Part shown: piece after piece, positions 1 to 64,000 of the stretch
Position numbering within the stretch: position 1 is the stretch's first letter
Layout of the letters: each line of letters starts with the position of its first letter
NCBI RefSeq assembly: GCF_024218775.1
Contig: NZ_CP100404.1
Span: 1,054,001-1,118,000, forward strand
Source: Haloarcula marina
Lineage (GTDB): Archaea > Halobacteriota > Halobacteria > Halobacteriales > Haloarculaceae
Length of the DNA: 64,000 nucleotides
Reading direction: 5' to 3'
Translations under genes and position numbers: made by a program
The notes under the pieces: model-generated
Databases searched by the model: none
What the model saw: the letters and a program-made list of their open reading frames with translations, nothing else
What the model was told of the DNA's origin: nothing

Positions 1-689
1 AAGGGACCGTCGACGCGATTACGCGCGGCGGGGCCGACGCCGTCCTCACCCAACGCGGCGTCGCCGACCGCGTCCACCCGAACAAGAACGGCGCGGGCTA
101 CATCGCCCACCTCAACGGGTCGACGACCATCGGCCCCGACGAGAACGACAAGCGGACTACTGGCACCGTCGAGGACGCGATTCGCGTCGGTGCCGACGCC
201 GTCTCTTTCCATATCAACGTCGGCAGCACGTACGAACGCGAACAGATAGCCGCACTCTCCGAACTGACGACCGAAGCCAAGCGGTACGGGATGCCGGTGC
301 TGGCGATGGCCTACGCCCGCGGCCCGGACATCGACCCCGAAGCCGACGACTACAACCAGTACGTCGGCCACGCTGTCCGACTCGCCGAGGAACTCGGGTC
401 CGACGTGGTAAAGACGGGCTACACCGGCGACGCCGAGAGCTTCCAGCACGTCGTCGAGTCCACGTCGCTCCCGGTGGTCATCGCGGGTGGCGCGAAAGGC
501 ACCGACGAGGAGACGCTCGATATGGTCCGCGGGGCCGTCGACGCCGGGGCCGCCGGCGTCTCGATGGGCCGCTCTATCTTCCAGCACGAGGACCCAGAGA
601 AGATTACCCGCGCCGTCGCCAGCGTCGTCCACGACGACGCCGAGGCCGCGGAGGCGCTCCGCGACGCCGAGTTGGCCGTCGAGGCCTAA
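1..689 (+). CDS. aroA': 2-amino-3,7-dideoxy-D-threo-hept-6-ulosonate (ADTH) synthase, 5' truncated
   Basis: This is the C-terminal part of a class I aldolase-fold enzyme; the reading frame runs open from base 3 and the start lies outside the window. The visible 228 residues follow the fructose-bisphosphate aldolase / ADTH synthase pattern: a lysine in the VVKTGYTGD segment, the GGAKGTDEE phosphate-binding turn and the GVSMGRSIFQHEDP C-terminal motif. In archaea without the DAHP route this enzyme makes the precursor that 3-dehydroquinate synthase II converts to 3-dehydroquinate. That partner gene lies on the same strand from 2355, with an opposite-strand ATPase gene between them, which favours ADTH synthase over a glycolytic aldolase. 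The stop overlaps the end of the convergent ATPase gene by 4 bases. Confidence 0.88.
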   Translation, partial: GTVDAITRGGADAVLTQRGVADRVHPNKNGAGYIAHLNGSTTIGPDENDKRTTGTVEDAIRVGADAVSFHINVGSTYEREQIAALSELTTEAKRYGMPVLAMAYARGPDIDPEADDYNQYVGHAVRLAEELGSDVVKTGYTGDAESFQHVVESTSLPVVIAGGAKGTDEETLDMVRGAVDAGAAGVSMGRSIFQHEDPEKITRAVASVVHDDAEAAEALRDAELAVEA

Positions 690-2137
690 AACCCGAACAG
701 CGACCGCACTCGCTCGGTGACCGACCGACCGCCGGTTTCGGCGCTCGCGGTCACACCGGATATCTCGTTCTCTCTTTGCTCCGGTTCCGTCTCGGGACCG
801 ATCGCTTCACCGTCGGACCCGGAGTCGGCACCGTCTTCGGTGGAGTCACTCGACTCAGTATCCGGTACGATGAGATCCGCATCGGTCGATTCTGACGCGT
901 TGTCGTCCGTCGTCTCGTCGACGACGGTGTCATCGTTGTCTGCTCGGTCGTCGTCACCGGCCCGTTCGGGAGCGCCCTCGCCGGCCGTCACGTCGCTATC
1001 GTAGCCCTCCGCGCCCTCGTCGTTGACAACTCCATCGGCTTCTTCGTGTCCATCGGACTCGGGACGGCGTGGGCCGACGATAGGCCGTGACTCGTCGCCG
1101 TCCGACACGCCGACGGGAGGTGCGTCGGTTTCGGCGTCGGTTCCTTCCGGCGCTTCCGTCTCGCTCTCGGTGCTGGTGTGGTCCCCCGCATCCGCCGTCG
1201 CGTACTCGTCTGCCGGTGTGTCGTCATCTTCATCTCTCTCGGCAGCCGCGCCTTCGCCGCCCACCACAGCCTGGGGTTCGATGACGCGCCCGCCGTCCGT
1301 GGTACCGTGGCGGGCGGTAGCGGGTCGTTCCGGCCCGCCCGAAGGGTTCCGGTCGGGGCCGTTCGGTTCGGCGGGAGAACGAGCCACCGACTCGTCGACG
1401 CGTTCGACTTCCGTCGGGTCGAGGTCGACCAGCGCGCGCCCGATTTTCCGGTACGCGATGGCCGCGCCGCTGCGTGGGGCGTTCGAGACGACCGGCAGGC
1501 CCTTGTCCTGTGAGTGCGGGACGGCCTCGTCCTCGGGGACGTGGCCGAGCAGTTCCACGTCGAGGAACGCCGCGATGCGGTCCGCACCGGGCGAAGAACC
1601 AGTGCCGGACTTCGTCAGGACGAGGCCGCGGATGGGCGTGTCGACGCGGTCGGCGAGTTCCATCGTGTTCTGAACGTTGCGAATCGAGGCGACTCGCGGT
1701 GTCGAGACGAGGAGGGCTTCGTCTGCCAACTGGAGCGGCCGCACCGTCTCCTCGCTGAGTCCGGCAGGCGTGTCCAGTAGGACGACATCGTAGCGCCACC
1801 GGAGCGTCTCGACGGCGTCCGGAAGCCGCTCCAGGTCGGTCGCGGCGTAGCCACCGAGGTCAGTACCACTCGGGACGACGGCGAAACCGGGGTCGGTCTC
1901 GTAGGTCGCAGTATCGAGGTCGGTGGTCCCGGCGAGAACGTCGTGAAGCGTTGCCGCCTCGCTGACGTCGATGTCTACGTCCAGGAAATCAACGAGGTTC
2001 GCCATCGCGAGGTCGAGTTCGACGACGACGGTCGAGTAGCCCGCGGCCGCGAGCGACGCGCCGAGGTTGATACTGGTCGTCGTCTTGCCCACTCCTCCCT
2101 TCGCACCAGCCACCGTGTAGACGTGAGTTTCGTTCAT
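686..2137 (-). CDS. MinD/ParA-family ATPase with long acidic C-terminal extension
   Basis: The 483-residue protein starts with a P-loop of the deviant Walker A type, KGGVGKTT at residues 13-20, and continues as a MinD/ParA-like fold of about 240 residues with VVVELDLAMANL and VLLDTPAGLSEE. The remaining half is low-complexity and rich in Asp, Glu, Ser and Thr. The last dozen residues (VTERVRSLFGF) look like a short amphipathic helix, as in membrane-targeting MinD tails. MinD-type ATPases place other structures in the cell; haloarchaeal MinD4, also with a C-terminal extension, positions archaella and chemoreceptors. Equivalence to MinD4 is a guess. I chose the ATG at 2137 over one nine codons upstream because the P-loop then falls at the usual distance from the N-terminus. 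Confidence 0.85.
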   Translation of the reverse strand: MNETHVYTVAGAKGGVGKTTTSINLGASLAAAGYSTVVVELDLAMANLVDFLDVDIDVSEAATLHDVLAGTTDLDTATYETDPGFAVVPSGTDLGGYAATDLERLPDAVETLRWRYDVVLLDTPAGLSEETVRPLQLADEALLVSTPRVASIRNVQNTMELADRVDTPIRGLVLTKSGTGSSPGADRIAAFLDVELLGHVPEDEAVPHSQDKGLPVVSNAPRSGAAIAYRKIGRALVDLDPTEVERVDESVARSPAEPNGPDRNPSGGPERPATARHGTTDGGRVIEPQAVVGGEGAAAERDEDDDTPADEYATADAGDHTSTESETEAPEGTDAETDAPPVGVSDGDESRPIVGPRRPESDGHEEADGVVNDEGAEGYDSDVTAGEGAPERAGDDDRADNDDTVVDETTDDNASESTDADLIVPDTESSDSTEDGADSGSDGEAIGPETEPEQRENEISGVTASAETGGRSVTERVRSLFGF

Positions 2138-2354
2138 CCTTAGCTCCCACTTGGTACGTATCAATTGAAATTTTTGTAAGTCTCACTGATAAGTATGTTG
2201 GCTACAATTTCACTGATGATAACAATTGTTCCTCGTGTTCCGAGTCGGCCGAGGCCGGTTCGGGTGGCTGACAGACGGCAACATCCCGAATCGTGTTCCG
2301 GGGTCGGTTTCGGGTTCCGCCACGTTCAAGCCCCACCGTCGCGGACGTGGGTTT
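2138..2354. promoter_or_regulatory. AT-rich divergent intergenic region with short palindromes
   Basis: This region separates the divergent MinD-like gene and aroB'. Bases 2159-2230 are much richer in A and T than the surroundings. They contain the palindromes TCAATTGA (2161-2168) and AACAATTGTT (2221-2230) and two copies of TCACTGAT (about 2183 and 2210). The first palindrome lies about where the TATA element of the minus-strand gene would be expected. These could be operators, but no regulator is known and the assignment is inference. Confidence 0.4.
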
Positions 2355-3521
2355 ATGACACGAACCGTGTGGCTCAAAGCCGACGACGAGGTCGGCGACT
2401 GGGAGACGCGAAAACGGCGCATCACGGCCGGACTCGAGGCCGGCGTCGACTGGGTACTGGTCGACGAATCCGACGTAGAGCGAGTGAAGGACCTCGGCGC
2501 GGTCAACGTCGCCGCCTTCTCGAACGGCGACGTTCACGTGATGGACGCCGAAGCGGACGAGTCCGAGGCCGACGCGACCATCGTCGGCAAGGACGGCGAG
2601 GGCGACGGTACCGTCGACCTCCCGTCGGATTTCTCCGGGTCTGCGGACCTCTCTGCGCTCCGACAGAACGGGTCGGCCCCCGACGGTGGCTACGTCCGCA
2701 TCTTCGACGAGGACTACGAGGCGTTCGCCGAGGCCGTCGCCACGGAGGCCGACTACACGATGGTCGTCAGCGAGAACTGGCAGATAATCCCCTTAGAGAA
2801 CCTCATCGCCCGCGTCGGCGACGAGACGCACCTCATCGCTGGCGTCACTTCCGCCCAGGACGCCCGGACGGCCTACGAGACGCTCGAACGCGGCGCGGAC
2901 GGCGTCTTACTCGACAGCGACGACGTGGACGAGATTCGCAAGACCGTCGAGGTCCGCGACGAAGTCGGCCGCGAACAGGTCGAACTGGAGTACGCCGAGG
3001 TCACCGCTATCGAACAGACGGGGTCGGCCGACCGCGTCTGCATCGACACGGGCAACCTGATGGAACACGACGAGGGGATGCTCGTCGGGTCGATGGCGCG
3101 GGGCCTCTTTTTCGTCCACGCCGAGACGGCCGAATCTCCCTACGTCGCCTCTCGGCCGTTTAGAGTCAACGCCGGCGCGGTCCACGCCTACGTCCGCACG
3201 CCCGACGGCGGGACGAAGTACCTCTCGGAACTCCAGTCGGGCGACGAGGTCCAGATAGTTGACGCCGAGGGCCACACCCGCGAGGCCATCGTCGGCCGCG
3301 CGAAGATAGAGAAACGCCCGATGTTCCGCGTGCAGGCCGAGACCCAGGACGGCGACCGAATCGAGACGCTCCTCCAGAACGCCGAGACCATCAAGGTCCA
3401 CACGCGCGACGGCCGCACGGCCGTCACCGACCTCGAAGTCGGCGACGAGATTCTCGTCCACTACGAGGACACGGCCACGCACTTCGGCGAGAAGATAGAA
3501 GAGAGCATCATCGAGAAGTAG
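2355..3521 (+). CDS. aroB': 3-dehydroquinate synthase II
   Basis: The 388-residue protein begins MTRTVWLKADDEVGDWE and matches the archaeal AroB'/DHQS II family, which oxidatively deaminates and cyclises ADTH to 3-dehydroquinate with NAD. Recognisable segments are GLEAGVDWVLVDESD near the N-terminus, DRVCIDTGNLM and EGMLVGSMARGLFFVHAE in the middle, and the FRVNAGAVHAYV segment. The ATG at 2355 was chosen because upstream in-frame codons do not resemble the family. With the ADTH synthase upstream it forms the archaeal alternative entry to the shikimate pathway, and aroD lies about 8 kb further on. The 3' end overlaps the convergent gene by 14 bases. Confidence 0.93.
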   Translation: MTRTVWLKADDEVGDWETRKRRITAGLEAGVDWVLVDESDVERVKDLGAVNVAAFSNGDVHVMDAEADESEADATIVGKDGEGDGTVDLPSDFSGSADLSALRQNGSAPDGGYVRIFDEDYEAFAEAVATEADYTMVVSENWQIIPLENLIARVGDETHLIAGVTSAQDARTAYETLERGADGVLLDSDDVDEIRKTVEVRDEVGREQVELEYAEVTAIEQTGSADRVCIDTGNLMEHDEGMLVGSMARGLFFVHAETAESPYVASRPFRVNAGAVHAYVRTPDGGTKYLSELQSGDEVQIVDAEGHTREAIVGRAKIEKRPMFRVQAETQDGDRIETLLQNAETIKVHTRDGRTAVTDLEVGDEILVHYEDTATHFGEKIEESIIEK

Positions 3522-3975
3522 CGTCGTCGCCGTCGGTTTCCGGTCGCTCTCCTTCCTGTTCGGACGGCGTCTGGTACTGGTCGAGTTCCGCCGTACACCA
3601 GTGACAGAAGTCGATGTCCTCGTCGAGTTCTTTCCCGCAGTTCGGGCACTTGATGCCTTCGACCACTTCGGTCACCGTGTTCCCGCGGGTCGCCATCCAG
3701 TAAGCGTCGGCCATGCTCAGCGCGGTAATCGCGAGCAGTGCCGCTGTCGCCTCGATGGGCATGTTCTGCGAGACGGCAAGAACGCCTTCGAGAGAAAATC
3801 CGTCGCTGAGCGGCGCTGTCGTGCTCTCGCCGACCAGTAGCGTCGTCGTACTGACGACGAGGCCGAACCAGAGGATGGCCCGTAACCACTCCCGCAGGTA
3901 GACGTGTCCCAACCCCGGGTAGAGGAACGCGAGCACTGCGGCCAGCCACGGCCGCTTGCGCCCTGTCTGAGTCAT
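3508..3975 (-). CDS. Small membrane protein with C-terminal zinc ribbon
   Basis: The 155-residue protein starts with a basic segment and a hydrophobic helix (AAVLAFLYPGLGHVYLREW), resembling the short TM proteins that carry a P-G-L-G-x-x-Y motif, followed by two or three more hydrophobic stretches. Near the C-terminus is a zinc ribbon, CPNCGKELDEDIDFCHWC, of the zinc-ribbon_2 type. A hydrophilic, charged tail follows. The function is not known; the layout suggests an integral membrane protein with a cytoplasmic metal-binding tail. It is transcribed divergently from the cupin gene at 4072 and converges on aroB'. Confidence 0.75.
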   Translation of the reverse strand: MTQTGRKRPWLAAVLAFLYPGLGHVYLREWLRAILWFGLVVSTTTLLVGESTTAPLSDGFSLEGVLAVSQNMPIEATAALLAITALSMADAYWMATRGNTVTEVVEGIKCPNCGKELDEDIDFCHWCTAELDQYQTPSEQEGERPETDGDDATSR

Positions 3976-4071
3976 ACTGAAAAAATCGAACGCGCAAACC
4001 CCTATATCTTCCGAAGGACGGAATCCGGCGGCCGGAGGTACTGTTTTGAACGACCCGCCCGTTCTGGAACC

Positions 4072-4416
4072 ATGGATGTCGTGTCAGACACTCACGCGGA
4101 CGAAGTCGAAGTCGAACCGGGCGTCTACCTCGCGCAACTCGCCGCCGGTTCGGAGATGAGCATCCAGCACCTCCGAATCGAACCCGGCGGGCGCGTCCCC
4201 GAACACAGTCACCACCACGAGCAGGTCGGGTTCGTCTATCAGGGCGAACAGACCTTCGTCTTGGACGACGGCGAAGCGGTCACCGTCGGTCCTGGCGAGT
4301 CCTACCGACTGGAGAGTCACGAAGTTCACGCCGCCGAGAACCGCGGCGAGGCGGAACTGCTGGCTATCGACGTGTTCAGTCCGCCGCGTCCGAACCCCGA
4401 TTGGCTCGACAGCTAG
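4072..4416 (+). CDS. Cupin domain protein
   Basis: This 114-residue protein is a single conserved beta-barrel of the cupin_2 type. Motif 1 is visible as PGGRVPEHSHHHEQVGFVYQGE, with three histidines and a glutamine or glutamate as likely metal ligands, and motif 2 as PGESYRLESHEVHAAEN. Such proteins bind a divalent metal and may be small isomerases, dioxygenases or sensors; the substrate cannot be told. The ATG at 4072 was preferred over an in-frame start 168 bases upstream, because the upstream codons are composition-poor and lie in the promoter area shared with the divergent gene. Confidence 0.82.
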   Translation: MDVVSDTHADEVEVEPGVYLAQLAAGSEMSIQHLRIEPGGRVPEHSHHHEQVGFVYQGEQTFVLDDGEAVTVGPGESYRLESHEVHAAENRGEAELLAIDVFSPPRPNPDWLDS

Positions 4417-4592
4417 CGGAGGACGAGCAGATAGGTCAACACGGCGAGAAAGAACGCCGTGACGCCGACGGTTCGCGCGGTGAACGTCGCGAGGCCGAAG
4501 AAACTCAGCCCCCAGACGACGACGGTGCTGAACGCGAGCGACAACAGGAGGTCGAGGACGAGCAAGACCCGGATGTCTCCGTCGGATGCCAT
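4413..4592 (-). CDS. Small two-helix membrane protein
   Basis: From the ATG at 4592 the product is 59 residues with two hydrophobic helices (LLVLDLLLSLAFSTVVVWGL and VGVTAFFLAVLTYLLVL) and almost nothing else. A start 21 codons upstream would add a basic, non-conserved-looking segment. The stop overlaps the cupin stop by 4 bases in convergent orientation. The function is unknown. It resembles the many short membrane proteins of haloarchaea without a named family. Confidence 0.6.
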   Translation of the reverse strand: MASDGDIRVLLVLDLLLSLAFSTVVVWGLSFFGLATFTARTVGVTAFFLAVLTYLLVLR

Positions 4593-4706
4593 AGGCGACA
4601 GTGGACGCGGCGCGCCCTTAGCCGTACGGGTCCGGTTGCGTAATACTTGCGTCAAATACGCCGGTTTCGGCGTGTTTCATACGTCCATGCGCCCTATCCG
4701 TAACCG

Positions 4707-5024
4707 ATGTTTCGGAACTGCGAGGGAATCGCCGTCGACCCGGTTCCCTTCCTCGTCGTGACTGGTCTCGGGTTCGCCGTCAGTTTCTCGTTCGGCCCCA
4801 TCTACGTGATGGAACTCGGCGCGTCGTTCCCGGTGTCGCTGGCCGCCGCGGCCGTCGCGACGCTGGGGACGGCCGCTGTCGCCTACCACCGCTACGTCTG
4901 GACCGAGCGGCCGGGCCTGCGGGGCGAAATACCGGCGGCGGCGCGGTTCCGCCGTCTCATCTACGGCCTCGTCGGCGGGTTCCTCGCCGTCGCGGTGTTG
5001 GCGCTCCCCCTCGTGGCGCAGTAG
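4707..5024 (+). CDS. Small membrane protein of unknown function
   Basis: The product is 105 residues with about three hydrophobic segments: FLVVTGLGFAVSFSFGPIYV near the N-terminus, SLAAAAVATLGTAAVAY in the middle and LVGGFLAVAVLALPLVA at the C-terminus, separated by a basic loop. No motif or family was recognised. Codon usage is typical for the genome. It is followed 38 bases later by an SRPBCC-like gene in the same direction, so the two may share a transcript. Confidence 0.65.
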   Translation: MFRNCEGIAVDPVPFLVVTGLGFAVSFSFGPIYVMELGASFPVSLAAAAVATLGTAAVAYHRYVWTERPGLRGEIPAAARFRRLIYGLVGGFLAVAVLALPLVAQ

Positions 5025-5062
5025 CCCGTAGAACTATCCGGTGGGGCGGTGACGGCCTATCC

Positions 5063-5470
5063 ATGCGCACGGTCGAACGGACACGCTTCGTCGACGCGAC
5101 GCCCGCCGAACTCGACCGCCTGCTCTCACCGTCGGCCATTCTCGAACACGAAGGGACGTTTTCGACGGTCGAATCCACGGCCGGGGACGAGGGAACGCGG
5201 GTCACCGCCCGCGGCGGTGGGGTCGAAGCGATGTTCGCGTTCCAGACGCTCGACGACGGCTTCGAGTATCGACAGGTCGGCCAGCGGGGACCGTTTGAGT
5301 TCATGGAGACGACGCTCACCTACGCCGCCGAGAATCACGGGAGCGAGGTTCGGGTCCGGTCGACCGTCAGCCTCGGCCTCCCACTCCCCGCGCTATCGGA
5401 CCGCCTCGCCGCGTGGAAGCGGCGCGGCGAACTCGACCGGTTGCTGGACGGCCTCGCCGCCGAGGTGTGA
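5063..5470 (+). CDS. SRPBCC-like (polyketide cyclase/START-fold) protein
   Basis: The 135-residue protein begins MRTVERTRFVDATPAELDRLL, the usual beta-strand plus alpha-helix opening of SRPBCC-fold proteins, and continues with alternating strands (DEGTRVTARGGGVEAMFAFQTL, EVRVRSTVSLGLPLP) and a long C-terminal helix. These proteins bind hydrophobic ligands in a deep cavity; the ligand here is unknown. Fold assignment rests on pattern only. It sits between a membrane protein gene and a zinc-ribbon microprotein, neither of which suggests a role. Confidence 0.65.
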   Translation: MRTVERTRFVDATPAELDRLLSPSAILEHEGTFSTVESTAGDEGTRVTARGGGVEAMFAFQTLDDGFEYRQVGQRGPFEFMETTLTYAAENHGSEVRVRSTVSLGLPLPALSDRLAAWKRRGELDRLLDGLAAEV

Positions 5471-5517
5471 AACTGGGGACCGGCGGTCGTGTGCCGCCCG
5501 CGCAGAACAGCATGAAC

Positions 5518-5527
5518 GTTTATGTGA
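5518..5527 (+). promoter_or_regulatory. TATA element of the zinc-ribbon microprotein gene
   Basis: The sequence GTTTATGTGA lies about 25 bases before the ATG at 5548. This is the spacing of haloarchaeal leaderless transcripts and supports that start over an in-frame ATG at 5512. Confidence 0.5.
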
Positions 5528-5547
5528 TACACGAGGGATATTCGGCT

Positions 5548-5772
5548 ATGAGCGTTCTGACAACAGTCAAGGAGATTCTGCGGGCGTCGACGCAGTCGGC
5601 CAACCGCGGGTCCGTCACCGACGAGACGTCGAAGGGGGCGTACTGGTGTGACGACTGCGGCGAGCGCATCCGCGATATCGAAGTCGAAGGCGAGGAGGCC
5701 CCCGAGTGTCCGTCCTGCGGCGACGAGATGCGGTTCGAGCGGTCCGCGACCTCGACCGGATGCGCGTGCTGA
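5548..5772 (+). CDS. Zinc-ribbon microprotein
   Basis: The 74-residue product carries two CxxC knuckles, YWCDDCGERI and PECPSCGDEM, about 24 residues apart, which should form one zinc ribbon. A short N-terminal helix (LTTVKEILRASTQS) precedes it, and the last residues include two more cysteines (GCAC). Haloarchaea encode many such zinc-finger microproteins, few with known roles. The start at 5548 is supported by the TATA element at 5518. An ATG 36 bases upstream would overlap that element. Confidence 0.72.
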   Translation: MSVLTTVKEILRASTQSANRGSVTDETSKGAYWCDDCGERIRDIEVEGEEAPECPSCGDEMRFERSATSTGCAC

Positions 5773-5814
5773 CCGCCGGAATACGTATCTGTGACCCCCT
5801 AGTTACCATTACAC

Positions 5815-6111
5815 ATGACCGTGGCTGAGAAAATCGACGCGTACCTCGACACCGTCGAAGAGTGGTTGCACGGCCTCTATCACGGCATGATTGAGCACCC
5901 ATCCTTCGAGAAGATAGAGAAGGAAGCCGAGGACACGGCGGACGTGTTCATGTTCGCGTGTTTCGCCGACGCGTTCGGCATCCCCAGTCCGGTGTCGTAC
6001 TACACCGCCGAACTGCTCCCGTATCTGACCGACGAGTTCGTCCAGTGGGAGCGGCGGATGTGGGACCGGGAGTCGCTGCTAGAACGCAAGGGCCAACAGT
6101 ACCACTTCTAA
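5815..6111 (+). CDS. Small conserved protein in operon with a Get3/ArsA ATPase
   Basis: The 98-residue product is acidic and mostly helical in appearance, with EKIDAYLDTVEEWLHGLYHG, an aromatic-rich middle (VFMFACFADAFGIPSPVSYY) and a charged tail. It has no clear membrane helix and no recognised domain. Its stop is separated by a single base from the ATG of the Get3/ArsA-type ATPase at 6113, so the two are almost certainly co-transcribed and perhaps translationally coupled. That suggests a partner or client of the ATPase, but nothing in the sequence proves it. Confidence 0.7.
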   Translation: MTVAEKIDAYLDTVEEWLHGLYHGMIEHPSFEKIEKEAEDTADVFMFACFADAFGIPSPVSYYTAELLPYLTDEFVQWERRMWDRESLLERKGQQYHF

Positions 6112-6112
6112 C

Positions 6113-7084
6113 ATGCACAAGTTCGTCTTCTTCGGCGGGAAAGGCGGCGTCGGCAAGACCACCGTCTCCAGCGCGTACGGCGTGAAGTGCGCTCGGGACG
6201 GTCTGAAGACGCTGCTCGTCTCGACGGACCCGGCCCACAGCACCTCGGACGTGTTCGACCAGCAGTTCGACGACGACCCCAAAGCGGTCGCGGGGTACGA
6301 CGACCTCTGGGCGATGGAACTGGACCCGGACGAGGAGGTTCAGCGGCACATGCTGGAGATAAAGCAGGCGATGTCCGACCAAGTGAGTCCGTCCATCGTC
6401 AACGAGATAGAGAACCAAATCGAGTTGGCTCACCGCACGCCAGGGGCCTACGAGGCGGCGATGTTCGACCGCTTTATCGACGTGATGAAACACAGCGAGG
6501 AGTACGACCGCGTCGTCTTCGACACCTCGCCGACCGGGGGGACGCTCCGACTGCTGGCGCTCCCGGAGTTCCTCGAATCGTGGATAGACCGTCTCACCGC
6601 CAAGCGAAAGGAGAGCGTCGACCTCTTCGAGAAGGCCGCCATCGGCGACAAGGAGGCCCGGCAGAAACTGCGAGACGACCCCATCATCAATCGGCTCTCC
6701 GAGCGCAAGGAGATGTTCGAGTTCGCGGGGCGAACGCTCCGTGAGGAGGCGGCGTTCTACATCGTGTTGAACCCGGACGAACTCTCCATCGAGGAGACCC
6801 ACCGGGCGCTCGACGACCTGACGGAGGCCGGGTTGGCGGTCGGCGGCCTCGTCGTCAACAAAGTCGCGCCGGAACCGGACGACGACGAGACGGGGAAGGG
6901 TGCGACGTATCTGCGAGAGCGCCACCGGACCGAACAGCAGCGCCTCGAGCGCATCCGGACGGAGTTCGAGCAACCGGTCGTCGCGGTCATCGAACAGCGC
7001 GTCTCGGAGGTGAAAGGCGACCTGCTCTCGGAGGTCACCGACGAACTCGGCATCGATACCGAGGCGTCGCCGCCGCAGGCCTGA
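6113..7084 (+). CDS. ArsA/Get3 (TRC40)-family ATPase
   Basis: The 323-residue protein has the deviant P-loop GGKGGVGKTT at residues 8-17, the switch I segment LLVSTDPAHSTSDVF and the switch II segment VFDTSPTGGTLRLLALPEF, all typical of ArsA/Get3. A single ATPase domain of this length fits archaeal Get3 homologues, which are thought to help insert tail-anchored proteins, better than the duplicated bacterial arsenite pump subunit. There is no ars operon nearby. Between the switches is a helical client-binding-like region (about residues 85-220). It follows the 98-residue gene by one base. Confidence 0.85.
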   Translation: MHKFVFFGGKGGVGKTTVSSAYGVKCARDGLKTLLVSTDPAHSTSDVFDQQFDDDPKAVAGYDDLWAMELDPDEEVQRHMLEIKQAMSDQVSPSIVNEIENQIELAHRTPGAYEAAMFDRFIDVMKHSEEYDRVVFDTSPTGGTLRLLALPEFLESWIDRLTAKRKESVDLFEKAAIGDKEARQKLRDDPIINRLSERKEMFEFAGRTLREEAAFYIVLNPDELSIEETHRALDDLTEAGLAVGGLVVNKVAPEPDDDETGKGATYLRERHRTEQQRLERIRTEFEQPVVAVIEQRVSEVKGDLLSEVTDELGIDTEASPPQA

Positions 7085-7161
7085 GTCGACGAGCGACCGG
7101 CGTCGGCGTAGCCGCGGCTAAGGCTATCTCTCTCGAATTTTGAGGGGATTGTCCATAATCA

Positions 7162-7171
7162 TTAAATACTT
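7162..7171 (+). promoter_or_regulatory. TATA element of the cstA-family gene
   Basis: The AT-rich stretch TTAAATACTT stands out in a GC-rich intergenic region and ends about 33 bases before the ATG at 7204. A TATA box here would give a short leader. Confidence 0.45.
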
Positions 7172-7203
7172 TTTGCACACACCTACGCGTGAGGGTCACA
7201 ACC

Positions 7204-9033
7204 ATGGTACAAGTAATCTGGCTCGTGGTAGCGACACTACTCACGTTCAGCGTCGGGTATCTCGGGTACTCGCGATACCTCGCACAGTTCGTCGAGTTGA
7301 GTAACGAGAACGAGACACCGGCCCACAAGTACGAGGACGGGCAGGAGTACGTCCCCGCGAAGAAGCCGGTGTTACTGGGCCACCACTACTCCAGCATCGC
7401 CGGGGGTGCGCCCATCGTCGGGCCTATCACCGCTGGCGTCGTCTGGGGGTGGGTCCCCGCGTTGCTGTGGATCGCCATCGGCAACCCGCTGATGGGGTCC
7501 GTCCACGACTTCGTCTCGCTGTCGGGAAGCCTCCGACACGAGGGGAAGTCCATCGGCTACATCATCGGTGAGTACGTCGGCGACCGCGGCAAGAACATGC
7601 TGTTGTGGTTCGCGTTCCTGACCATCATCCTCGTGGTGGCGGTGTTCGCGCTGGTCGTCGCCATCGTGTTCAACGCCTACCCGCAGGCCGCGACGGCGAG
7701 TTTCGTCTACATCGCCCTCGCGCTGGTGTTCGGCGTGTACCTGTACCAACTGGACCTGCCGTTCATCCCGGGGACCGCGGCGTTCGTCCTCGCGGTGTTC
7801 GGTGGCGTCTTCGTCGGTATCGAGTTCCCGGTCGCGCTGTTCCCGGCCGCCGAGGCGGGGACCTACCCCGCCGGGACGATGGTGCTGTTCGGGTCGGGAC
7901 TCGCGTCGATAGTCCCCGCGGCGGGGACCCTCGGAGCGAACACCGCTGGCTGGATTCCGGTCATCCTGCTGTACGCCGCCATCGCGTCGGTGTTGCCGGT
8001 GTGGATGCTGCTCCAGCCGCGTGACTTCCTCTCGTCGTTCCTCCTGTACGCGGGGGTCGGCGGGGCGCTGCTGGCGGTCATCGTCGGCACGCTCTTTGGC
8101 ACGTCGGCGCAACCGCTGACCATCTCGCTGGAACCGTACTACGGGTTCATGGGGACCGCGGGCCTGCCGCTGTTCCCGCTGCTGTTCGTCACCATCGCCT
8201 GTGGGACCATCAGCGGGTTCCACTCGCTGGTCTCGTCGGGCACGACGGCGAAGCAACTGAACAAGGAGACCGACGCCCGCCCCATCGGCTACGGCGGGAT
8301 GCTCGGTGAAGGCCTCCTCGCGACGGTCGCGCTCGGCACCGTCGCCATCGCGGGCGTCACCGCCGGTGGCGGTATCGGTCGCGCGCTTCCGAACTTCGCG
8401 TCCGGTGGGAGCGTGATGCTGACGAGCTTCGGCATCCCCACGTCCGTCGGCGCGCCGTTCATGGCGCTCGTCCTCGTGAGTTTCCTCCTCACGTCGACGG
8501 ACACCGCGGTCCGACTCGGCCGATACATGGCCGAGGAAATCGTCGGCACGCCCGACGCTAGCAGCACGACCGTCCGCCAAGCACAGGAAATCGGCATCAA
8601 CCGCTACAGTAACGCTATCATTCAGTGTCTCGTCGCGTACGCGCTGGTCGCAAGCGGGTCGTGGGCGAGCCTCTGGCCGCTGTTCGGCGGCGCGAACCAG
8701 TTGCTCGCGGCGCTGGCGCTCCTGACCGCGACGGTGTGGCTGGCCAACTGGGACGACAACAAGCAACTCATCAGCACCGGCGTCCCGATGGCGCTGATGA
8801 CCGTCATCACCGTCTGTGCGCTGCTATACCTCTCGCTGTACCAGAACCTGTACCAGCAGTTCATCCAGGGCGGCTTCGCCGAGAGCGCGGGCATCTTCGC
8901 CCGCATCTCGGTGGCCGTCCAAATCGTCCTCGCGCTGGTGCTGGTCGGCCTCGCGCTCTCGCTGGTGTGGATCGGCTACAAGAACATCCGCACGGTGCGC
9001 GAACGGCCCGGTGCGGCCCCGGCCGACGACTGA
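7204..9033 (+). CDS. cstA: CstA-family carbon starvation / peptide-pyruvate transporter
   Basis: The 609-residue protein is an integral membrane protein with about 16 hydrophobic helices. It shows the CstA family signature near residue 60, GHHYSSIAGGAPIVGP, followed by the VHDFVSLSGSLRHEGKS loop. Bacterial CstA and YjiY relatives take up peptides or pyruvate when carbon is short. The substrate in haloarchaea is not established. The ATG at 7204 was chosen over a GTG five codons upstream because MVQVIWLVVATLL opens directly with the first helix. A run of six T follows the stop at 9062. Confidence 0.88.
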   Translation: MVQVIWLVVATLLTFSVGYLGYSRYLAQFVELSNENETPAHKYEDGQEYVPAKKPVLLGHHYSSIAGGAPIVGPITAGVVWGWVPALLWIAIGNPLMGSVHDFVSLSGSLRHEGKSIGYIIGEYVGDRGKNMLLWFAFLTIILVVAVFALVVAIVFNAYPQAATASFVYIALALVFGVYLYQLDLPFIPGTAAFVLAVFGGVFVGIEFPVALFPAAEAGTYPAGTMVLFGSGLASIVPAAGTLGANTAGWIPVILLYAAIASVLPVWMLLQPRDFLSSFLLYAGVGGALLAVIVGTLFGTSAQPLTISLEPYYGFMGTAGLPLFPLLFVTIACGTISGFHSLVSSGTTAKQLNKETDARPIGYGGMLGEGLLATVALGTVAIAGVTAGGGIGRALPNFASGGSVMLTSFGIPTSVGAPFMALVLVSFLLTSTDTAVRLGRYMAEEIVGTPDASSTTVRQAQEIGINRYSNAIIQCLVAYALVASGSWASLWPLFGGANQLLAALALLTATVWLANWDDNKQLISTGVPMALMTVITVCALLYLSLYQNLYQQFIQGGFAESAGIFARISVAVQIVLALVLVGLALSLVWIGYKNIRTVRERPGAAPADD

Positions 9034-9061
9034 GACGACGCCCGTTTCGACCGACGACTCG

Positions 9062-9067
9062 TTTTTT
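9062..9067 (+). terminator. Oligo-T transcription terminator after the cstA-family gene
   Basis: Six consecutive T residues lie about 30 bases after the stop of the transporter gene, in otherwise GC-rich DNA. Archaeal RNA polymerase terminates at such U-tracts without needing a hairpin. No stem-loop was seen. Confidence 0.4.
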
Positions 9068-9113
9068 CGACGCCGTCACCGTCCGTCAGTTGGACGCTCC
9101 CTCGTCGCGGACG

Positions 9114-9722
9114 TTATCCGAGCCACGCGCGAAGCCGACCGACCAGCCCGCGAGGCTCACCCGTCAAGTCCTTCCACAGTTCGAACGCCGCGGCCACGTC
9201 CGCCTCGGTGCTGGCGACGGCCGCCTCGTGGTCGGGTGCGACGACGGCGAGGTTCACATCGTAGCTCCCGTAGTAACCGTACTTCAGCAGGGTCCGGTCG
9301 CGGAAGCCGTCGACGTACGACCGGACCGACTCGGGAATATTCGGGACGACGACGACGAAGGTAAAGTCGGTCCCCTGGTGTTCCTCGTTCGCGTCTATCC
9401 ACTCGTCGGCGAGTTCGTGGCCCACCTCGACGAGCGCGTCCAAATCCGCCGTCGAGACGCCGTCGGTCCGCCGGACGAACAGGTGCTCTTCGGTCTGATA
9501 GTTGGCCCAGTTGATGGACTGGTGGAAGAACTGTTTCTGGCTCTCGACGAACAGGCGGCCGTACATCTCGAAGTCCTCTCCCCCGGCGGCGTAGTCGCGT
9601 TCCAAGTCGTAGTTGTACTGGAGGCGGTCGGCGACGCGCTGGAGGTAGTCGTCTTCCCACGAAGGTACCTCCTGTCCGTCGCCTCGTTCCTCCGTCGCGG
9701 GCCGCTCGTGCGTATCGCTCAT
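9114..9722 (-). CDS. Conserved haloarchaeal protein of unknown function
   Basis: The 202-residue product has an acidic, disordered-looking N-terminus (about 25 residues) and then a globular-looking domain rich in aromatic residues (ESQKQFFHQSINWANYQTEE). Alternating strands and helices follow, including FTFVVVVPNIPESV and VNLAVVAPDHEAA, and the protein ends in a basic tail. I recognise no catalytic motif, membrane segment or named family. Its ATG overlaps the stop of the cupin gene at 9719 (ATGA overlap), so the two form a translationally coupled operon. Confidence 0.72.
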   Translation of the reverse strand: MSDTHERPATEERGDGQEVPSWEDDYLQRVADRLQYNYDLERDYAAGGEDFEMYGRLFVESQKQFFHQSINWANYQTEEHLFVRRTDGVSTADLDALVEVGHELADEWIDANEEHQGTDFTFVVVVPNIPESVRSYVDGFRDRTLLKYGYYGSYDVNLAVVAPDHEAAVASTEADVAAAFELWKDLTGEPRGLVGRLRAWLG

Positions 9723-10096
9723 GCGTCGGGGTCGTAGGCGTGGGCGTCGTCGCTGACGGCCGGTGCGCCGACGGCGAAGGCCCTGACTCGTTCCGACGCC
9801 GATTCCGGGTTGTACGCTCGCTGCGGGCTATCGGGTTCGACGACGAACGCCTCGTCGGCCCCGACTTCGAACGTCTCCTCGGGCGTTTCGACGTAGAGCG
9901 TCCCCGAGAGGACGTAGAACACCTCCTCTTGCTGGTCGTGATAGTGGTACGCCAGCGGAATCTGTTCGCCGGGTTCGACCTCGTAGACGTTCGCGGCCAA
10001 CTGTTCGAGGTCCGCGGCGTCGCTGACCGAACGCTGCGTGCTGGGGCGGTCGGGTGTCGGGTCGATGTCGTCGACGACGATGTGGCGGTATCCCAT
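9719..10096 (-). CDS. Cupin domain protein
   Basis: The 125-residue protein begins MGYRHIVVDDIDPTPDRPST and contains a cupin_2 barrel. Motif 1 is PGEQIPLAYHYHDQQEEVFYVLSG, with two histidines and a glutamate as probable metal ligands, and motif 2 is GADEAFVVEPDSPQRAYNP, in which the usual histidine is not evident. The function may be metal-dependent or purely ligand-binding. I chose the ATG at 10096; another three codons upstream is possible. The stop overlaps the next start by 4 bases, tying it to the unknown gene at 9114. Confidence 0.8.
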   Translation of the reverse strand: MGYRHIVVDDIDPTPDRPSTQRSVSDAADLEQLAANVYEVEPGEQIPLAYHYHDQQEEVFYVLSGTLYVETPEETFEVGADEAFVVEPDSPQRAYNPESASERVRAFAVGAPAVSDDAHAYDPDA

Positions 10097-10191
10097 ACCA
10101 GACACTCGTGACCGTCCTACCTAAAACGTCTGCTCGCAACGCCCGGCATCTCGACCCCCGTGTCGCTGGTGCGGGGGGAGGCAGTGACAAC

Positions 10192-10198
10192 CTTTATT
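10192..10198 (+). promoter_or_regulatory. TATA element of the 10229 microprotein gene
   Basis: The sequence CTTTATT lies about 31-37 bases upstream of the ATG at 10229. It is followed by a further AT-rich stretch (CATATATCACGATATAC) running up to that start. Confidence 0.4.
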
Positions 10199-10228
10199 CT
10201 GTTCAGACGGCATATATCACGATATACT

Positions 10229-10432
10229 ATGGGCAAAGAGACAGAGGCCTGCGGCCGATGCAGTCTGTCCACCGTCGTCGACACGGCGGACGGCGAGGGG
10301 TCGAACCCGTTCGACGGCGACCGCATCGAGGTGTCGGACGAGGCGGCGCGCGCCGTCTCGCCCGGGGCGTGGCTCAGCGGGCTGAAGACGCGATTGGACG
10401 ACGTGGCGACGCGACTCACGTACGGCCGGTAA
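10229..10432 (+). CDS. Microprotein with a single CxxC motif
   Basis: From the ATG at 10229 the product is 67 residues. It opens MGKETEACGRCSLSTVVD, giving one CGRC pair, and continues with an acidic middle and a basic amphipathic C-terminus (LKTRLDDVATRLTYGR). One CxxC cannot make a full zinc finger alone, so dimeric metal binding or a redox role is possible. An in-frame GTG or ATG farther upstream would place coding sequence across the TATA-like region. The family was not recognised. Confidence 0.6.
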   Translation: MGKETEACGRCSLSTVVDTADGEGSNPFDGDRIEVSDEAARAVSPGAWLSGLKTRLDDVATRLTYGR

Positions 10433-10499
10433 CCGCGGACTGCCGCCCCGGTGCGCCCGCGGCACTATCTTTTTGTAGTCTCTGCGTGACCGTTCGGTG

Positions 10500-11447
10500 A
10501 TGCCAGAAACAGACGTTCTCGTGTTGAACCAGCCGATTCACGGGATGTCGCCGCGTGAGTACCGGGCGACGCTGGCCGAGCGACTCCCCGAGCAGACGGT
10601 GCGACTCGCCTCGAAACCCAGCGAGTACGAGGAACTCGTGACCGAGGCGCGCATCGTCACCGGGTTCGAGATAGACGCCGAGACGGTCGAGCGAGCCGAG
10701 AACCTCGAAATCTTCGCGTGTACCTTCGCGGGGACGGACCACCTCCCGACCGAGGCGTTCGCCGACCGGGGCGTGAAAGTGACCAACGCCTCCGGCGTCC
10801 ACGGTCCGAACGCCGCCGAGCAAGTGCTCGCGTACGTTCTCTCGTTCGCCCGGCACTTAGACCGCGGGTGGGACCAGAGCCGCGAGGGCACGTGGCAGCA
10901 CTACCGCGCAGACGAACTGCGGGGGTCGACGGTTACCGTCGTGGGAACCGGCGCTATCGGGAGCGCCATCCTCGAACGCCTCGACCCGTTCGGCGTCGAC
11001 ACCATCGGCGTCCGGAACACGCCCTCGAAGGGCGGCCCGGCCGACGAGATAATCGGCTTCGACGGCCTCGACGAGCGCCTTCCCGAGACGGACTATCTCG
11101 TCCTCGCCTGCCCGCTGACGGAGAAGACCGAGGGCCTCGTCGACGAGGCGGCGTTCGACCTCTTGGACCCGGACACCGTTCTCGTCAACATCGCCCGCGG
11201 GGAAGTCGTCGTCACCGACGCGCTGGTGTCGGCGCTCAAGACGAACGACCTCCGCGGGGCCGCCCTCGACGTGACCGACCCCGAACCGCTCCCGGACGGC
11301 CACCCGCTCTGGAACCTCGACAACTGCCTGATTACGCCACACAACGCCGGGCACACGCCGAAGTACTGGGACCGGATGGCCGACATCATCGCGGAGAACG
11401 TCGACCGCCTCGCGGCGGGCGAGGAACTCCGGAACCTCGCGCAGTAG
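10500..11447 (+). CDS. D-isomer-specific 2-hydroxyacid dehydrogenase
   Basis: The 315-residue protein has the NAD-binding Rossmann motif VVGTGAIGSAILERL in the middle. The catalytic triad positions of the family are also visible: Arg in VNIARGEVV, Glu in DVTDPEPLPDGHPLW and His in LITPHNAGHTP. Enzymes of this family reduce 2-keto acids to D-2-hydroxyacids or the reverse, for example glyoxylate, hydroxypyruvate or phosphoglycerate, and sequence alone does not settle the substrate. The ATG at 10500 follows directly after an in-frame GTG at 10497; I chose the ATG. Confidence 0.88.
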   Translation: MPETDVLVLNQPIHGMSPREYRATLAERLPEQTVRLASKPSEYEELVTEARIVTGFEIDAETVERAENLEIFACTFAGTDHLPTEAFADRGVKVTNASGVHGPNAAEQVLAYVLSFARHLDRGWDQSREGTWQHYRADELRGSTVTVVGTGAIGSAILERLDPFGVDTIGVRNTPSKGGPADEIIGFDGLDERLPETDYLVLACPLTEKTEGLVDEAAFDLLDPDTVLVNIARGEVVVTDALVSALKTNDLRGAALDVTDPEPLPDGHPLWNLDNCLITPHNAGHTPKYWDRMADIIAENVDRLAAGEELRNLAQ

Positions 11448-11486
11448 CACCCGTCTTCGGTCAGCGCGGGGCGACCCCACGACCGC

Positions 11487-11849
11487 TCACTCGACGGCGC
11501 GAATCAGGTCCAGCAGTTCCGAGCGAAACTCGTTCGGCGATGTTTCGGGCCGTTTCCCCGACGCTCCCTCCGCGAGCAACGCGTCCACTCCGCGGACGGG
11601 GTACGCCCCGCCAGCGATGCGGAGCGACCCGCCGTGACTCCAGACGCCCAGCCACCCCTCCACGTCCAACGCATCGGTCGGTGCGTCCGCCCCGAACGGA
11701 TACGTCGCGGTCATCTTCGCGAGGCGCGCCCGATCGCCCGCGTCCGTCCGAACTCGCTGGCTCCGGCCGCGTTCCACGTCCTCGAATCCGCGGGCTTCGA
11801 CGTCGTCGACGAACGAGCGGCGGGCCTCGGTCACGACGGTCGGGAGCAT
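11487..11849 (-). CDS. Conserved haloarchaeal protein, N-terminus uncertain
   Basis: From the only in-frame ATG (11849) the product is 120 residues, mostly helix and strand, with LDVEGWLGVWSHGGSLRIAGGAYPV as its most distinctive part. The same frame stays open upstream to the aroD stop at 11979, and that stretch also reads like protein (ATGEDGGYWRFFFATALSF, then RPPLAPGIGTAS) with strong G/C third positions. No ATG, GTG or TTG occurs there. The true protein is therefore probably about 40 residues longer, starting at a non-standard codon or after a local frame disruption just behind aroD. The function is unknown. Confidence 0.6.
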   Translation of the reverse strand: MLPTVVTEARRSFVDDVEARGFEDVERGRSQRVRTDAGDRARLAKMTATYPFGADAPTDALDVEGWLGVWSHGGSLRIAGGAYPVRGVDALLAEGASGKRPETSPNEFRSELLDLIRAVE

Positions 11850-11978
11850 CGACGCCGTCCCGATACCGGGGGCCAGCGGCGGGCGGAAGGACAGCGCCGT
11901 CGCGAAGAAGAAACGCCAGTAGCCGCCGTCCTCGCCGGTGGCGACGAGTCGGCCGCCGACAGTTCGGTATTCCGGTGG

Positions 11979-12668
11979 TCAGTCCTCGCTCTCCAACTGC
12001 TCGACCAGCGAGCGGAGCGTCGCGAGGTCGTACTGGCCGGGGGCGGTCGCCTCGGCGGGGTCGACCGGGGCGTAGCCGATTCGCGACCCGTAGAGCGGAG
12101 CGACGGCCCGCGAGTGTCGCCCGGCCTCGCCCATGCACATCGTCGCCACTCGCTGGCCGTCGGCCGACAGTTCGCGGGTCGCGCCGAGCATCGCCAGCAC
12201 GTCGTCGGGCGTGTGCGCCGTCGACGCCATCTTCCCCACGTCGCCGTGTTCGCAGGCCCGTTCCAGTCGGTCGACGATGGCCGCCCGGTCCGGCGTGGCT
12301 TCGAAGTCGTGGGTGGAGACGACCACCGACGCGCCGTTCGCGCGAGCGTGGTCCGCGACGCGGGCGGCGTCGTGGTCACCCTCGCCCTCCAGCGCGGCGA
12401 GTTCGAGGTCGACGGCGGTGACGGCGTCGTACTCGACGGCACGCTCCAGCGCGTCGAGTCGCCCGGCCGCGTCGGCGGCCTCGCCGCCCTCCCACTCGAC
12501 ACGGTTGGTCACGAGGACGGGTAGTTCGCCGTCGTAGGCGTCGAGTTGGCCCAGCGGGTCGTCGGCGAAGTCCATCCGGAGTTCGACGCCGTCGGCGTCC
12601 CCGCGGGCGGCCGGTTCTATCGAGAGGTCGGCGCCAGCCGCCAGCAGCGTGAACGAGGTGAAATCCAT
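11979..12668 (-). CDS. aroD: 3-dehydroquinate dehydratase, type I
   Basis: The 229-residue protein starts MDFTSFTLLAAGADLSIEP and follows type I dehydroquinase: LPVLVTNRVEWEGGEA near the substrate site, VTAVDLELAALEGEGDHD, VVVSTHDFEATPD with the catalytic His, GDVGKMASTAHTPDDVLAM with the Schiff-base Lys, and VATMCMGEAGRHSR. It catalyses the third shikimate step, after the aroB' product. The ATG at 12668 was preferred to a TTG three codons upstream. It lies away from aroA'/aroB' and next to a gene of unknown function that follows in the same frame after its stop. Confidence 0.92.
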   Translation of the reverse strand: MDFTSFTLLAAGADLSIEPAARGDADGVELRMDFADDPLGQLDAYDGELPVLVTNRVEWEGGEAADAAGRLDALERAVEYDAVTAVDLELAALEGEGDHDAARVADHARANGASVVVSTHDFEATPDRAAIVDRLERACEHGDVGKMASTAHTPDDVLAMLGATRELSADGQRVATMCMGEAGRHSRAVAPLYGSRIGYAPVDPAEATAPGQYDLATLRSLVEQLESED

Positions 12669-12738
12669 ACGCGACAATCTGCACAGACGGCCTAAAAAGA
12701 CGCCGCCTGCGGGACAGTGCCGAGTCCCCCACGGACCG

Positions 12739-14145
12739 CTACGGACTGCTCCCGCGGTCAGCCGTGGGGTGGGCGTCCGAACACATCACGATGTCTGGTC
12801 GGGCCGGTTTGAGGACGCGCCACGCGACGCCGGGGCGGAGGAGCGAACTCGGCGACTTCTCCATCATGAACACGCGGGCGATCGCTTCTCGTAGCCGCCA
12901 GTCCGTCTGTGCTTTCCGGAGCAGGCGAGCGACGTACCGATTGAACAGGTCGGTGCCGCGAGGTTTGGGGCCGGTGGTCGACGGAAACTCGAAGTCACCG
13001 CCGACCGCAATCGACCACGGCACGTCGACGATTGGTTCGACCTCGTCGAAGAACCGAAGCGGCAGTTCGGAGCGGTCGGCCGTCGCCAGCGTCTCGTGGA
13101 GGACGAGTGCTTCCAGGGCGGCCACAGACATGCCCTGACCGTATATCGGGTTAAAACTCGACAGCGCGTCGCCCGTGATGACCAGCCCATTCGGGAACTC
13201 GTCTAGGTCTTCGAACCGGCGGCGGCGGTTACAGGGGAACGGGTAGTGGGAGACGTCCTCGGACACCCAGTTCTGGCTGTCGAATAGCTGTCGCAGTTCC
13301 GACACCGGAAGGGTCGCTGCGAACTCCGCTATCGCTCCCGGGTCGGTCGGCGGGTGGTCCCCGTGGACACCGACCAGTGTCGCTTGCCACCGGCCGTCTT
13401 CGATGGGGAAGACGCCGGCACCGCGGGTCCGGGGCGGGTCCGGCGGCACGAAGAAGGCCCGTCGGTCGTCGGGTGCTCGCTCGACCATGACGGTACTGTA
13501 CGCGATGTCGATGGTGACCTCGTCGACGGGTGGGGCCGCGTACCCGTGGTCGTCGAGCCATCTCGGCGTCTTGCTCGTCCTGCCGGTCGCGTCGACCACG
13601 AGGTCGGCGCGGAGTTCGTCCGCCTCGCCGTCGTCTCGTACTTCGACGCCGCGGACGGTCGTCGCGTCACCGTCGGTCAGGTAGCCCGTCTGCTGGCAGT
13701 TCGGACGCAACGTGACGCCCTCGTGCTCGGCGAGGCGTCGGCGGATTACCTGCTCCATGAGGGGTCGACTCGCAGTGTACATCGGGCGGCGCGTCTCCCC
13801 CTCGGCGAGGAACCCGCCCTTCTCGTAGTGGACGAAGTCGGACATGGCGTCTATCAACAGGCCACCGGCCGACAGGAGGTCCTCGACGTACCCCGGAAAC
13901 AGGTCTTCGAGGGTGGCTCGACCCGCTTCCTGCAGGGCGTGGACGTGTGCACCCTGTGGCACGCCACGGCGGGTGGCCGGGTCGTCGGGTAGCGTGTCAC
14001 GGTCGATGACCGTGACTGTCTCGAAGGCGTCGGCGAGGACGCGTCCGGTCACCAACCCCGCCACGCTCGCACCGACGACCACCGCATGCCCCCCGACAGC
14101 GTCGATTCGGTCGCGGTCGTACCTCGGAACGGTTGACAGCGTCAT
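12739..14145 (-). CDS. FAD-dependent monooxygenase/reductase (lipid- or tailoring-type flavoprotein)
   Basis: The 468-residue protein has an N-terminal FAD-binding Rossmann motif, AVVVGASVAGLVTGRVLADAF (about residues 21-41; GxSxxG variant). It also has a family-typical DLVVDATGRTSKTPRWL segment (GD/DG motif region) and the second FAD motif LVITGDALSSFNPIYGQGMSVA. This is the layout of the p-hydroxybenzoate hydroxylase / geranylgeranyl reductase superfamily. Bacterial relatives include FAD-dependent oxidoreductases that act on polyketides or lipids. The substrate is unknown. There is an AT-rich promoter region near 14180. It stands alone on the minus strand. Confidence 0.82.
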   Translation of the reverse strand: MTLSTVPRYDRDRIDAVGGHAVVVGASVAGLVTGRVLADAFETVTVIDRDTLPDDPATRRGVPQGAHVHALQEAGRATLEDLFPGYVEDLLSAGGLLIDAMSDFVHYEKGGFLAEGETRRPMYTASRPLMEQVIRRRLAEHEGVTLRPNCQQTGYLTDGDATTVRGVEVRDDGEADELRADLVVDATGRTSKTPRWLDDHGYAAPPVDEVTIDIAYSTVMVERAPDDRRAFFVPPDPPRTRGAGVFPIEDGRWQATLVGVHGDHPPTDPGAIAEFAATLPVSELRQLFDSQNWVSEDVSHYPFPCNRRRRFEDLDEFPNGLVITGDALSSFNPIYGQGMSVAALEALVLHETLATADRSELPLRFFDEVEPIVDVPWSIAVGGDFEFPSTTGPKPRGTDLFNRYVARLLRKAQTDWRLREAIARVFMMEKSPSSLLRPGVAWRVLKPARPDIVMCSDAHPTADRGSSP

Positions 14146-14252
14146 CGCGGTACTCCCTAGTGTGACTCTTCCCGTTGTAATATGTTAACACTTAGCACAG
14201 AATGCATTTCAGATTGTCATATACTCCGGCGATACCGGCCCTCCGAGAAGAT

Positions 14253-15281
14253 TCACTCGACGGGGGCGTGGGTCACGCGGTAGCCCTCGCCGGTCCGTTC
14301 GACGCTGTCGACGGCGTACAGTCGAATGCGACGCTCCTGTTTGGTGTTGACGGGGAAGTCGTAGTGTTCAGCCTCGTAGTTCGGTTCGTTCCCTTGGTCC
14401 CGGTACTGGTCGACCCACGCTCGGTGGTCGGACAGTCGCTCGCGTGCTAGCCGTTCCGAGCGGTCCGGAACGCCCTCGACCCGGTCGGCGAGGGCCGCGA
14501 CGAGGTCCGGGTCCCGTTCGACACCGACTGAGTTCCGAGCGCCAGCCATCGCCGCCACCGTCGTGGTGCCGGTGCCGAGGAAGGGGTCCAGAACGGTGTC
14601 ACCGTACACCGAGAACATCGAAACGAGGCGGTACGGGACCGTCAGCGGGAACGCTCCGGACCGTTCGCGCAGGCCCGCATCGAGCGCTTGCGTCTCGCCG
14701 GGCAGTTCCCAGAGGTCCGAGAACCACTCGTTGCGCTCCTCCCAGAAGTACGCGCTCTCGTAGCGGCGGTCCGCGCCGGGTTCGAGGCGGCGGCGCTCGC
14801 CGTTGCGGAACACGAGGATGTGTTCGTGTTCGAGCGTCGGATAGGCGTTGGGCGGGACCATCCCCGACCCCATGAACTTCGCGCCGCTGTTGGTCGGCTT
14901 TCGCCACAGGATGTCCGGCAACGCCCGCAAACCGCGGTCGGTCAGTCGGTCCGTTATCGCCGCGTGGTTCGGATACGACCGAAAGCCGTCGTCGAGCGAG
15001 CGCGTGGCGTCGCCGACGTTGATGCAGGCGATGCCGCCGGGGGCCAGTACCCGTTCGAGTTCCGCCCACACCGTATCCAGCACGTCGTGCATCAACTCGA
15101 AGGCGCGGTCCCCGTCGCCGTCGTCGAGCGACTCGCCGATAGCGGGGTCCAGCGAAGCGAAGATATCGTCCCACATCTCTATCATCGGATACGGCGGCGA
15201 CGTGACGACGAGTTCGACGCTGTCGTCTGCCAACGGCAACTCGCGCGCATCGCCCGTGACGACCCGGTGACTCGTCTCCAT
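14253..15281 (-). CDS. Orphan DNA methyltransferase, TSPPY class (probable N4-cytosine, CTAG-type)
   Basis: The 342-residue protein has the order typical of beta-class amino methyltransferases: the catalytic motif VVTSPPYPM at about residue 27, then the S-adenosylmethionine-binding LDPFLGTGTTTVAAM near residue 215. TSPPY usually marks N4-cytosine methylation. No restriction endonuclease gene lies next to it, so it is an orphan. In Haloferax volcanii the orphan methyltransferase HVO_0794, near aglD, modifies the rare site CTAG; here too an AglD-like gene follows within 3 kb. I infer the same specificity, which the sequence alone does not prove. Confidence 0.85.
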   Translation of the reverse strand: METSHRVVTGDARELPLADDSVELVVTSPPYPMIEMWDDIFASLDPAIGESLDDGDGDRAFELMHDVLDTVWAELERVLAPGGIACINVGDATRSLDDGFRSYPNHAAITDRLTDRGLRALPDILWRKPTNSGAKFMGSGMVPPNAYPTLEHEHILVFRNGERRRLEPGADRRYESAYFWEERNEWFSDLWELPGETQALDAGLRERSGAFPLTVPYRLVSMFSVYGDTVLDPFLGTGTTTVAAMAGARNSVGVERDPDLVAALADRVEGVPDRSERLARERLSDHRAWVDQYRDQGNEPNYEAEHYDFPVNTKQERRIRLYAVDSVERTGEGYRVTHAPVE

Positions 15282-15318
15282 ACGGTCCGCAGAAGTCGAC
15301 GTGACTCGTGTCTTGTGG

Positions 15319-16200
15319 TTACTGTGCGTTCAGGAGACTCTGAATCTCGTTTATCTTCGCGGTCTGCTCCTGATTGGAGGCGGCGATTCGCTCGATTTCG
15401 TCGGCGACCTCTTCGGCGTTCTCGGCGGTCATGTCGACCATGCTGGCGACTTCCTCGGTGGAGGCGGCCTGTTCGTCGGTCGCGGAGGCGACTTCCTCGG
15501 CCCCGCGGGCGGCCTCCTCGACGGCCTCGTCGATGTCCCGCAGGATGTCGACGGTGCGGTTCACCTGTTCGATGCCTTCTTCGACCTGTTCGTTCGCGTC
15601 GTCGATGCTCTCGACGGTCTCCTCGGTGTCGGCCTTGATGTTCGAGACCAGTTGCTCGATTTCGGTGGCGTTCTGCTGGGATTCTTCGGCCAGCGATTTC
15701 ACCTCGTCGGCGACGACGGCGAACCCTTCGCCCGCTTCACCGGCGCGGGCGGCCTCGATGGAGGCGTTCAGCGCCAGCATGTTGGTCTGGTCGGCGATGT
15801 CGTTGATGACCTCGACGATGTCGTCGATTTCGTCGATGCGGTCGCGTAGTTGCTCGACGTCCTCTGAGACGTTCTCGTTGGCGTCGTCGACTGACTCCAT
15901 CGCGTCGATGGCGTCGTCGGCGACCTCTCGCCCCTCGTCGGCGAGTTCGCGCGCCTGGTCGCTCACCTGTCGGACCTGACTCGCGCTAGAGGCGACTTCC
16001 TCGACCGTCGCAGAGAGATTAGAGACTTCACCGGCTACTTCTCGCATGTTCTCGGACTGCTGATTCGCGAGGTCGCTTATCTCCTGTGAACTCGACGAGA
16101 CGTTCTCCGAGGTACGGAGCAGTTCGTCTATGGCCGTTCCCAGTTCCCGGTCGCTCGAATTGGCAATCCCTTGTACACTAGTCCCCGAATCTGAAGGCAT
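15319..16200 (-). CDS. Soluble methyl-accepting chemotaxis transducer
   Basis: The 293-residue product is almost entirely a cytoplasmic MCP signalling coiled coil. The hairpin tip that contacts CheA/CheW is recognisable as [20 protein letters not shown] followed by [15 protein letters not shown]. The flanks are heptad-like, rich in Glu, Asp and Ala with Gln/Glu pairs that could be methylated. There is no membrane segment and no recognisable sensory domain before the coiled coil, only about 25 residues. It may act as a cytoplasmic transducer that gets its input from another protein. A TATA-like GTTTAATT lies about 25 bases upstream of the ATG. Confidence 0.9.
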
Positions 16201-16300
16201 ATCTCTACCCGTTCGGCCCAGCGAATTAAACGTACCTCTGTGGTTATCAACGGTGATTCTACGCGGATACGGCCCGAACGAGTCTCGCCTCGATAGCGCT

Positions 16301-17266
16301 TCAGGCGACCGGAATGTCCTGCTCGGCTTCCAGCAGTTCGTGGTAGCGGTTCCGAATCGTCACTTCGGAGATGTCGGCGACTTCGCTGACGGCGGCCTGC
16401 GTGGTCTTCTCGTTGGTCAGGAGGGCGGCGGCGTAGACGGCGGCCGCGGCCAGTCCGACCGGGGACTTCCCGGAGTGGACGCCCTGTTCCTTGGCGTTCT
16501 GGAGGAGTTGGCGGGCGCGGTGTTCCGCTTCGTCCGAGAGGTCCAGCGAGGAGGCGAAGCGGGGAACGTAGCTCTCGGGGTCTGCGGGCTTCACTTCGAG
16601 GCCGAGTTCGCGGACGACGTAGCGGTAGGTCCGGGCGATTTCGCTCTTCTCGACGCGGGACACGTCCGTAATCTCGTCGAGCGAGCGGGGGACACCCGCC
16701 TGCCGAGCGGCGGCGTACACGGAGGCCGTCGAGACGCCCTCGATGGACCGTCCGGGGAGGAGGTTCTCGTCGAGGGCGCGGCGATAGATGACGGAGGCCG
16801 TCTCGCGGACGTTCTCGGGGAGGCCGAGCGCCGACGCCATCCGGTCGATTTCGCCGAGCGCCTGCTTCAGGTTGCGCTCTTTGGAGTCGCGAGTACGGAA
16901 GCGCTCGTTCCACTTGCGCAGGCGCTGCATCTTCTGTCGCTGCTTGCCCGACAGGGAGTTGCCGTAGGCGTCCTTGTCGCGCCAGTCGATGTTGGTCGAG
17001 AGCCCCTTGTCGTGCATCATGTTCGTCGTCGGGGCACCGACGCGTGACTTCTCGTCCTTCTCGCTGGAGTCGAAGGCGCGCCACTCCGGTCCGCGGTCGA
17101 TTTCGTCGGACTCGACGACGAGGCCGCAGTCTTCACAGACCGTCTCGCCGTGTTCGTCGTCCATGACGAGGGACCCGGAACACTCCGGGCAGGCCGTGGC
17201 TGTCGATGCCGACTCTTCGCTCGTCTGTTCGTCTGTTCGCTGTCGCGTTCGTGTGTGTTCGCTCAT
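16301..17266 (-). CDS. tfb: Transcription initiation factor TFB
   Basis: The 321-residue protein has an N-terminal zinc ribbon (CPEC at residues 26-29, CEDC at 44-47). A B-finger/linker region follows with [17 protein letters not shown], and then two cyclin-like repeats, seen as [20 protein letters not shown] and [20 protein letters not shown], each followed by a GxSxxGxAAAAxY-like helix. TFB binds TBP on the TATA/BRE element and recruits RNA polymerase. Haloarchaea carry several TFBs that share out promoters, so which paralogue this is cannot be told. The first 24 residues are rich in Thr, Ser and Arg. Confidence 0.95.
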
Positions 17267-17348
17267 TGGTTGCGAGGGCGGGTGCTCACCGGGTAAGACG
17301 GACCGTAGAACCCGGAGGCAATCGGTAAGACTGAGTCCGTTCGAAAGA

Positions 17349-17360
17349 GATTTAAAAATT
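17349..17360 (-). promoter_or_regulatory. Likely TATA element of the tfb gene
   Basis: On the minus strand this reads AATTTTTAAATC, the most AT-rich stretch between tfb and the divergent phosphatase gene. It is about 85 bases from the tfb start, which would imply a leader of roughly 55 bases, unusual among the mostly leaderless genes here. Confidence 0.4.
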
Positions 17361-17472
17361 GTGGTATCGCATCGTGGAGTACCGCCTCACGCCACGAAAC
17401 ACGCGTTTCTGTCCTCTGTGAAAGACCATTCAAATAACAACAGTGATGAATCGGACGAACGTTTCCACCACC

Positions 17473-17979
17473 ATGTACGTCGCTGTCGGGAGCGAGAACC
17501 CGGTCAAACGGGTCGCTGTCGAACGAACGATAGACGGGCGGGTCGAGGCGGTCGGCGTCGACTCGGGTGTCTCCGAGCAACCACGGGGTCGCCGCGAGAC
17601 GGTCCGCGGGGCGGAGAACCGCGCTCGCGCCTCGCTGTCGGCGACGGACGCGGCGTTCGGCGTGGGCATCGAGGGCGGCGTCGAGAGCCGCGAACATCCG
17701 GCGGGCCTGTGGCTCATCATGTGGGCCGCCGTGACCGACGGGGAGTCGGTCCACTTCGGGGCCGGGCCGTCGATTCGGCTCCCCGAGGCCGTCGCCGACC
17801 GGGTTCGGGCGGGCGAGGAACTCGGTCCCGTCTTGGACGACAGACTCGGCCGCGAGGCGGTCAGCGAACAGGAGGGCGCGGTCGGTATCTACACCGACGG
17901 CCGCGTCACGCGGACGGACGCGCTCGCCGACGCAGTCGCTGGCGCATTCGGGCCGTTCTTCACCGACGGGACCGCCTGA
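17473..17979 (+). CDS. Inosine/xanthosine triphosphatase (YjjX/DUF84 family)
   Basis: The 168-residue protein opens MYVAVGSENPVKRVAVERT, the GSxNPVK phosphate-binding motif of the YjjX/DUF84 family. It continues with ETVRGAENRARASLS, FGVGIEGGVE and the C-terminal GAVGIYTDGRVTRTDAL segment. These enzymes hydrolyse non-canonical ITP and XTP, keeping deaminated purines out of nucleic acids. The ATG at 17473 was chosen because upstream in-frame starts add a Thr/Asn-rich stretch not seen in the family and crowd the AT-rich promoter at about 17430. It is divergent from tfb. Confidence 0.88.
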   Translation: MYVAVGSENPVKRVAVERTIDGRVEAVGVDSGVSEQPRGRRETVRGAENRARASLSATDAAFGVGIEGGVESREHPAGLWLIMWAAVTDGESVHFGAGPSIRLPEAVADRVRAGEELGPVLDDRLGREAVSEQEGAVGIYTDGRVTRTDALADAVAGAFGPFFTDGTA

Positions 17980-18009
17980 GGTCGTCGTCGGGTCGAGGCC
18001 GACGCTCGC

Positions 18010-19833
18010 TCAGTCTCCGGCTTTCGACTCCACGTCTCCGGCACTACGAGACTCCTCTACGGCCTTCGTCAGCGAGACGTTGAGCCACGCCATCGACGCC
18101 ACGCCGCCAGCGACGGTGACGAAGTTCTTCACGGCGTGGTCGACGATAGCCACCGACAGCGCCACCGGAACGCCGATTGCGGCGGGAGTTAGCGGGACGA
18201 CGATGACGGTGAAGGCGCCCTCGTAGAGGCCGACGCCACCGGGGGTCAGCGGGAGCACCTTCGCGAGGTTCCCGACGCTGACGGCGAAAAATCCGACGGC
18301 GACGAGCGAGGGCGTCAGGTCGTAGCCGAAAGCCACGAAGACGAGGAGCGCCGTCACCACGTCCAGCCCCCAGATGAGCAGGCTTCCGAACCCGACGCGG
18401 GCGAACGAGCGCCAGTCGCCGGTCACGGTCTGTACGTCCCCGACGAATCGCTCGACGACGCCCGCGACGTAGTCGGCGTAGGAGTCATCGCTGAGGCGGC
18501 CGACGACCGTCCGGACGAAGTTCCGGTCGGTGCGGGCGCTGGCGACGATGGCGGCGACGGCCGCGATAGCCGCCACCCCGACGCCCGCCGCGACGAAGAT
18601 AGCGGTCTGTCCGCTCGCCGCGGCGTCGCCGCCGCTCACGTCGCCCGTGACCGCGGCCAACAGTTGGTCGGCGGACCCCGTGGCGGCCAGTCCCACCAGC
18701 ACCACGCCAGCAAGCAGCGTGATAGTCAGCAGGTCGAAGACGCGTTCGACCGCCAGCGAGGCGAACCCGGACGGATAGGGAATCGACCGCCGGGCCTTCA
18801 CGACGTAGGCGCGCACCCCGTCGCCGAGTCGCGCCGGAAAGACGAGGTTGCCGGTCTGACTGATGAACACCGCGCCCGTGAGGAAGCCCCACCGCTCGCG
18901 ATACCCCATCGAGTTCAGGATGTCTCGATACCGCGCGCCACGGAGGGGCCACGAGAGGGCGTAGACGACCGCACTCACGCCCACGAGCATCGGGTCGGCA
19001 CCGGCCATCTCTTCCAGCACTGTCCGCGGATTCAGGTACTGCGTCATCAACAGGAGCGCGACGACGACGAGCATCGTCCCCGCGCCCAGCGAGACGCGGC
19101 GGGTGATGCGCGGACTCACCGACAGTTCCCACCACGTGCGGAGGATTTGGCTGCCCATGCCGAACACGTCGCGGACGATGTCCACCTTCGAGTCGCCCTT
19201 CGGCGTCCAGTCGACGGGGAACTCCTTGACGCGGAAACCGCGACGCTGGGCCTTCACGAGCAGTTCGGTGTCCCAGAACCAGTGGTCGTCGGCCACGTCG
19301 GGGGCCAGCGACTCGAACGCGGCCCGGTCGAACGCCTTGAACCCGCACTGGTGGTCTTTCAGGTCCGAGCGAAGCATCGCCCGGACGAGCGTGTTGTAGC
19401 CGAAACTCGGGACGCCGCGCTTCGGTGGCCGGTCGGCCCGATTCCCGGGGAGCCACCGTGACCCGGTCGCCACGTCGTACTCGCCCGAGCGGACGCTCTC
19501 GACGAGTTCTTCGAGGTGGCGCATGTCCGTCGCGAGGTCGGTGTCGAAGTAGACGAGCGTCTCCCCGTCGGCGCGTTCGAAGGCGTACTCCAGCGCTCCG
19601 CCCCGGCCGAGTCGCTCCTCGGCGTGGATGTGTCGCACGCGCTCGTCTTCGGCCGCGAGTCGGGTCGCAATTTCGGGTGTCCGGTCGTCGCACCCGTCCT
19701 CCGCGACGATGACCTCGAACGTGTCGTCGGGGAGAAACGAGGCCAGCGTCTCCAGCGTGACGGATACGGTGTCCTCGATGGTGGCCTCCTCGTTGTAGGC
19801 CGGGAGGACGACGCTCACCTCGACGCTACTCAT
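18010..19833 (-). CDS. aglD: AglD-like glycosyltransferase with C-terminal flippase-like membrane domain
   Basis: The 607-residue protein has an N-terminal GT2 domain (about 1-230) with VVLPAYNEEATIEDT, the metal-binding VYFDTDLATDM, DHQCGFKAFDRAAF and the DDHWFWDTELLVKAQRRG segment. After that come about eight or nine hydrophobic helices of the UPF0104/LPG-synthase TM type. In Haloferax volcanii AglD makes a dolichol-phosphate-linked sugar used in S-layer N-glycosylation; architecture and length match, including the catalytic-site aspartates of HWFWDTE. The C-terminal part is thought to act with the lipid carrier. Sugar specificity is not visible in the sequence. Confidence 0.85.
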   Translation of the reverse strand: MSSVEVSVVLPAYNEEATIEDTVSVTLETLASFLPDDTFEVIVAEDGCDDRTPEIATRLAAEDERVRHIHAEERLGRGGALEYAFERADGETLVYFDTDLATDMRHLEELVESVRSGEYDVATGSRWLPGNRADRPPKRGVPSFGYNTLVRAMLRSDLKDHQCGFKAFDRAAFESLAPDVADDHWFWDTELLVKAQRRGFRVKEFPVDWTPKGDSKVDIVRDVFGMGSQILRTWWELSVSPRITRRVSLGAGTMLVVVALLLMTQYLNPRTVLEEMAGADPMLVGVSAVVYALSWPLRGARYRDILNSMGYRERWGFLTGAVFISQTGNLVFPARLGDGVRAYVVKARRSIPYPSGFASLAVERVFDLLTITLLAGVVLVGLAATGSADQLLAAVTGDVSGGDAAASGQTAIFVAAGVGVAAIAAVAAIVASARTDRNFVRTVVGRLSDDSYADYVAGVVERFVGDVQTVTGDWRSFARVGFGSLLIWGLDVVTALLVFVAFGYDLTPSLVAVGFFAVSVGNLAKVLPLTPGGVGLYEGAFTVIVVPLTPAAIGVPVALSVAIVDHAVKNFVTVAGGVASMAWLNVSLTKAVEESRSAGDVESKAGD

Positions 19834-19889
19834 TGTCTCCGAATCCGAGAGCGAGTCAAAAGTACCTTCTGTTCGCTCGGGCCGCGGTT

Positions 19890-21608
19890 TCAGTCAGCGC
19901 CCTTCGAGGGGTCCGCCGTGACGAACTTCCGCAGGTCCTCGCCCACCTCGTTCGGCGAGTCGTAGGGGCGGCCGACGAGGATATCGCCCGCGCGACTCCG
20001 GCCGATACCGGGAATCGTCTGAAGTTCGTCCATCGAGGCGCTGTTGACGTTCAACGGATAGGGAACCCCGGTCACCGAACGGTAGCCGTGGCCGGTGATG
20101 GCGATGTCCAGCGTCTGCCCGAGTTCTCGCTCGCCCGGGATGCCGACCAGCAGGGGATAGGTCCCGAGTTGGCGGCCGAACGTCTTGCCGTCTTGGTGGT
20201 ACTCCAGATGCACGTCGGGCAGGACGGTTCCCGGCGGCGCGACACGCTTGAGCATCGGGTTGTCTATCTCCTCGCGGACCTCCCGCTTGTACTGCTTGAA
20301 CAGTTTCTTGTGGTCGCGGGCGATGTCTGCGCCGGTGTCGGCCATGTCCGTCCCCTCGAAGGCCATCACCTGTCGGATATTCACTCGGCGGAGCATGAGT
20401 CCCTCGTCGTACACCCGCTGGAGGAACCGCTTGTTGTGCTCGAACGTCTCCTTGCGCTCGCCTTTCAGACCGTGGACGAGGTTGATGCCGGGCAGGAGTT
20501 TCGGGAGGCGGCGGGCCGCGTCGTCGCCGAAGTTCGGGGCCGTCTCTTCCTCGCCACCGGGTCGCCAGCCAGCGACTTCGTTGACGATTTTGACGGCCTC
20601 GAAACACTCGTCGGCGGTGACGTTGAGGTTGTTGTCGCTCATCACCTCGGGGTCGGCCGATTCGAGGCCGAACGCGGCCGTGTCGCCGGGGGTGTTGTGT
20701 TCGGCGATGATGCGGATGCCCTCGCGGGCCTTCTCGGGCCACTTCACGATGGTGATGGGGTTCATGTTGTCGAGGTGGAGCGTCTCCAGGTCGGGAGCCA
20801 CCTCGCGGATACCGCCGTAGAGTCGGCGCAGAGCGTCCGGGTTCGGGGCCTCGCCGTCGCCGCCGTACGCGAGGATGTCGGCCTGCCGCCCGAGGCGGAA
20901 GTGCTTGACGCCGCGGTCCGAGAGCGCGTCCACCTCGTCGACGACGCTCTCGGGCGGGCGGAAGTCGGGATTCCCGTACATCGGTTCCGTGCAGAACGAA
21001 CAGCGGTAGGGACACCCGCGCGAGGTCTCCATCTCGCAGATGAGGTACTCCGGATGGTTGGGGTGCTGTTCGACGACGAACGCGCCCGCCCGCGCCCAGC
21101 GAGTCTCCTCCTCGACGGAGCGATAGCGGTTCTCGAACCCCCCCAGTCCGGAATCGACGAGGTCGTAGACGGCGGCTTCCACGTCGGCCATCGCGAGGAA
21201 GTCGAAATCGAGGTCGTCGCGGGCCGTCTCGCTGGCCCCTTCGTTGGCCTCGCCGACGCCGAAGCGGACGGGGCCGCCGATGACGCTCGTCCCGTCGGCG
21301 GTCCACGCCAGTTTCCGCACCTCGTCGGGTTCGGCGGGCGTCCCGCCGACGTACTTCCCGGGGACGGTCATCCCGCCGACGTACACCATGAGGTCCGCGT
21401 CCTCCACGTCGCGCCACCGCGCGTTCTCCTCCCGGAGGGCGTCGATGGTGTGGTACGTTATTTGTTCGTTCGGGACGCCCGCGTCGACCAGTGCACCGGC
21501 GGCGTACCGCGGATACGTCGAGATGTAGGGCGGAACCCCGAAGTGGGCGGGTTCGTCGACGTAGCCGTCGACGATGGTCACGTCGAGCGTCTCGGGGTCT
21601 ACGGTCAT
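19890..21608 (-). CDS. Radical SAM protein with C-terminal helix-hairpin-helix domain
   Basis: The 572-residue protein has a cobalamin-binding-like N-terminal region of about 180 residues. The radical SAM cluster motif is CEMETSRGCPYRCSFCTEP (CxxxCxxC at about residue 200), and a TIM-barrel continuation includes FRLGRQADILAYGG and HLDNMNPITIVKWPEKAREG. At the end is a helix-hairpin-helix, NVNSASMDELQTIPGIGRSR, of the kind that binds DNA or RNA non-specifically. It belongs to a group of archaeal radical SAM proteins of unknown reaction. The HhH tail suggests a nucleic-acid or nucleoprotein substrate. It ends 56 bases before the AglD-like gene start. Confidence 0.85.
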   Translation of the reverse strand: MTVDPETLDVTIVDGYVDEPAHFGVPPYISTYPRYAAGALVDAGVPNEQITYHTIDALREENARWRDVEDADLMVYVGGMTVPGKYVGGTPAEPDEVRKLAWTADGTSVIGGPVRFGVGEANEGASETARDDLDFDFLAMADVEAAVYDLVDSGLGGFENRYRSVEEETRWARAGAFVVEQHPNHPEYLICEMETSRGCPYRCSFCTEPMYGNPDFRPPESVVDEVDALSDRGVKHFRLGRQADILAYGGDGEAPNPDALRRLYGGIREVAPDLETLHLDNMNPITIVKWPEKAREGIRIIAEHNTPGDTAAFGLESADPEVMSDNNLNVTADECFEAVKIVNEVAGWRPGGEEETAPNFGDDAARRLPKLLPGINLVHGLKGERKETFEHNKRFLQRVYDEGLMLRRVNIRQVMAFEGTDMADTGADIARDHKKLFKQYKREVREEIDNPMLKRVAPPGTVLPDVHLEYHQDGKTFGRQLGTYPLLVGIPGERELGQTLDIAITGHGYRSVTGVPYPLNVNSASMDELQTIPGIGRSRAGDILVGRPYDSPNEVGEDLRKFVTADPSKGAD

Positions 21609-21709
21609 GGGTCGCAGGTTGTCGCTCGACGCCTAAAACGGTGTCTTGTCGGTCACGGAGACGGTGGCATCACGCCGAACTGTTCACGCGTATCACACTT
21701 ATCACAAAC

Positions 21710-21724
21710 CTTATATATTATATT
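21710..21724 (+). promoter_or_regulatory. TATA element of the GH18 gene
   Basis: The sequence CTTATATATTATATT lies 22-36 bases before the ATG at 21746 in an AT-rich block that runs from about 21690. It is one of the strongest TATA-like elements in the window. Confidence 0.55.
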
Positions 21725-21745
21725 TGCATATCTATTACATAGATT

Positions 21746-22966
21746 ATGAATGCAGCAATCTCACGCAGAGACTTCTTAACGGCCCTCGGGGCCACCGCCG
21801 CTCTCGGGGCGGTCGGCCACGCCCGGGCCGACCCGATTCACGCACCGCTCGACGAGCAGAACGCGCCGCCGACCGACAAGACAGTCATCGGCATCTACCC
21901 GTCGTGGTCCCGCTACGAACGCAACTACATGCCGGGCCGGGTCCCGCTGGACCAAGTCACGCACCTCCAGTACGCCTTCCTGAGCGTCGAGGAAGACGGG
22001 AGCGTCGCCTTCGCCGACGGCTACGCCGACCGGCGGAACCTCGCGGCGTTCCGCGACCGCAAGCGCGACCACCCGAACACGAAGATGATTCTCTCCATCG
22101 GGGGCTTCTTCGCGTCGGAATACTACTCGAACGCCGCGCAAAACTCGACGCGCCGCGCGCGCTTCGCTCGGACCGCCATCGAAATCATGCGCGAATACGA
22201 CTTCGACGGCCTCGACCTCGACTGGCGCTACCCGGGCGGCGGGAACCCTAACGCCTTCACCCGCGAGGGCGACGTGGACCGTTTCATGCTCCTGTTGCAG
22301 GAGGTCCGACGGCAACTGGACGCGGCCGGGAGCGAAGACGGCACGACCTACGAACTCAGCATCTCCGCGTCCATCGACCCCGAGTTCACCGAGGGCCTCG
22401 ACGTGGCCGGGTTCGCCGACGCTATCGACCGAGTGAACGTGATGGCGTTCGACTACACCGGGCCGTGGGAGGAACGCACCGGGTTCAACGCCCCGCTGTA
22501 CAACCCGTTCCCGGACTCGCCGGACAACGCCTACTACGTCGCCAACGCGATGAGTGCGTGGCGCGAGCAACCCATCGACCCGAGCAAACTGAACCTCGCG
22601 TTCGCCTCCTACGGGCGCGGCTTTACCGGCGTCGGTCCGGAGAACCGCGGGTTCGACCAGCCCTTCGACGGGACGCCGCCGGGAACGGTTCCCTCGGAGG
22701 AGTCCGGGACCTACGACTACTGGGACATCGAGTACAACGTCAACGCGGACAACGACTACGAGTACCACTGGCACGACGACGCCGCCGCGCCGTTCCTCTA
22801 CTCCGAGTCCGACGGCGTGTTCGTCACCTACGACAACATGCGGTCGGTCAGCGAGAAGGCGCAGTTCGTCGCCGACGAGGAGTTCGGCGGCATGACGATG
22901 TGGGACTTCCACGGCGATAAGCGACGGGCGCTCCTGTACGCGGTCAACACCGTCCTCGCCGAGTAG
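21746..22966 (+). CDS. Tat-exported GH18 chitinase-like protein, catalytic Glu replaced by Arg
   Basis: The 406-residue protein has a twin-arginine signal (SRRDFLTALGATAALGAVG) and a likely cleavage site after ARA near residue 28. The mature part is a GH18 TIM barrel: MILSIGGF (SxGG motif), the strand-4 active-site motif, MAFDYTGPW and the C-terminal MTMWDFHGD. The active-site motif reads DGLDLDWRYP, where DxxDxDxE is expected, so the general acid/base is Arg161 (codon 22226-22228) rather than Glu. Known GH18 members without this Glu are usually lectins (chi-lectins) or inhibitors. I infer an exported sugar-binding rather than hydrolytic protein. Binding residues otherwise seem kept. Confidence 0.85.
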   Translation: MNAAISRRDFLTALGATAALGAVGHARADPIHAPLDEQNAPPTDKTVIGIYPSWSRYERNYMPGRVPLDQVTHLQYAFLSVEEDGSVAFADGYADRRNLAAFRDRKRDHPNTKMILSIGGFFASEYYSNAAQNSTRRARFARTAIEIMREYDFDGLDLDWRYPGGGNPNAFTREGDVDRFMLLLQEVRRQLDAAGSEDGTTYELSISASIDPEFTEGLDVAGFADAIDRVNVMAFDYTGPWEERTGFNAPLYNPFPDSPDNAYYVANAMSAWREQPIDPSKLNLAFASYGRGFTGVGPENRGFDQPFDGTPPGTVPSEESGTYDYWDIEYNVNADNDYEYHWHDDAAAPFLYSESDGVFVTYDNMRSVSEKAQFVADEEFGGMTMWDFHGDKRRALLYAVNTVLAE

Positions 22967-23041
22967 CACCGTCCTCGCACGTAGCGAGACGCGCTCGACC
23001 GTCCGACGTGTCTGCTCTCGCTCGTTCTCTCTGTCCGGCGG

Positions 23042-23386
23042 TCAGGCCGACGCCTCTAGTTCGGCCGCCACCAGTTCGGCGTTGCGGACGTTCGCCTTCC
23101 AGAACGCGTCGAAGAGGTCGCCGACCAGCGGAACCGCGCCGACGGCCACGTCGAGGGCGACGTTCAGGAGCATCCGGAAGAGCGTTCGCTTGGAGACGCC
23201 GAGACGGACGGCTTCGGCGACGATGTACAGCGAGCAGACGCCTGCGAGGAGGTCACCGGCGACCGGAAGGACGCCCAGAATCGGGTCGATACCGACGCGA
23301 ATCCCGACCACGGGGACGCGAACGCTCTCGTCGAGTAGTCGGGCGACGGTTCGGATTCGCCCCAGCGCCTTCGGTTCGGTGTCCAT
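23042..23386 (-). CDS. DUF4112 membrane protein
   Basis: The 114-residue protein matches the DUF4112 layout: a first segment IGVDPILGVLPVAGD-like (here GIDPILGVLPVAGDLLAGV) and a second repeat LDVAVGAVPLVGDLFDAFWKANVRN, with a hydrophobic helix between them. The paired G-x-x-P-x-x-G-D motifs are the hallmark. The family is widespread in bacteria and haloarchaea and has no assigned function. It is followed on the minus strand side by a divergent gap, with the DUF429 gene 43 bases upstream in the same direction. Confidence 0.8.
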   Translation of the reverse strand: MDTEPKALGRIRTVARLLDESVRVPVVGIRVGIDPILGVLPVAGDLLAGVCSLYIVAEAVRLGVSKRTLFRMLLNVALDVAVGAVPLVGDLFDAFWKANVRNAELVAAELEASA

Positions 23387-23428
23387 ACGGGAGTGTGGGC
23401 CGGACCGGGGGTAAAATGTTCGGCTCGC

Positions 23429-24232
23429 TTATACGTAGATGCGGCCTTCTTCGCGGGGGCCGACGGCCGCCGGACGCGCGCCGTCGGCCACCCGACCGGC
23501 CGAGAGGGCGGCCGCGAGTGAGTCCAACGCGTCGTGGTTCCGGAGGTACGTCTCGCGATGGTCGGCCACGTCGACGCTGCAGGCCGCGACGGTTTCGAGG
23601 TTCATCTCCCGGCGCGGGCGCGCGCCGTCGGTCGCCTTGTACCCCTCGCGGTAACACCCCAGCCAGCCGAACGTCGCGGCGGGGTACACTTCGCAGACGA
23701 CCGTTTCGGCGTCCGTGCCGTCGCCCTGCATCGGCGTGACGGTCGTTTCGGAGTCGTCGGCCAGTCGGCCCAACACGTCCCGTGCGCCGTGGTAGGTCAT
23801 GCTCCGGACGCGGTTGGTGTACGGGCAGAGCGCGCCGCGTCGGGCGTCCGTCTCCCGCCGCACGTCGCGCTTCCCGGCGACCCGCTCGGCGGTTTCCCGG
23901 CAGGCCGTCGAGAACGCGCCGGGGTCCGTCGGTCCGTCGCTCCCGCCGACCCACTCGAGGAATCCCCGCCACGTCCCGTCGCACTGCGCGTCGAGGACTG
24001 CCTCGGGGAGGCTGAACGGGAAGTCCAGGCCGACGGTCCCTATCTCGTCGGTCCGGATTCGCTCGACGAGGCCCGCGTGCGTGCTCTCCCTGTCCCGCCC
24101 CCATCGCTCTGTTCCGCGGTAACACGCGTCGACGACCAGGCCGTCGGCCGTCCGGGTGGCCTCCGTCACCCAGAGCGCGTCGCCCGCCGCGGCGGCCCCG
24201 CTGAAGTCCACACCCAAGACACCGGCACTCAT
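23429..24232 (-). CDS. DUF429 (RNase H-fold-like) protein
   Basis: From the ATG at 24232 the product is 267 residues and opens MSAGVLGVDFSGAAAAGD, the acidic first strand (GVDFSG) of DUF429 proteins. VGLDFPFSLPEAVL and TVVCEVYPAATFGWLGCYREGYK follow, and the C-terminal ETYLRNHDALDSLAAALSAG supplies further acidic residues. The family is predicted to have a ribonuclease-H-like fold and is often annotated as a nuclease, but no activity is established here. An in-frame upstream start would add seven residues. It is divergent from the zinc-ribbon/Hsp20 pair. Confidence 0.8.
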   Translation of the reverse strand: MSAGVLGVDFSGAAAAGDALWVTEATRTADGLVVDACYRGTERWGRDRESTHAGLVERIRTDEIGTVGLDFPFSLPEAVLDAQCDGTWRGFLEWVGGSDGPTDPGAFSTACRETAERVAGKRDVRRETDARRGALCPYTNRVRSMTYHGARDVLGRLADDSETTVTPMQGDGTDAETVVCEVYPAATFGWLGCYREGYKATDGARPRREMNLETVAACSVDVADHRETYLRNHDALDSLAAALSAGRVADGARPAAVGPREEGRIYV

Positions 24233-24331
24233 GTCAACGAACTCCAGTTGCACCGTATTGAAAGTTCTGACCGTTCAGACGGCAGTTCCGTCTCCGAAAG
24301 CGGTTTGTCGCTCACGGACCTACCTTCGCCC

Positions 24332-24490
24332 ATGCCCACGACGCTCGAAGTCGTCTGTACCGACGACGACTGTATGCTCGACATGTTCGAGCTACACTAC
24401 ACGTACGACATGCCCGAGGACGTCGGCGTCACGGACTTCACGTGTCCGTACTGCGGCGGCGTCGACAGTCTGGAGGCCGTCGAGCTATGA
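24332..24490 (+). CDS. Zinc-ribbon microprotein coupled to Hsp20
   Basis: This 52-residue protein opens MPTTLEVVCTDDDCMLDMFE and has a second pair, FTCPYCGGVD, giving CxxxxC and CxxC ligands for one zinc. The middle (LHYTYDMPEDVGV) is conserved-looking among haloarchaea as far as I recall. The stop codon overlaps the next ATG (ATGA at 24487), so translation of the Hsp20 gene is likely coupled to it. Its role is unknown, and the pairing suggests a link to protein quality control. Confidence 0.72.
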   Translation: MPTTLEVVCTDDDCMLDMFELHYTYDMPEDVGVTDFTCPYCGGVDSLEAVEL

Positions 24491-24966
24491 TGCGCGGCAT
24501 CGGGGAGTCAATCGGCAACGCGCTGTTCGAGAACCTCGGCCGGGCGGCCGGTCGGGTGCAGGAGAACAAGCCGCTGCCCGCCGACACGCTGGAGTCCGAC
24601 GACGCCTACCTCGTCGTCTTCGACGCCCCCGGTGCGACCGCGAGCGACATTCAGGTCCGCTACGTCGACGACCGCGTCGAGGTGCGCGTCGACCGCTTCC
24701 GCGATTTCCACGACGGATTCGAGATGCGCTACCCCGGCCGCGGCCTCGCCCTCGACGGAGCCGTGACCCTGCCCGAAGACGCCCGCGTCGACCCCTCGAC
24801 GGCCTCGGCGACGCTGAAGGACAACGGCACGCTCCACGTGCGCGTTCCGAAGGCGGCGGGCGAGGAGGGAGGGGACGAGGACGCGGTCGAGGTTTCGGAC
24901 GAGACGGCCGACGAGATTGCTGACGAAGGAACCGACGCTGACGACGCGGCCGACGCCGAAGAATAG
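24487..24966 (+). CDS. Hsp20/alpha-crystallin small heat shock protein
   Basis: The 159-residue protein has an N-terminal helix (MMRGIGESIGNALFENLGRA) and an alpha-crystallin domain with DAYLVVFDAPGATASDIQV and a conserved ATLKDNGTLHVRVPKA end, corresponding to the A-x-x-x-n-G-v-L family motif. After about residue 125 comes a highly acidic tail of about 35 residues, with no clear IxI/V motif. Small heat shock proteins hold unfolding proteins in oligomers without ATP. The acidic tail fits a high-salt cytoplasm. The start overlaps the microprotein stop; the second ATG three bases later is also possible. Confidence 0.85.
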   Translation: MMRGIGESIGNALFENLGRAAGRVQENKPLPADTLESDDAYLVVFDAPGATASDIQVRYVDDRVEVRVDRFRDFHDGFEMRYPGRGLALDGAVTLPEDARVDPSTASATLKDNGTLHVRVPKAAGEEGGDEDAVEVSDETADEIADEGTDADDAADAEE

Positions 24967-25003
24967 CCGGTCGCCGTTTACGCTGTTTTACGACGCATGC
25001 GCC

Positions 25004-26101
25004 TCACCAGTCCGCTGTCGGGTAGCCGAGCGCGTCGAAGGACTCGTCACCGTCGAACCGGGTCGGGTCCAACCGTTCGCCCACCCGCCCGTCGAGTCGC
25101 GACGGCTCCCCACAGAGTCGCCGTGCCACGAATTCACCCATCGCTGGCGCGCGCATCAGACCGTGGCCCTGCCACCCCGTCGCGACCCAGAGGCCGTCGG
25201 CGGCGCGGCCGACGAGGGGGTCACGGTCGGGCGTCGCCGTACACAGGCCCGCCCACGAGCGGTCGACGCCGATGGAAAGCGTCGTCGCTTCCCGGACCCG
25301 GTCGAGCGTCGCGTCGACGAACTCGGGGTCGGCGTCGCGGTCCCAGTCGGCGGGGTCGACTTCGTGTGCGCCGTCACCGACGAGGAGGGCGTCCCCCTGT
25401 GGCCGCCAGTAGAACTCGCTGGTGGCATCGTAGAACGACGGGAGAGCGGCGTCGACGGACTCGGTGACGAGGACCTGCGCGCGGTAGGCTTTCAGCGCCA
25501 GCGAGACGCCCGCGTCGGCGACCAGGGGTTTCGTCGCGGGACCGGCCGCGACGACGACGGCGTCGAACGATTCGGTTCCGGTCGGCGACTCGACTGCCGT
25601 CGGCCCGTTCAGCGAGACAGGCGTCCCGGTCCGCACGTCCGCGCCAGTCCGCCGTGCCCGGTCTGCGAGCGAGTCGACGACCGACTCGGCGTCCAACAGA
25701 CCGGCCGCGTTGGCGACGCCCGCCGCGACGACATTGTCGGTTTCGAGCGTGGGGTACCGCTCGCCGAGCGCTTCCGGGTCGACGCGCTCTACGTCCCGTC
25801 CGTTCGCTCGCATCTCGCGGACCTGTCCGTCGATTGCGGTTCCGTCGCCGTCCTCGCGGGCAACCCAGACGTACGGACACGGGTCGAGCAGGCCCCACTG
25901 GCGCCACCGTTCGAGGGCGCGGTCCGCGACGGCGGCGTCCACGGGGTCGGCGAAGGCGTCGTAGGCGATGCCCGCGGCGCGACCGGTCGCGCCGCTCCCG
26001 AGTTCGTCACGTTCGTAGAGCGTGACCGAGACGCCGCGCCGCGCGAGGTCACCGGCGACGACCAGTCCGACCGCGCCACCGCCGACGACGGCGACGCGCA
26101 T
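25004..26101 (-). CDS. FAD-dependent oxidoreductase, glycine-oxidase/DadA type
   Basis: The 365-residue protein has the dinucleotide-binding motif VAVVGGGAVGLVVAGDLARRG at residues 3-23, with acidic YERD ending the second strand, then SGATGRAAGIAYDAF. The C-terminal part includes AGLCTATPDRDPLVGRA and the FAD-closing LWVATGWQGHGLMRAPAMGE. This is the DAO-type fold that oxidises glycine, sarcosine or D-amino acids. The substrate is unknown. Its ATG comes immediately after the TAG of the upstream gene (26102), so the two form an operon without a gap. Confidence 0.83.
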   Translation of the reverse strand: MRVAVVGGGAVGLVVAGDLARRGVSVTLYERDELGSGATGRAAGIAYDAFADPVDAAVADRALERWRQWGLLDPCPYVWVAREDGDGTAIDGQVREMRANGRDVERVDPEALGERYPTLETDNVVAAGVANAAGLLDAESVVDSLADRARRTGADVRTGTPVSLNGPTAVESPTGTESFDAVVVAAGPATKPLVADAGVSLALKAYRAQVLVTESVDAALPSFYDATSEFYWRPQGDALLVGDGAHEVDPADWDRDADPEFVDATLDRVREATTLSIGVDRSWAGLCTATPDRDPLVGRAADGLWVATGWQGHGLMRAPAMGEFVARRLCGEPSRLDGRVGERLDPTRFDGDESFDALGYPTADW

Positions 26102-26887
26102 CTATTCGAGGAGCGGGTCCAGCCCACGGGCCGGGTAACCGACGACGGTGTCGACGCCGACCTCGCGAAGTCGGTCGATTCGCGCGTCGATTTCCCCCCC
26201 AGTTCCCACGAGGGCATAGTCGCTGACGGCCTGTTCGAGAACCTCGCGGGCGCGACCAGTCGCCGCGCTGTCGGTGGCGGCGTCGTCGGGAAGCGCCGCG
26301 CGAACGGGGCGGCGCCGGGCGGCGTACGCGCCGACGGCGTCGAGAATCGCGTCCGTGTCGTCGGTGAGAACGACGGGGGCGTACAGCGCGATGTCGCCGT
26401 CGAACCCGGCGGCGCGAAGTGCCCGGATGTCGCGTTCGGTGGAGCGAGCGAGCAGTTCGTACTGCGTGCCGCCGACGGCCATCGCGAGGCGTTCGATGCC
26501 CTCGGTCCCGACCCACGGGTCGGCGGCGTCCGCGGTGGCGGCTTCCAGTCGCGGTGCGACCGCCCGCGACGCTTCGGACTCGGTGAGATAGGCGCTGTGC
26601 CCGGCTACCAGCACGCGTTCGACAGCGTCGGGCAGGGCCGCGAGCGCCGAGTCGTCGCCGAGCGGGTCGTAGCCGTCGGCCCGGACGGGCGTCGTCAGGC
26701 GTACCGACGCGCTGTCGGCGAGCGCTCGGAGGGTGTCGAAATCGGGAACGTACTCGTGGCCCTCGTAGTCGACGACGACCGTCTCGACGTCGAGACCGGT
26801 GGCTCGTCGCGGGTCGACTTCCATCGGCTTGAGCGCCACCGCGTCGATGCCCACGGCCGAAAGCGTCCGCGTCGAGCGTGTGCTCAT
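26102..26887 (-). CDS. Conserved haloarchaeal TIM-barrel-like protein of unknown function
   Basis: From the ATG at 26887 the product is 261 residues. It shows repeated beta-alpha units (VETVVVDYEGHEYVPD, VRLTTPVRADGYDPLGDD, GDIALYAPVVLTDD) and ends YALVGTGGEIDARIDRLREV plus GVDTVVGYPARGLDPLL, resembling the last strand-helix of bacterial-luciferase-like F420 enzymes. The full motif set of that family is absent, so the assignment is weak. It is 0 bases from the downstream FAD oxidoreductase, suggesting a shared pathway. A start ten codons upstream is less likely because its residues are basic and variable. Confidence 0.7.
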   Translation of the reverse strand: MSTRSTRTLSAVGIDAVALKPMEVDPRRATGLDVETVVVDYEGHEYVPDFDTLRALADSASVRLTTPVRADGYDPLGDDSALAALPDAVERVLVAGHSAYLTESEASRAVAPRLEAATADAADPWVGTEGIERLAMAVGGTQYELLARSTERDIRALRAAGFDGDIALYAPVVLTDDTDAILDAVGAYAARRRPVRAALPDDAATDSAATGRAREVLEQAVSDYALVGTGGEIDARIDRLREVGVDTVVGYPARGLDPLLE

Positions 26888-26929
26888 TCGGTCCCATCTT
26901 CGGGCGTCCGGGTGCAAAGCCCTGTCGTT

Positions 26930-27550
26930 CTACTGCGCCTCGTCGCGGACGCTCTCGGGCAACTCGTCGTCCGGCCCGGCGTAGCGGTCGGGTTCCGCGG
27001 GCATCTCCCAGTCGGTGGTCAGTTCGAGCAGTTGGACGAGCATCCGTGCCGTCGCCCCCCAGACGGTGTAGCCGTCGACGTAGAAGAAGTGCAGGCGAAT
27101 CTCGCCGTAGTGGGGGTGGTCGCGGTGTTCGGACTCGTAGTTGTCGAGGTCGGTAAGTTCCGCGACGGGGAGCGTGACGACTTCGGCCACCTCCTCGTCG
27201 TTCGGAAGGTACTCTCGGTCGGGAATGCGGGCGACGAACGGCCGGACCGAGTAGTTCGTAATCGTCCGGATGTCGTCGAGTCTGCCGACGACGTTCACGG
27301 CCTGGGGGTCCAGCCCGATTTCCTCGTTGGCCTCGCGCAGTGCCGTCTGGAGCAAGTCCTCGTCCTCGGGTTCGTAGCCGCCGCCGGGAAACGACATCTG
27401 TCCCGGATGGTCGGTGAGGTGGTCCGCCCGCTTGGTAAACAGAATCGCCTCGCCGCCCTGTCGGGTCACGACCGGGACGACGACGGCGGCCTCACGCTCT
27501 TCGTCCTCGACGGAGAGGGCGTCGCGCGTGCGCAACCGGTCGAGGTCCAT
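26930..27550 (-). CDS. Nudix hydrolase (coenzyme A pyrophosphatase-like)
   Basis: The 206-residue protein carries a full Nudix box, GGGYEPEDEDLLQTALREAN followed by EEIGL (about residues 57-80). The upstream HLTDHPGQMSFPGGG matches the NudL/CoA pyrophosphatase UPF0035 pattern (LxxHxGQ-SFPGG). Enzymes of this type cut CoA and related nucleoside diphosphate derivatives. The C-terminal half has VWGATARMLVQLLEL, also typical of NudL. The gene stands 42 bases upstream of the unknown gene at 26102 in the same direction. Confidence 0.88.
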   Translation of the reverse strand: MDLDRLRTRDALSVEDEEREAAVVVPVVTRQGGEAILFTKRADHLTDHPGQMSFPGGGYEPEDEDLLQTALREANEEIGLDPQAVNVVGRLDDIRTITNYSVRPFVARIPDREYLPNDEEVAEVVTLPVAELTDLDNYESEHRDHPHYGEIRLHFFYVDGYTVWGATARMLVQLLELTTDWEMPAEPDRYAGPDDELPESVRDEAQ

Positions 27551-27602
27551 ATCCGATACGAAGGGGCGTACGTTCTTAACTCGGGTGGGTCCGGCGGCGG
27601 GG

Positions 27603-28073
27603 CTACGCGTCGTCGAGTCGGTCGCGGGCCGACGCGAGGTCGACCGACCCCCACGCTTCGAGGTCGTAGCTCACGTCCAGCAGGTCGGCGATACGCTCGT
27701 CGTCGTCCGCCCGAACCGCGAGGACGGCGTCCTCTCGAAAGCGCGCCTCGGCGGCCTCGGCGACCGTCTCGCTCGAAACCTCGCGCTCGGGCACGGACAT
27801 GATGTGTGGCAGGTCGGTCGCGCCGTCGGGAAGTGTGGGGAACGCCGTCGGGCCGACGACCAGTAGCGGGTCGTCGACGCCCGCGTCGTGGTCGGCGACG
27901 CTGACGAGGTGGTACGACGCCAGCGCCTCGTCGACGAGGCTCCCGAACGCGTCCACGTCGTCGTCCTCGCCCCGCTTGAACGCGAGTTCGGCACACGCCT
28001 GTCCGCACTCCGCGCGGGTCAGCGCGCCGAAGAGGTCGACGACGCCCGCGAGGTCGTCCGGTGTCAGGTCCAT
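27603..28073 (-). CDS. Conserved haloarchaeal protein of unknown function
   Basis: The 156-residue protein is acidic, with two helical halves. The first begins MDLTPDDLAGVVDLFGALTR and contains ECGQACAELAFKRGED with two cysteines. The middle DDPLLVVGPTAFPTLPDG precedes a helical tail that includes VSSETVAEAAEARFREDAVL. It has no membrane segment or catalytic motif that I recognise. It seems to be a haloarchaea-specific family, and it lies between an MFS transporter gene and a Nudix gene, all on the minus strand, with gaps of 40-50 bases. Confidence 0.7.
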   Translation of the reverse strand: MDLTPDDLAGVVDLFGALTRAECGQACAELAFKRGEDDDVDAFGSLVDEALASYHLVSVADHDAGVDDPLLVVGPTAFPTLPDGATDLPHIMSVPEREVSSETVAEAAEARFREDAVLAVRADDDERIADLLDVSYDLEAWGSVDLASARDRLDDA

Positions 28074-28116
28074 ACGTCCCCGTCACGCCGAACCGGTACA
28101 GGGTTTCCGGAACCGG

Positions 28117-29298
28117 TCAGGCTTCTGCCGTCTCGGGCAGTCGACCGTCGGCGTGCAACGCGAGTAAGAGGACCAGCAGGACCACGAGGCCACCGCCCAT
28201 CCACTCGAAGATGGTCGCGAACGAGATGCCAGCGTCTCGGAGCGTTCCCACGACGACGCTGCCGGGGGCCTGTATCACCATCATCCCCGCGCCGTAGGCC
28301 GCGTACGCGCTTGCTCGGTGGTGGTCCGGGAGCGACCCGAGCAGATAGGTATCGGCCGCCGGGAAACTGCTGTGGATGACGTAGCCCGTGACCGCGCTGA
28401 ACGCGACCAACGGCCAGAACCCGCGTACCACGGGGAGCACGAGGATACAACCCGTGAACGCGGCGACGATGACGAGCAGATACGGCACGGCGGGTAACCG
28501 GTCGGCCAGTCGGCCGCTGACGTAGAAGGCGGGGACGCCCGTGCCGAACACCACTTGCAGCAGTATCCGGCCCGTCGACTCGCTCACGCCGATAGTTCCC
28601 AGATACGTGACGTAGAAGTTGAACAGGCCGTTCCACACCATCGTCATGAATCCGAGGGTCACGACGCCAGTGAGGATGATGCGCCACTGCGCTCGCACCG
28701 CGCCCACCAAGTCCGTGTCTGCGGCCCCGGCCTCGGGAAACGCCGTCCGCTTCGCGATGACGGTGAACACGACGGTCATCACCGCCGCGGCGACGGCCAT
28801 CACCTGCAGCGTCGTCCGCCAGTCGCCGAACAGGAGCGCGGCCGACACGAGGGCAGGCGCGCCGACGGCGGCCAGTTGACTCGCGACGCCGTGCCGACCG
28901 AGCATTTTGCCGGGTGAGTCGGGGTACAGTTCGCTGATGAGCGTGTTGGCGGCGACGATGTAGACGCCGCTCGCGAGTCCCATGGTGAAGCCACCGACGA
29001 GCAACAGCGTGGGGTCGGTCGTCAGCGCGGTGAACGTCGTCCCGACGGTGAGGACGACACCGGACCCGAAGATGGCCTGCGCCCGAGAGATGCGGGTCAG
29101 CAGATAGCCGGTCGGCAGGCGCGGCACGGCGCTTCCGACCCAGACGAGCGTCGCCAACAGACCGAGCGTGGCGTCGCTCGCGCCGGTCGCCGCTCGAATC
29201 GGTTCGATGAGCGGCGCGAAGACGACTCGCGAGAGGTTGATGAGAAACACCAACCCGAGCAGGGACCCGAACACGGACCGTCTGGACACACCGGACAA
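28117..29298 (-). CDS. Major facilitator superfamily transporter
   Basis: The 393-residue protein has about 12 hydrophobic helices and MFS markers: the first-half loop GYLLTRISRAQAIFGSG (a G-x-x-x-D/R-R-x-G-R variant), VWVGSAVPRLPTG in helix 2 and YVSGRLADRLPAVPYL in the second half. The substrate cannot be predicted. There is no adjacent catabolic operon. The ATG at 29298 opens MSGVSRRSVFGSLLGLVFLI, leading directly into helix 1. It is divergent from the zinc microprotein at 29370. Confidence 0.85.
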   Translation of the reverse strand: MSGVSRRSVFGSLLGLVFLINLSRVVFAPLIEPIRAATGASDATLGLLATLVWVGSAVPRLPTGYLLTRISRAQAIFGSGVVLTVGTTFTALTTDPTLLLVGGFTMGLASGVYIVAANTLISELYPDSPGKMLGRHGVASQLAAVGAPALVSAALLFGDWRTTLQVMAVAAAVMTVVFTVIAKRTAFPEAGAADTDLVGAVRAQWRIILTGVVTLGFMTMVWNGLFNFYVTYLGTIGVSESTGRILLQVVFGTGVPAFYVSGRLADRLPAVPYLLVIVAAFTGCILVLPVVRGFWPLVAFSAVTGYVIHSSFPAADTYLLGSLPDHHRASAYAAYGAGMMVIQAPGSVVVGTLRDAGISFATIFEWMGGGLVVLLVLLLALHADGRLPETAEA

Positions 29299-29337
29299 TC
29301 GTCGCTTGCCCCGAACAAGGTTCCGAAACGCCCGCGG

Positions 29338-29346
29338 CCTTTTTAC
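29338..29346 (+). promoter_or_regulatory. TATA element of the HVO_0758-like gene
   Basis: The sequence CCTTTTTAC lies about 24-32 bases before the ATG at 29370 in GC-rich surroundings. The position fits a leaderless transcript. Confidence 0.45.
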
Positions 29347-29369
29347 CCGTCCGTGTCGCAGGTCCGTGC

Positions 29370-29540
29370 ATGGACTCGGTCAGGAAGGCGTTACGAGCGG
29401 GGGACGTCGAGAAAGACGGCTACGGGCGACTGTCGTGTGTCACCTGCGACGAACCGCTGTCGACGGACAACAACCCCGACAAAATCGGGAAGATACGCGT
29501 CTGTCCCGATTGCGGGAGCGAGTGGAAGGAACTGGGCTGA
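29370..29540 (+). CDS. HVO_0758-family zinc-finger microprotein
   Basis: The 56-residue protein starts MDSVRKALRAGDVEKDGYGR and has two zinc knuckles, CVTC and CPDC, about 23 residues apart, ending GSEWKELG. This order and length match the HVO_0758 zinc-finger microprotein family of Haloferax volcanii, in which four cysteines bind one zinc. Its molecular partner is unknown. The gene is easily missed because of its length, and the overlapping longer frame on the same strand is a shadow. The TATA element at 29338 supports the start. Confidence 0.85.
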   Translation: MDSVRKALRAGDVEKDGYGRLSCVTCDEPLSTDNNPDKIGKIRVCPDCGSEWKELG

Positions 29541-29558
29541 CCGCCGACCGACCGCCCG

Positions 29559-30644
29559 TCACTCGAACACCGCGTCGAAGGCGTCCGCACCGAGCGGTTC
29601 GTACCGCCCCGCCTCGACGTTCTCTTTTGCGTGCTCGACCGACCCCATCCCGACCAGCGAGCAGGTCACGCCCGGCGCACTCCGTGCGAAGTTTATCGCG
29701 CGCTGGGCGCGCGTCTCCCCGTCGAGTTTCGCTTCGACGGACTCGGGCATCTCGTTCGCCAACCGCCCCTGCAGTATCGAGGCGCTCGTAAAGACGTTCA
29801 GGCCCGCCTCGTGGGCGAACCACAGCGCCGACTGCGGGCCGTCCGGCCCGTCGTGGGCCTCCACGGTGAACGCGTCGGCCATGAAGACGTTGAAGGGACA
29901 CTGGATGGCCCGGAAGTGCGTCGCCGTGTTTCCCACCGTCTTCGCGGCCGCCCGCGCCCGTTCGACCACCTCTGGGAGCGAGAGGTAGCTCTCGTGGTCC
30001 TTCGGCACCCGGAACGCCTCCCACGTCGCCACGCCGTAGTGGTTCAGGTCGCCGTCGGCCGCCCGTCGCTCTAACTGTTCGAACGCGGCTTCGAGTTTGT
30101 CGTACACTTCGTCGCGGCCGTGGTCGGCCAGTTGCGTCTCGGGATTGTGGACGTAGTAGCAGTCGATTGTGTCGAGGCCGAGGTTCGACAGCGACCGGTC
30201 CAACTGGTCGTCGAGGAACTGCGGCGCGATGCAGTGCTGGCCGCTCACCAGCTCGTCGGCGTCGACGATGCCGGTGTCGACGTACTCCGACTGGACGAAC
30301 GCGCCGGGGTCGGCCGGTCGCTCGCCGTCGAACGGGACGAACCCGCCCTTCGTCGCGACGACGACGGCCTCCCGCGGCACGTCGGCGTCCGCTATCGCTC
30401 GCCCGACCACGCGCTCCGAGCGCTGGTGGCGGTAGTTGATGGCGGTGTCGACGACGTTGACGCCCCCTTCGAGCGCCGTGACGATGGCGTCGTGGTACGC
30501 CGCGTCGCGTTCGTCGGTCGGGTCGCCGAGGTACGTGCCGACGCCGATGCTGGAGACGACGCCGCTGCCGAACCGGCGGAAGAACGTGCGCGCGAAGTCG
30601 TCGTGGTCGTCCCGGTACGCCCATGTCGCCGCCCGTGTAGCCAT
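29559..30644 (-). CDS. Aldo/keto reductase
   Basis: The 361-residue protein is an AKR TIM barrel. The catalytic tetrad can be followed: Asp and Tyr in GGVNVVDTAINYRHQRSER, Lys in AVVVATKGGFVPFDG and His in IDCYYVHNPETQLAD. The C-terminal nucleotide-binding part includes VTCSLVGMGSVEHAKENVEA. It probably reduces carbonyls with NADPH. The substrate is unknown. The first 30 residues (with WAYRDDHDDFARTFFRRFG) precede the GVVSSIGVGTYLGDPTDE opening of the barrel. It lies 48 bases downstream of the DHH gene on the same strand. Confidence 0.88.
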   Translation of the reverse strand: MATRAATWAYRDDHDDFARTFFRRFGSGVVSSIGVGTYLGDPTDERDAAYHDAIVTALEGGVNVVDTAINYRHQRSERVVGRAIADADVPREAVVVATKGGFVPFDGERPADPGAFVQSEYVDTGIVDADELVSGQHCIAPQFLDDQLDRSLSNLGLDTIDCYYVHNPETQLADHGRDEVYDKLEAAFEQLERRAADGDLNHYGVATWEAFRVPKDHESYLSLPEVVERARAAAKTVGNTATHFRAIQCPFNVFMADAFTVEAHDGPDGPQSALWFAHEAGLNVFTSASILQGRLANEMPESVEAKLDGETRAQRAINFARSAPGVTCSLVGMGSVEHAKENVEAGRYEPLGADAFDAVFE

Positions 30645-30692
30645 ACCCGCGGTTCGGCGCGCGGGGACAAAAGGGGCGAGATTCCCGCCGGG

Positions 30693-31892
30693 TCAGCGCT
30701 CGCCCGACATCGCTTCGAACACCCGTTGGCGCAGGTCCTCGCGAGAGATGCCGCTGCTGGGGCCGATACCGGCCATGTACTCGACGGGAATCTGCCCGCC
30801 GCCCATCCGGGCGTGGCCGCCGCCCTCGCCCATCGGTATCTCGCTGACGACCGACTCGATGACGCGCCCGATGTGGACCCGGTCGTCCCGGGACCGGCCC
30901 GCGATGCGAATCGTCCCGTTGCACTCCCCGAGGACGACGACGGCCGAGACGCCCTCTAAGGTCTCCAGTTCGTCGGCGGCTTGCGGAATCGCGTCGGTGT
31001 TGGACACTTCACCCACGTCGCTGTAGGCGAATGGGGTCTTCACGATGCGACTCGTTATCGCGCGGGCCTTCACTTCGAGGACTTCGGCGTCTATCTGCGG
31101 GTTCGCGATGCGGTTCAACAGGTCGGGGTCCATCCCCTCGTAGAGATACGCCGCCGCCGCGAAATCGTCGGCGGCACAGCCGTTGGTCAGCGAGCGCGTG
31201 TCGGACTGGATACCGTAGATGAGGCCCGTGGCGAGGTGACTCGGGACCGTGTCGTCGGGGAGCGCGTTCGTGTTCACGCCGCCGTCGGTTACGGCCGTGT
31301 TCACCTCGTAGAACTCCCAGTCCAGCGACTCGAAGTACTCGGCGAAGATGGTCGCACACGCACCGACATCGGGCCGAACGTCGGTGAACTCCTCGCCGGT
31401 CCCGTCACCGGGGTGGTGGTCGACGACGGCCAGCGGGTCGATTCCCCCCGCTCCGGGGAACCCCCGGGCTTCGTTGTGGTCGACGAGGACGATATCCTCC
31501 TCCTCGATGTCGCCGCGCGTCTCGATACGACTGATGTCGATATCGAGTACCGTCTCGAAGGCGCGGTTCTCCGGCCGTCGAATCTCCCCCGTGTAGTACA
31601 GCGTCGCGTCCGTGCCCACCGCCGAGGCCAACCGCTCGACGGCCAACGCCGACGACATCGCGTCGGGGTCGGGATTCGGGTGCATCAACACCGCGACGGC
31701 CTCGCACGCGCCGAGGACCGACTGCAAGCGGTCGCCCGGCGTGCGCGTCAGATACCGGTAGGCGATGACCCCGACGCTGAACACGACGAGGAGCGCGATA
31801 ACGCCGACAGCGGCCGCTACCGGGTTCGTGCTGGCGAACGCGAGGACCTGCTCCGCCCGCGTCGCGAGGTCACCGCCAGCCACCAGTGACAT
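30693..31892 (-). CDS. Membrane-anchored DHH-family phosphoesterase
   Basis: The 399-residue protein begins with one hydrophobic helix (VAAAVGVIALLVVFSVGVIAY, about residues 25-45). The DHH domain follows with MHPNPDPDAMSSALAVERL, DIVLVDHNEARGFPG and LAVVDHHPGDG, and a DHHA1-like part ends in GGGHARMGGGQIPVEYMAGI. These metal-dependent enzymes include nano-RNases, pAp phosphatases and cyclic-dinucleotide phosphodiesterases. The N-terminal anchor places the catalytic part at the membrane. Which substrate is used is unknown. Confidence 0.85.
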   Translation of the reverse strand: MSLVAGGDLATRAEQVLAFASTNPVAAAVGVIALLVVFSVGVIAYRYLTRTPGDRLQSVLGACEAVAVLMHPNPDPDAMSSALAVERLASAVGTDATLYYTGEIRRPENRAFETVLDIDISRIETRGDIEEEDIVLVDHNEARGFPGAGGIDPLAVVDHHPGDGTGEEFTDVRPDVGACATIFAEYFESLDWEFYEVNTAVTDGGVNTNALPDDTVPSHLATGLIYGIQSDTRSLTNGCAADDFAAAAYLYEGMDPDLLNRIANPQIDAEVLEVKARAITSRIVKTPFAYSDVGEVSNTDAIPQAADELETLEGVSAVVVLGECNGTIRIAGRSRDDRVHIGRVIESVVSEIPMGEGGGHARMGGGQIPVEYMAGIGPSSGISREDLRQRVFEAMSGER

Positions 31893-31934
31893 ACTGGTAG
31901 ATGCTCCGCGATGCGATAAGAAGGTTCCCCACGG

Positions 31935-32822
31935 TTAGTTTCTGAGATACGTATCGATTGCTTTCTGGTAGCCCTCGCGAAACGTCGGGTAAACGAAGTC
32001 GTACCCGAGCGAGCGGAGGCGCTCGTTCGAACAGCGCTTGCTGGTCTGAATGCGCCGGGTCGCCGTCGCCGAGAGGCTCTCGTCGGCCAGTCGCTCCGCT
32101 TTCGTCTGTTTCGGGGGGAACGGCACGTCGCACTGCTCGGCCAGCCAATCGGCGAAGGCCCACTTCTCGACGGGTTCGTCGTCGACGACCAGCACCACCT
32201 CGGCGCGGTGGTCCCCCTCCAGCAGAAACCGCACGGCTCCGGCGGCGTCGTCGCGGTGGACCATGTTGAGATAGCCCGCCGTTACCGGTCCCTCTAGATA
32301 CCGGGAGAGCCGATACCGGTCGGGACCGTACAACCCGGCGAAGCGCGCGACGCTCCCGTGGCCGCCGTAGTCGGTCGGTCGCTCGCGCGCGACGCGTTCG
32401 GCCTCCGCGAGGACTTCCGTCTTCTCGGTCTGCGGGTCCAGCGGCGTCTCTTCGTCGACCCATTCGCCGTCGTGGTCGCCGTAGACACCCGTGCTGGATG
32501 TGTAGACGAGTCGTTCGGGAGCGTCCTCGCGCGCCCAGAAGTGGTCGATAGCGGTTCGTAGACCGTCGACGTACACCTCGCGAGCGGCGTCGGCCCCCCG
32601 ACCGCCGGAACTGGCCGCGAAGACGACCCAGTCGGCGTCGGGCACGGCGGCCAGCGACTCGGCGTCTGTCACGTCGGCCTGTACCGCCTCGAACCCGGCG
32701 TCCTCGACCGCCGCGACGCCGTCCGCCGAGCGGCGGACGCCGACTACGTCGTGGTCGCCCCGCAGTTGCCGCCCGAGTTCGAGGCCGACGTACCCACACC
32801 CGAGGATAGCGACGCGCGTCAT
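31935..32822 (-). CDS. SDR-family NAD(P)-dependent epimerase-like protein
   Basis: The 295-residue protein has an N-terminal Rossmann motif VAILGCGYVGLELGRQL (GxGxxG) and the extended-SDR serine/tyrosine strand LVYTSSTGVYGDHDGEWV. A standard YxxxK active site is not evident. The C-terminal part, VAGLYGPDR-like (FAGLYGPDRYRLSRYLEG), fits YeeZ-type sugar-nucleotide epimerase relatives. The substrate is unknown. The start overlaps the stop of the gene at 32819 by 4 bases (ATGA), so the two are translationally coupled. Confidence 0.83.
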   Translation of the reverse strand: MTRVAILGCGYVGLELGRQLRGDHDVVGVRRSADGVAAVEDAGFEAVQADVTDAESLAAVPDADWVVFAASSGGRGADAAREVYVDGLRTAIDHFWAREDAPERLVYTSSTGVYGDHDGEWVDEETPLDPQTEKTEVLAEAERVARERPTDYGGHGSVARFAGLYGPDRYRLSRYLEGPVTAGYLNMVHRDDAAGAVRFLLEGDHRAEVVLVVDDEPVEKWAFADWLAEQCDVPFPPKQTKAERLADESLSATATRRIQTSKRCSNERLRSLGYDFVYPTFREGYQKAIDTYLRN

Positions 32823-33247
32823 CGCTGCTGGCTCTCGATGTAGCTGTGCAGGACGGCGAACTCACGCAGCGTCACTGGATAGCGCCCCTCTATCTTCTGT
32901 TGGATCTCCTTCGGTTCCATCTCGGTGTCGATACCCGAGGACAGCGTCTCGACGTCCATCACGGCCGTCGTCATCCCCATCAGGAGGATGTCCCGCGCCT
33001 CGGCCTCGATGGCGTCGGCGTCGGGTCGGTCGGGGTCGGTCGACAGAATCGCCGCCGCGTCGGACAGCGAGCAGTCGGCCGCGTCGCCGTCAGCGACCGC
33101 TTCGACGACGCGCTCGTCCAACCCCGTCGCTTCGACAACCGACTCGACGCCGACCGTCGCGACGGCGTCGGCGAGCACCGACTCGTAGGCCGCGAGCAAC
33201 GCCTCGGGGGTCTGCTCCCCGGCGTCGGGAAACTCCGCTCTGAGCAT
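32819..33247 (-). CDS. Conserved haloarchaeal protein, DUF5791-like
   Basis: The 142-residue protein is acidic and helical, opening MLRAEFPDAGEQTPEALLAA. The middle part, VVEATGLDERVVEAVADGD, resembles a small DNA- or ligand-binding helical unit (helix-turn-helix style), and the C-terminus contains PKEIQQKIEGRYPVTLREFA. I assign it to the DUF5791 group from memory; no function is known. It is coupled to the SDR gene by a 4-base overlap and sits 34 bases downstream of the last gene of the secretion operon. Confidence 0.7.
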   Translation of the reverse strand: MLRAEFPDAGEQTPEALLAAYESVLADAVATVGVESVVEATGLDERVVEAVADGDAADCSLSDAAAILSTDPDRPDADAIEAEARDILLMGMTTAVMDVETLSSGIDTEMEPKEIQQKIEGRYPVTLREFAVLHSYIESQQR

Positions 33248-33281
33248 GCCCGTCGGTAGGGCCGGGGGGTATTAGTCGGTG

Positions 33282-36200
33282 TCACTCTCCGGGCGCTCCG
33301 GCGTCGGGCCATCCGGCGGAGGTTTCGACGGCGACACCGTCCTTGTCGCCGACGCCGCGGAGTCGCGGCGGGACGACGACTACGATGCCTGCCTCTGCCC
33401 GGAACGAGAGTCGATCGCTCGTTCCCAGTCCCTCGCGGGTCCCGTCGCCGTCGACATCGAGGCGGACGGGGTCGCCGTCGCGGACGTACGTCGTGCTCGC
33501 ACTCGGCGTCGCCGGCGTCCCGCGGTTCGCGGTGACCGCGAAGCGGGCGTACTCCCCCTCGACGGTGACCCACCAGACGTTCATCGTTATCGCCCAGTAC
33601 GCGCCCGGAACGAACGACGGGAGTATCGGCAATCCGGCGGGGAGCGTCTTCGTCCCTAACCTCTTCTCGACCAGTCGCTCCGTCTGCTCCCGACCGGCGT
33701 CGGCAAGCAGTTGCCGGGTTTGTGCCCGCGAAATCCGCCTGACCGCCGTCGCGGTCTGGTTCACGACGGGCGTCCGCGGCCGCGCGATAGGTCGCGAGAG
33801 TGCGTCCTCGGTCGCGCCGTCGAGCCGAATCCAGAGCCAGTCTCGCTCGACGAGCGACAGTCCCCGTCGCTCGGCGGTGACGCGAGCGACTCGTTCGGCG
33901 GCGGACCCGTTCGCGAGCGCCCGGCCGCGAACGCCGGTCCCGTTCCACCGCGCCGTCGCCGTCTCGACTATCTCGCGACTCCGCTGCGGTCCCGCGCTCG
34001 TCTCCTCGTGTACCGTCGTCGCCATCTGTTCGAGGACGTACGCGTTCGCGCGCTCGACCCGTCGCCGAAGGGTCGCGCGCTGTCTCGCCAACGTCTCGTT
34101 GCTGGTGTTGCGGGTCACGTTTGCCGCGCGGAGCGTGGCGGCCGCCGTCAGTAACCTGACTCGGTCGACCTGTCCCGTCCCCTCGCCGGTGACCGCCGCA
34201 GCGGCGTTGTCGTACGGGACCGTGAACAGGTTGACGTTGCGGGCGACGAGCGGCGTCTCGCTGCCCTCCAACGATGGGTGGGCGGACTCGTTCACCCGCC
34301 CGAGCGTGAGGTACTGCGGGCCGGTGTCGACCCGCGTCGTGACCGGTCCCGCAGGACTGACCGGCGCTGGCCGCGACCGGGGGATGCGCGTCTCACGGGC
34401 GGTCAACGACCGACGGAGGTCGGCGAGCGACCCACCGGTCCGGTTCGCGAGCACCCGACCGACGCGTTCGCTGGCCCCCGCGTGGTGTCGCTCACCGGCG
34501 GCGAGTCGGTCGGTGACGGCGTCGAGGTACGCGATGCGGGCGGCGACGCGCGCTTTCTGTGCGGTGCTGTCGTAGCGCGTCGGCGCGTCAACGAACGTCG
34601 CGCGTCGCTCGGCGAGTCGGTCGCGCAACTGTCCGGCGGGATTCGCGTCGAAACTTCCGACGGCACCGCGCTCGACCGTGACGTTCGTCTCCCGGACTTC
34701 TTCGCGGAGGTCACGGAGGTCCCGGTACACCCACGGCCGGAGTTCGTTGGGGTGCTCGCCGGTGACGTGGATGGCGTTCGTCCGCAATCGCCCGACTGCC
34801 GCCCGTTCGGCGACGGCGTCGCGGCCGCCCGCTCGGTCGAGTAGCTCCCGTTCCGCGCGCGGTTCGACATCCGCCAAGTTCGGGCCGCCGACGGGACTCC
34901 CGTCTCGCTCGTGGGCGGTCCTGATTCGACGGTCCGGTGCTGGCGTGTCGTCCTCGTGTCGGCCGACGAGGGCGACGCTCACGCGCCGCCGCTCGGTGCG
35001 TGCGGACGCCGTGGTCGTCTCGTCGCTGCCGTTCTCCCAGACCGCGACCCGCGTGTGTTCGACGGCGACGACGCGGCCGAAACTGTCCAGTTCGTGCCAG
35101 TCGCGAGGCACGTCCGGCCGCGGGGTCGCGTCGTCGACGACGGTCGCATCGCTGGTCCGCCGCTCGGTCAGTAGGGTCCAGTTCTCGCCCGGTCGCGTCG
35201 GTCGCGAGGGACGCCCGCCGCCGATTCGATACCCGTTCGCCACCAGCCGCGTCTGGACGGTGTACGCGTCGGCGAGCGTCGCGTCGAGGGCGTCGGGAGC
35301 GGCGACCGCTCGGAAGGCGTCGTCGGCGGTGCCGTTGACCGCGACGCGCATGGGCTCGTCGGGTTGCGGGTGGTTCCCGGGCGGCGGCGCGGTGCTGATA
35401 CTCTGCTCCGGCGGGTGGTAGGAGGTTTCGGCCAGCAGTGACTGGGCGAACTCGGTGTCCCGACTTCCCCCGACAACGTCTTCGATGCCGACCACCGCCG
35501 TCGCGTCCGTCAGCGTCCGCCGTCCGTCGGGGTCACTCCGTCCGAACGTCGACCGCTGGACGCCGAGCAACGCTCCGTTGGTCGCGAGGCTGACGTGGCG
35601 GTTCGCCACCACGTTGTCGATTGGTGCGCCGCCGAACTGCGCGCCCCCTCTCGCCCACGCGATGGGGTACAGCCGCGCGGTCAGTCGCTGGCTCAGCCCC
35701 GGTTTCGCGAGGCCGTTGTTCACCCGCCGGTCGTATCGCTGGACCTGTTGATGGAGCAGGAGCACCGGCGACTCGACGACGACGGTCGGCGAAACGTGCC
35801 GACGTGTGACGACGCGGGCGTCCCGTCGGACGGTGACGGTGACGTTCTCGACGGTGGCACGCAATCGCGTCCCGTTCGGCCCGGCCGACGCGACGGTGAC
35901 CCGCTCGATGGCTTCGCGGTACTCGGCAGTCGTCTCCACGGACGGGAGAGTCGCCGTCGCTGTCACCGAATCGCTCGTCGCCGAGACCTGGGCGAGGCGG
36001 TCCCGGACTCGCAGATAGATGCGGAGTCGGAGCGCATCGCGGAACGGCTGTGACTCGTTCAACGCGCGACCGACGGACGTGTTCGCGGTCGTGAGGACGG
36101 GGTTCGACGCGGCGCGGCGTCCCGCCGTCGCCACGCCGCCGCGCATCGCCGTCTGCGTCGCCGCCGCCGTCCGGTCGACGACGCGCTCGACCGTCGTCTC

Positions 36201-36308
36201 GGTCGGCGCTGGGTCGGGCACGAGCGTCGGCGCGAGCGTGAGACTGCTGACCAGCAGGAGGACGCCGAGCAGGGAGAACGGGACGCGTCCCCGCGTGTCG
36301 TCTCTCAT
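33282..36308 (-). CDS. Large secreted or membrane protein of the secretion/pilus-like operon
   Basis: From the ATG at 36308 the product is about 1008 residues. It opens with a short basic stretch and a hydrophobic segment (VPFSLLGVLLLVSSLTLAPTLV), a signal peptide or anchor. The long remainder is rich in Arg, Thr and Val with many N-x-S/T sites, consistent with an exterior location. Near the C-terminus are a hydrophobic stretch (LPILPSFVPGAYWAITMNVWW) and a VRLDVDGDGTREGLG segment, resembling a calcium-type loop. No catalytic motif was recognised. As the last gene of the operon and the largest product, it could be the exported or adhesive component. This is inference. Confidence 0.75.
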   Translation of the reverse strand: MRDDTRGRVPFSLLGVLLLVSSLTLAPTLVPDPAPTETTVERVVDRTAAATQTAMRGGVATAGRRAASNPVLTTANTSVGRALNESQPFRDALRLRIYLRVRDRLAQVSATSDSVTATATLPSVETTAEYREAIERVTVASAGPNGTRLRATVENVTVTVRRDARVVTRRHVSPTVVVESPVLLLHQQVQRYDRRVNNGLAKPGLSQRLTARLYPIAWARGGAQFGGAPIDNVVANRHVSLATNGALLGVQRSTFGRSDPDGRRTLTDATAVVGIEDVVGGSRDTEFAQSLLAETSYHPPEQSISTAPPPGNHPQPDEPMRVAVNGTADDAFRAVAAPDALDATLADAYTVQTRLVANGYRIGGGRPSRPTRPGENWTLLTERRTSDATVVDDATPRPDVPRDWHELDSFGRVVAVEHTRVAVWENGSDETTTASARTERRRVSVALVGRHEDDTPAPDRRIRTAHERDGSPVGGPNLADVEPRAERELLDRAGGRDAVAERAAVGRLRTNAIHVTGEHPNELRPWVYRDLRDLREEVRETNVTVERGAVGSFDANPAGQLRDRLAERRATFVDAPTRYDSTAQKARVAARIAYLDAVTDRLAAGERHHAGASERVGRVLANRTGGSLADLRRSLTARETRIPRSRPAPVSPAGPVTTRVDTGPQYLTLGRVNESAHPSLEGSETPLVARNVNLFTVPYDNAAAAVTGEGTGQVDRVRLLTAAATLRAANVTRNTSNETLARQRATLRRRVERANAYVLEQMATTVHEETSAGPQRSREIVETATARWNGTGVRGRALANGSAAERVARVTAERRGLSLVERDWLWIRLDGATEDALSRPIARPRTPVVNQTATAVRRISRAQTRQLLADAGREQTERLVEKRLGTKTLPAGLPILPSFVPGAYWAITMNVWWVTVEGEYARFAVTANRGTPATPSASTTYVRDGDPVRLDVDGDGTREGLGTSDRLSFRAEAGIVVVVPPRLRGVGDKDGVAVETSAGWPDAGAPGE

Positions 36309-36327
36309 CGGGACCACCACCTGCCGC

Positions 36328-37200
36328 TCATGCAGACCACGTCCTGACGGTGATGCTGACGGTTCCCGTCCGAACGCTCCGCGCCGCGGCGGTCGGCGAG
36401 TCGAACCGCGCTCGCAGATCCGCCGCGAGCATCGTCGTCAACCGCTCGCGCAGGCGGCGATTGAGCGCCTCGGGCGACGTCCTTTCGCTTGGACGGACCG
36501 ATTCGCCCGCGGCGGCCCCGAACCGCCGATACCTATTCGCGACGAGCGCGTCGGTCGGGTAGTCCCCGCGGAGCGCTATCCGCGTCCGGTCCGGGGGAAA
36601 GAGGCCGGTGACGACCGTCGACGCGACGACGCCCGCGACGCCGCGGTGACCGGCCACGTCCGCGGCCGACAGCGCCTGCTCTCTCGCGTCTGCCATCGGA
36701 CTGCCGACGGTGAGCGTCGCAGTCCGAACGTCGACGGCTGGCGGCGGTGTCGGTCCGACCCGAACGACGCCGCCAACCGGCGCGCCGCGATACGGTTCCC
36801 AGCGGGCGCGAACCGCCGTTCGCTGGCCCCGTCCATCGAGTCGGTCCCGCGTCGCGTTCACGACCCCGCGCTCGAAGCCCTCGCTCGCAATCGAGAGTCG
36901 CCGTTCGTCGACGGCCACCGCACTCATCGCGGCCTCGCCGAGCAGTTCCGCGACGGTCCCGTGTGCGGTTCGGCGGTGTCTGAGGGAGGGGGTGGTGACC
37001 CACTCGGGCGGGTCGCCGGCGGGGTCCAGCGCGTAGTCGACGCTGGCTGTGGTGGTCGCCAGCAGTTCCGCCCGGTCGGCCGCGGGAGTCCCGGTTTCCG
37101 GTGGGGTCACCGCCGCGGTATCGACGACAGCCGTCGCGGCCGCGCCGACCAGCAACAGGAACACCGTTACGTCGAGCACCGTGCTCGTCGCTCTGGTCAT
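36328..37200 (-). CDS. Pseudopilin-like protein of the secretion/pilus-like operon
   Basis: The 290-residue product begins MTRATSTVLDVTVFLLLVGA followed by ATAVVDTAAV, a short polar N-terminus and one hydrophobic helix like the pilins and pseudopilins. The rest is a soluble domain with TTPSLRHRRTAHGTVAELLG and Arg-rich segments. Its ATG overlaps the preceding stop (ATGA at 37197-37200), which fixes the start. No family function is known. It appears to be one of a set of haloarchaea-only proteins that travel with a T4P-type ATPase and platform protein. Confidence 0.75.
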   Translation of the reverse strand: MTRATSTVLDVTVFLLLVGAAATAVVDTAAVTPPETGTPAADRAELLATTTASVDYALDPAGDPPEWVTTPSLRHRRTAHGTVAELLGEAAMSAVAVDERRLSIASEGFERGVVNATRDRLDGRGQRTAVRARWEPYRGAPVGGVVRVGPTPPPAVDVRTATLTVGSPMADAREQALSAADVAGHRGVAGVVASTVVTGLFPPDRTRIALRGDYPTDALVANRYRRFGAAAGESVRPSERTSPEALNRRLRERLTTMLAADLRARFDSPTAAARSVRTGTVSITVRTWSA

Positions 37201-37613
37201 CGCCACACCCGTACGCTCAGTGTCCCGCGCAGAACCGTTCCCGGCGCAACTCTGACACTCACGAGTCGGTCGGCATAGGCCGCCGTCGCGGGTGGTCGAG
37301 GGCCCGCGCTCCAGCCCCGTTCAGCCTGCGTTACCTGTCTCGCCCGCCCGACACGCACCGTGACGTTGGCGTCGTAGCCAGAGGGGACGGCAGTTAGCGA
37401 CTCGCCAATCCCCTCGGGGTCCAGCACACCAACACGACTCACCCGCCGCTCGACGGCGTCCGCGGTCGGTTCGGCCGGGTTTCGGTCGGTCCCCGTCGAC
37501 GCAATCGCGCCGTCGAGTACCCCGGCGTACAGCGCCACACCAGCGGAGACGGCGAACAGCGCGACCAGCGCCGCCAGCGGTTCCGTCGCGGCCCTATCCG
37601 ACGAGCGTGACAT
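37197..37613 (-). CDS. Small pilin-like protein of the secretion/pilus-like operon
   Basis: The 138-residue product starts MSRSSDRAATEPLAALVALF and continues AVSAGVALYAGVL. The Arg-Ala-Ala-Thr-Glu stretch just before a hydrophobic helix resembles a class III (prepilin) signal, with the Glu needed for assembly. The small soluble part has YDANVTVRVGRARQVTQ and ends in strand-like SVRVAPGTVLRGTLSVRVW. I infer a pilin or pseudopilin. Cleavage by a prepilin peptidase is untested, and no such peptidase gene is in the window. Confidence 0.72.
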   Translation of the reverse strand: MSRSSDRAATEPLAALVALFAVSAGVALYAGVLDGAIASTGTDRNPAEPTADAVERRVSRVGVLDPEGIGESLTAVPSGYDANVTVRVGRARQVTQAERGWSAGPRPPATAAYADRLVSVRVAPGTVLRGTLSVRVWR

Positions 37614-38055
37614 CTACGTCCCCCCAGACGACGCGTCGAGCGGTCGCTCGATTCGGCGCTGGCCGCCAACCGGGTCCGTCAGTCTGTGCGCGTGCACACG
37701 CCTGTTCGAAGGCCAAACTCGACTCGAAAACCGTTCCCGGACGGCGGCCGTCGAGGACGGCCCGGAGGTCGCTCCCCGTGGCAGGAACGATAGCGGTGAG
37801 AAACGTCGCGTGAGCCGTGCCACCGTCGTTCCGAAGTCCGACCTCGTTGGCGGACAGTCGCCACTCCTCCGCGGAGAGGTCGCGCGTCACCGCGGAGCCT
37901 CCAGGACTCGTGGCGACTTCGTCGGCCGTCGCCGCCAGTGCGGCGGCGTCGGGCGGTGCAGCCGTAGGTAACCCGGCGACGACGCCGAAGACGGCGACGC
38001 TTGCGATGCCGAGTGCGGCCCACACGAACAGCGTCTCGACGTGGGTGTCGAACAT
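37594..38055 (-). CDS. Membrane-anchored protein of the secretion/pilus-like operon
   Basis: The 153-residue protein opens MFDTHVETLFVWAALGIASV plus AVFGVVAGLPTAAP, a short N-terminus and one hydrophobic helix. The helix is followed by a soluble part with ATFLTAIVPATGSDLRAVLD and a Cys-containing FEQACARAQTDG. The overlap of 20 bases with the next gene suggests coupled translation. The function is unknown. The layout (one anchor and an exported domain) fits a minor pilin or assembly component. Confidence 0.72.
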   Translation of the reverse strand: MFDTHVETLFVWAALGIASVAVFGVVAGLPTAAPPDAAALAATADEVATSPGGSAVTRDLSAEEWRLSANEVGLRNDGGTAHATFLTAIVPATGSDLRAVLDGRRPGTVFESSLAFEQACARAQTDGPGWRPAPNRATARRVVWGDVDVTLVG

Positions 38056-38094
38056 AGGCCCGGGTCGCCCCGGCCTCCGATTTAAACGCTCGGC

Positions 38095-39786
38095 TCAGAG
38101 TACCAGACCAGTGGCGACGGCGGCAGTGAGGTACGTCGCCGTCGCGGCACACAGCGCCAGTCCGACCCGATACCCGACGCGTGCTCTGTCCAACCCCTGT
38201 TCGAGACCGGTCGACAGCGTCGTCAGGACGACGGCGAGGACGAGACAGTACCAGCCCACGAGGGGGCCCAGCGCGGCGCTCGGCGGCGACTCGATGGGTC
38301 CGCCAGTCCCCATCGTCGCCGAGAGCGCGACTGTCGCACCCCCGATGAGCGGGCCGAACAGCGCGCCCGTGTTCGAGAGCGTGCCGGTAATCTGTGCGAG
38401 GTCACGGCGGGTCTCGCGCTCGACGGCGTCGAGTTCAGCGAGGTGGTCGCCCATCGCGGCAAGCGTCTCGCCTGCGGGCGGTCCGATGTCGGCGGCGGCC
38501 GCGAGCAGCGTCGCGGTCCGCTCCAATCTGGGACTCGGGACCGTCGAGAGCGTCCCGTACTCGCCCCGGAACGCTGTTTCGATGTCCGTATCGAGGCGTC
38601 GTTGCCGGTCGAGTGTCGCGGCGAGGAGGGTCGAGAGCGGGTCGGCCGTCACGCCGACCGCCTCCTCGAGGGCGGCTTCGACTGACTCCCCGCGGTCGAC
38701 TCGTCGCCCGACGGCGTCGAGCAAGTCCGGCAAGCCCGACTCGACGGCCGAGACGTGGTCTCGGACCGCGCTGACGGGGCGGTAGTAGACCACGAGTGCC
38801 GTTCCGGTCCCGCCTCCGAGTGCCGCGACGGCCGGTGCCCATCCGGGCGCGACGACGGCCGCAATCGTCCAACCGCCGACCGCGACGAGTCCACCGGACG
38901 CCAGTGCTCGCTCCGGCCCCGACGGTACGTCGGGGTGGTTTCGAGGCACCGTTGCCGACGGGAACGCGACCGGCCGACGACCGAGCAACCACGCGCTCGC
39001 GACGATGAGTCCGGCCGGGAGGACGAGTCCGTAGAGAACCACCAGCATCGGGGTCGTCACCGGGACACCAGCCGCGGTCACGGCCGGAAGCAGCGACACC
39101 ATCGCCAGCGGGAGCAAGACGCCGAACGCGTACAGCCCGGTCGCGGGCGCGCGGAGAGCGGCCGCGAACTGGGCCATCTCGTCGCGCGTGCCGTCGAGAA
39201 TCTGCCGACGTGCGCGTCGGAGTACCGCGTCGCGTTCCCTCGCAGGTGCGAGCGCCGCGCGCTCGACGCTCTCGAACGCCCGTTCGAGTGCCGGAAACCG
39301 GTCGCCCCACTCGTCGACGAACGTCCCGTGGCCGTCCCGTGGGGTGCCACGTGCCCGTCGTCTGTGCGCGGCCAGACGCTCCACGAGTCGACCGTCGCCC
39401 GCCCGGACCGCGAAGGCCCCCGCCCGCTCCGTCGTCGGCCACAGCCGCATCCCGAGCGCGAGTGTTGCGACCAGTGCAGGTCCCGCACCGAGGGCACGGA
39501 TGCGTCGGAGCCGTGCGGCCAGCGGTGCCCCGTAGCGTCCGAGGAGGGCGACGCCGACGGCCCCGACGAGACAGCCAGCCCCGCCGACAGTCCCGACTGG
39601 GCCGGAAACGAACCCGAGGATGGCGAGGCCACAGAGCCACGATACGGCAGCGAGGGAGTAGCTCGCGCCGAGGAGACGTTCGGGAGCCAGCGGAACCCGG
39701 AGCGTCCGGCACGCCCGTCGGTATCGCTCGGTGACCGGTATCGCCGTTGCGAGCGGAGTGGCCGACGTGGACGACTCACTCGACAC
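38095..39786 (-). CDS. Type II secretion/T4P platform protein (GspF/TadC/PilC-like)
   Basis: From the GTG at 39786 the product is 563 residues with about eight or nine hydrophobic helices in several groups. The T2SF-type cytoplasmic segments are visible (GRRVDRGESVEAALEEAVGV and ETLAAMGDHLAELDAVERET). This arrangement of two GspF domains is the archaeal PilC/FlaJ type, the inner-membrane platform that works with the ATPase. I chose the GTG because the upstream in-frame codons are Arg/Ser-rich and overlap the ATPase gene. With this start the overlap is 11 bases. Confidence 0.8.
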   Translation of the reverse strand: MSSESSTSATPLATAIPVTERYRRACRTLRVPLAPERLLGASYSLAAVSWLCGLAILGFVSGPVGTVGGAGCLVGAVGVALLGRYGAPLAARLRRIRALGAGPALVATLALGMRLWPTTERAGAFAVRAGDGRLVERLAAHRRRARGTPRDGHGTFVDEWGDRFPALERAFESVERAALAPARERDAVLRRARRQILDGTRDEMAQFAAALRAPATGLYAFGVLLPLAMVSLLPAVTAAGVPVTTPMLVVLYGLVLPAGLIVASAWLLGRRPVAFPSATVPRNHPDVPSGPERALASGGLVAVGGWTIAAVVAPGWAPAVAALGGGTGTALVVYYRPVSAVRDHVSAVESGLPDLLDAVGRRVDRGESVEAALEEAVGVTADPLSTLLAATLDRQRRLDTDIETAFRGEYGTLSTVPSPRLERTATLLAAAADIGPPAGETLAAMGDHLAELDAVERETRRDLAQITGTLSNTGALFGPLIGGATVALSATMGTGGPIESPPSAALGPLVGWYCLVLAVVLTTLSTGLEQGLDRARVGYRVGLALCAATATYLTAAVATGLVL

Positions 39787-41626
39787 GATTCTCTCCCGGA
39801 TGGGCTGTCTGGGAAGTCGAGTTCCCGGCGAACGACGCCGCTCGCCGCTGGATTTCACCGCGGACGCTCGCGTACGATTCGCCGGGGGTCGCGAGGGACT
39901 CGACGAGGTGACTCGTTCCGCGGTCGAGGCGGCCGGTCGCCGTCGCCCGGTCACCGTCGCCTCGTTCGTACAGCGGCTCGAACCCGACCTCGTCGCCGCG
40001 GTCGACGATTTCTTCGACCGTCGCGACGCCGCGACCGCCCGCTGCAGTCGGCGGGGCCAGCGTCAGGACGAGGTCCGTCGCGACGAACGCGCTTTTCGGC
40101 ACACCGAGGTCGGCGACGAGGCGTTCGCGCACGCTCTCGCCGCCGGAGCCGTGTATCGTCCCTAAGACGGCCTCGTCGCCGCTTCCGACCCGCATCGCCT
40201 CGTAGAGAACGCTCGCTTCCTCGCCCCGGACTTCGCCGACGACGAGCGCGCCCTCGCCGAGTCGGAGCGCGGTCCGCAGCGCTTCGGTCGCACTCACCGA
40301 AGGTCCGTCCCCGCTCGCAGTCCGGAGCGGTTGCACGTCTCGCCCGTCGGCCTGTAACTCCGAAACGGGGAGTTCGGGCGTGTCCTCGATGACGACCGTT
40401 CGGACCGCCCGCGGGAGTTCCCACAGGAGCGCGCCGAGGGCCGTCGTCTTTCCGGCCCCGCGCGGTCCCGCGACGAGGCAGGCGGCCCCGCGCTCGACGG
40501 CGACGGAGAGCAATCCGGCGACCGCTGAGGGAACGCTCCCGTTCTCGACCAGGTCGGCCAAGCGCCAGCGAGTGCCGTCGTGGGCACGAAACGCGAACGC
40601 GAGGCCGTCGCTCAGCGGCTCCGTCACGCCGGTGACGCGCACCTCTCTGTCGCCGACAGTCGCGGTGGCGTCGAGGGTCGGACTCGCCCGTGAGAACGCC
40701 CGGCCGCTGGTCCGGCGGAACGTCGATGCCAGTGCGCGCGCGCCGTCGTCGGTCAGTCGCACGTTCGTCCGCATCGTCTCGCCGCCGACACGCACGCGGA
40801 GGTGCGTCTCGTCCACGGGAGCGGTCGCGAACACGTCCGAGACGCGCGGGTCGGCGAACAGGTCGTCGAGAATTCCCAGTCCACGCGTGTGCTTCCGCAG
40901 GACCTCGGCGATTTCGGTCGCCGTCGCGCCGTCACCGGTCACCGCCGCGGCGGCCTCGTCGACCGTCGGCATCGAGCGGTCACCACCGGCGACCAGTCGC
41001 TCGGCGGCCGCGGCCAGCGTCGCGGCGGTCGCGGCGTCGAACTCGTGTTCGCGAGGCCGTACGTGGTACACGTCCAGCGACCCGACAGTCTCGTAGCGGC
41101 GGACGACGGCACCGCTATCGAGCGCCTGTCGGTCTCTGAGCGCCGCGTCCGCTGGGGGCTGTTCGGTCAGTCGACTGTCGCTTATCGCCGGGCCGACGTA
41201 CGGTTCGAGCGGGTCGGCCGTCGCTCGTTCGGCGAGACGAGCGAGTCCGGTCGTTGCCGCTAGTGTGGCGACGTGACCCGCCCGGCCAGTCGCTTCCGTC
41301 GCGGCCCCAAGCGGGTCGCGTCGGGCGCGTTCGGCCAGTCGGTCGTCGAGGGAGGCGACCCGCGTGGCGAAGCGAGCAGTAGCGACCAGTAGCGCCGCTC
41401 TGTCGTCGAGGTACGCCCGCTCCAGTCCGTCGCTCCGCGTCACCACGGCGTCCACCGCGTCGGTGCCGAGGGCGTCGACGACGGTTTCGAGACAGTCTGA
41501 CGAACACCCGAGTCGGCCGTCACCGGGGCAGGCGTCGGCGTCGACGGTGAGCGTCCCGCCGTCGAAGGTCGGCTGACAGCGGCAGGCGGCGGTGTCGTCT
41601 GCCTCCCGAAACCAGTCACGAAGCAT
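39776..41626 (-). CDS. Secretion/pilus assembly ATPase (GspE/PilB/TadA family)
   Basis: The 616-residue protein has a Walker A motif CLVAGPRGAGKTTALGALLW (about residue 385), the Asp-box region VVIEDTPELPVSELQ, the Walker B segment ALVVGEVRGEEASVLYEAMR and the His-box GTIHGSGGESVRERL. This is the full set for PilB/GspE motors. The first 60 residues contain a Cys cluster (ACRCQ, ACPGDGRLGCSSDC) that could bind metal, unlike most such ATPases. I chose the ATG at 41626 over a GTG eight codons upstream. It overlaps the small protein gene at 41616 by 11 bases. Confidence 0.85.
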   Translation of the reverse strand: MLRDWFREADDTAACRCQPTFDGGTLTVDADACPGDGRLGCSSDCLETVVDALGTDAVDAVVTRSDGLERAYLDDRAALLVATARFATRVASLDDRLAERARRDPLGAATEATGRAGHVATLAATTGLARLAERATADPLEPYVGPAISDSRLTEQPPADAALRDRQALDSGAVVRRYETVGSLDVYHVRPREHEFDAATAATLAAAAERLVAGGDRSMPTVDEAAAAVTGDGATATEIAEVLRKHTRGLGILDDLFADPRVSDVFATAPVDETHLRVRVGGETMRTNVRLTDDGARALASTFRRTSGRAFSRASPTLDATATVGDREVRVTGVTEPLSDGLAFAFRAHDGTRWRLADLVENGSVPSAVAGLLSVAVERGAACLVAGPRGAGKTTALGALLWELPRAVRTVVIEDTPELPVSELQADGRDVQPLRTASGDGPSVSATEALRTALRLGEGALVVGEVRGEEASVLYEAMRVGSGDEAVLGTIHGSGGESVRERLVADLGVPKSAFVATDLVLTLAPPTAAGGRGVATVEEIVDRGDEVGFEPLYERGDGDRATATGRLDRGTSHLVESLATPGESYASVRGEIQRRAASFAGNSTSQTAHPGENRVE

Positions 41627-42101
41627 CGGCTTGTACCTCCCCGTCGCCACGCTGTCGGCCGACGTGTCGGACCGTCACCACCGGCGCGCCGGACTGACGC
41701 CGGTAGCCGAAGGCGAGGCGGTGTGTGCCCGACTCTCGTAGCGTCAGCGCTTCGCCCACCGGCCGAATCTGGACCCCGACTAGCCGTTTCGTCCGGTTCG
41801 TCGCACCCCCGACTCGCCAACTGGCGACGCCGACGCCTTCGCGGGTGTGGAACCGGAGGCGACGGACGGCCGCACTCGTCCACGTTCGGGCCGGGAGCCG
41901 AATCTCGGCGACGCGCCGCGCGCCGCGGCCCCGAGTCGGGTCGTCCGTCGCGACCATCGACTGCAACCGCTCGCCGAGGGCGGTAACCTGTCGGTCCACC
42001 GCCGCGTCGGCCGCGTCGGCCCGCGCGGTCGCGAGCGGTTGTGCGGCCACTCCGAGCAACGTCGCGGCGAGCACCGTCCCGACGACGAGACGGACTATCA
42101 C
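41616..42101 (-). CDS. Small exported protein of the secretion/pilus-like operon
   Basis: The 161-residue protein starts MIVRLVVGTVLAATLLGVAA followed by QPLATARADAAD, a signal peptide or single anchor with possible cleavage after ATA or ARA. The rest is an Arg-rich strand-type domain, including LQSMVATDDPTRGRGARRVA and GVQIRPVGEALTLRESGTHR. No function is known. It overlaps the upstream gene by 4 bases (ATGA) and the ATPase gene by 11, so it is part of the same translationally coupled block. Confidence 0.72.
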   Translation of the reverse strand: MIVRLVVGTVLAATLLGVAAQPLATARADAADAAVDRQVTALGERLQSMVATDDPTRGRGARRVAEIRLPARTWTSAAVRRLRFHTREGVGVASWRVGGATNRTKRLVGVQIRPVGEALTLRESGTHRLAFGYRRQSGAPVVTVRHVGRQRGDGEVQADAS

Positions 42102-42649
42102 AGTAACGCCCGAATCCGTTCGATGACGCCGGATTCCTCCGCCGATTCTGGCGCTTTCGCGGACTCCGTCGGCGCTGCCGAGTGGTCGATTCCGCCCTCT
42201 CGGACTCCGGCGACGGCCGTCTCGGACGGCGGGTCACGGGTCGCCGGTGTCCGGTGGTGCTGGTCGCCGTCCGGCCCGCTGAACTGGTCTGGTTCGGGCG
42301 TCTGCGCGGGTCGCTCCCGCCTCTCGGGTCGGACGGTCGTTCCAGCGGACTCGTTGACCGCCGTGTCGAGACGGCGTTCGAGTCGGTCCGTCGCGGCCAG
42401 CGCCGCGTCCGCGCGCTCCTCCACGCGTTCGTTGACCGACTCGACGTTACCGACGTACCCGCGCAGGGCTTGGGTCGCCGCTTCGAGTTCCGTCGTCCGC
42501 TCGTCGATACCGGTCAGGCGTCGTTCCAGCGCGGCCACGCGGCCTTCGAGTTCCGCGAGGTCCGTGGCCTCGGGAAACTCGTGGTCGCCGTCGGTGACCG
42601 CTCGCTCGACGGTCTGTACGCGTTCCGCCAGCGTCTCTACGTCGGTCAT
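42098..42649 (-). CDS. Coiled-coil protein, first gene of the secretion/pilus-like operon
   Basis: From the ATG at 42649 the product is 183 residues. The first 110 residues are coiled coil with heptad-like Leu/Ala spacing (DLAELEGRVAALERRLTGID, ERTTELEAATQALRG). The second part is a Pro/Ser/Gly-rich linker ending in GVIERIRALL, a short amphipathic helix. The longer open frame upstream of the ATG reads like shadow DNA and was rejected. It is the promoter-proximal gene of the operon and probably a cytoplasmic scaffold or regulator. It is divergent from the gene at 42743. Confidence 0.72.
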   Translation of the reverse strand: MTDVETLAERVQTVERAVTDGDHEFPEATDLAELEGRVAALERRLTGIDERTTELEAATQALRGYVGNVESVNERVEERADAALAATDRLERRLDTAVNESAGTTVRPERRERPAQTPEPDQFSGPDGDQHHRTPATRDPPSETAVAGVREGGIDHSAAPTESAKAPESAEESGVIERIRALL

Positions 42650-42709
42650 AGGCCCGCCTGCGCCCGTCTCGGTATTTGAACCCTCGTCCGCCAGCGGCCG
42701 AGGCCGCGA

Positions 42710-42720
42710 ACGTTTATATC
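42710..42720 (+). promoter_or_regulatory. TATA element of the 42743 gene
   Basis: The sequence ACGTTTATATC ends 22 bases before the GTG at 42743. It is the clear TATA-like element in this intergenic region and supports the GTG start. Confidence 0.5.
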
Positions 42721-42742
42721 GGATCGCGCGGCCAGTCGGCCC

Positions 42743-43090
42743 GTGTCCGACAGCGACGAGGTGAAAGCGGCGCTCAGAGCGCTCGCAGACGGCGAGGAAT
42801 CGACGCCCGGCGACGCCGCTTGGGGCGAGACTGACCCCGTACCCGCCCCACGTTCGGAACCCGCTGGCGAGGCGGGCGACTACCGCGCGGTCATCGACCG
42901 AGCGATACGGGCGACGGAGGACGTCGAGGCGGCCGCCGCGTTCGTCGACTCGGTGGGTCTCGACTCGCTCGAACGCGCCGTCGAACGGGCCGAGCGAGAA
43001 GTCAGCGGGCGCGCCCGGGAGGGTCGGGACGCGCTCGCCGCCTTCCAGCGGTTCCGGGCGGCCGCGGGTGGTCAGGAGCGTGACGGGTGA
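42743..43090 (+). CDS. Small acidic helical protein upstream of mre11-rad50
   Basis: The 115-residue protein starts at a GTG (MSDSDEVKAALRALADGEES). After a Pro/Ser-rich linker it has a helical domain, DYRAVIDRAIRATEDVEAAA and SLERAVERAEREVSGRAREG. No membrane segment or motif is known to me. It runs in the same direction as mre11 with a gap of 75 bases, and from memory a similar small gene occupies this place in other haloarchaea. It may be co-expressed with Mre11-Rad50, but a direct role is not shown. Confidence 0.7.
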   Translation: MSDSDEVKAALRALADGEESTPGDAAWGETDPVPAPRSEPAGEAGDYRAVIDRAIRATEDVEAAAAFVDSVGLDSLERAVERAEREVSGRAREGRDALAAFQRFRAAAGGQERDG

Positions 43091-43165
43091 GTCTCGTGAG
43101 GCGACGTTCCACTTCCACCGTGGTCGCGACACCTCTTTAGGAGACGCTGGCATACGACCTGACAG

Positions 43166-44437
43166 ATGACACGGGTGATACACACCGGCGATACGCACAT
43201 CGGGTATCAGCAGTACCACGCACCCGAGCGCCGGGCGGATTTCCTCGACGCGTTCCGACAGGTGGTCAGCGATGCCGTCGACGACGACGTGGGGGCCGTC
43301 GTTCACGCGGGGGACCTGTTCCACGACCGTCGGCCGACGCTGACCGACATCATGGGGACCCTCGACGTGCTGAAGGACCTGGACGCCGCCGGGATTCCGT
43401 TTCTTGCCGTCGTGGGAAATCACGAGGCCAAGCGGGACGCACAGTGGCTGGACCTCTACGAGCGACTCGGTCTGGCGACGCGCCTGGGGGAGGAACCGAC
43501 CGTCGTCGGCGACACGGCCTTCTACGGACTGGACTTCGTCCCGCGCTCGAAGCGCGACGACCTCGACTACGAGTTTGCGCCCCACGACGCCGACCACGCC
43601 GCACTGGTCACGCACGGCCTCTTTCAGCCGTTCGACCACGGCGACTGGGACGCCGCCGAAGTCCTCGCGGAGTCGTCGGTCCACTTCGACGCGATGCTTC
43701 TCGGCGACAACCACAAGCCCGGCAAACAGGAGATAGACGGCCAGTGGGTCACCTACTGCGGGTCTACCGAGCGCGCGAGCGCGAGCGAACGCGAGGACCG
43801 CGGCTACAACATCGTCACGTTCGACGAGACGACCCACATCACCCGCCGCGGTCTCGACACGCGCGAGTTCGTCTTCGTCGACGTGGAACTGGCCGAGAGC
43901 GAGGGCGTCGAACGCGTCCGGAGCAAAGTCGGCCAACACGACCTCGAAGGAGCGGTGGTCGTCGTCAGCATCGACGGGGACGGGGACCCCATCGCCCCGG
44001 CCAGCGTCGAGGAGTACGCGCTGGAGGCGGGCGCACTCGTCGCCCGCGTCACCGACCACCGGGAACTGAGCGCGGACGAGCGCGAGACCACGGTGAGTTT
44101 CGCCGACCCGGACGACGCCGTCACCGAACGCGTGCGCGAACTCGGCTTGAGCGGGGCCGCCCGCGACATCGACGAGACGGTCAGAGCGTCGAAAGTCGCC
44201 GACGCGAACGTCGCCGATACCGTCGAAGACCGGATTCGAGAACTCTTAGAGGAAGACCCCGATTCGTTGGCCGGAAGCGGCGAGGGCGACGATGCGGAGA
44301 CGGCCGACCACGCCGCGACGACGGAAGCCGACGGGGGCGAAGCGGGCTCACCGAACGGGCAGTCCGAGACCGCACCGGCGGCGTCGGCCGACGGCGGCGA
44401 CGGCGAGGACCAATCCAGCATGGAGGAGTTCCTGTGA
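43166..44437 (+). CDS. mre11: DNA double-strand break repair nuclease Mre11
   Basis: The 423-residue protein has the metallophosphoesterase motifs in order: IHTGDTHIGYQQYH at the start, VVHAGDLFHDRRPT, VVGNHEAKR, then LVTHGLFQPFDHG and MLLGDNHKPGKQ, which carry the two-metal site. The C-terminal third is a capping and Rad50-binding region, ending in an acidic low-complexity tail (GEGDDAETADHAATTEADGG and so on). Mre11 binds Rad50 and processes DNA ends; in Haloferax it restrains recombination at breaks. The Rad50 gene follows 13 bases later. Confidence 0.95.
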   Translation: MTRVIHTGDTHIGYQQYHAPERRADFLDAFRQVVSDAVDDDVGAVVHAGDLFHDRRPTLTDIMGTLDVLKDLDAAGIPFLAVVGNHEAKRDAQWLDLYERLGLATRLGEEPTVVGDTAFYGLDFVPRSKRDDLDYEFAPHDADHAALVTHGLFQPFDHGDWDAAEVLAESSVHFDAMLLGDNHKPGKQEIDGQWVTYCGSTERASASEREDRGYNIVTFDETTHITRRGLDTREFVFVDVELAESEGVERVRSKVGQHDLEGAVVVVSIDGDGDPIAPASVEEYALEAGALVARVTDHRELSADERETTVSFADPDDAVTERVRELGLSGAARDIDETVRASKVADANVADTVEDRIRELLEEDPDSLAGSGEGDDAETADHAATTEADGGEAGSPNGQSETAPAASADGGDGEDQSSMEEFL

Positions 44438-44450
44438 GGGGTGAGCGCTG

Positions 44451-47132
44451 ATGCGGTTCCAGCGAGTCGCGATGGAGAACTTCAAATGCTACGACGACGC
44501 CGACCTGCGGTTGGACCCCGGGGTCACCGTCATCCACGGCCTGAACGGGAGCGGGAAGTCCTCGCTGTTGGAGGCCTGTTTCTTCGCCCTCTACGGGTCG
44601 AAGGCCATCGACGAGACGCTGGAAGACGTGGTGACCATCGGGGCCGACGACTGCACGGTCGACCTGTGGTTCAGCCACGGCGGCGGCGAGTACCACATCA
44701 CGCGGCGGGTGCGCAACACCGGCGAGCGCGCCTCGCACGCCAAGTGCGTGATGGAGACGCCCGAGGGCGACACGTACGAGGGTGCGCGAGCGGTCCGTCG
44801 GCGGGTCACCGAACTCCTGCGGATGGACAGCGAGGCGTTCGTCAACTGCGCGTACGTCCGGCAGGGCGAGGTGAACAAACTCATCAACGCCTCGCCGAGC
44901 GACCGGCAGGACATGCTGGACGACTTGCTCCAACTCGGGAAACTGGAGACCTACCGCGAACGAGCGAGCGATGCCCGCGTCGGCGTCAAGCGCGTCCGCG
45001 ACGGCAAGTACGATTCGCTGTCGACGCTCGACGACCAGATAGCCGAGAAAGAGGCGAAGGACCTCCACGAGCGACTGAACGGGCTGGAGACCGAGCGAAA
45101 CGAGATACAGGAGAAAATCGACAACTTCGAGCGACAGCGCGAAGCGGCCACAGAGACGCTGGAGAACGCGAAGTCGGTCTTGGAAGAACACGAGGAGCGA
45201 CAGGCCGAACTGTCCGAGTTGGCGAACGACATCGAGGAACTGGAAGGAGATATCGCCGAGGCCGAACGGGAGCGCGAGCGGTTGCAGGACCGCATTTCGG
45301 AACTGAAAGCCGAACGCGACTCGCTGGAAGAGGACCGCGACGAGGCGGTGGCCGAGACGGACCTCGACGCGGCGGACCCGGCGGCGGTCGAGGACCGCCT
45401 GGAAACCCTCGACGACCGGGCCGACGACCTCCGCTCGCGCATCGAGTCCCAGCGCGTCGAAGCGCAGAAACACAGCGGCGACGCCGACTCGCTCGAATCG
45501 CAGGCGGAGGACCTCGAAGCACGTGCGGCCAACAAACGACAGACGGCCGACGACCTCGAATCGGCCCTTGACGACGCCCGCGAGACTATCGCCGACCGGC
45601 GGTCGAAACTCGACGATATCGACGCGGACATCGAGGAACTCGAAACGACGTTCGAGGGGAGCGAGACGACCCGCGAGGAAGCGACGGACCACCGAGATAC
45701 CGTCGCTGACGAACTCGACGAGGCCCGACAGCGCGTGACCGAGTTGGAAACGAAACTCCGGAGCGAACGCGAATCGCTCGAAGAAGCCGAAAAACTCCTC
45801 GACGCCGGGAAATGCCCCGAGTGCGGGCAGGACGTGACTGACTCGCCGCACGTCGAGTCCATCGAAGCCGACCGGGAGCGCGTGGCCGAACTGGAGTCGA
45901 CCCTGTCGGCGGCCCGTGAGACGGTCGAGTCGCTACAGACCGACCTGGAACGCGCCGAGTCGCTGGCCGACGCCGCCGACCGGTTGGCGACGCTGGAACA
46001 GAACCGCGAGAACGTCGTCCAACTCGTCGAGGAGAAGGAGTCGAGCATCGAGGCCGACGAGGAGCGAATCGAACAACTGCGCGAGGACGCCGACGAACTA
46101 GCCGAGGAAGCAGCACAGAAGCGCGAGGCGGCGGCGGAAGCGAACGAACGGGCCGCGGAGTGCCGGTCGGTCATCGGCGAGTGCAACCAAGAACACCAAC
46201 AGGTCAAGCAGTCGATTCAGCGACTGGAACGCCTCGCCGAGGTCATCGACGCTATCGACGACCACGAGCGCGAACTCGACCAACTCCGGGAGAAGCGGTC
46301 CCAAGCCGCGGAGATGAACGACCAGCGACGCGACCGACTCGCCGAGAAGCGCGAGCAGAAACAGGAGTTGGCCGAACAGGTCGACGAGTCGCGAATCGAG
46401 GAGGCCCGCGACGACAGGCAGCGCGCGGCCGACTATATCGAACAGGTCGACCCGCGACTCGACGAACTCCGCGAGAAGCGCGACGACCGACAGAGCGCCA
46501 TCGGCGGCGTCAAGAACGAAATCGAGGAACTGGAAGGACTGCGGGAACGGCGCGAGAACCTCGCCGAGTCGCTGTCGAAACTCGACTCGCTATACGAGGA
46601 GGCCCAGCAGTTACAGGAGATGTACGGCGCGCTCCGGGCGGAACTGCGCCAGCGGAACGTCGAGACGCTCGAACGAATGCTCAACGAGACGTTCTCGCTC
46701 GTCTATCAGAACGACTCCTACTCCCACATCGAACTCGACGGCGAGTATCAGTTGACCGTGTTCCAGAAGGACGGCGAACCGCTGGAACCCGAACAGCTAT
46801 CCGGCGGCGAGCGCGCGCTGTTCAACCTCAGCCTGCGGTGTGCCATCTACCGACTGCTCGCGGAGGGCATCGAGGGGGCCGCGCCGATGCCCCCGCTCAT
46901 CCTCGACGAACCGACCGTGTTCCTCGACTCGGGCCACGTCACGCAACTGCTGGACCTGATACAGTACATGCGCGACGACGTGGGCGTCGAGCAGATTCTC
47001 GTCGTCAGCCACGACGACGAACTCGTCGGGGCGGCCGACGACCTCGTCCGAGTGGAGAAAGACGCCACCTCGAACCGGTCGCACGTCGACCGCGTGGACC
47101 AAATCGAGGAGACGATTGCGGAACTGGCCTGA
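44451..47132 (+). CDS. rad50: DNA double-strand break repair ATPase Rad50
   Basis: The 893-residue protein has the N-terminal Walker A GLNGSGKSSLLEACFFALYG. A long antiparallel coiled coil (about residues 170-720) has the zinc hook GKCPECGQDV near its middle (CxxC at residue 457). The C-terminal ABC signature LSGGERALFNLSLRCAIYRL and Walker B LILDEPTVFLDSG close the ATPase. Rad50 bridges DNA ends with Mre11; zinc-hook dimerisation is known from archaeal structures. The gene follows mre11 in the same operon, and the next gene is convergent. Confidence 0.96.
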   Translation: MRFQRVAMENFKCYDDADLRLDPGVTVIHGLNGSGKSSLLEACFFALYGSKAIDETLEDVVTIGADDCTVDLWFSHGGGEYHITRRVRNTGERASHAKCVMETPEGDTYEGARAVRRRVTELLRMDSEAFVNCAYVRQGEVNKLINASPSDRQDMLDDLLQLGKLETYRERASDARVGVKRVRDGKYDSLSTLDDQIAEKEAKDLHERLNGLETERNEIQEKIDNFERQREAATETLENAKSVLEEHEERQAELSELANDIEELEGDIAEAERERERLQDRISELKAERDSLEEDRDEAVAETDLDAADPAAVEDRLETLDDRADDLRSRIESQRVEAQKHSGDADSLESQAEDLEARAANKRQTADDLESALDDARETIADRRSKLDDIDADIEELETTFEGSETTREEATDHRDTVADELDEARQRVTELETKLRSERESLEEAEKLLDAGKCPECGQDVTDSPHVESIEADRERVAELESTLSAARETVESLQTDLERAESLADAADRLATLEQNRENVVQLVEEKESSIEADEERIEQLREDADELAEEAAQKREAAAEANERAAECRSVIGECNQEHQQVKQSIQRLERLAEVIDAIDDHERELDQLREKRSQAAEMNDQRRDRLAEKREQKQELAEQVDESRIEEARDDRQRAADYIEQVDPRLDELREKRDDRQSAIGGVKNEIEELEGLRERRENLAESLSKLDSLYEEAQQLQEMYGALRAELRQRNVETLERMLNETFSLVYQNDSYSHIELDGEYQLTVFQKDGEPLEPEQLSGGERALFNLSLRCAIYRLLAEGIEGAAPMPPLILDEPTVFLDSGHVTQLLDLIQYMRDDVGVEQILVVSHDDELVGAADDLVRVEKDATSNRSHVDRVDQIEETIAELA

Positions 47133-47135
47133 CGC

Positions 47136-47561
47136 TTACCGGTCGGTGAGCGCGTCGACGGCGCGGTCTGCCGTCGGCGTCGTGTCGTAGCCGCGTCGAC
47201 CGGTCACGTCGACTTCTTCGAGCAGACCCGCCGCGCGGAACTCCGCGAGCAGGCCGTGTAAGTCGCTCTCACAGAGGTCGTAACTGTCCAGCAGTTCGTG
47301 GACCGAGAGCGGCCCGCGGTCGGCCACTTCGACGAGCAGCCCCAGCGCCCGGTCGTCGTGGGCGGCCGTGACGACGGTCCGGACGGCGTCCGGGACGGCC
47401 CCGGCGGCGGTCGCGAGTGGCGACTCGCCGTCGACGGGTTCGAGGTCGGCGTTCTGGACGTGCCGTTCGGCGCCCGTCTCTGGGTCCCGAACCAGACTCG
47501 CGTCCTTGGACTCTTTCAGCAGGATGTAGTGGGTGCCCGACGCGTCGCGGACGGTTCGCAT
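47136..47561 (-). CDS. Winged-helix-like conserved haloarchaeal protein
   Basis: The 141-residue protein begins MRTVRDASGTHYILLKESKD, with beta-strand character, and its second half reads like a winged-helix domain: RALGLLVEVADRGPLSVHEL followed by YDLCESDLHGLLAEFRAAGL, then a wing EEVDVTGRRGYDTTPTADRA. It may be a DNA-binding regulator. No ligand is known. It converges on rad50 with a 3-base gap, so the stops nearly touch. I have seen this as a haloarchaea-specific unknown. Confidence 0.72.
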   Translation of the reverse strand: MRTVRDASGTHYILLKESKDASLVRDPETGAERHVQNADLEPVDGESPLATAAGAVPDAVRTVVTAAHDDRALGLLVEVADRGPLSVHELLDSYDLCESDLHGLLAEFRAAGLLEEVDVTGRRGYDTTPTADRAVDALTDR

Positions 47562-47585
47562 ACCCGCCGTAGCGGGCGTGCGTGG

Positions 47586-48029
47586 TTAGCCGTTGTGGTC
47601 GTCGGTGTCGTCGCTTTCGCTGTCGTCGGTTCCGCTCTCGGTGTCGTCGCTTTCGCTGTCGTCGGTTCCGCTCTCGGTGTCGTCCTCGTCCGCTTTCCGC
47701 TCGCGCTCGAACTTAACGTACCGCGCGGTGCCGTAGGCGAACGCGACGACGCCGACGAGGAAGACGCGGATGCCGAGGTCGACCTGCCCCCGGAAGTACG
47801 CGAGCATGGGGCCGACAGAGAGCGCCAGTAGCGCGACGTTGAACACGAGGACGAGTTTCCAGAACAGACCGGCGGCCTCGCTGCTCGCACCGCCGTCGGG
47901 CGGATTCGGCGCTTTCGGAACCGGTGGACCGAGGCTCTCGGGGTCGAACTCGTCCGGTTCGTAGGGGCTCTTCTCGGAGAGCACGCCGGGGGGACTGTCC
48001 GGGTCGGGTTCGTCGGAACCGGGTGGCAC
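47586..48029 (-). CDS. Two-helix membrane protein with repetitive acidic tail
   Basis: The 147-residue product starts at a GTG (48029) with a Pro/Asp/Glu-rich section of about 55 residues. Two hydrophobic helices follow (LFWKLVLVFNVALLALSVGP, LGIRVFLVGVVAFAYGTARY), and then a basic stretch and an acidic tail made of a duplicated TESGTDDSESDD unit. The duplication is a 36-base tandem repeat in the DNA at 47605-47676. No function is known. I chose the GTG because the upstream in-frame reading is shadow sequence across the polB promoter. Confidence 0.62.
   Translation of the reverse strand: MPPGSDEPDPDSPPGVLSEKSPYEPDEFDPESLGPPVPKAPNPPDGGASSEAAGLFWKLVLVFNVALLALSVGPMLAYFRGQVDLGIRVFLVGVVAFAYGTARYVKFERERKADEDDTESGTDDSESDDTESGTDDSESDDTDDHNG
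47605..47676. repeat. 36-base tandem repeat, two identical copies
   Basis: Bases 47605-47640 and 47641-47676 are the same 36-base unit. It encodes the acidic Ser/Asp/Glu-rich repeat near the C-terminus of the protein at 47586. Because it is in frame and a multiple of three, copy number could change without breaking the gene. Confidence 0.85.
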
Positions 48030-48072
48030 GCTATGCCCTCGGGACGCGACGATTATAGGCGTTCGCAGTCGC

Positions 48073-48264
48073 TTACGCGCTGTCGGTGAGCGACACCGTC
48101 GTATCGCTCTGAATCCACGCCAGCGGATGCTGGGCGTCGTAGAACACTGTCCCCTCCTCGGTCTCGTAGGTCTCGGTCGTCTGCACTGCGTTCGGCAGCG
48201 CAGGCTCGGACCGAATTTCGTCCGCCCTGTCCGACTGACCGTCGGGAGATGCGTGGTGCGACAT
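48073..48264 (-). CDS. Short conserved haloarchaeal protein
   Basis: From the ATG at 48264 the product is 63 residues: a polar N-terminus (MSHHASPDGQSDRADEIRSE) and then TVFYDAQHPLAWIQSDTTVS, a pattern that I recall from small haloarchaeal proteins. Another ATG at 48300 would overlap an AT-rich stretch (GATATATGG on the minus strand at about 48298-48306) that looks like the TATA box of this gene, so the shorter start is preferred. No function is known. Confidence 0.6.
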   Translation of the reverse strand: MSHHASPDGQSDRADEIRSEPALPNAVQTTETYETEEGTVFYDAQHPLAWIQSDTTVSLTDSA

Positions 48265-48339
48265 GGGGACGTCGTCAAGTGGTATGACATTACGTACCAT
48301 ATATCTTCTGTCCCCGACAAACACCGCCGACCGCCGACG

Positions 48340-48365
48340 TTTTTATCCGCCCTCTCGAAAGGAGG
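48340..48365 (+). promoter_or_regulatory. TATA element and Shine-Dalgarno site of polB
   Basis: TTTTTAT at 48340-48346 is about 26-32 bases before the polB start. GGAGGG at 48361-48366 is 6 bases before the ATG and complementary to the 16S rRNA 3' end. Having both is unusual here, where most genes look leaderless. If the TATA box sets the start site, transcription would begin only near the ribosome site, which leaves little leader. Confidence 0.45.
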
Positions 48366-48371
48366 GCAAGC

Positions 48372-51176
48372 ATGAGTGACGAAGGCCAGCGCACCTTCGG
48401 GGATTTCCAAGCGGAGGGCGCTGACGACAGGCCGGTCGCCGACGAAGCGGCGGCCATAGCCGGGAACGGCGGTGGGTCGGCGGACCTCGTCGACATCGAC
48501 GAACGGCAGTTTCCCGACGTCTCCGAAACGGTCGAGTTCGTCGTGACGCAGGTCGATTACACCGTGGAGGGTCGGGGCGACGACGAGTTCCCAGTCGTCC
48601 ACGTCTTCGGCCGTACCGACGACAACGAGACGGTCCACGCGCGGGTCTACGAGTTCGAACCCTACTTCTACGTCCCCGCGGACAGCGTCACCGAAGACCG
48701 ACTGCGCCAGTACGACCGCATCGTCGACTGGCACTACGAGGACGCGAACGGCGACCCCTTCGAGTCGATTCGCGGCGAACGCCTGCTGAAGATAATCGGG
48801 CAGACGCCGCGCGACGTGGGGCAGATGCGGGACGACTTCGACCACTACGAGGCGGACATCCTCTTCCCGAACCGCCTGCTCATCGACAAGGACATCACCA
48901 GCGGCGTCCGCGTCCCCGTCCGCGAACTCGACGACGGGAGCCTGAAGGTCCATCACGAGGAGATTGCGGCCGTCGAGGCCAGCGCCGACCCGCGAGTCAA
49001 CACCTTCGACATCGAGGTGGACGACCGCCACGGGTTCCCCGAGGAGGGCGAGGAGACCATCGTCTGTCTCACTTCCCACGACTCCTACGACGACGAGTAC
49101 GTGGTCTGGTTGTACGAGTCGCCCGACGGCATCGAGGGGCCGGAGGCGCTCGCCGGATACGACCCCATCCACGAGGACGTCGACTTCGAGGCCGACGTAC
49201 GCGTCTTCGAGGCGGAGGAGGCGATGCTCGAAGCGTTCGTCGACTACATCGTCGAGACGGACCCCGACGTGCTGACCGGGTGGAACTTCGACGACTTCGA
49301 CGCGCCGTACTTCCTGGACCGACTCGACGAACTATCGAGTCCGATGCACGACTACGACCTCGACATCAATCGCCTCTCGCGGGTGAACGAGGTCTGGCGC
49401 AGCGACTGGCAGGGGCCGGACATCAAGGGCCGGGTCGTCTTCGACCTGCTGTACGCCTACAAACGCACGCAGTTCACCGAACTGGAGTCCTACCGCCTCG
49501 ACGCGGTCGGCGAACAGGAACTCGGCGTCGGCAAGGAACGGTACACCGGCGACATCGGCGACCTCTGGGAGGAGAACCCCGAGCGCTTGCTGGAGTACAA
49601 CCTCCGGGACGTGGAACTGTGCGTCGAACTCGACAGGGAGCAGGACATCATCGACTTCTGGGACGAGGTCCGCACCTTCGTCGGGTGTAAACTGGAGGAC
49701 GCGACGACGCCCGGCGACGCCGTGGACATGTACGTCCTCCACAAACTGTTCGGCGAGTACGCGCTCCCCTCGAAGGGTCAACAGGCGAGCGAGGACTACG
49801 AGGGCGGGGCCGTCTTCGACCCCATCACCGGCGTCCGGGAGAACGTCACGGTACTGGACCTGAAGTCGCTGTACCCGATGTGCATGGTGACGACGAACGC
49901 GAGTCCCGAGACGAAAGTCGACCCGGAGAGATACGACGGCGACACCTACGTCGCCCCCAACGGGACTCACTTCCGGAAGGAACCGGACGGCGTCATCCGG
50001 GAGATGGTCGACGAACTGCTGACCGAACGCGAGGAGAAGAAGGGCCTGCGAAACGACCACGACCCATCGGACCCCGAGTACGAGCGGTACGACCGCCAGC
50101 AGGCCGCCGTGAAGGTCATCATGAACTCGCTGTACGGCGTGCTGGGGTGGGACCGGTTCCGCCTCTACGACAAGGAGATGGGCGCGGCCGTCACCGCCAC
50201 CGGGCGGGAGGTCATCGACTACACCGACGAAGTGGTCGCTGACGAGGGGTACGAGGTCGTCTACGGCGACACCGACTCGGTGATGTTACAGGTCGGCGAT
50301 GTCGGCCCGGAAGACGTCGACGGCGACGTCGCGGTCACCGACGAGATACGCGAGAAACACCCCGAGATGAGTGACGCCGAACTCACGACGGTGGCCGCGA
50401 CCATTCAGAAGGGGTTCGAGTTGGAGGACGTTATCAACGCCTCCTACGACGAGTTCGCCAGCGAGCGTCTGAACGCTGAGGACCACCGCTTCCAAATCGA
50501 GTTCGAGAAACTGTACCGGCGGTTCTTCCAAGCGGGCAAGAAGAAGCGCTACGCGGGCCACATCGTCTGGAAGGAGGGCAAGCACGTCGACGACATCGAC
50601 ATCACCGGGTTCGAGTACCAGCGCTCGGACATCGCGCCCATCACGAAACGGGTCCAGAAGGAGGTCATCGACCGTATCGTCCACGGGGAGGACGCCGACT
50701 CGATAAAGGAGTACGTCGGCGACGTCATCGAGGACTATCAGGACGGGAACGTCGACTACGACGACGTGGGTATCCCCGGCGGCATCGGGAAGAAACTCGA
50801 CAACTACGACACCGACACGGCGCAGGTCCGCGGCGCGAAGTACGCCAACCTCCTGTTGGGGACGAACTTCCAGAGCGGGTCGAAACCGAAGCGCCTCTAC
50901 CTCGGCCGGGTCCACGCGGACTTCTTCGAACGCGTCGAAGACGAACTCGACTTAGACCCGAAGCGGGACCCGCTGTACGGCGAGTTCCGCCGCGACCCCG
51001 ACGTCATCTGCTTCGAGTACGCCGACCAGATTCCCGAGGAGTTCGAGGTCGACTGGGACAAGATGCTGGATAAGACGCTGAAGGGCCCCATCGCTCGGAT
51101 TCTCGAAGCGCTGGATATCTCGTGGGACGAGGTCAAGTCCGGACAGGAACAGACCGGACTCGGCCAGTACATGTAA
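48372..51176 (+). CDS. polB: Family B DNA polymerase, intein-free
   Basis: The 934-residue protein has the exonuclease motifs NTFDIEVD (Exo I), VLTGWNFDDFDAPYF (Exo II) and LLEYNLRDVELCVEL (Exo III). The polymerase motifs are LDLKSLYPMCM (motif A), VKVIMNSLYGVLGW (motif B) and VVYGDTDSVML (motif C). The first 50 residues are acidic and poorly conserved. Many haloarchaeal polB genes carry inteins near these motifs; here the conserved segments run on uninterrupted, so none is present. It is the main replicative or repair family-B polymerase. The gene is followed after 124 bases by the suf operon. Confidence 0.96.
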   Translation: MSDEGQRTFGDFQAEGADDRPVADEAAAIAGNGGGSADLVDIDERQFPDVSETVEFVVTQVDYTVEGRGDDEFPVVHVFGRTDDNETVHARVYEFEPYFYVPADSVTEDRLRQYDRIVDWHYEDANGDPFESIRGERLLKIIGQTPRDVGQMRDDFDHYEADILFPNRLLIDKDITSGVRVPVRELDDGSLKVHHEEIAAVEASADPRVNTFDIEVDDRHGFPEEGEETIVCLTSHDSYDDEYVVWLYESPDGIEGPEALAGYDPIHEDVDFEADVRVFEAEEAMLEAFVDYIVETDPDVLTGWNFDDFDAPYFLDRLDELSSPMHDYDLDINRLSRVNEVWRSDWQGPDIKGRVVFDLLYAYKRTQFTELESYRLDAVGEQELGVGKERYTGDIGDLWEENPERLLEYNLRDVELCVELDREQDIIDFWDEVRTFVGCKLEDATTPGDAVDMYVLHKLFGEYALPSKGQQASEDYEGGAVFDPITGVRENVTVLDLKSLYPMCMVTTNASPETKVDPERYDGDTYVAPNGTHFRKEPDGVIREMVDELLTEREEKKGLRNDHDPSDPEYERYDRQQAAVKVIMNSLYGVLGWDRFRLYDKEMGAAVTATGREVIDYTDEVVADEGYEVVYGDTDSVMLQVGDVGPEDVDGDVAVTDEIREKHPEMSDAELTTVAATIQKGFELEDVINASYDEFASERLNAEDHRFQIEFEKLYRRFFQAGKKKRYAGHIVWKEGKHVDDIDITGFEYQRSDIAPITKRVQKEVIDRIVHGEDADSIKEYVGDVIEDYQDGNVDYDDVGIPGGIGKKLDNYDTDTAQVRGAKYANLLLGTNFQSGSKPKRLYLGRVHADFFERVEDELDLDPKRDPLYGEFRRDPDVICFEYADQIPEEFEVDWDKMLDKTLKGPIARILEALDISWDEVKSGQEQTGLGQYM

Positions 51177-51273
51177 TCCACCGCCGACACCGATTTCCGG
51201 GTACGGAAAATATTGTTTCCATACCCTAAACACGTTTTCGTCGCAATGCGAAAGGTTGATGGGTCGAACGGAC

Positions 51274-51280
51274 CTTATTT
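51274..51280 (+). promoter_or_regulatory. TATA element of the sufCBD operon
   Basis: CTTATTT lies about 21-27 bases before the sufC ATG at 51301. This is the spacing for a leaderless transcript and supports that start over an in-frame ATG at 51256. Confidence 0.5.
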
Positions 51281-51300
51281 CGGTTGACCTAAGAGACACT

Positions 51301-52230
51301 ATGGCAGTACTCGAAATTAACAATCTCCACGCGGAAGTCGCAGAAGAGGACGGTGAGACAATCCTTCAAGGTGTGAACCTCGAAGTCGAATCCGGCGAGA
51401 TTCACGCCCTGATGGGCCCCAACGGCTCCGGGAAGTCGACGACGGCGAAGATTATCGCTGGCCACCCGGCCTACAAAGTCACCGACGGCGAAGTCCTCAT
51501 TCACCTCGAAGACGACGAGTTCGGCGAGGACTTCGAGATTCCCGAAGACCTCCGCACGTGGAATCTGCTGGACCTCGAACCGAACGAGCGCGCGGCGCTC
51601 GGTATCTTCCTCGGCTTCCAGTATCCGGCCGAAATCGAGGGCGTCACCATGGTGAACTTCCTGCGAACGGCGCTCAACGCCAAACTCGAAGAGCGCGAGG
51701 AACTCTTCGAGGACGAAGACGAGGAGGCCGAGTCCGAGGGCGGCGACACCAACGAGGACGCCGCTGGCTACGACACCTCCCCGATGGAGGGCAACGTCGA
51801 GGAAGGCGAAATCGGCGTCGCCGAGTTCCAGGAAATCCTGCAGGAGAAGATGGAGCAACTCGACATGGACGAGCGCTTCGCCTCCCGCTACCTCAACGCT
51901 GGCTTCTCCGGTGGGGAGAAAAAGCAGAACGAGGTCCTCCAGGCCGCCATCCTCGAACCGTCCATCGCCGTGCTGGACGAAATCGACTCCGGGCTGGACA
52001 TCGACCGACTGCAGGACGTCTCCAACGGCATCAACGCGCTCCGCGACGAGCAGGGCGCGGGCATCCTCCAGATCACCCACTACCAGCGCATCCTCGACTA
52101 CGTCGAACCCGACCACGTCCACGTGATGCTCGACGGCCAAATCGCCAAGTCCGGCGGTCCGGAACTGGCCGAGCAACTCGAAGACGAGGGGTACGACTGG
52201 GTCCGCGAGGAAGCCTACGAGGCCGCATAA
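51301..52230 (+). CDS. sufC: Iron-sulfur cluster assembly ATPase SufC
   Basis: The 309-residue ABC ATPase has Walker A MGPNGSGKSTTAKIIAGHP, the SufC-typical LGFQYPAEIEGVTMVNFLR Q-loop segment, the signature NAGFSGGEKKQNEVLQAAIL and the Walker B end VLDEIDSGLDID. Between Q-loop and signature it has an acidic insert of about 40 residues (FEDEDEEAESEGGDTNEDAA), making it longer than the bacterial protein. SufC works with SufB and SufD to build Fe-S clusters. It is the first gene of the operon. Confidence 0.95.
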   Translation: MAVLEINNLHAEVAEEDGETILQGVNLEVESGEIHALMGPNGSGKSTTAKIIAGHPAYKVTDGEVLIHLEDDEFGEDFEIPEDLRTWNLLDLEPNERAALGIFLGFQYPAEIEGVTMVNFLRTALNAKLEEREELFEDEDEEAESEGGDTNEDAAGYDTSPMEGNVEEGEIGVAEFQEILQEKMEQLDMDERFASRYLNAGFSGGEKKQNEVLQAAILEPSIAVLDEIDSGLDIDRLQDVSNGINALRDEQGAGILQITHYQRILDYVEPDHVHVMLDGQIAKSGGPELAEQLEDEGYDWVREEAYEAA

Positions 52231-52262
52231 CACCCATCACTCTCCACCACTAACACCCAATC

Positions 52263-53693
52263 ATGAGCTCAGACCAAGACCACCTCAAAGAAACCGACAC
52301 CGAAGCCCGCTTCGAGTTCAAGAAGGAGGAGAAATCCGCCTTCGAAGCCGAGAAGGGCCTCACCGAGGAGACCGTACGGGTCATCTCGGAAGACAAGGAC
52401 GAACCCGAATGGATGCTCCAGCGCCGCCTGCGCGCGCTGAAGCAGTTCCAGGAGATGCCGATGCCCGAGGGCTGGCCGGGTGCGCCCGACCTCTCGGAAG
52501 TCGACATCGAGGACATCGTCCCGTACATCCGCCCGGACATCGAGACACGCGGCGGCGCAGAATCGTGGGAAGACCTCCCCGAGGAGATTCAGGACACGTT
52601 CGACAAACTGGGCATCCCGGAAGCCGAGAAGAACGCCCTCTCCGGCGTCGGCGCGCAGTACGAGTCCGAAATCGTCTACCAGAACATGCAGGAGCGCTGG
52701 GAGGAGAAAGGCGTCATCTTCTGTGACATGGACAAGGCCGTCCAGGAGCACGAAGACCTCGTCAAAGAGCACTTCATGACGAAGTGCGTCCCCCCGAGCG
52801 ACAACAAGTTCGCCGCGCTCCACGGCGCGGTGTGGTCCGGCGGGTCGTTCGTCTACATCCCCGAGGACACCACCGTCGAGATGCCGGTACAGGCGTACTT
52901 CCGCATGAACAGCGAGGGGATGGGCCAGTTCGAGCACACGCTCATCATCGCCGAGGACAACTCCGAGGTCCACTACATCGAGGGCTGTTCCGCTCCGAAG
53001 TACTCGGCGTTCAATCTCCACTCCGGCGGCGTCGAAGTGTTCGTCGGCGAGAACGCCCACGTCCAGTACTCCACGGTCCAGAACTGGTCGAAGAACACCT
53101 ACAACCTCAACACCAAGCGCGCCATCTGCGAGGCCGACGGCACGATGGAGTGGGTCTCGGGCAGCATGGGCTCGAAGGCCACGATGCTGTACCCCTCCAC
53201 CGTCCTCAAGGGCCCCGGCGCGACGGACAACCACATCACCATCGCCATGGCCGGCGAGGGTCAGGACATCGACACCGGCGCGAAGGTGTACCACAACGCC
53301 CCGGAGACGAAGTCCACCATCGAGTCCAAGTCCATCGCGAAGGACGGCGGCCGCACGAACTACCGCGGCCTCGTTCACATCGCCGACGGCGCGGAGAACT
53401 CCTCGACGTCCGTCGAGTGTGACGCGCTGATGTTCGACAACGAGTCCACCTCCGACACCATGCCGTACATGGAGATTCAGGAGTCGAAGGTCGACGTGGC
53501 CCACGAGGCGACCGTCGGCAAAATCGGCGACGAGGACGTCTTCTACCTCCAGTCGCGCGGACTGGACGACGACGACGCGAAGCAGATGATCGTCGCCGGG
53601 TTCATCGAACCCATCACGGAGGAACTGCCCATCGAGTACGCAGTCGAACTCAACCGCCTCATCGAACTGGAGATGGAGGGTTCGCTCGGATAA
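52263..53693 (+). CDS. sufB: Iron-sulfur cluster assembly scaffold SufB
   Basis: The 476-residue protein matches SufB: VYQNMQERWEEKGVIFCDMD, the VPPSDNKFAALHGAVWSGG region, VQYSTVQNWSKNTYNLNTKR in the beta-helix core and YMEIQESKVDVAHEATVGKI followed by DDAKQMIVAGFIEPI at the C-terminus. SufB with SufC and SufD is the scaffold on which clusters form. An N-terminal charged region of about 60 residues precedes the core. It follows sufC by 32 bases and precedes sufD by 2 bases. Confidence 0.96.
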   Translation: MSSDQDHLKETDTEARFEFKKEEKSAFEAEKGLTEETVRVISEDKDEPEWMLQRRLRALKQFQEMPMPEGWPGAPDLSEVDIEDIVPYIRPDIETRGGAESWEDLPEEIQDTFDKLGIPEAEKNALSGVGAQYESEIVYQNMQERWEEKGVIFCDMDKAVQEHEDLVKEHFMTKCVPPSDNKFAALHGAVWSGGSFVYIPEDTTVEMPVQAYFRMNSEGMGQFEHTLIIAEDNSEVHYIEGCSAPKYSAFNLHSGGVEVFVGENAHVQYSTVQNWSKNTYNLNTKRAICEADGTMEWVSGSMGSKATMLYPSTVLKGPGATDNHITIAMAGEGQDIDTGAKVYHNAPETKSTIESKSIAKDGGRTNYRGLVHIADGAENSSTSVECDALMFDNESTSDTMPYMEIQESKVDVAHEATVGKIGDEDVFYLQSRGLDDDDAKQMIVAGFIEPITEELPIEYAVELNRLIELEMEGSLG

Positions 53694-53695
53694 CA

Positions 53696-54907
53696 ATGAG
53701 TACGCAGGTACACGCCACACTCTCCGAAGACCAGGTCGAACAGATTTCCGAGGACCTAGACGAGCCAGAGTGGCTCCTCGAAACCCGTCTGGAGGCCCTC
53801 GCGGCGCTCGAAGACCTCGAGATGCCCGAGGTCATCCAGACGCCGGGTCGCAAGTGGACCAACCTCGACGCGCTCGACTACGAGACGCTGGTCGACCCGC
53901 TCGACTACGCCCAGGAGAAAGACCGAATCGACGCCGAGGGCGTCGACGTCCTCTCGTGGAGCGATGCGCTCGACGAACACGGCGACCTCATCGAGGACCA
54001 CTTCGGCTCCGTCGTCGACCCCCAGCGGGACTACCTGACGGCGCTGTCCACGGCGCTGTTCTCGGCCGGGACGGTCGTCTACGTCCCCGAAGGAGTGGAC
54101 GCCGAGGACGTGAAGATTCGGACGACGATGAACAGCCAGTCGCTGTTCAACTACACGCTCGTCGTCGCCGAGGAGTCCGCCTCGGTCACCATCCTCGAAC
54201 GCCAGACCACCGGCGACGACGTCGACGGCGACCGGTACTACTCCGGCGTCGTCGAGGCCGTCACCGGCGAGAACGCCTACGTCCAGTACGGCACGCTCCA
54301 GAACCTCTCCGAGGAGAGCTACAACTATCAGGTCAAGCGGGGCCACGCCGACACCTACGGCACCATCAACTGGATAGAGGGCAACATCGGCTCGCGGCTC
54401 ACGAAGTCCAGCGTCGAGACCCGCCTGCTCGGTGACTCCTCCGAATCCCAGATCGTCGGGGCCTTCTTCGGCCACGACGACCAGCACTTCGACATCGCCG
54501 CTCGCGTCTGGCACGAGGCCGAACACACGGTCGCCGACCTCGTCACCCGCGGCGTCTTGGACGACGCGGCCCGGTCGGTGTACGAAGGCGTTCAGGACGT
54601 CGGCCGAGAGGCGTGGGACACGTCCTCCTACCAGCGTGAGAACACCCTCATGCTCTCGGACGAGTCCGAGGCCGACGCCTCGCCGAAACTCATCATCAAC
54701 AACCACGACACCGAAGCCTCCCACTCTGCGACGGTCGGGCAGGTCGACGCGGAGGATATGTTCTACATGACCTCTCGCGGTGTCAACCCCGAACGCGCGA
54801 AGAACATGCTCGTCGAAGGGTTCTTCGTCCCCGTGTTGGAGGAAGTCGAAGTCGACGAACTCCGCGAGGACCTAGACGACCTCATCTACGAGCGACTGCG
54901 GCAGTAA
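53696..54907 (+). CDS. sufD: Iron-sulfur cluster assembly protein SufD
   Basis: The 403-residue protein is a shorter homologue of SufB with the same beta-helix core: GENAYVQYGTLQNLSEESYN, DQHFDIAARVWHEAEHTVAD and NNHDTEASHSATVGQVDAED, and the terminal MTSRGVNPERAKNMLVEGFF. SufD pairs with SufB in the SufBC2D complex and helps iron acquisition. Its ATG lies 2 bases after the sufB stop, so the two are very likely coupled. No sufS or sufE gene is seen in the window. Confidence 0.95.
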   Translation: MSTQVHATLSEDQVEQISEDLDEPEWLLETRLEALAALEDLEMPEVIQTPGRKWTNLDALDYETLVDPLDYAQEKDRIDAEGVDVLSWSDALDEHGDLIEDHFGSVVDPQRDYLTALSTALFSAGTVVYVPEGVDAEDVKIRTTMNSQSLFNYTLVVAEESASVTILERQTTGDDVDGDRYYSGVVEAVTGENAYVQYGTLQNLSEESYNYQVKRGHADTYGTINWIEGNIGSRLTKSSVETRLLGDSSESQIVGAFFGHDDQHFDIAARVWHEAEHTVADLVTRGVLDDAARSVYEGVQDVGREAWDTSSYQRENTLMLSDESEADASPKLIINNHDTEASHSATVGQVDAEDMFYMTSRGVNPERAKNMLVEGFFVPVLEEVEVDELREDLDDLIYERLRQ

Positions 54908-54953
54908 CCGTCGAGACGCTCGCTTTCTTTCGTTCTCGACCCGCCAGCAACGG

Positions 54954-56597
54954 CTACGCCGTCCGGGTCCGCGGCTGACCGAGGCGGAGCCAACAGTAGT
55001 CGTACCCGCCCAGTTCGACAGAGAGCGTGTCACTGTCGAGTGAGTAGTCGCCCGGGCCGAGCAGGTGCGTGGCAACGTCGCCCGGGGCGTCGAGTGACAC
55101 CGACACCGGGTCAGGACCGACGTTGTGGGCCGTCAGGAGCGTGGTGCCGTCCCACTCGCTTCGGTGGACGAACACCGTCTGCTCGTCGGTGTCGACGACC
55201 GATTGCTGGCCCCGCGAGAGTTCCGGGCAGGCTTTGCGCGTCTCGACGATTGCCCGGACGCGGGCGAGCAGTGAGTCGGGGTCGGCGCGCTGGGCGGCGA
55301 CGTTGACCGCCTCGGGGCCGTACTCGCCGTCGACGAGCGGTCTGACGAACGAGTCGGGGTCCGCGGTGGAGAACCCGGCGGTCGGGTCGTCGGTCCACTG
55401 CATCGGCGTGCGGACGGCGTCTCGGCCCGGGAGCGAGAGTTCGTCGCCCATCCCGATTTCGTCGCCCGCGACGACGATGGGCGTGCCCGGCAGCGCGAAA
55501 CAGAGACTCGTCGCACAGGCGAGACGGTCGGTGTCGCCGCCGAGTATCGACGCGAGGCGACGGCGGACGCCGCGGCCGTAGATACGGGTGTCGTGGTCGG
55601 CGCCGATGACCTCGATGGCCCGCTGGAACTGCTCGTAGGGCAGGGGGCCGAGGTTCAGTTCGTCGAAGTTCCGGAGGAAGTTCGCCCACTGTCCGCACTC
55701 GACGATGTCCTCGTAGGCCGGGAGGCGGTCGAACGCCTCGGCGAGGTGGTCTGCGTTCTCGTCGGCGAGCGCCCACAGGAGGTGGGCGTTCGAAACGAAC
55801 GACAGGAGGAGGTCGAACTCGTCGCCCTCGCCGAAGTACCGCCGGAGTTCCGCGGGTTCGTCGTCCGCTTCGGCGAGCAGGACCGTTTCGTCGTCGACCT
55901 CGCTGACGGCGCGCTTCATCTGCTTGAACAGGACGTGGGGTTCGTCGATGGAGACGGGGACGGCCCCTTTCGCGCCGATCATCGGCGTCGCCGCGTCGAC
56001 GCGGAAGCCGTCCACGCCCTGTTCGGTCCAGAACTGGAGGACGCGCTCTATCTCTGCCTGCACGTCGGGGTTCGAGACGTTCAGGTCCGGTTGGAAGTGG
56101 TAGAACTGGTGGTAGTAGTATGCGTCGGCGGCCTCGTCGTACGTCCAGACAGATTCCTCCTCGCCGGGGAAGATGGTGTCCTCTTCGGGCGCGTCGGCGG
56201 GGTCGTCGGTCCAGAGGTAGTATTCCCGGTATTTCTCGTCGCCGTCGCGCGCCCGCTGGAACCACTGATGCTCCGTCGACGTGTGATTGAATACCATATC
56301 GACGAGGACGCGCATCCCGCGGTCGTGGGCGTCGTCGAGGAACCGATGGAAGTCGCCCATCGTCCCCAGTCGCTCGTCGATACCGTAGTAATCGGCCACG
56401 TCGTAGCCGTTGTCCCGCCACGGACTCGGGTAGAACGGCAGGAGCCACAGACACGTTACCCCGAGGTCGTCGAGGTAGTCGAGGCGGTCCCGCAGGCCGA
56501 CGAAGTCGCCGATACCGTCGCCGTTCCCGTCGGCGAACGTCTTCACGTCGAGCGAGTACAGGACTGCATCTCGGTACCAATCGGGATGTGTCGTCAT
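54954..56597 (-). CDS. Trehalose synthase-like GH13 protein with altered region IV
   Basis: The 547-residue protein is a GH13 alpha-amylase-family enzyme closest in pattern to maltose/trehalose isomerases (TreS): DGNGDGIGDFVGLRDRLDYL, WLLPFYPSPWRDNGYDVADY, VDMVFNHTSTEHQWFQRARD, the nucleophile motif GVDGFRVDAATPM and the acid motif VLLAEADDEP. Region IV, usually FLRNHDE in TreS, reads FLRNFDEL, with Phe in place of the His that stabilises the transition state. The third catalytic residue, Asp, is kept. Activity may be altered. The C-terminal beta-domain (SVSLDAPGDVATHLLGPGDY) is present. I chose ATG 56597; 56609 is another option. Confidence 0.82.
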   Translation of the reverse strand: MTTHPDWYRDAVLYSLDVKTFADGNGDGIGDFVGLRDRLDYLDDLGVTCLWLLPFYPSPWRDNGYDVADYYGIDERLGTMGDFHRFLDDAHDRGMRVLVDMVFNHTSTEHQWFQRARDGDEKYREYYLWTDDPADAPEEDTIFPGEEESVWTYDEAADAYYYHQFYHFQPDLNVSNPDVQAEIERVLQFWTEQGVDGFRVDAATPMIGAKGAVPVSIDEPHVLFKQMKRAVSEVDDETVLLAEADDEPAELRRYFGEGDEFDLLLSFVSNAHLLWALADENADHLAEAFDRLPAYEDIVECGQWANFLRNFDELNLGPLPYEQFQRAIEVIGADHDTRIYGRGVRRRLASILGGDTDRLACATSLCFALPGTPIVVAGDEIGMGDELSLPGRDAVRTPMQWTDDPTAGFSTADPDSFVRPLVDGEYGPEAVNVAAQRADPDSLLARVRAIVETRKACPELSRGQQSVVDTDEQTVFVHRSEWDGTTLLTAHNVGPDPVSVSLDAPGDVATHLLGPGDYSLDSDTLSVELGGYDYCWLRLGQPRTRTA

Positions 56598-56664
56598 GAT
56601 GCTCGTCATCCACGTCGAGTGCCCGTGGGCTAAAGCTATCGCCGCTCCCGGGCCACAGGGAAGG

Positions 56665-56671
56665 GTTTACG
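56665..56671 (+). promoter_or_regulatory. TATA element upstream of the ferritin-like/DtxR operon
   Basis: GTTTACG lies about 25-31 bases before the ATG at 56696 rather than before the GTG at 56728. If it sets the start site, transcription begins near 56696 and a short upstream reading frame precedes the ferritin-like gene. Confidence 0.4.
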
Positions 56672-56695
56672 TTCGGTCCTCTCCGAACTCACGGC

Positions 56696-56731
56696 ATGAC
56701 AGTATCGCCGCGCTCGGGGGTGCCACGGTGA
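56696..56731 (+). other. 11-codon upstream reading frame overlapping the ferritin-like start
   Basis: The frame ATG...TGA encodes MTVSPRSGVPR and its TGA (56729-56731) overlaps the GTG start at 56728 (GTGA). The ATG is at leaderless distance from the TATA-like element at 56665. It could be a leader peptide that couples translation to the following gene, but this is inference from position only. Confidence 0.35.
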
Positions 56732-57210
56732 GTCTGACGCAACCGGTCGCGTCCGACCACCAACTCGCCCGCCTCCTGCAAATCGGTATCGTCCTCGAAG
56801 AGGTGGTCGAGGCCCGCGCCGGGAAGCACGCCGAAGAGACGGACGAGGCGACCGACCCGGCCCTCGAAGCCCTTCTGGCGTCCGCCTCCGAGGAGTCCGC
56901 CGACCACCGCCGACGGCTGGAAGCGCTCGTCGACGACCTCGAAGCCGAGACGGTCCCCTTCGAGGAGATACAGATGCTCGTCGAGGCCCAGTACGAGGCC
57001 GACAAGGACTTCGACGGCGTGTTGTACGATCAACTGTGCAACGAGGAGACGGCGTACAAGTTCTACGACGACCTCATCGCCTCCATCGAAGCCTCCGATA
57101 CGACGTTCAGTATCGACCGCGAGCGACTGCTCGAGGTCCTCCGGACCATCCGGGCGGAGGAAGCCGACGGCGTCGAAGAAGTGACAGACCTCATGGAGAC
57201 GCGACAATGA
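56728..57210 (+). CDS. Ferritin-like (rubrerythrin-type) helical protein
   Basis: From the GTG at 56728 the product is 160 residues and helical: QLARLLQIGIVLEEVVEARA, ALLASASEESADHRRRLEAL, and EIQMLVEAQYEADKDFDGVL then YDQLCNEETAYKFYDDLIAS. Paired E-E-x-x-x-A-R and E-x-x-H-R-R-like spacings suggest a four-helix ferritin-like fold with possible metal ligands. The next gene, a DtxR-family metal regulator, overlaps its stop by 4 bases, favouring a role in iron storage or oxidant control. The exact family was not verified, and upstream in-frame starts read as shadow. Confidence 0.7.
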   Translation: MSLTQPVASDHQLARLLQIGIVLEEVVEARAGKHAEETDEATDPALEALLASASEESADHRRRLEALVDDLEAETVPFEEIQMLVEAQYEADKDFDGVLYDQLCNEETAYKFYDDLIASIEASDTTFSIDRERLLEVLRTIRAEEADGVEEVTDLMETRQ

Positions 57211-57641
57211 ACACGCAAGCCCAGTACCTGAAGGCTATCTACCTCACGCAGCAACAGGCCGACGGTCCCGCCTCGACCGGCAAAATCGCGGACTTGCTCG
57301 ACGTGAGTCCGGCGAGCGCCAACGAGATGATCGGCAAACTCGAAGATCGCGGCCTGCTGGACCACGAGAAGTACAAGGGCGTCGACCTCACCGACGACGG
57401 CATCCAACAGGCCCGCGACGCCCTCCAGAACTACTGCATCATCGAACGATTCCTGCTCGAAGTGCTGGAAGTCGAGGAGTTCCGTACCGAGGCCAAGCAA
57501 CTCGAAGGCGTCATCGACGAGACGGTCGCAGAACGCCTCGACACCATCATCGACCGCGAACCGCAGTGTCCCGATTGCTTCAACGCCGAGGACGACGTCT
57601 GCGGACTACTCAAAGTCGAAGCCGAGATTTCCGGCGACTGA
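57207..57641 (+). CDS. DtxR/SirR-family metal-dependent transcriptional regulator
   Basis: The 144-residue protein starts MNTQAQYLKAIYLTQQQADG and has the DtxR winged helix (STGKIADLLDVSPASANEMI, then LEDRGLLDHEKYKGVDLTDD) and a metal-binding/dimerisation part (IERFLLEVLEVEEF). A Cys-rich C-terminus (CPDCFNAEDDVCGLL) carries extra ligands. DtxR-like proteins repress iron or manganese genes when metal-bound. Relatives in haloarchaea are called SirR or Idr. The C-terminal SH3-like domain of DtxR is absent. Its ATG overlaps the ferritin-like stop, so it probably controls or is controlled with that gene. Confidence 0.88.
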   Translation: MNTQAQYLKAIYLTQQQADGPASTGKIADLLDVSPASANEMIGKLEDRGLLDHEKYKGVDLTDDGIQQARDALQNYCIIERFLLEVLEVEEFRTEAKQLEGVIDETVAERLDTIIDREPQCPDCFNAEDDVCGLLKVEAEISGD

Positions 57642-57719
57642 TTCTCGAAGCGTTCAAGTGCGTTCCGGCGATTGGTTCTGATACGTTCCGGAACGGCGCG
57701 GCCGGAACAGGCGAACGAC

Positions 57720-57758
57720 GTGCAGTCCCGTGGTGGTGAGCAATCTCGACGAGATTGC
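57720..57758 (+). repeat. Partial copy of the tRNA-Gln 5' end plus a hairpin
   Basis: Bases 57720-57735 repeat 57780-57795 exactly (16 bases, including the tRNA acceptor strand AGTCCCG). The copy then departs from the tRNA and runs into a perfect 8-base stem with a 3-base loop, GCAATCTC-GAC-GAGATTGC, at 57740-57758. The tRNA body is not repeated. This looks like a residual or rearranged piece of the gene. Confidence 0.75.
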
Positions 57759-57783
57759 GAGTCTCAGGGGACGAGTGAAGTGC

Positions 57784-57856
57784 AGTCCCGTGGTGTAGCG
57801 GCCAATCATAAGGGCCTTTGGAGCCCTTGACGGCGGTTCGAATCCGCCCGGGACTA
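57784..57856 (+). tRNA. tRNA-Gln(TTG)
   Basis: The 73-base gene folds as a tRNA: the acceptor strands AGTCCCG and CGGGACT pair over seven bases with discriminator A at 57856. The anticodon stem AGGGC/GCCCT encloses loop CTTTGGA, giving anticodon TTG (Gln, CAA codons), and the T arm is GGCGG-TTCGAAT-CCGCC. The D arm is GTGT...CATA with a weak pairing. No CCA is encoded and no intron is seen. It lies between the metal regulator gene and trmB on the plus strand, with the sequence TGAAG just before its 5' flank. Confidence 0.95.
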
Positions 57857-58066
57857 TTTCTGTCCGAACGAAGTGAGGACGAATAGCGGACGGTGGATTC
57901 GGATTCAGAGGACGAGCGAATTCGAGTCCTCGCGGTTCGAATCCGCCCGGGACTACTAATTCTGTGGCGAACCGAACGATGAGCCACGAATTCGCACCGT
58001 ACGGACGATTCGGGACCTGAAAGACGAACCGCGCGAATCTGTCTCCGGTGTGAATCCCCCGTAGAC
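57857..58066. other. Intergenic region after tRNA-Gln with hairpins and a tRNA 3'-end copy
   Basis: No gene is seen. There is an inverted repeat GAGGAC...GTCCTC (57908-57913 with 57926-57931), a 24-base copy of the tRNA 3' end (57932-57955), and a further hairpin AATTC-GTGGC/GCCAC-GAATT (57958-57992, one bulged T). The composition is slightly less GC-rich than coding DNA. The region could hold a small RNA or be remnant DNA. The convergent trmB gene ends at 58067. Confidence 0.5.
57932..57955 (+). repeat. 24-base copy of the tRNA-Gln 3' end
   Basis: Bases 57932-57955 are identical to 57833-57856, the T arm and 3' acceptor strand of tRNA-Gln. The copy begins and ends without further matching. 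A repeat of a tRNA 3' end 99 bases downstream is what a site-specific integration event leaves as its attachment-site pair, but nothing element-like lies between. Confidence 0.85.
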
Positions 58067-59122
58067 TCACTCAGAGAACGAGAGTTCGATACCGTGGGCG
58101 GCGACGTCTTCGAGCGTCGCGTCCCACCCACCGACGGTCACCGGTCCCTCGGCCGTCGACAGTTCGAGGCTGACGACTTGGGGGATGAATCCCGAGTTCG
58201 CGGAGATTGGTGGCTCGCAGACGTAGTCCCGAAGTGTCCCCTGCCACGTCCCGGCCCGTCCCGTCGTCGTGGCGTGGCCCTCGACGGTGACGGCGAGGTC
58301 GGAGGTCGAATCGAGGAGGTCGGCGTGGTGCTGCACGAGTTGGCAGGGGTTGAGGTAGCGAAGGGGCGGGGTTTCGGCGGCCCGTACCGGATTCGCGGCC
58401 AACCAGAACTGCTCGCTGTAGCGGTGGAACATTTCGAGGATGTTCTTGTCGTCGGTCACGAGCGCTGGCCGCGAAATCGACGGGGCGGCGATGGCGCGGA
58501 AGACGCCGTAGTTTCGGTCGGCGGCCACGAGCGTATCGGCACCGGGCCGCCAGTTGACGGCGACCGAATCGGGATAGTCCCGCCGGTGAATGGCGTCCTC
58601 GTCGTCGCCGACGAGGAGGAGGCGGACCGTGACGCCGCGGTCGGCGGCGGCGCGAATCTCGGGTTCGAACTCCGGATACCACGACACCGGGAGCGAGACG
58701 AACAGCCACCACTCGGCGCTCTCTATCGCGCGTCCGATGTGGCGGCGGATGGAGGTCTCTTGGCTGATGAAACTGATCGACCCGGTGCCGCTGTCGACTT
58801 CGTCGAACAGGTCGTTCAACTCGTCAGTCGCCGCGTCGAGGTGCGAGTTGAAATCGTCGAGGTGTCGCGCTTTCAGTTCGGCGAGCGCGACGGTCGGAGG
58901 GACGGGGACGGCCTCTTTCGCGTTGCTCCCCTTTCTGACTTCGACGAGGCCGAGACCCTCGAGGTCGTCGACGACGTCGTAGATACGCTGTTGGGGAATC
59001 TCGGCCTTCTCGGCCAGCGTGGATAGTCGTGCGGCGCCCAAGCCGACGGAGGCGATGTACGCCCGCGATTGGTACTCGTTCAGGCCGATTTCACGCAGAT
59101 TCTCGACGAGTTGCCCCCCCAT
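58067..59122 (-). CDS. trmB: TrmB-family sugar-responsive transcriptional regulator
   Basis: The 351-residue protein starts with a winged helix (GLNEYQSRAYIASVGLGAAR, then IPQQRIYDVVDDLEGLGLVE and VRKGSNAKEAVPV), followed by a coiled linker. The TrmB effector domain (about residues 115-250, SFISQETSIRRHIGRAIESA) and a C-terminal beta-rich sugar-binding part follow. TrmB regulates glycolytic and gluconeogenic genes in response to sugars in haloarchaea. The length and domain order match that protein. No target operon is next to it; its own upstream region (59123-59296) has AT-rich stretches. Confidence 0.88.
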   Translation of the reverse strand: MGGQLVENLREIGLNEYQSRAYIASVGLGAARLSTLAEKAEIPQQRIYDVVDDLEGLGLVEVRKGSNAKEAVPVPPTVALAELKARHLDDFNSHLDAATDELNDLFDEVDSGTGSISFISQETSIRRHIGRAIESAEWWLFVSLPVSWYPEFEPEIRAAADRGVTVRLLLVGDDEDAIHRRDYPDSVAVNWRPGADTLVAADRNYGVFRAIAAPSISRPALVTDDKNILEMFHRYSEQFWLAANPVRAAETPPLRYLNPCQLVQHHADLLDSTSDLAVTVEGHATTTGRAGTWQGTLRDYVCEPPISANSGFIPQVVSLELSTAEGPVTVGGWDATLEDVAAHGIELSFSE

Positions 59123-59296
59123 CTACGCACTCCCGGGCAGCCCCTGACCCACTCGAACGCTACTCATTAACGGTTATACTCCGCTTGCGATAATATGGGC
59201 TTCGGACGCCACAGGCAATGGTTGGGATGAATACATAACTATTTGTACTTGGATGAGATAGTATCGCTACTGGACACCACTACGAATGGTGAAGAC

Positions 59297-59614
59297 ATGA
59301 TTACGATTTCCGACGCCACGCAAACGGACGAGTGCGCCGAAGAGGCAGTGACTGAACTGTTCGATGCTCTCTCACACCCGCATCGCCGCGCAGTCGTGGA
59401 TGCGCTCGACGACGGTTCGTGCAAATCGCTCACAGAACTAGCACGCGTCGTCAGCAGACGAGAGCGGTCGCTCTCGGTGCGTGAGGCGAGCGTCGGCCTG
59501 TGGCACTGCCACCTCCCGAAGCTTTGCCGAGCGGGAGTGCTCAGGCACGACGAAGGGGCCGACGTGTACGAACTCGACGACCGGCATTCGGACATCCTGT
59601 CCGTCGAGCCCTGA
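59297..59614 (+). CDS. Winged-helix transcriptional regulator-like protein
   Basis: From the ATG at 59297 the product is 105 residues: a helical domain LFDALSHPHRRAVVDALDDG, SCKSLTELARVVSRRERSLS and LWHCHLPKLCRAGVLRHDEG, an ArsR/DUF7344-like winged-helix pattern. The Cys and His residues (CHLPKLC) may be metal ligands or structural. The gene lies divergent from trmB. TTG-type starts further upstream are possible, but the ATG begins right at the domain. The ligand is unknown. Confidence 0.7.
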   Translation: MITISDATQTDECAEEAVTELFDALSHPHRRAVVDALDDGSCKSLTELARVVSRRERSLSVREASVGLWHCHLPKLCRAGVLRHDEGADVYELDDRHSDILSVEP

Positions 59615-59696
59615 CGACGGCGTCGACTCACGTCGTCGACGCGGGCGGCCGTGAGTCGTTGCTAGCCGTTCCCAGTGAGAGAGAACACCAGCCGCC

Positions 59697-59706
59697 GTTT
59701 TATATC
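59697..59706 (+). promoter_or_regulatory. TATA element of the 59727 gene
   Basis: GTTTTATATC lies 21-30 bases before the ATG at 59727 and is a strong TATA match, giving a leaderless transcript. Confidence 0.5.
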
Positions 59707-59726
59707 CAGCACTCGACCGTTTACGT

Positions 59727-59969
59727 ATGGTAGCGACCGGTCTCCAGTCTGCCGCTGGCGGTCCGGTTCCGGGACACCTCGCGACCGGATCGGCCTTCGG
59801 CGACACGGCCTTCGGTATCGGCATCGCAGTGCTGTTGTTCGCCCTGTTCTATCGGCTGGTACTCCAACCGGCCAGGCGGACTCGGGCGAACCAGGAGCGG
59901 ACCGAACAGATGCGAGCGGAACAGGCGCGGACAGAGCGAAAACGGACGACGGGCGACGCGGGGAACTAG
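59727..59969 (+). CDS. Small single-pass membrane protein
   Basis: The 80-residue protein has a Gly/Ala-rich N-terminus (VATGLQSAAGGPVPGHLATG), one hydrophobic helix (FGIGIAVLLFALFYRLVLQP) and a highly charged C-terminal helix (RANQERTEQMRAEQARTERK). It is likely anchored with a coiled cytoplasmic tail. The function is unknown. It converges with the acetyltransferase gene; the stops overlap by 4 bases. Confidence 0.65.
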   Translation: MVATGLQSAAGGPVPGHLATGSAFGDTAFGIGIAVLLFALFYRLVLQPARRTRANQERTEQMRAEQARTERKRTTGDAGN

Positions 59970-60694
59970 AGGTACGCGGCGTCCCAGCGAAGCGGTTTCC
60001 GGACGTTGCCGCAGGTGTCGCACTCGATGCGTCCCATCGAGTCCATCGCGTTGGCGAGCGTGTTGCAGTTACTACAGAAGTATCCGTACCGCTCGTCGCC
60101 GCCTTCGTCGGCATAGACGACGTGGAACGGCGCGATAGAGCCGCGCTCGTGGTTGTCGTGGTCGACGTACACCGTCCGACCGTCGTCCGTCTCGACGGGT
60201 TCGCGACCCCACTGCTCGCTCTCGGAGTAGAGGTTCTCGACGTAGGTTCGGCCGTCTATCTCGACGCTCTCGGTCCCGGTGTTCTCGAAGCCGTGCGCCT
60301 CGTAGAAGGCGTTGCCCTCGACGTTGTCGGCCAGCACGCGGCCGTGGAGGTGGGTCGCGCCGCGTTCTTGGAGGTGGTCGTACGTCGCGTCGAACAACGA
60401 CGATGCGATACCCTCGCCGCGGTGCGCGGGGTCGACGTGTAGCCAGAGCAGCGTCCCGGTGTTGTCCGCCGAGATGACGCTCTCGGAGAAGCCGACGACC
60501 TGTCCGGCCTTCTCGGCGACCAATAAGAGCCGTTCCTCGTCGGCCAACGTCGCCTCCAACCGGTCCTCGTCGTACCACTCTTCGATGGCGCTGTTGATCG
60601 CTTGCGGGCCGAGCGAGTACGATGCCTGCAGTGACCGGCGGGCCACGTCCCGGATCGCGGGCCGGTCCGCCGGAGTCGCTGGTCGAAGTTCCAT
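59966..60694 (-). CDS. GNAT acetyltransferase with C-terminal zinc ribbon
   Basis: From the ATG at 60694 the product is 242 residues: an N-terminal GNAT domain with LLWLHVDPAHRGEGIASSLF (acetyl-CoA-binding R/Q-x-x-G-x-G/A) and NVEGNAFYEAHGFENTG. A second half ends in a zinc ribbon, YGYFCSNCNTLAN and IECDTCGNVRKPLRW (CxxC pairs). The substrate is unknown. The fusion suggests a nucleic-acid or protein-binding tail. I chose ATG 60694 because a TATA-like GTTTATGA sits about 25-30 bases upstream on the minus strand, and the longer starts overlap it. Confidence 0.8.
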   Translation of the reverse strand: MELRPATPADRPAIRDVARRSLQASYSLGPQAINSAIEEWYDEDRLEATLADEERLLLVAEKAGQVVGFSESVISADNTGTLLWLHVDPAHRGEGIASSLFDATYDHLQERGATHLHGRVLADNVEGNAFYEAHGFENTGTESVEIDGRTYVENLYSESEQWGREPVETDDGRTVYVDHDNHERGSIAPFHVVYADEGGDERYGYFCSNCNTLANAMDSMGRIECDTCGNVRKPLRWDAAYL

Positions 60695-61169
60695 ACCGTC
60701 ATGCTGGTCGGGAACTGTCATAAACGTACAGCAACCACGTCGGGCGTCGTCGCCCACGACCCCCTTCGACCCCGAACAAACACGAACGTTGCGAAAAATG
60801 GAGAAAAGTATTATTACGGTGGACGCACATACTGTTATCGTGAAGGTGGTTCATGAATAAGACCGTAATTGGGATTAAAACTACCTAAATGTGTTTCTGT
60901 GTCGCTGGCCTATCCGAGTCAGCTCACCTGCCGAGGGACCCTCGAGCGACACGATGCGCCGTCGGACGCCATCACCGTCCACGTCTGGGTCGGTCGCTCC
61001 GCTCAACCAGTGGACTTTGCCTCGGCAATCGTTTGTTCTGTCGCTATCCATCGAATTTGACCGATAGTTGCATCGAACTGTCGGGTTCGCCCTGTCGTAA
61101 CGCTAAAGAGTCGAACGTGCCTTTCTATCTGTAAGATGAATATCGGAACCTATCGCCGGAGGTGGTGTT
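60695..61169. other. 475-base intergenic region with an AT-rich block
   Basis: No reliable gene is seen. Bases 60780-60890 are unusually AT-rich and hold a 20-codon frame (60798-60860, MEKSIITVDAHTVIVKVVHE) of uncertain meaning. The part from 60891 is of normal composition but has no convincing coding frame. The segment upstream of 61170 lacks a clear TATA element. It could contain a small RNA or be a decayed gene. Confidence 0.5.
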
Positions 61170-61886
61170 GTGGGCGTCGAGATTAGGGAGTCGCCAGTCT
61201 CGGACGAGGAATTCGAAGCGATGCAGGAGTTCGTCCACGACTACCTCGCCGCCAGTGTCGAGAACGAGGACGAGGGCGGACGGATGCGCTGGTACCCGTG
61301 GCACTCCGCGGAGTATCGGTTCAACCACATCCTCAACGTCGTCGACATCGCGACGAGCATCGCCCAGAAGGAGGGCGCGAACGTCGACGTGACCCGCGTG
61401 GCCGCGCTGTTCCACGATATCGCGAAACTGGAGGCCGAGCAGGACGTTCACGCGGAAGCAGGGGCCCGCATCGCACGCGAGTACCTCCTCACTCACGGTG
61501 ACTACCCGGAGTCGTTCATCGAACAGGTCTGTCGGGCCGTCGAGGACCATTCCTACCAAGGCGACCTCTCGAACCTCTCGCTGGAGACGCAGTGCCTCAT
61601 CGAGGCCGACATCCTGGATAAGGTCGGCGCGAACGGGACGGCGCTCATGCTCCTGCGGATGGGCTACGAGTCCCGGACCCACATGGACGCCGCCGAGATG
61701 GTCGACCGCGTCATCGAACGCGGCGAGGACGCCAAAGACCGCGTCGAGAGCGATACGGCGGAGTCTATCGTCCACCAGCGACTCAAGCGAACGCGGTGGT
61801 TCCAGGAATGGCTGGAGACGGAAGTCTCGGAGATGGCGGCCGAAGAGAGCCTCGACGACGTGGCGACCGGCATGGGCGACTCCTGA
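61170..61886 (+). CDS. HD-domain metal-dependent phosphohydrolase
   Basis: The 238-residue protein begins at a GTG (MGVEIRESPVSDEEFEAMQE) and has the HD hydrolase motifs in order: HILNVVDIATSIAQKEGANV, VAALFHDIAKLEAEQDVH (the HD pair), AVEDHSYQGDLS and ADILDKVGANG. Proteins of this type (HDIG/YfbR-like) cut phosphate from nucleotides or nucleic acids. The substrate is unknown. The C-terminal part is helical (AESIVHQRLKRTRWFQEWLE). The convergent LysE gene ends 2 bases after it. Confidence 0.83.
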   Translation: MGVEIRESPVSDEEFEAMQEFVHDYLAASVENEDEGGRMRWYPWHSAEYRFNHILNVVDIATSIAQKEGANVDVTRVAALFHDIAKLEAEQDVHAEAGARIAREYLLTHGDYPESFIEQVCRAVEDHSYQGDLSNLSLETQCLIEADILDKVGANGTALMLLRMGYESRTHMDAAEMVDRVIERGEDAKDRVESDTAESIVHQRLKRTRWFQEWLETEVSEMAAEESLDDVATGMGDS

Positions 61887-61888
61887 GG

Positions 61889-62659
61889 CTACGTCAGTCC
61901 CGAAAGGAGGCTGTCGACGGCGGCCGTTCCCGCCTCGAACAGCGCCGTCGACGCCTGGGTGAGAAAGAGGAGGCCCGAGAGCGCCAGGACCACGGCGCTG
62001 ACGCTGGCGACGACCGGAGCGACCCGTTCCACCCGGTTGCGCGCGGCGACGATGGCCGCCGGGAACCCCGTTATCCACAGGGCGATACCGCCGAACAGCC
62101 CCGCCAGTAGCACCGGATGCCCCGTCCGGACGACCAACAGGCCAGCGAGGTCCGCGCCGACGACGGGCAGGTACGAGAGCGCGTCGACGCGTCCGGGTCG
62201 GAGTAGGCCGACGCCGACGGTCAGCCAGAACACGACCTGATAGGGATTCGTCAGTGCGAGGACGAGCGCCTTCCGGAATCCGCGACTTTCGGTATCTGCC
62301 GTGTCGACCCCATCTTCACCGGTGAACGCGCTCGCTTCCTCGACGGCCCCGTAGGCGAACCACAGCATCAGCAGGCCGCCCGCACCGACCATCGCGGCCC
62401 TGAGGAGTGGCAGTTCGGTGACGAGCGTCGTCACGCCGACGAGCGACAGGACGAAGAAACAGGCGTCGGCGGTCATCGCACCCAGTCCGGCGAACAGGCC
62501 CGCCCGCCACCCGCGCAGCGCGCTCTCCTCGGCGATGACGGCGTTCATCGGCCCCGGTGGCGCGGCCAACGCGAGTCCGAAGACGATACCGCCGACGGCC
62601 GTCGGAATGAGGGCGAGTCCGTCAGGGTGACTCGTGAGCGGGGGGAGCCAGTGATGCAT
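61889..62659 (-). CDS. LysE-type amino acid exporter
   Basis: The 256-residue protein has about six hydrophobic helices and LysE family traits: GLALAAPPGPMNAVIAEESA (the first helix P-G-P), LRGWRAGLFAGLGAMTADAC and LALTNPYQVVFWLTVGVGLL. The family exports amino acids or related small molecules. The substrate is unknown. The ATG at 62659 leads with a short hydrophilic stretch to the first helix. There is no adjacent regulator of the LysG type. Confidence 0.83.
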   Translation of the reverse strand: MHHWLPPLTSHPDGLALIPTAVGGIVFGLALAAPPGPMNAVIAEESALRGWRAGLFAGLGAMTADACFFVLSLVGVTTLVTELPLLRAAMVGAGGLLMLWFAYGAVEEASAFTGEDGVDTADTESRGFRKALVLALTNPYQVVFWLTVGVGLLRPGRVDALSYLPVVGADLAGLLVVRTGHPVLLAGLFGGIALWITGFPAAIVAARNRVERVAPVVASVSAVVLALSGLLFLTQASTALFEAGTAAVDSLLSGLT

Positions 62660-62697
62660 CTACGGTCCTAGAAAACAGAGAGAGATAGTCGCGGCGA

Positions 62698-63588
62698 TTA
62701 GAGCTTGCCAGCCTTCTGGAGCTTCATCAGGTCCTCGGTGTCGAGCGTCTCGCCCTCCTTGAACTTCTGATAAATCTCCTCGGCCTCTTCGCGGGCGGCC
62801 TCCTGCTTCTCCTCGCGCTGGGAGCGCTCCTGCTGCTCCTCTTTCTTGTCGAGTTCGCGCAGGCGCTTCTGGACGCGGACGAAGTCCTCGTGGTGCTGGT
62901 CGGCGGCCTCTTGGGCCTCCACGAACTTCTCGTGCATCTCGTCGGCCTCGTCGCGAATCTCGTCGGCCTCGCGGTAGGCCTCGATCATCTGGTTGTGGTG
63001 CTTCTGGGCCTCGTCGGCGAGTTCCGTCACCTTCTGGTGGTGCTTCGAGGCTTCCGAGCGGACCTCTTCGGCCTCCTCTTTGAGCCCTTCGAGGTCACCG
63101 CTCTGGTCGAGTTTCTCCTGTTTCTGCTGGAGCTTCTCGCGCTTGTCCTCGATTTTCTCGATGAGTTCCTTCTCGTCCTCGGAGGAGAGAACCTCGGTCT
63201 GCTGCTTGAACTCGAGGTCTTCAATCTCGTCCTTGAGTTCGTCGACGGACTTTCCCTCGTCGAGTTCGAGGTCGTTTTTCATCCCGTCGACCTTGTCGAA
63301 CAGCTCGTTGGCCTCGGCGTTGAGCTCGTTGCGCTGGTCCTTGTGTTCTTGGACCTGCTCGTTGAGCTCGTCGCGCTTCTCGCGGTGTTCCTGTGCCTCG
63401 TCGACCTTTTCGCGCGTCTTCGCGTTCAGGTCGTCGCGGTTGGAGGCCCGCTCGGAAGCCATCTGGTTCAGCTCGTTCCGTCGGTCGCGGAGCTGACCGG
63501 CGAGTTTGATGAGCTCGCCTTTCGATTTGTTTTCGAGATCCTCTTCTGTTACTGTAACGTTCTTCGATTCTTCTATCGAGTCTGCCAT
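62698..63588 (-). CDS. COG1340-like archaeal coiled-coil protein
   Basis: The 296-residue protein is one continuous charged coiled coil from about residue 15 to 265 (LKDEIEDLEFKQQTEVLSSE, EKELIEKIEDKREKLQQKQE), with an opening VTVTEEDLENKSKGELIKLA and a short hydrophobic C-terminus (LDTEDLMKLQKAGKL). Archaeal relatives with this layout form COG1340, of unknown function; haloarchaeal members are sometimes mis-named phosphoserine phosphatase. There is no membrane segment or enzymatic motif. Its upstream region has only weak TATA-like features. Confidence 0.8.
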   Translation of the reverse strand: MADSIEESKNVTVTEEDLENKSKGELIKLAGQLRDRRNELNQMASERASNRDDLNAKTREKVDEAQEHREKRDELNEQVQEHKDQRNELNAEANELFDKVDGMKNDLELDEGKSVDELKDEIEDLEFKQQTEVLSSEDEKELIEKIEDKREKLQQKQEKLDQSGDLEGLKEEAEEVRSEASKHHQKVTELADEAQKHHNQMIEAYREADEIRDEADEMHEKFVEAQEAADQHHEDFVRVQKRLRELDKKEEQQERSQREEKQEAAREEAEEIYQKFKEGETLDTEDLMKLQKAGKL

Positions 63589-63834
63589 TGTTGAAACCTC
63601 TATGCCATCACCGCCTTCGCGCAGGCAGATGCGCCGCTACTGAGGGGCTGACGCCAATAACAATGATTCCCTCTCATGTTGGGCGCGAAGCGATACTGCC
63701 TGAACGCGGAAGCGTTCTGGTAGTTCATAGTACCCGGGGATATTGTTTAAATATTCCGGTGCACTCGATACCGTGGCTCGCCCTCACACACCCGTTTCAG
63801 GCCTCGTGAAGCGTTCACACGGATTCGAGCGAGG
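63589..63834. other. Intergenic region between the coiled-coil gene and the next minus-strand gene
   Basis: No gene is seen. Bases 63735-63760 contain an AT-rich block around TGTTTAAATATTCC that could be a TATA element on either strand, but no start codon is at the usual distance from it. The coiled-coil gene start is at 63588; a weak TTGTTATT on the minus strand lies about 70 bases upstream of it. Confidence 0.4.
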
Positions 63835-64000
63835 TTATATATCCGCGATTTCGTACTGATTTTTCACTGCGCCGTCGCCCACGGCCACGGCGAGCGTCAC
63901 GTCGTCGCCAGCAGCGAGATTCAGCGACCCGACGGTGACCCGACCGAACGCGCCGACGGTGTGTTCGGCCTGTTCGCGGTCGCCGTTGTGGTCCCACTCC
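63835..64000 (-). CDS. Unknown protein, C-terminal fragment at the window edge
   Basis: On the minus strand a frame with clear G/C-rich third positions ends at 63835 (TAA at 63835-63837) and continues beyond the window. The 54 visible residues include DHNGDREQAEHTVGAFGRVT and SLNLAAGDDVTLAVAVGDGA, ending KNQYEIADI. They are acidic, strand-rich and without a known motif. A longer frame in another register across this region was rejected because of its Arg-rich shadow composition. The gene start and function cannot be determined. Confidence 0.6.
   Translation of the reverse strand, partial: EWDHNGDREQAEHTVGAFGRVTVGSLNLAAGDDVTLAVAVGDGAVKNQYEIADI

Follow-up and report, generated by a model that had tools for sequence, protein, structure and literature searches.

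A probable subclade 4F (pilB2/C2) type IV pilus-type locus in Haloarcula marina with a putative giant surface glycoprotein

As described by Makarova, Koonin and Albers (2016), subclade 4F of the archaeal type IV pilus-type systems combines an ATPase having an N-terminal Cys-rich domain, which is frequent in the subclade but not exclusive to it, with a TadC-like platform, small pilin-like proteins and one large protein predicted to be S-layer-like; in Halobacteria there are also an intracellular coiled-coil protein specific to that class and a gene of the FtsZ family close by, and the subclade is known from methanogens too (PMC4858521). A pilB2/C2 regulon described in Haloferacales and Halobacteriales similarly comprises pilB, pilC, small predicted pilins and a predicted surface protein, and it lies beside cetZ2 with epimerase and exopolyphosphatase-related genes around it (PMC9856176). 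The same components recur at a locus on the minus strand of a 64,000-nucleotide stretch of the Haloarcula marina genome (the window), again with epimerase and exopolyphosphatase-related genes, although cetZ is not adjacent here. It is probable, in our view, that this locus encodes a type IV pilus-type system of the haloarchaeal pilB2/C2 kind (subclade 4F) with a giant surface glycoprotein.

The locus occupies positions 33282-42649 of the window, and the eight-gene operon originally predicted there was recovered in full. All eight open reading frames are confirmed and tightly packed, adjoining genes overlapping by 4-20 bp except for a 39-bp gap between g4 and g5 and a 19-bp gap between g7 and g8. 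Six of the products had been called uncharacterised; each does match a Pfam DUF family (7310, 7311, 7283, 7285, 7284 and 7286). The features are as follows.

g1, 42098..42649, minus strand: coiled-coil protein of 183 aa, DUF7310 (PF23991, E=7e-30)
g2, 41616..42101, minus strand: exported or anchored protein of 161 aa, DUF7311 (PF23993, E=5e-29)
g3, 39776..41626, minus strand: PilB2-type (TadA/FlaI-like) ATPase of 616 aa (PF00437, E=7e-17)
g4, 38095..39786, minus strand: divergent TadC/PilC-type membrane platform of 563 aa (PF00482, below gathering)
Conserved TATA box TTTAAAT, 38080..38086, minus strand: about 31 nt ahead of the g5 start
g5, 37594..38055, minus strand: membrane-anchored protein of 153 aa, DUF7283 (PF23954, E=5e-42)
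g6, 37197..37613, minus strand: pilin-like protein of 138 aa, DUF7285 (PF23956, E=2e-30)
g7, 36328..37200, minus strand: pilin-like protein of 290 aa, DUF7284 (PF23955, E=3e-84)
g8, 33282..36308, minus strand: protein of 1008 aa from an ATG (alternative start, GTG at 36320), DUF7286 (PF23957, 1079 bits, full length)
d1, 32819..33247, minus strand: DUF5791, directly downstream neighbour (PF19104, E=2e-48)
d2, 31935..32822, minus strand: NAD-dependent epimerase-like protein (PF01370/PF13460)

The assignment of the ATPase and platform to an archaeal type IV pilus-type machine is borne out by a T2SSE match in g3 and by T2SSF matches among orthologues of g4. The closest solved relatives of g3 are a type II secretion ATPase (2oap), FlaI (4ii7) and CpaF, and its N-terminal C-x-C...C...C domain has four cysteines (C15, C17, C33 and C45) that are invariant in 19 orthologues. 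The platform family match of g4 itself is weak, at 21.9 bits against a PF00482 gathering threshold of 25.2 bits; PF00482 (T2SSF) is matched at E<=0.01 in 7 of 15 g4 orthologues, with a best E of 3.6e-5, and g4 directly follows g3 in nearly all loci.

Domain layout and gene context would place g3 in the 4F clade, with g4 as its neighbour and the coiled coil g1 and g8 in the same operon. By description rather than by identifier, g1 is likely to be arCOG07564 of the subclade (PMC4858521). Among the 78 named loci, 47 contain a tubulin-family gene, which almost always sits next to g1 in divergent orientation, and an epimerase lies downstream. In the Haloarcula/Halomicroarcula lineage cetZ is displaced, with a gene termed u0 and Mre11/Rad50-like genes in its place; the best-matching CetZ gene is about 112 kb from the locus. 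Downstream of g8 the conserved string runs on through DUF5791, the epimerase-like gene and a DHH-family gene. An accessory role is possible for d1; d2 fits as a marker of the cetZ2/pilB2 neighbourhood, matching arCOG03095 by description (PMC9856176). The system is an already catalogued one rather than new (PMC9856176, PMC4858521), although the open-access literature searched yielded neither an experimental study of it nor a study naming these DUF families.

The order of these genes hardly varies among Halobacteria: g1 to g8 keep their arrangement in most of 81 loci from 116 sampled genomes, and likewise in most of 78 named genomes. The recurrence of one order in most loci argues that the operon arrangement is not due to chance, and the conservation proposed as a check on the original prediction, namely that the unknown genes are conserved alongside the ATPase, was observed in both sets. 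DUF7310 (g1) is present in 72 of the 81 loci, and DUF5791 directly follows g8 in most. The large DUF7286 protein occurs in about three quarters of the sampled genomes, and the locus is among the commonest type IV pilus-type systems of Halobacteria. DUF7284 was found in 85 genomes, every one of them within the 89 that have DUF7286. An alignment-based scan of genome contigs with g8 returned 179 relatives; a single-sequence scan, with over-specific patterns, returned none.

Retention and loss of the ATPase follow those of DUF7286, also in genomes where the two are unlinked. Each of the 14 genomes examined that have the full module contains an orthologue of the ATPase (365-917 bits), which is unlinked to the module in 11 non-haloarchaeal genomes and two haloarchaea (G033 and G069) among them. 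None of the 14 haloarchaea examined that lack DUF7286 has the orthologue, their scores of at most 163.5 bits reflecting paralogues, and it is also absent from three haloarchaea with decayed copies, one of which retains a 130-bit N-terminal fragment. The surface module and orthologous ATPase extend to further families of the phylum, with Methanosarcina as one example, and in these non-haloarchaeal relatives all five module proteins have prepilin-type starts and the module is followed by sarcinarray/MAST proteins.

Archaeal prepilins have a charged residue at -2 and G, A or S at -1, followed by a hydrophobic segment (PMC4371748), a rule that the starts of g6 (DRA|ATEPLAAL), g7 (TRA|TSTVLD) and g8 (DTRG|RVPFSL) all fit. 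Prepilin-type sites had been predicted for the three small proteins. They are found in 133 of 139 copies of DUF7285 and in about half of DUF7284 (74 of 140 copies, including g7), but DUF7283 lacks them, none of 137 copies having R/K[GAS] ahead of the hydrophobic segment. In DUF7286 the motif is near-invariant (R[GA]|RVPFAL in 138 of 139). Such a start on a protein of 1008 residues, for which the original prediction had noted a signal, was unexpected. The N-terminal alignment led us to abandon an initial view of g8 as an S-layer protein secreted simply by Sec. The genome has one A24-family prepilin peptidase (PF01478 at C1:42839-43216), and the statement that the window contains none is correct, this sole match lying outside it. 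Archaeal pili usually have the peptidase encoded apart from the operon.

As anticipated, g8 is rich in N-x-S/T sequons: it has 16, whereas shuffling its residues gives 4.9, and none of 2000 shuffles reached 16. Its orthologues average 11.1 sequons against 3.7 in shuffles; by the same comparison the ATPase and platform have little or no excess. AF2 models were obtained for g7 (pLDDT 90.2, pTM 0.84), whose exterior part forms a folded domain of some 250 residues, and for g8 (pLDDT 84.8, pTM 0.74). Foldseek found no significant match to either model in the PDB, and when both proteins were searched as profiles against solved chains, the only hits were at chance level or implausible ones to ribosomal proteins. 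In both models a short N-terminal helix is followed by a low-confidence break, where a pilin would have a long first helix, so g7 and g8 appear unlike filament core subunits.

Of the remaining products, g1 has no N-terminal hydrophobic segment and is probably cytoplasmic. The surface proteins look exported, in line with the expectation that they are not intracellular. No prepilin-type site is present in g2, which is nevertheless homologous to a non-haloarchaeal module protein that has one (hhalign probability 96.5, E=1e-9). DUF7283 exceeds its cutoff in Halobacteria only. Homology of g5 to the gene at the corresponding non-haloarchaeal position was not supported (hhalign probability 1.4), and tests of g5 against g6 and against the non-haloarchaeal g2 also failed; g5 is therefore treated as haloarchaea-specific. 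The TATA box TTTAAAT ahead of g5 recurs in 110 of the 136 unique upstream regions of orthologues, and none was found ahead of g2-g4 or g6-g8. It probably marks a separate leaderless promoter driving g5-g8.

We propose that g6, g7 and g8 would be inserted by Sec with their N-terminal hydrophobic segments in the membrane and cleaved after R-G/A by a prepilin peptidase encoded elsewhere. The g3 ATPase and g4 platform would then drive these pilin-like proteins outward into a small assembly, in which the glycosylated exterior of g8 (~960 residues) may be the dominant exposed part, acting as a tip or surface adhesin or display protein. Because g8 begins with the export tag of pilus subunits, the machine probably takes it as cargo. 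As membrane-anchored partners without a cleavage site, g2 and g5 might contribute, and g1 might serve as a cytoplasmic coiled-coil regulator or scaffold. The shaft may be a PilA-family subunit encoded elsewhere, as proposed for subclade 4F (arCOG02981 or arCOG10216; PMC4858521); no gene within this operon resembles a PilA-type major pilin. The new predictions are that the prepilin peptidase and the machine both act on the ~1000-residue g8 as a substrate, that the surface module g5-g8 has a promoter of its own, and that retention or loss of the ATPase goes with that of DUF7286 whether or not they are linked. In Haloferax volcanii, where DUF7283, DUF7284 and DUF7286 are all present, the system can be tested directly.

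The missing major pilin also fits a secretion or display device of the pseudopilus type that builds no long filament, in which a short g6/g7/g8 pseudopilus would move or present g8 or other secreted proteins through the S-layer. The short, interrupted N-terminal helices predicted for g7 and g8 agree with such a device, and the sarcinarray/MAST proteins of the non-haloarchaeal loci could be its cargo or partners. However, no secreted substrate is known for it, and the genes of PilA-family pilins often lie at other sites, with more than one archaeal machine able to use the same pilins (PMC6491452, PMC4858521), so we regard this device as possible but unlikely. A further tentative reading, to which we give slightly less credence, is that no ordinary pilus is formed but a complex of ancestrally pilin-like proteins including the ~1000-residue glycoprotein; in haloarchaea translation of g2 and, in some lineages, of g7 starts at the mature N-terminus or close to it, so that these proteins may bypass the prepilin peptidase.

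The distinct haloarchaeal secretion system that the original prediction had entertained, separate from the catalogued archaeal pili, draws on the confidently modelled yet unmatched folds of g7 and g8 and on DUF families for which no naming study was found in the open-access literature searched. This reading is strongly disfavoured and we give it hardly any weight: in its context, gene order and ATPase features the locus agrees with a catalogued type IV pilus variant, subclade 4F/pilB2-C2, and the module reaches beyond Halobacteria to Methanosarcina. Somewhat less remote, though still improbable, is a bindosome-like arrangement in which a type IV pilus-type ATPase assembles large proteins with pilin signals into a surface array. 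Subunits of the Sulfolobus bindosome are several-fold the size of pilins and have pilin-type processing sites (PMC4371748), two properties that g8 combines, but g3 scores 60 bits with the bindosome ATPase model NF053672, for which the cutoff is 1000 bits. Nor is there support for a substrate-binding domain in g8, which matched neither a solved fold nor a solved chain.

The preferred assignment to the pilB2/C2 system of subclade 4F can be set against the better-known machines. The Sulfolobus bindosome likewise pairs a type IV pilus-type ATPase with large surface proteins bearing pilin-type signals, but its subunits are substrate-binding proteins, to which g8 has no such similarity. The haloarchaeal PilB3/C3-PilA adhesion pili share the ATPase/platform pair, a peptidase encoded elsewhere and a processing site before the hydrophobic segment (PMC6491452, PMC4371748). 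Their ATPase belongs to a different clade (clade 2 in the literature), and the PilA pilins are small with a near-identical hydrophobic segment, whereas g6-g8 share none among themselves. Within subclade 4F a large protein has been termed S-layer-like (PMC4858521), whereas the large protein here, g8, has a prepilin-type N-terminus.

On the minus strand, the operon's eight genes (g1 to g8) are separated by short overlaps or gaps, and a Pfam search gave all eight proteins a family:

33282-42649, minus strand: g1-g8 operon, eight genes
g1, minus strand: DUF7310
g2, minus strand: DUF7311
g3, minus strand: T2SSE assembly ATPase
g4, minus strand: T2SSF platform (weak match)
g5, minus strand: DUF7283
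g6, minus strand: DUF7285
g7, minus strand: DUF7284
g8, minus strand: DUF7286, matched over its full length

An open-access literature search found no study naming DUF7310, DUF7311, DUF7283, DUF7285, DUF7284 or DUF7286. DUF7286 is present in 89 of 116 Halobacteria genomes. Profiles built on the window's g1-g8 were scanned against 81 loci around DUF7286, the window among them, drawn from most of the positive genomes. Each gene was present in 72 to 81 of the 81 loci, with order and strand nearly always constant, bearing out the original prediction that the unknown genes are conserved as an operon across Halobacteria. The arrangement recurs in 78 named loci, a second set sharing species with the first and including Haloarcula, Haloferax, Halorubrum, Halobellus, Haladaptatus, Natronomonas and Haloquadratum; the usual downstream genes are DUF5791, an epimerase-like gene and a DHH-family gene. 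DUF7284 occurs in 85 genomes, all within the 89; of the four DUF7286 genomes lacking a match, one (L079) has a divergent copy still matched by the window-built profiles and three are decayed. Decayed operon remnants, DUF7286 fragments without the ATPase, stand at L087, L088 and L098 (genomes G067, G012 and G056). At L086 and L091, g5-g4-g3-g2 lie on one strand, pointing away from g6-g7-g8 on the other, and L085 is a second, more distant operon copy in G058.

The g3 profile was searched against 31 genomes, which were picked by DUF7286 status and are related to each other, making the co-occurrence strong but not a formal test. An orthologue (365-917 bits) was found in 14/14 genomes with the full DUF7286 module of surface-protein genes; it lies distant from the module in 11 non-haloarchaeal genomes and two haloarchaea (G033, G069). 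Only paralogues (at most 163.5 bits) were found in 14 haloarchaea without a DUF7286 match and in three with decayed copies; G044 retains an N-terminal ATPase fragment (130 bits). In line with the proposed co-conservation of the unknown genes with the ATPase, DUF7286 and the g3 orthologue co-occur in these genomes even when unlinked and are absent together.

For cleavage by an archaeal prepilin peptidase, a charged residue (-2) followed by G/A/S (-1) must stand ahead of a hydrophobic segment (PMC4371748). We scored R/K followed by G/A/S at or just ahead of the hydrophobic segment in unique sequences; equal-length random windows within the same proteins carry this pair in 26-35% of cases. Because 138/139 DUF7286 sequences carry the motif, the 1008-residue g8 protein has the most constant putative prepilin-type start of the families counted (D-x-R-[GA]-R-V-P-F-A-L, then a hydrophobic stretch). 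Prepilin sites on all three small proteins had been named as what would support the original prediction; they are borne out for DUF7285 (133/139), partly for DUF7284 (74/140), and not for DUF7283 (0/137). For g2 the figure of 57/125 should be disregarded, as the scanned stretch extends upstream of its start codon. DUF7284 in Haloferax and Halorubrum relatives begins (M/V)TSTVLD or similar, with no R[GA] leader (e.g., L050, L157, L164); translation appears to begin at the would-be mature end, as if the leader were lost and the hydrophobic segment retained.

g8 carries 16 N-x-S/T sequons against 4.9 expected, and its orthologues average 11.1 against 3.7, whereas there is little or no excess in the ATPase (1.03 against 0.71) or the platform (0.24 against 0.31), which argues that g8 is extracellular and N-glycosylated. 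AlphaFold2 gave good models for g7 (58 aligned sequences; pLDDT 90.2, pTM 0.84) and g8 (67 sequences; pLDDT 84.8, pTM 0.74), and Foldseek returned no significant PDB match for either. In both models the N-terminal helix is short and a low-confidence break separates it from the folded exterior; this differs from pilins, whose first helix is long. With gene content, co-conservation, motifs, sequon excess and model confidence directly established, the best-supported reading is a type IV pilus (T4P)-type machine with a giant glycoprotein-like subunit, g8, among its dedicated substrates. Substrates would be cleaved at the prepilin-type site, assembled by the machine and displayed at the cell surface; g1, g2 and g5 may have roles in the machine, and adhesion is a conceivable function. 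Any filament might be built from PilA encoded in trans.

DUF7286 is also encoded by Methanosarcina acetivorans and by members of other families in the phylum. Since it is present in that species and the genomes carry sarcinarray proteins, we infer that the non-haloarchaeal genomes with the module are methanogen-type. Five such loci hold the module in their flanks (L191-L194, L198) in the order g2 - x - g6 - g7, with g8 next or nearby and g3/g4 not beside it. The g2 proteins are homologous (hhalign probability 96.5); gene x occupies the g5 position with no detectable homology to g5, and DUF7283 exceeds the cutoff only in Halobacteria. By eye, most of the five proteins in these loci have prepilin-type starts (e.g., DDRA/RVPFVAIG, DDRA/YSTTVD, DDRG/VTEPYTD, DDRG/VDYGVL, DEKG/ADFLGM), several with S or another uncharged residue at -2. 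A sarcinarray/MAST-domain gene (TIGR04209) follows g8 in the loci tested, a genomic link not found in the literature consulted. Versions of the module neighbouring sarcinarray/MAST-domain genes (TIGR04209/TIGR04204) are at:

L191: 8085-14984
L192: 9576-15560
L193: 8073-14706 (not scanned for these families)
L194: 6424-15461

Two TATA-like boxes were located in the window:

38080-38086, minus strand: TATA box inside the operon, ~31 nt ahead of the g5 start
42673-42680: TATA-like box of g1, read from the window sequence

The former recurs ~31 nt before g5 in 110/136 unique upstream regions, and strong conservation runs from it up to the DUF7283 start codon, as expected of leaderless transcripts, indicating a putative second, leaderless promoter within the operon. 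The g1 box is present in at least 33/123 relatives, and none was seen before g2-g4 or g6-g8 in the upstream regions examined. Since boxes precede g1 and g5 and none of the other genes, the operon may be transcribed as two units, g1-g4 and g5-g8. Outside Halobacteria the module is split in a loosely similar way, whereas at the divergent haloarchaeal loci L086 and L091 the break falls between g5 and g6.

The original prediction allowed for a distinct surface-assembly or secretion system. The g3 N-terminus has an invariant C-x-C...C...C, not seen by eye at the N-termini of the genome's other six PF00437 proteins. A tubulin-family gene, its closest match always one same CetZ of the Haloarcula marina genome, is present in 47/78 named loci, nearly always beside g1 and divergent. 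In the Haloarcula/Halomicroarcula lineage, including the window, this spot is occupied by other genes:

42743-47132, plus strand: u0 (a small ORF), Mre11-like phosphoesterase and Rad50-like ATPase

In Halorubrum these three sit downstream of the operon. The described pilB2/C2 regulon adjoins cetZ2, with an epimerase gene (2023 CetZ paper, PMC9856176); cetZ likewise stands beside the operon in most relatives, whereas the u0, Mre11-like and Rad50-like genes replace it here. Because the ATPase cysteine N-terminus and cetZ-type neighbourhood agree with published descriptions, we conclude from these sequence features that the locus probably belongs to the already described subclade 4F (Makarova et al., PMC4858521), or pilB2/C2, T4P system.
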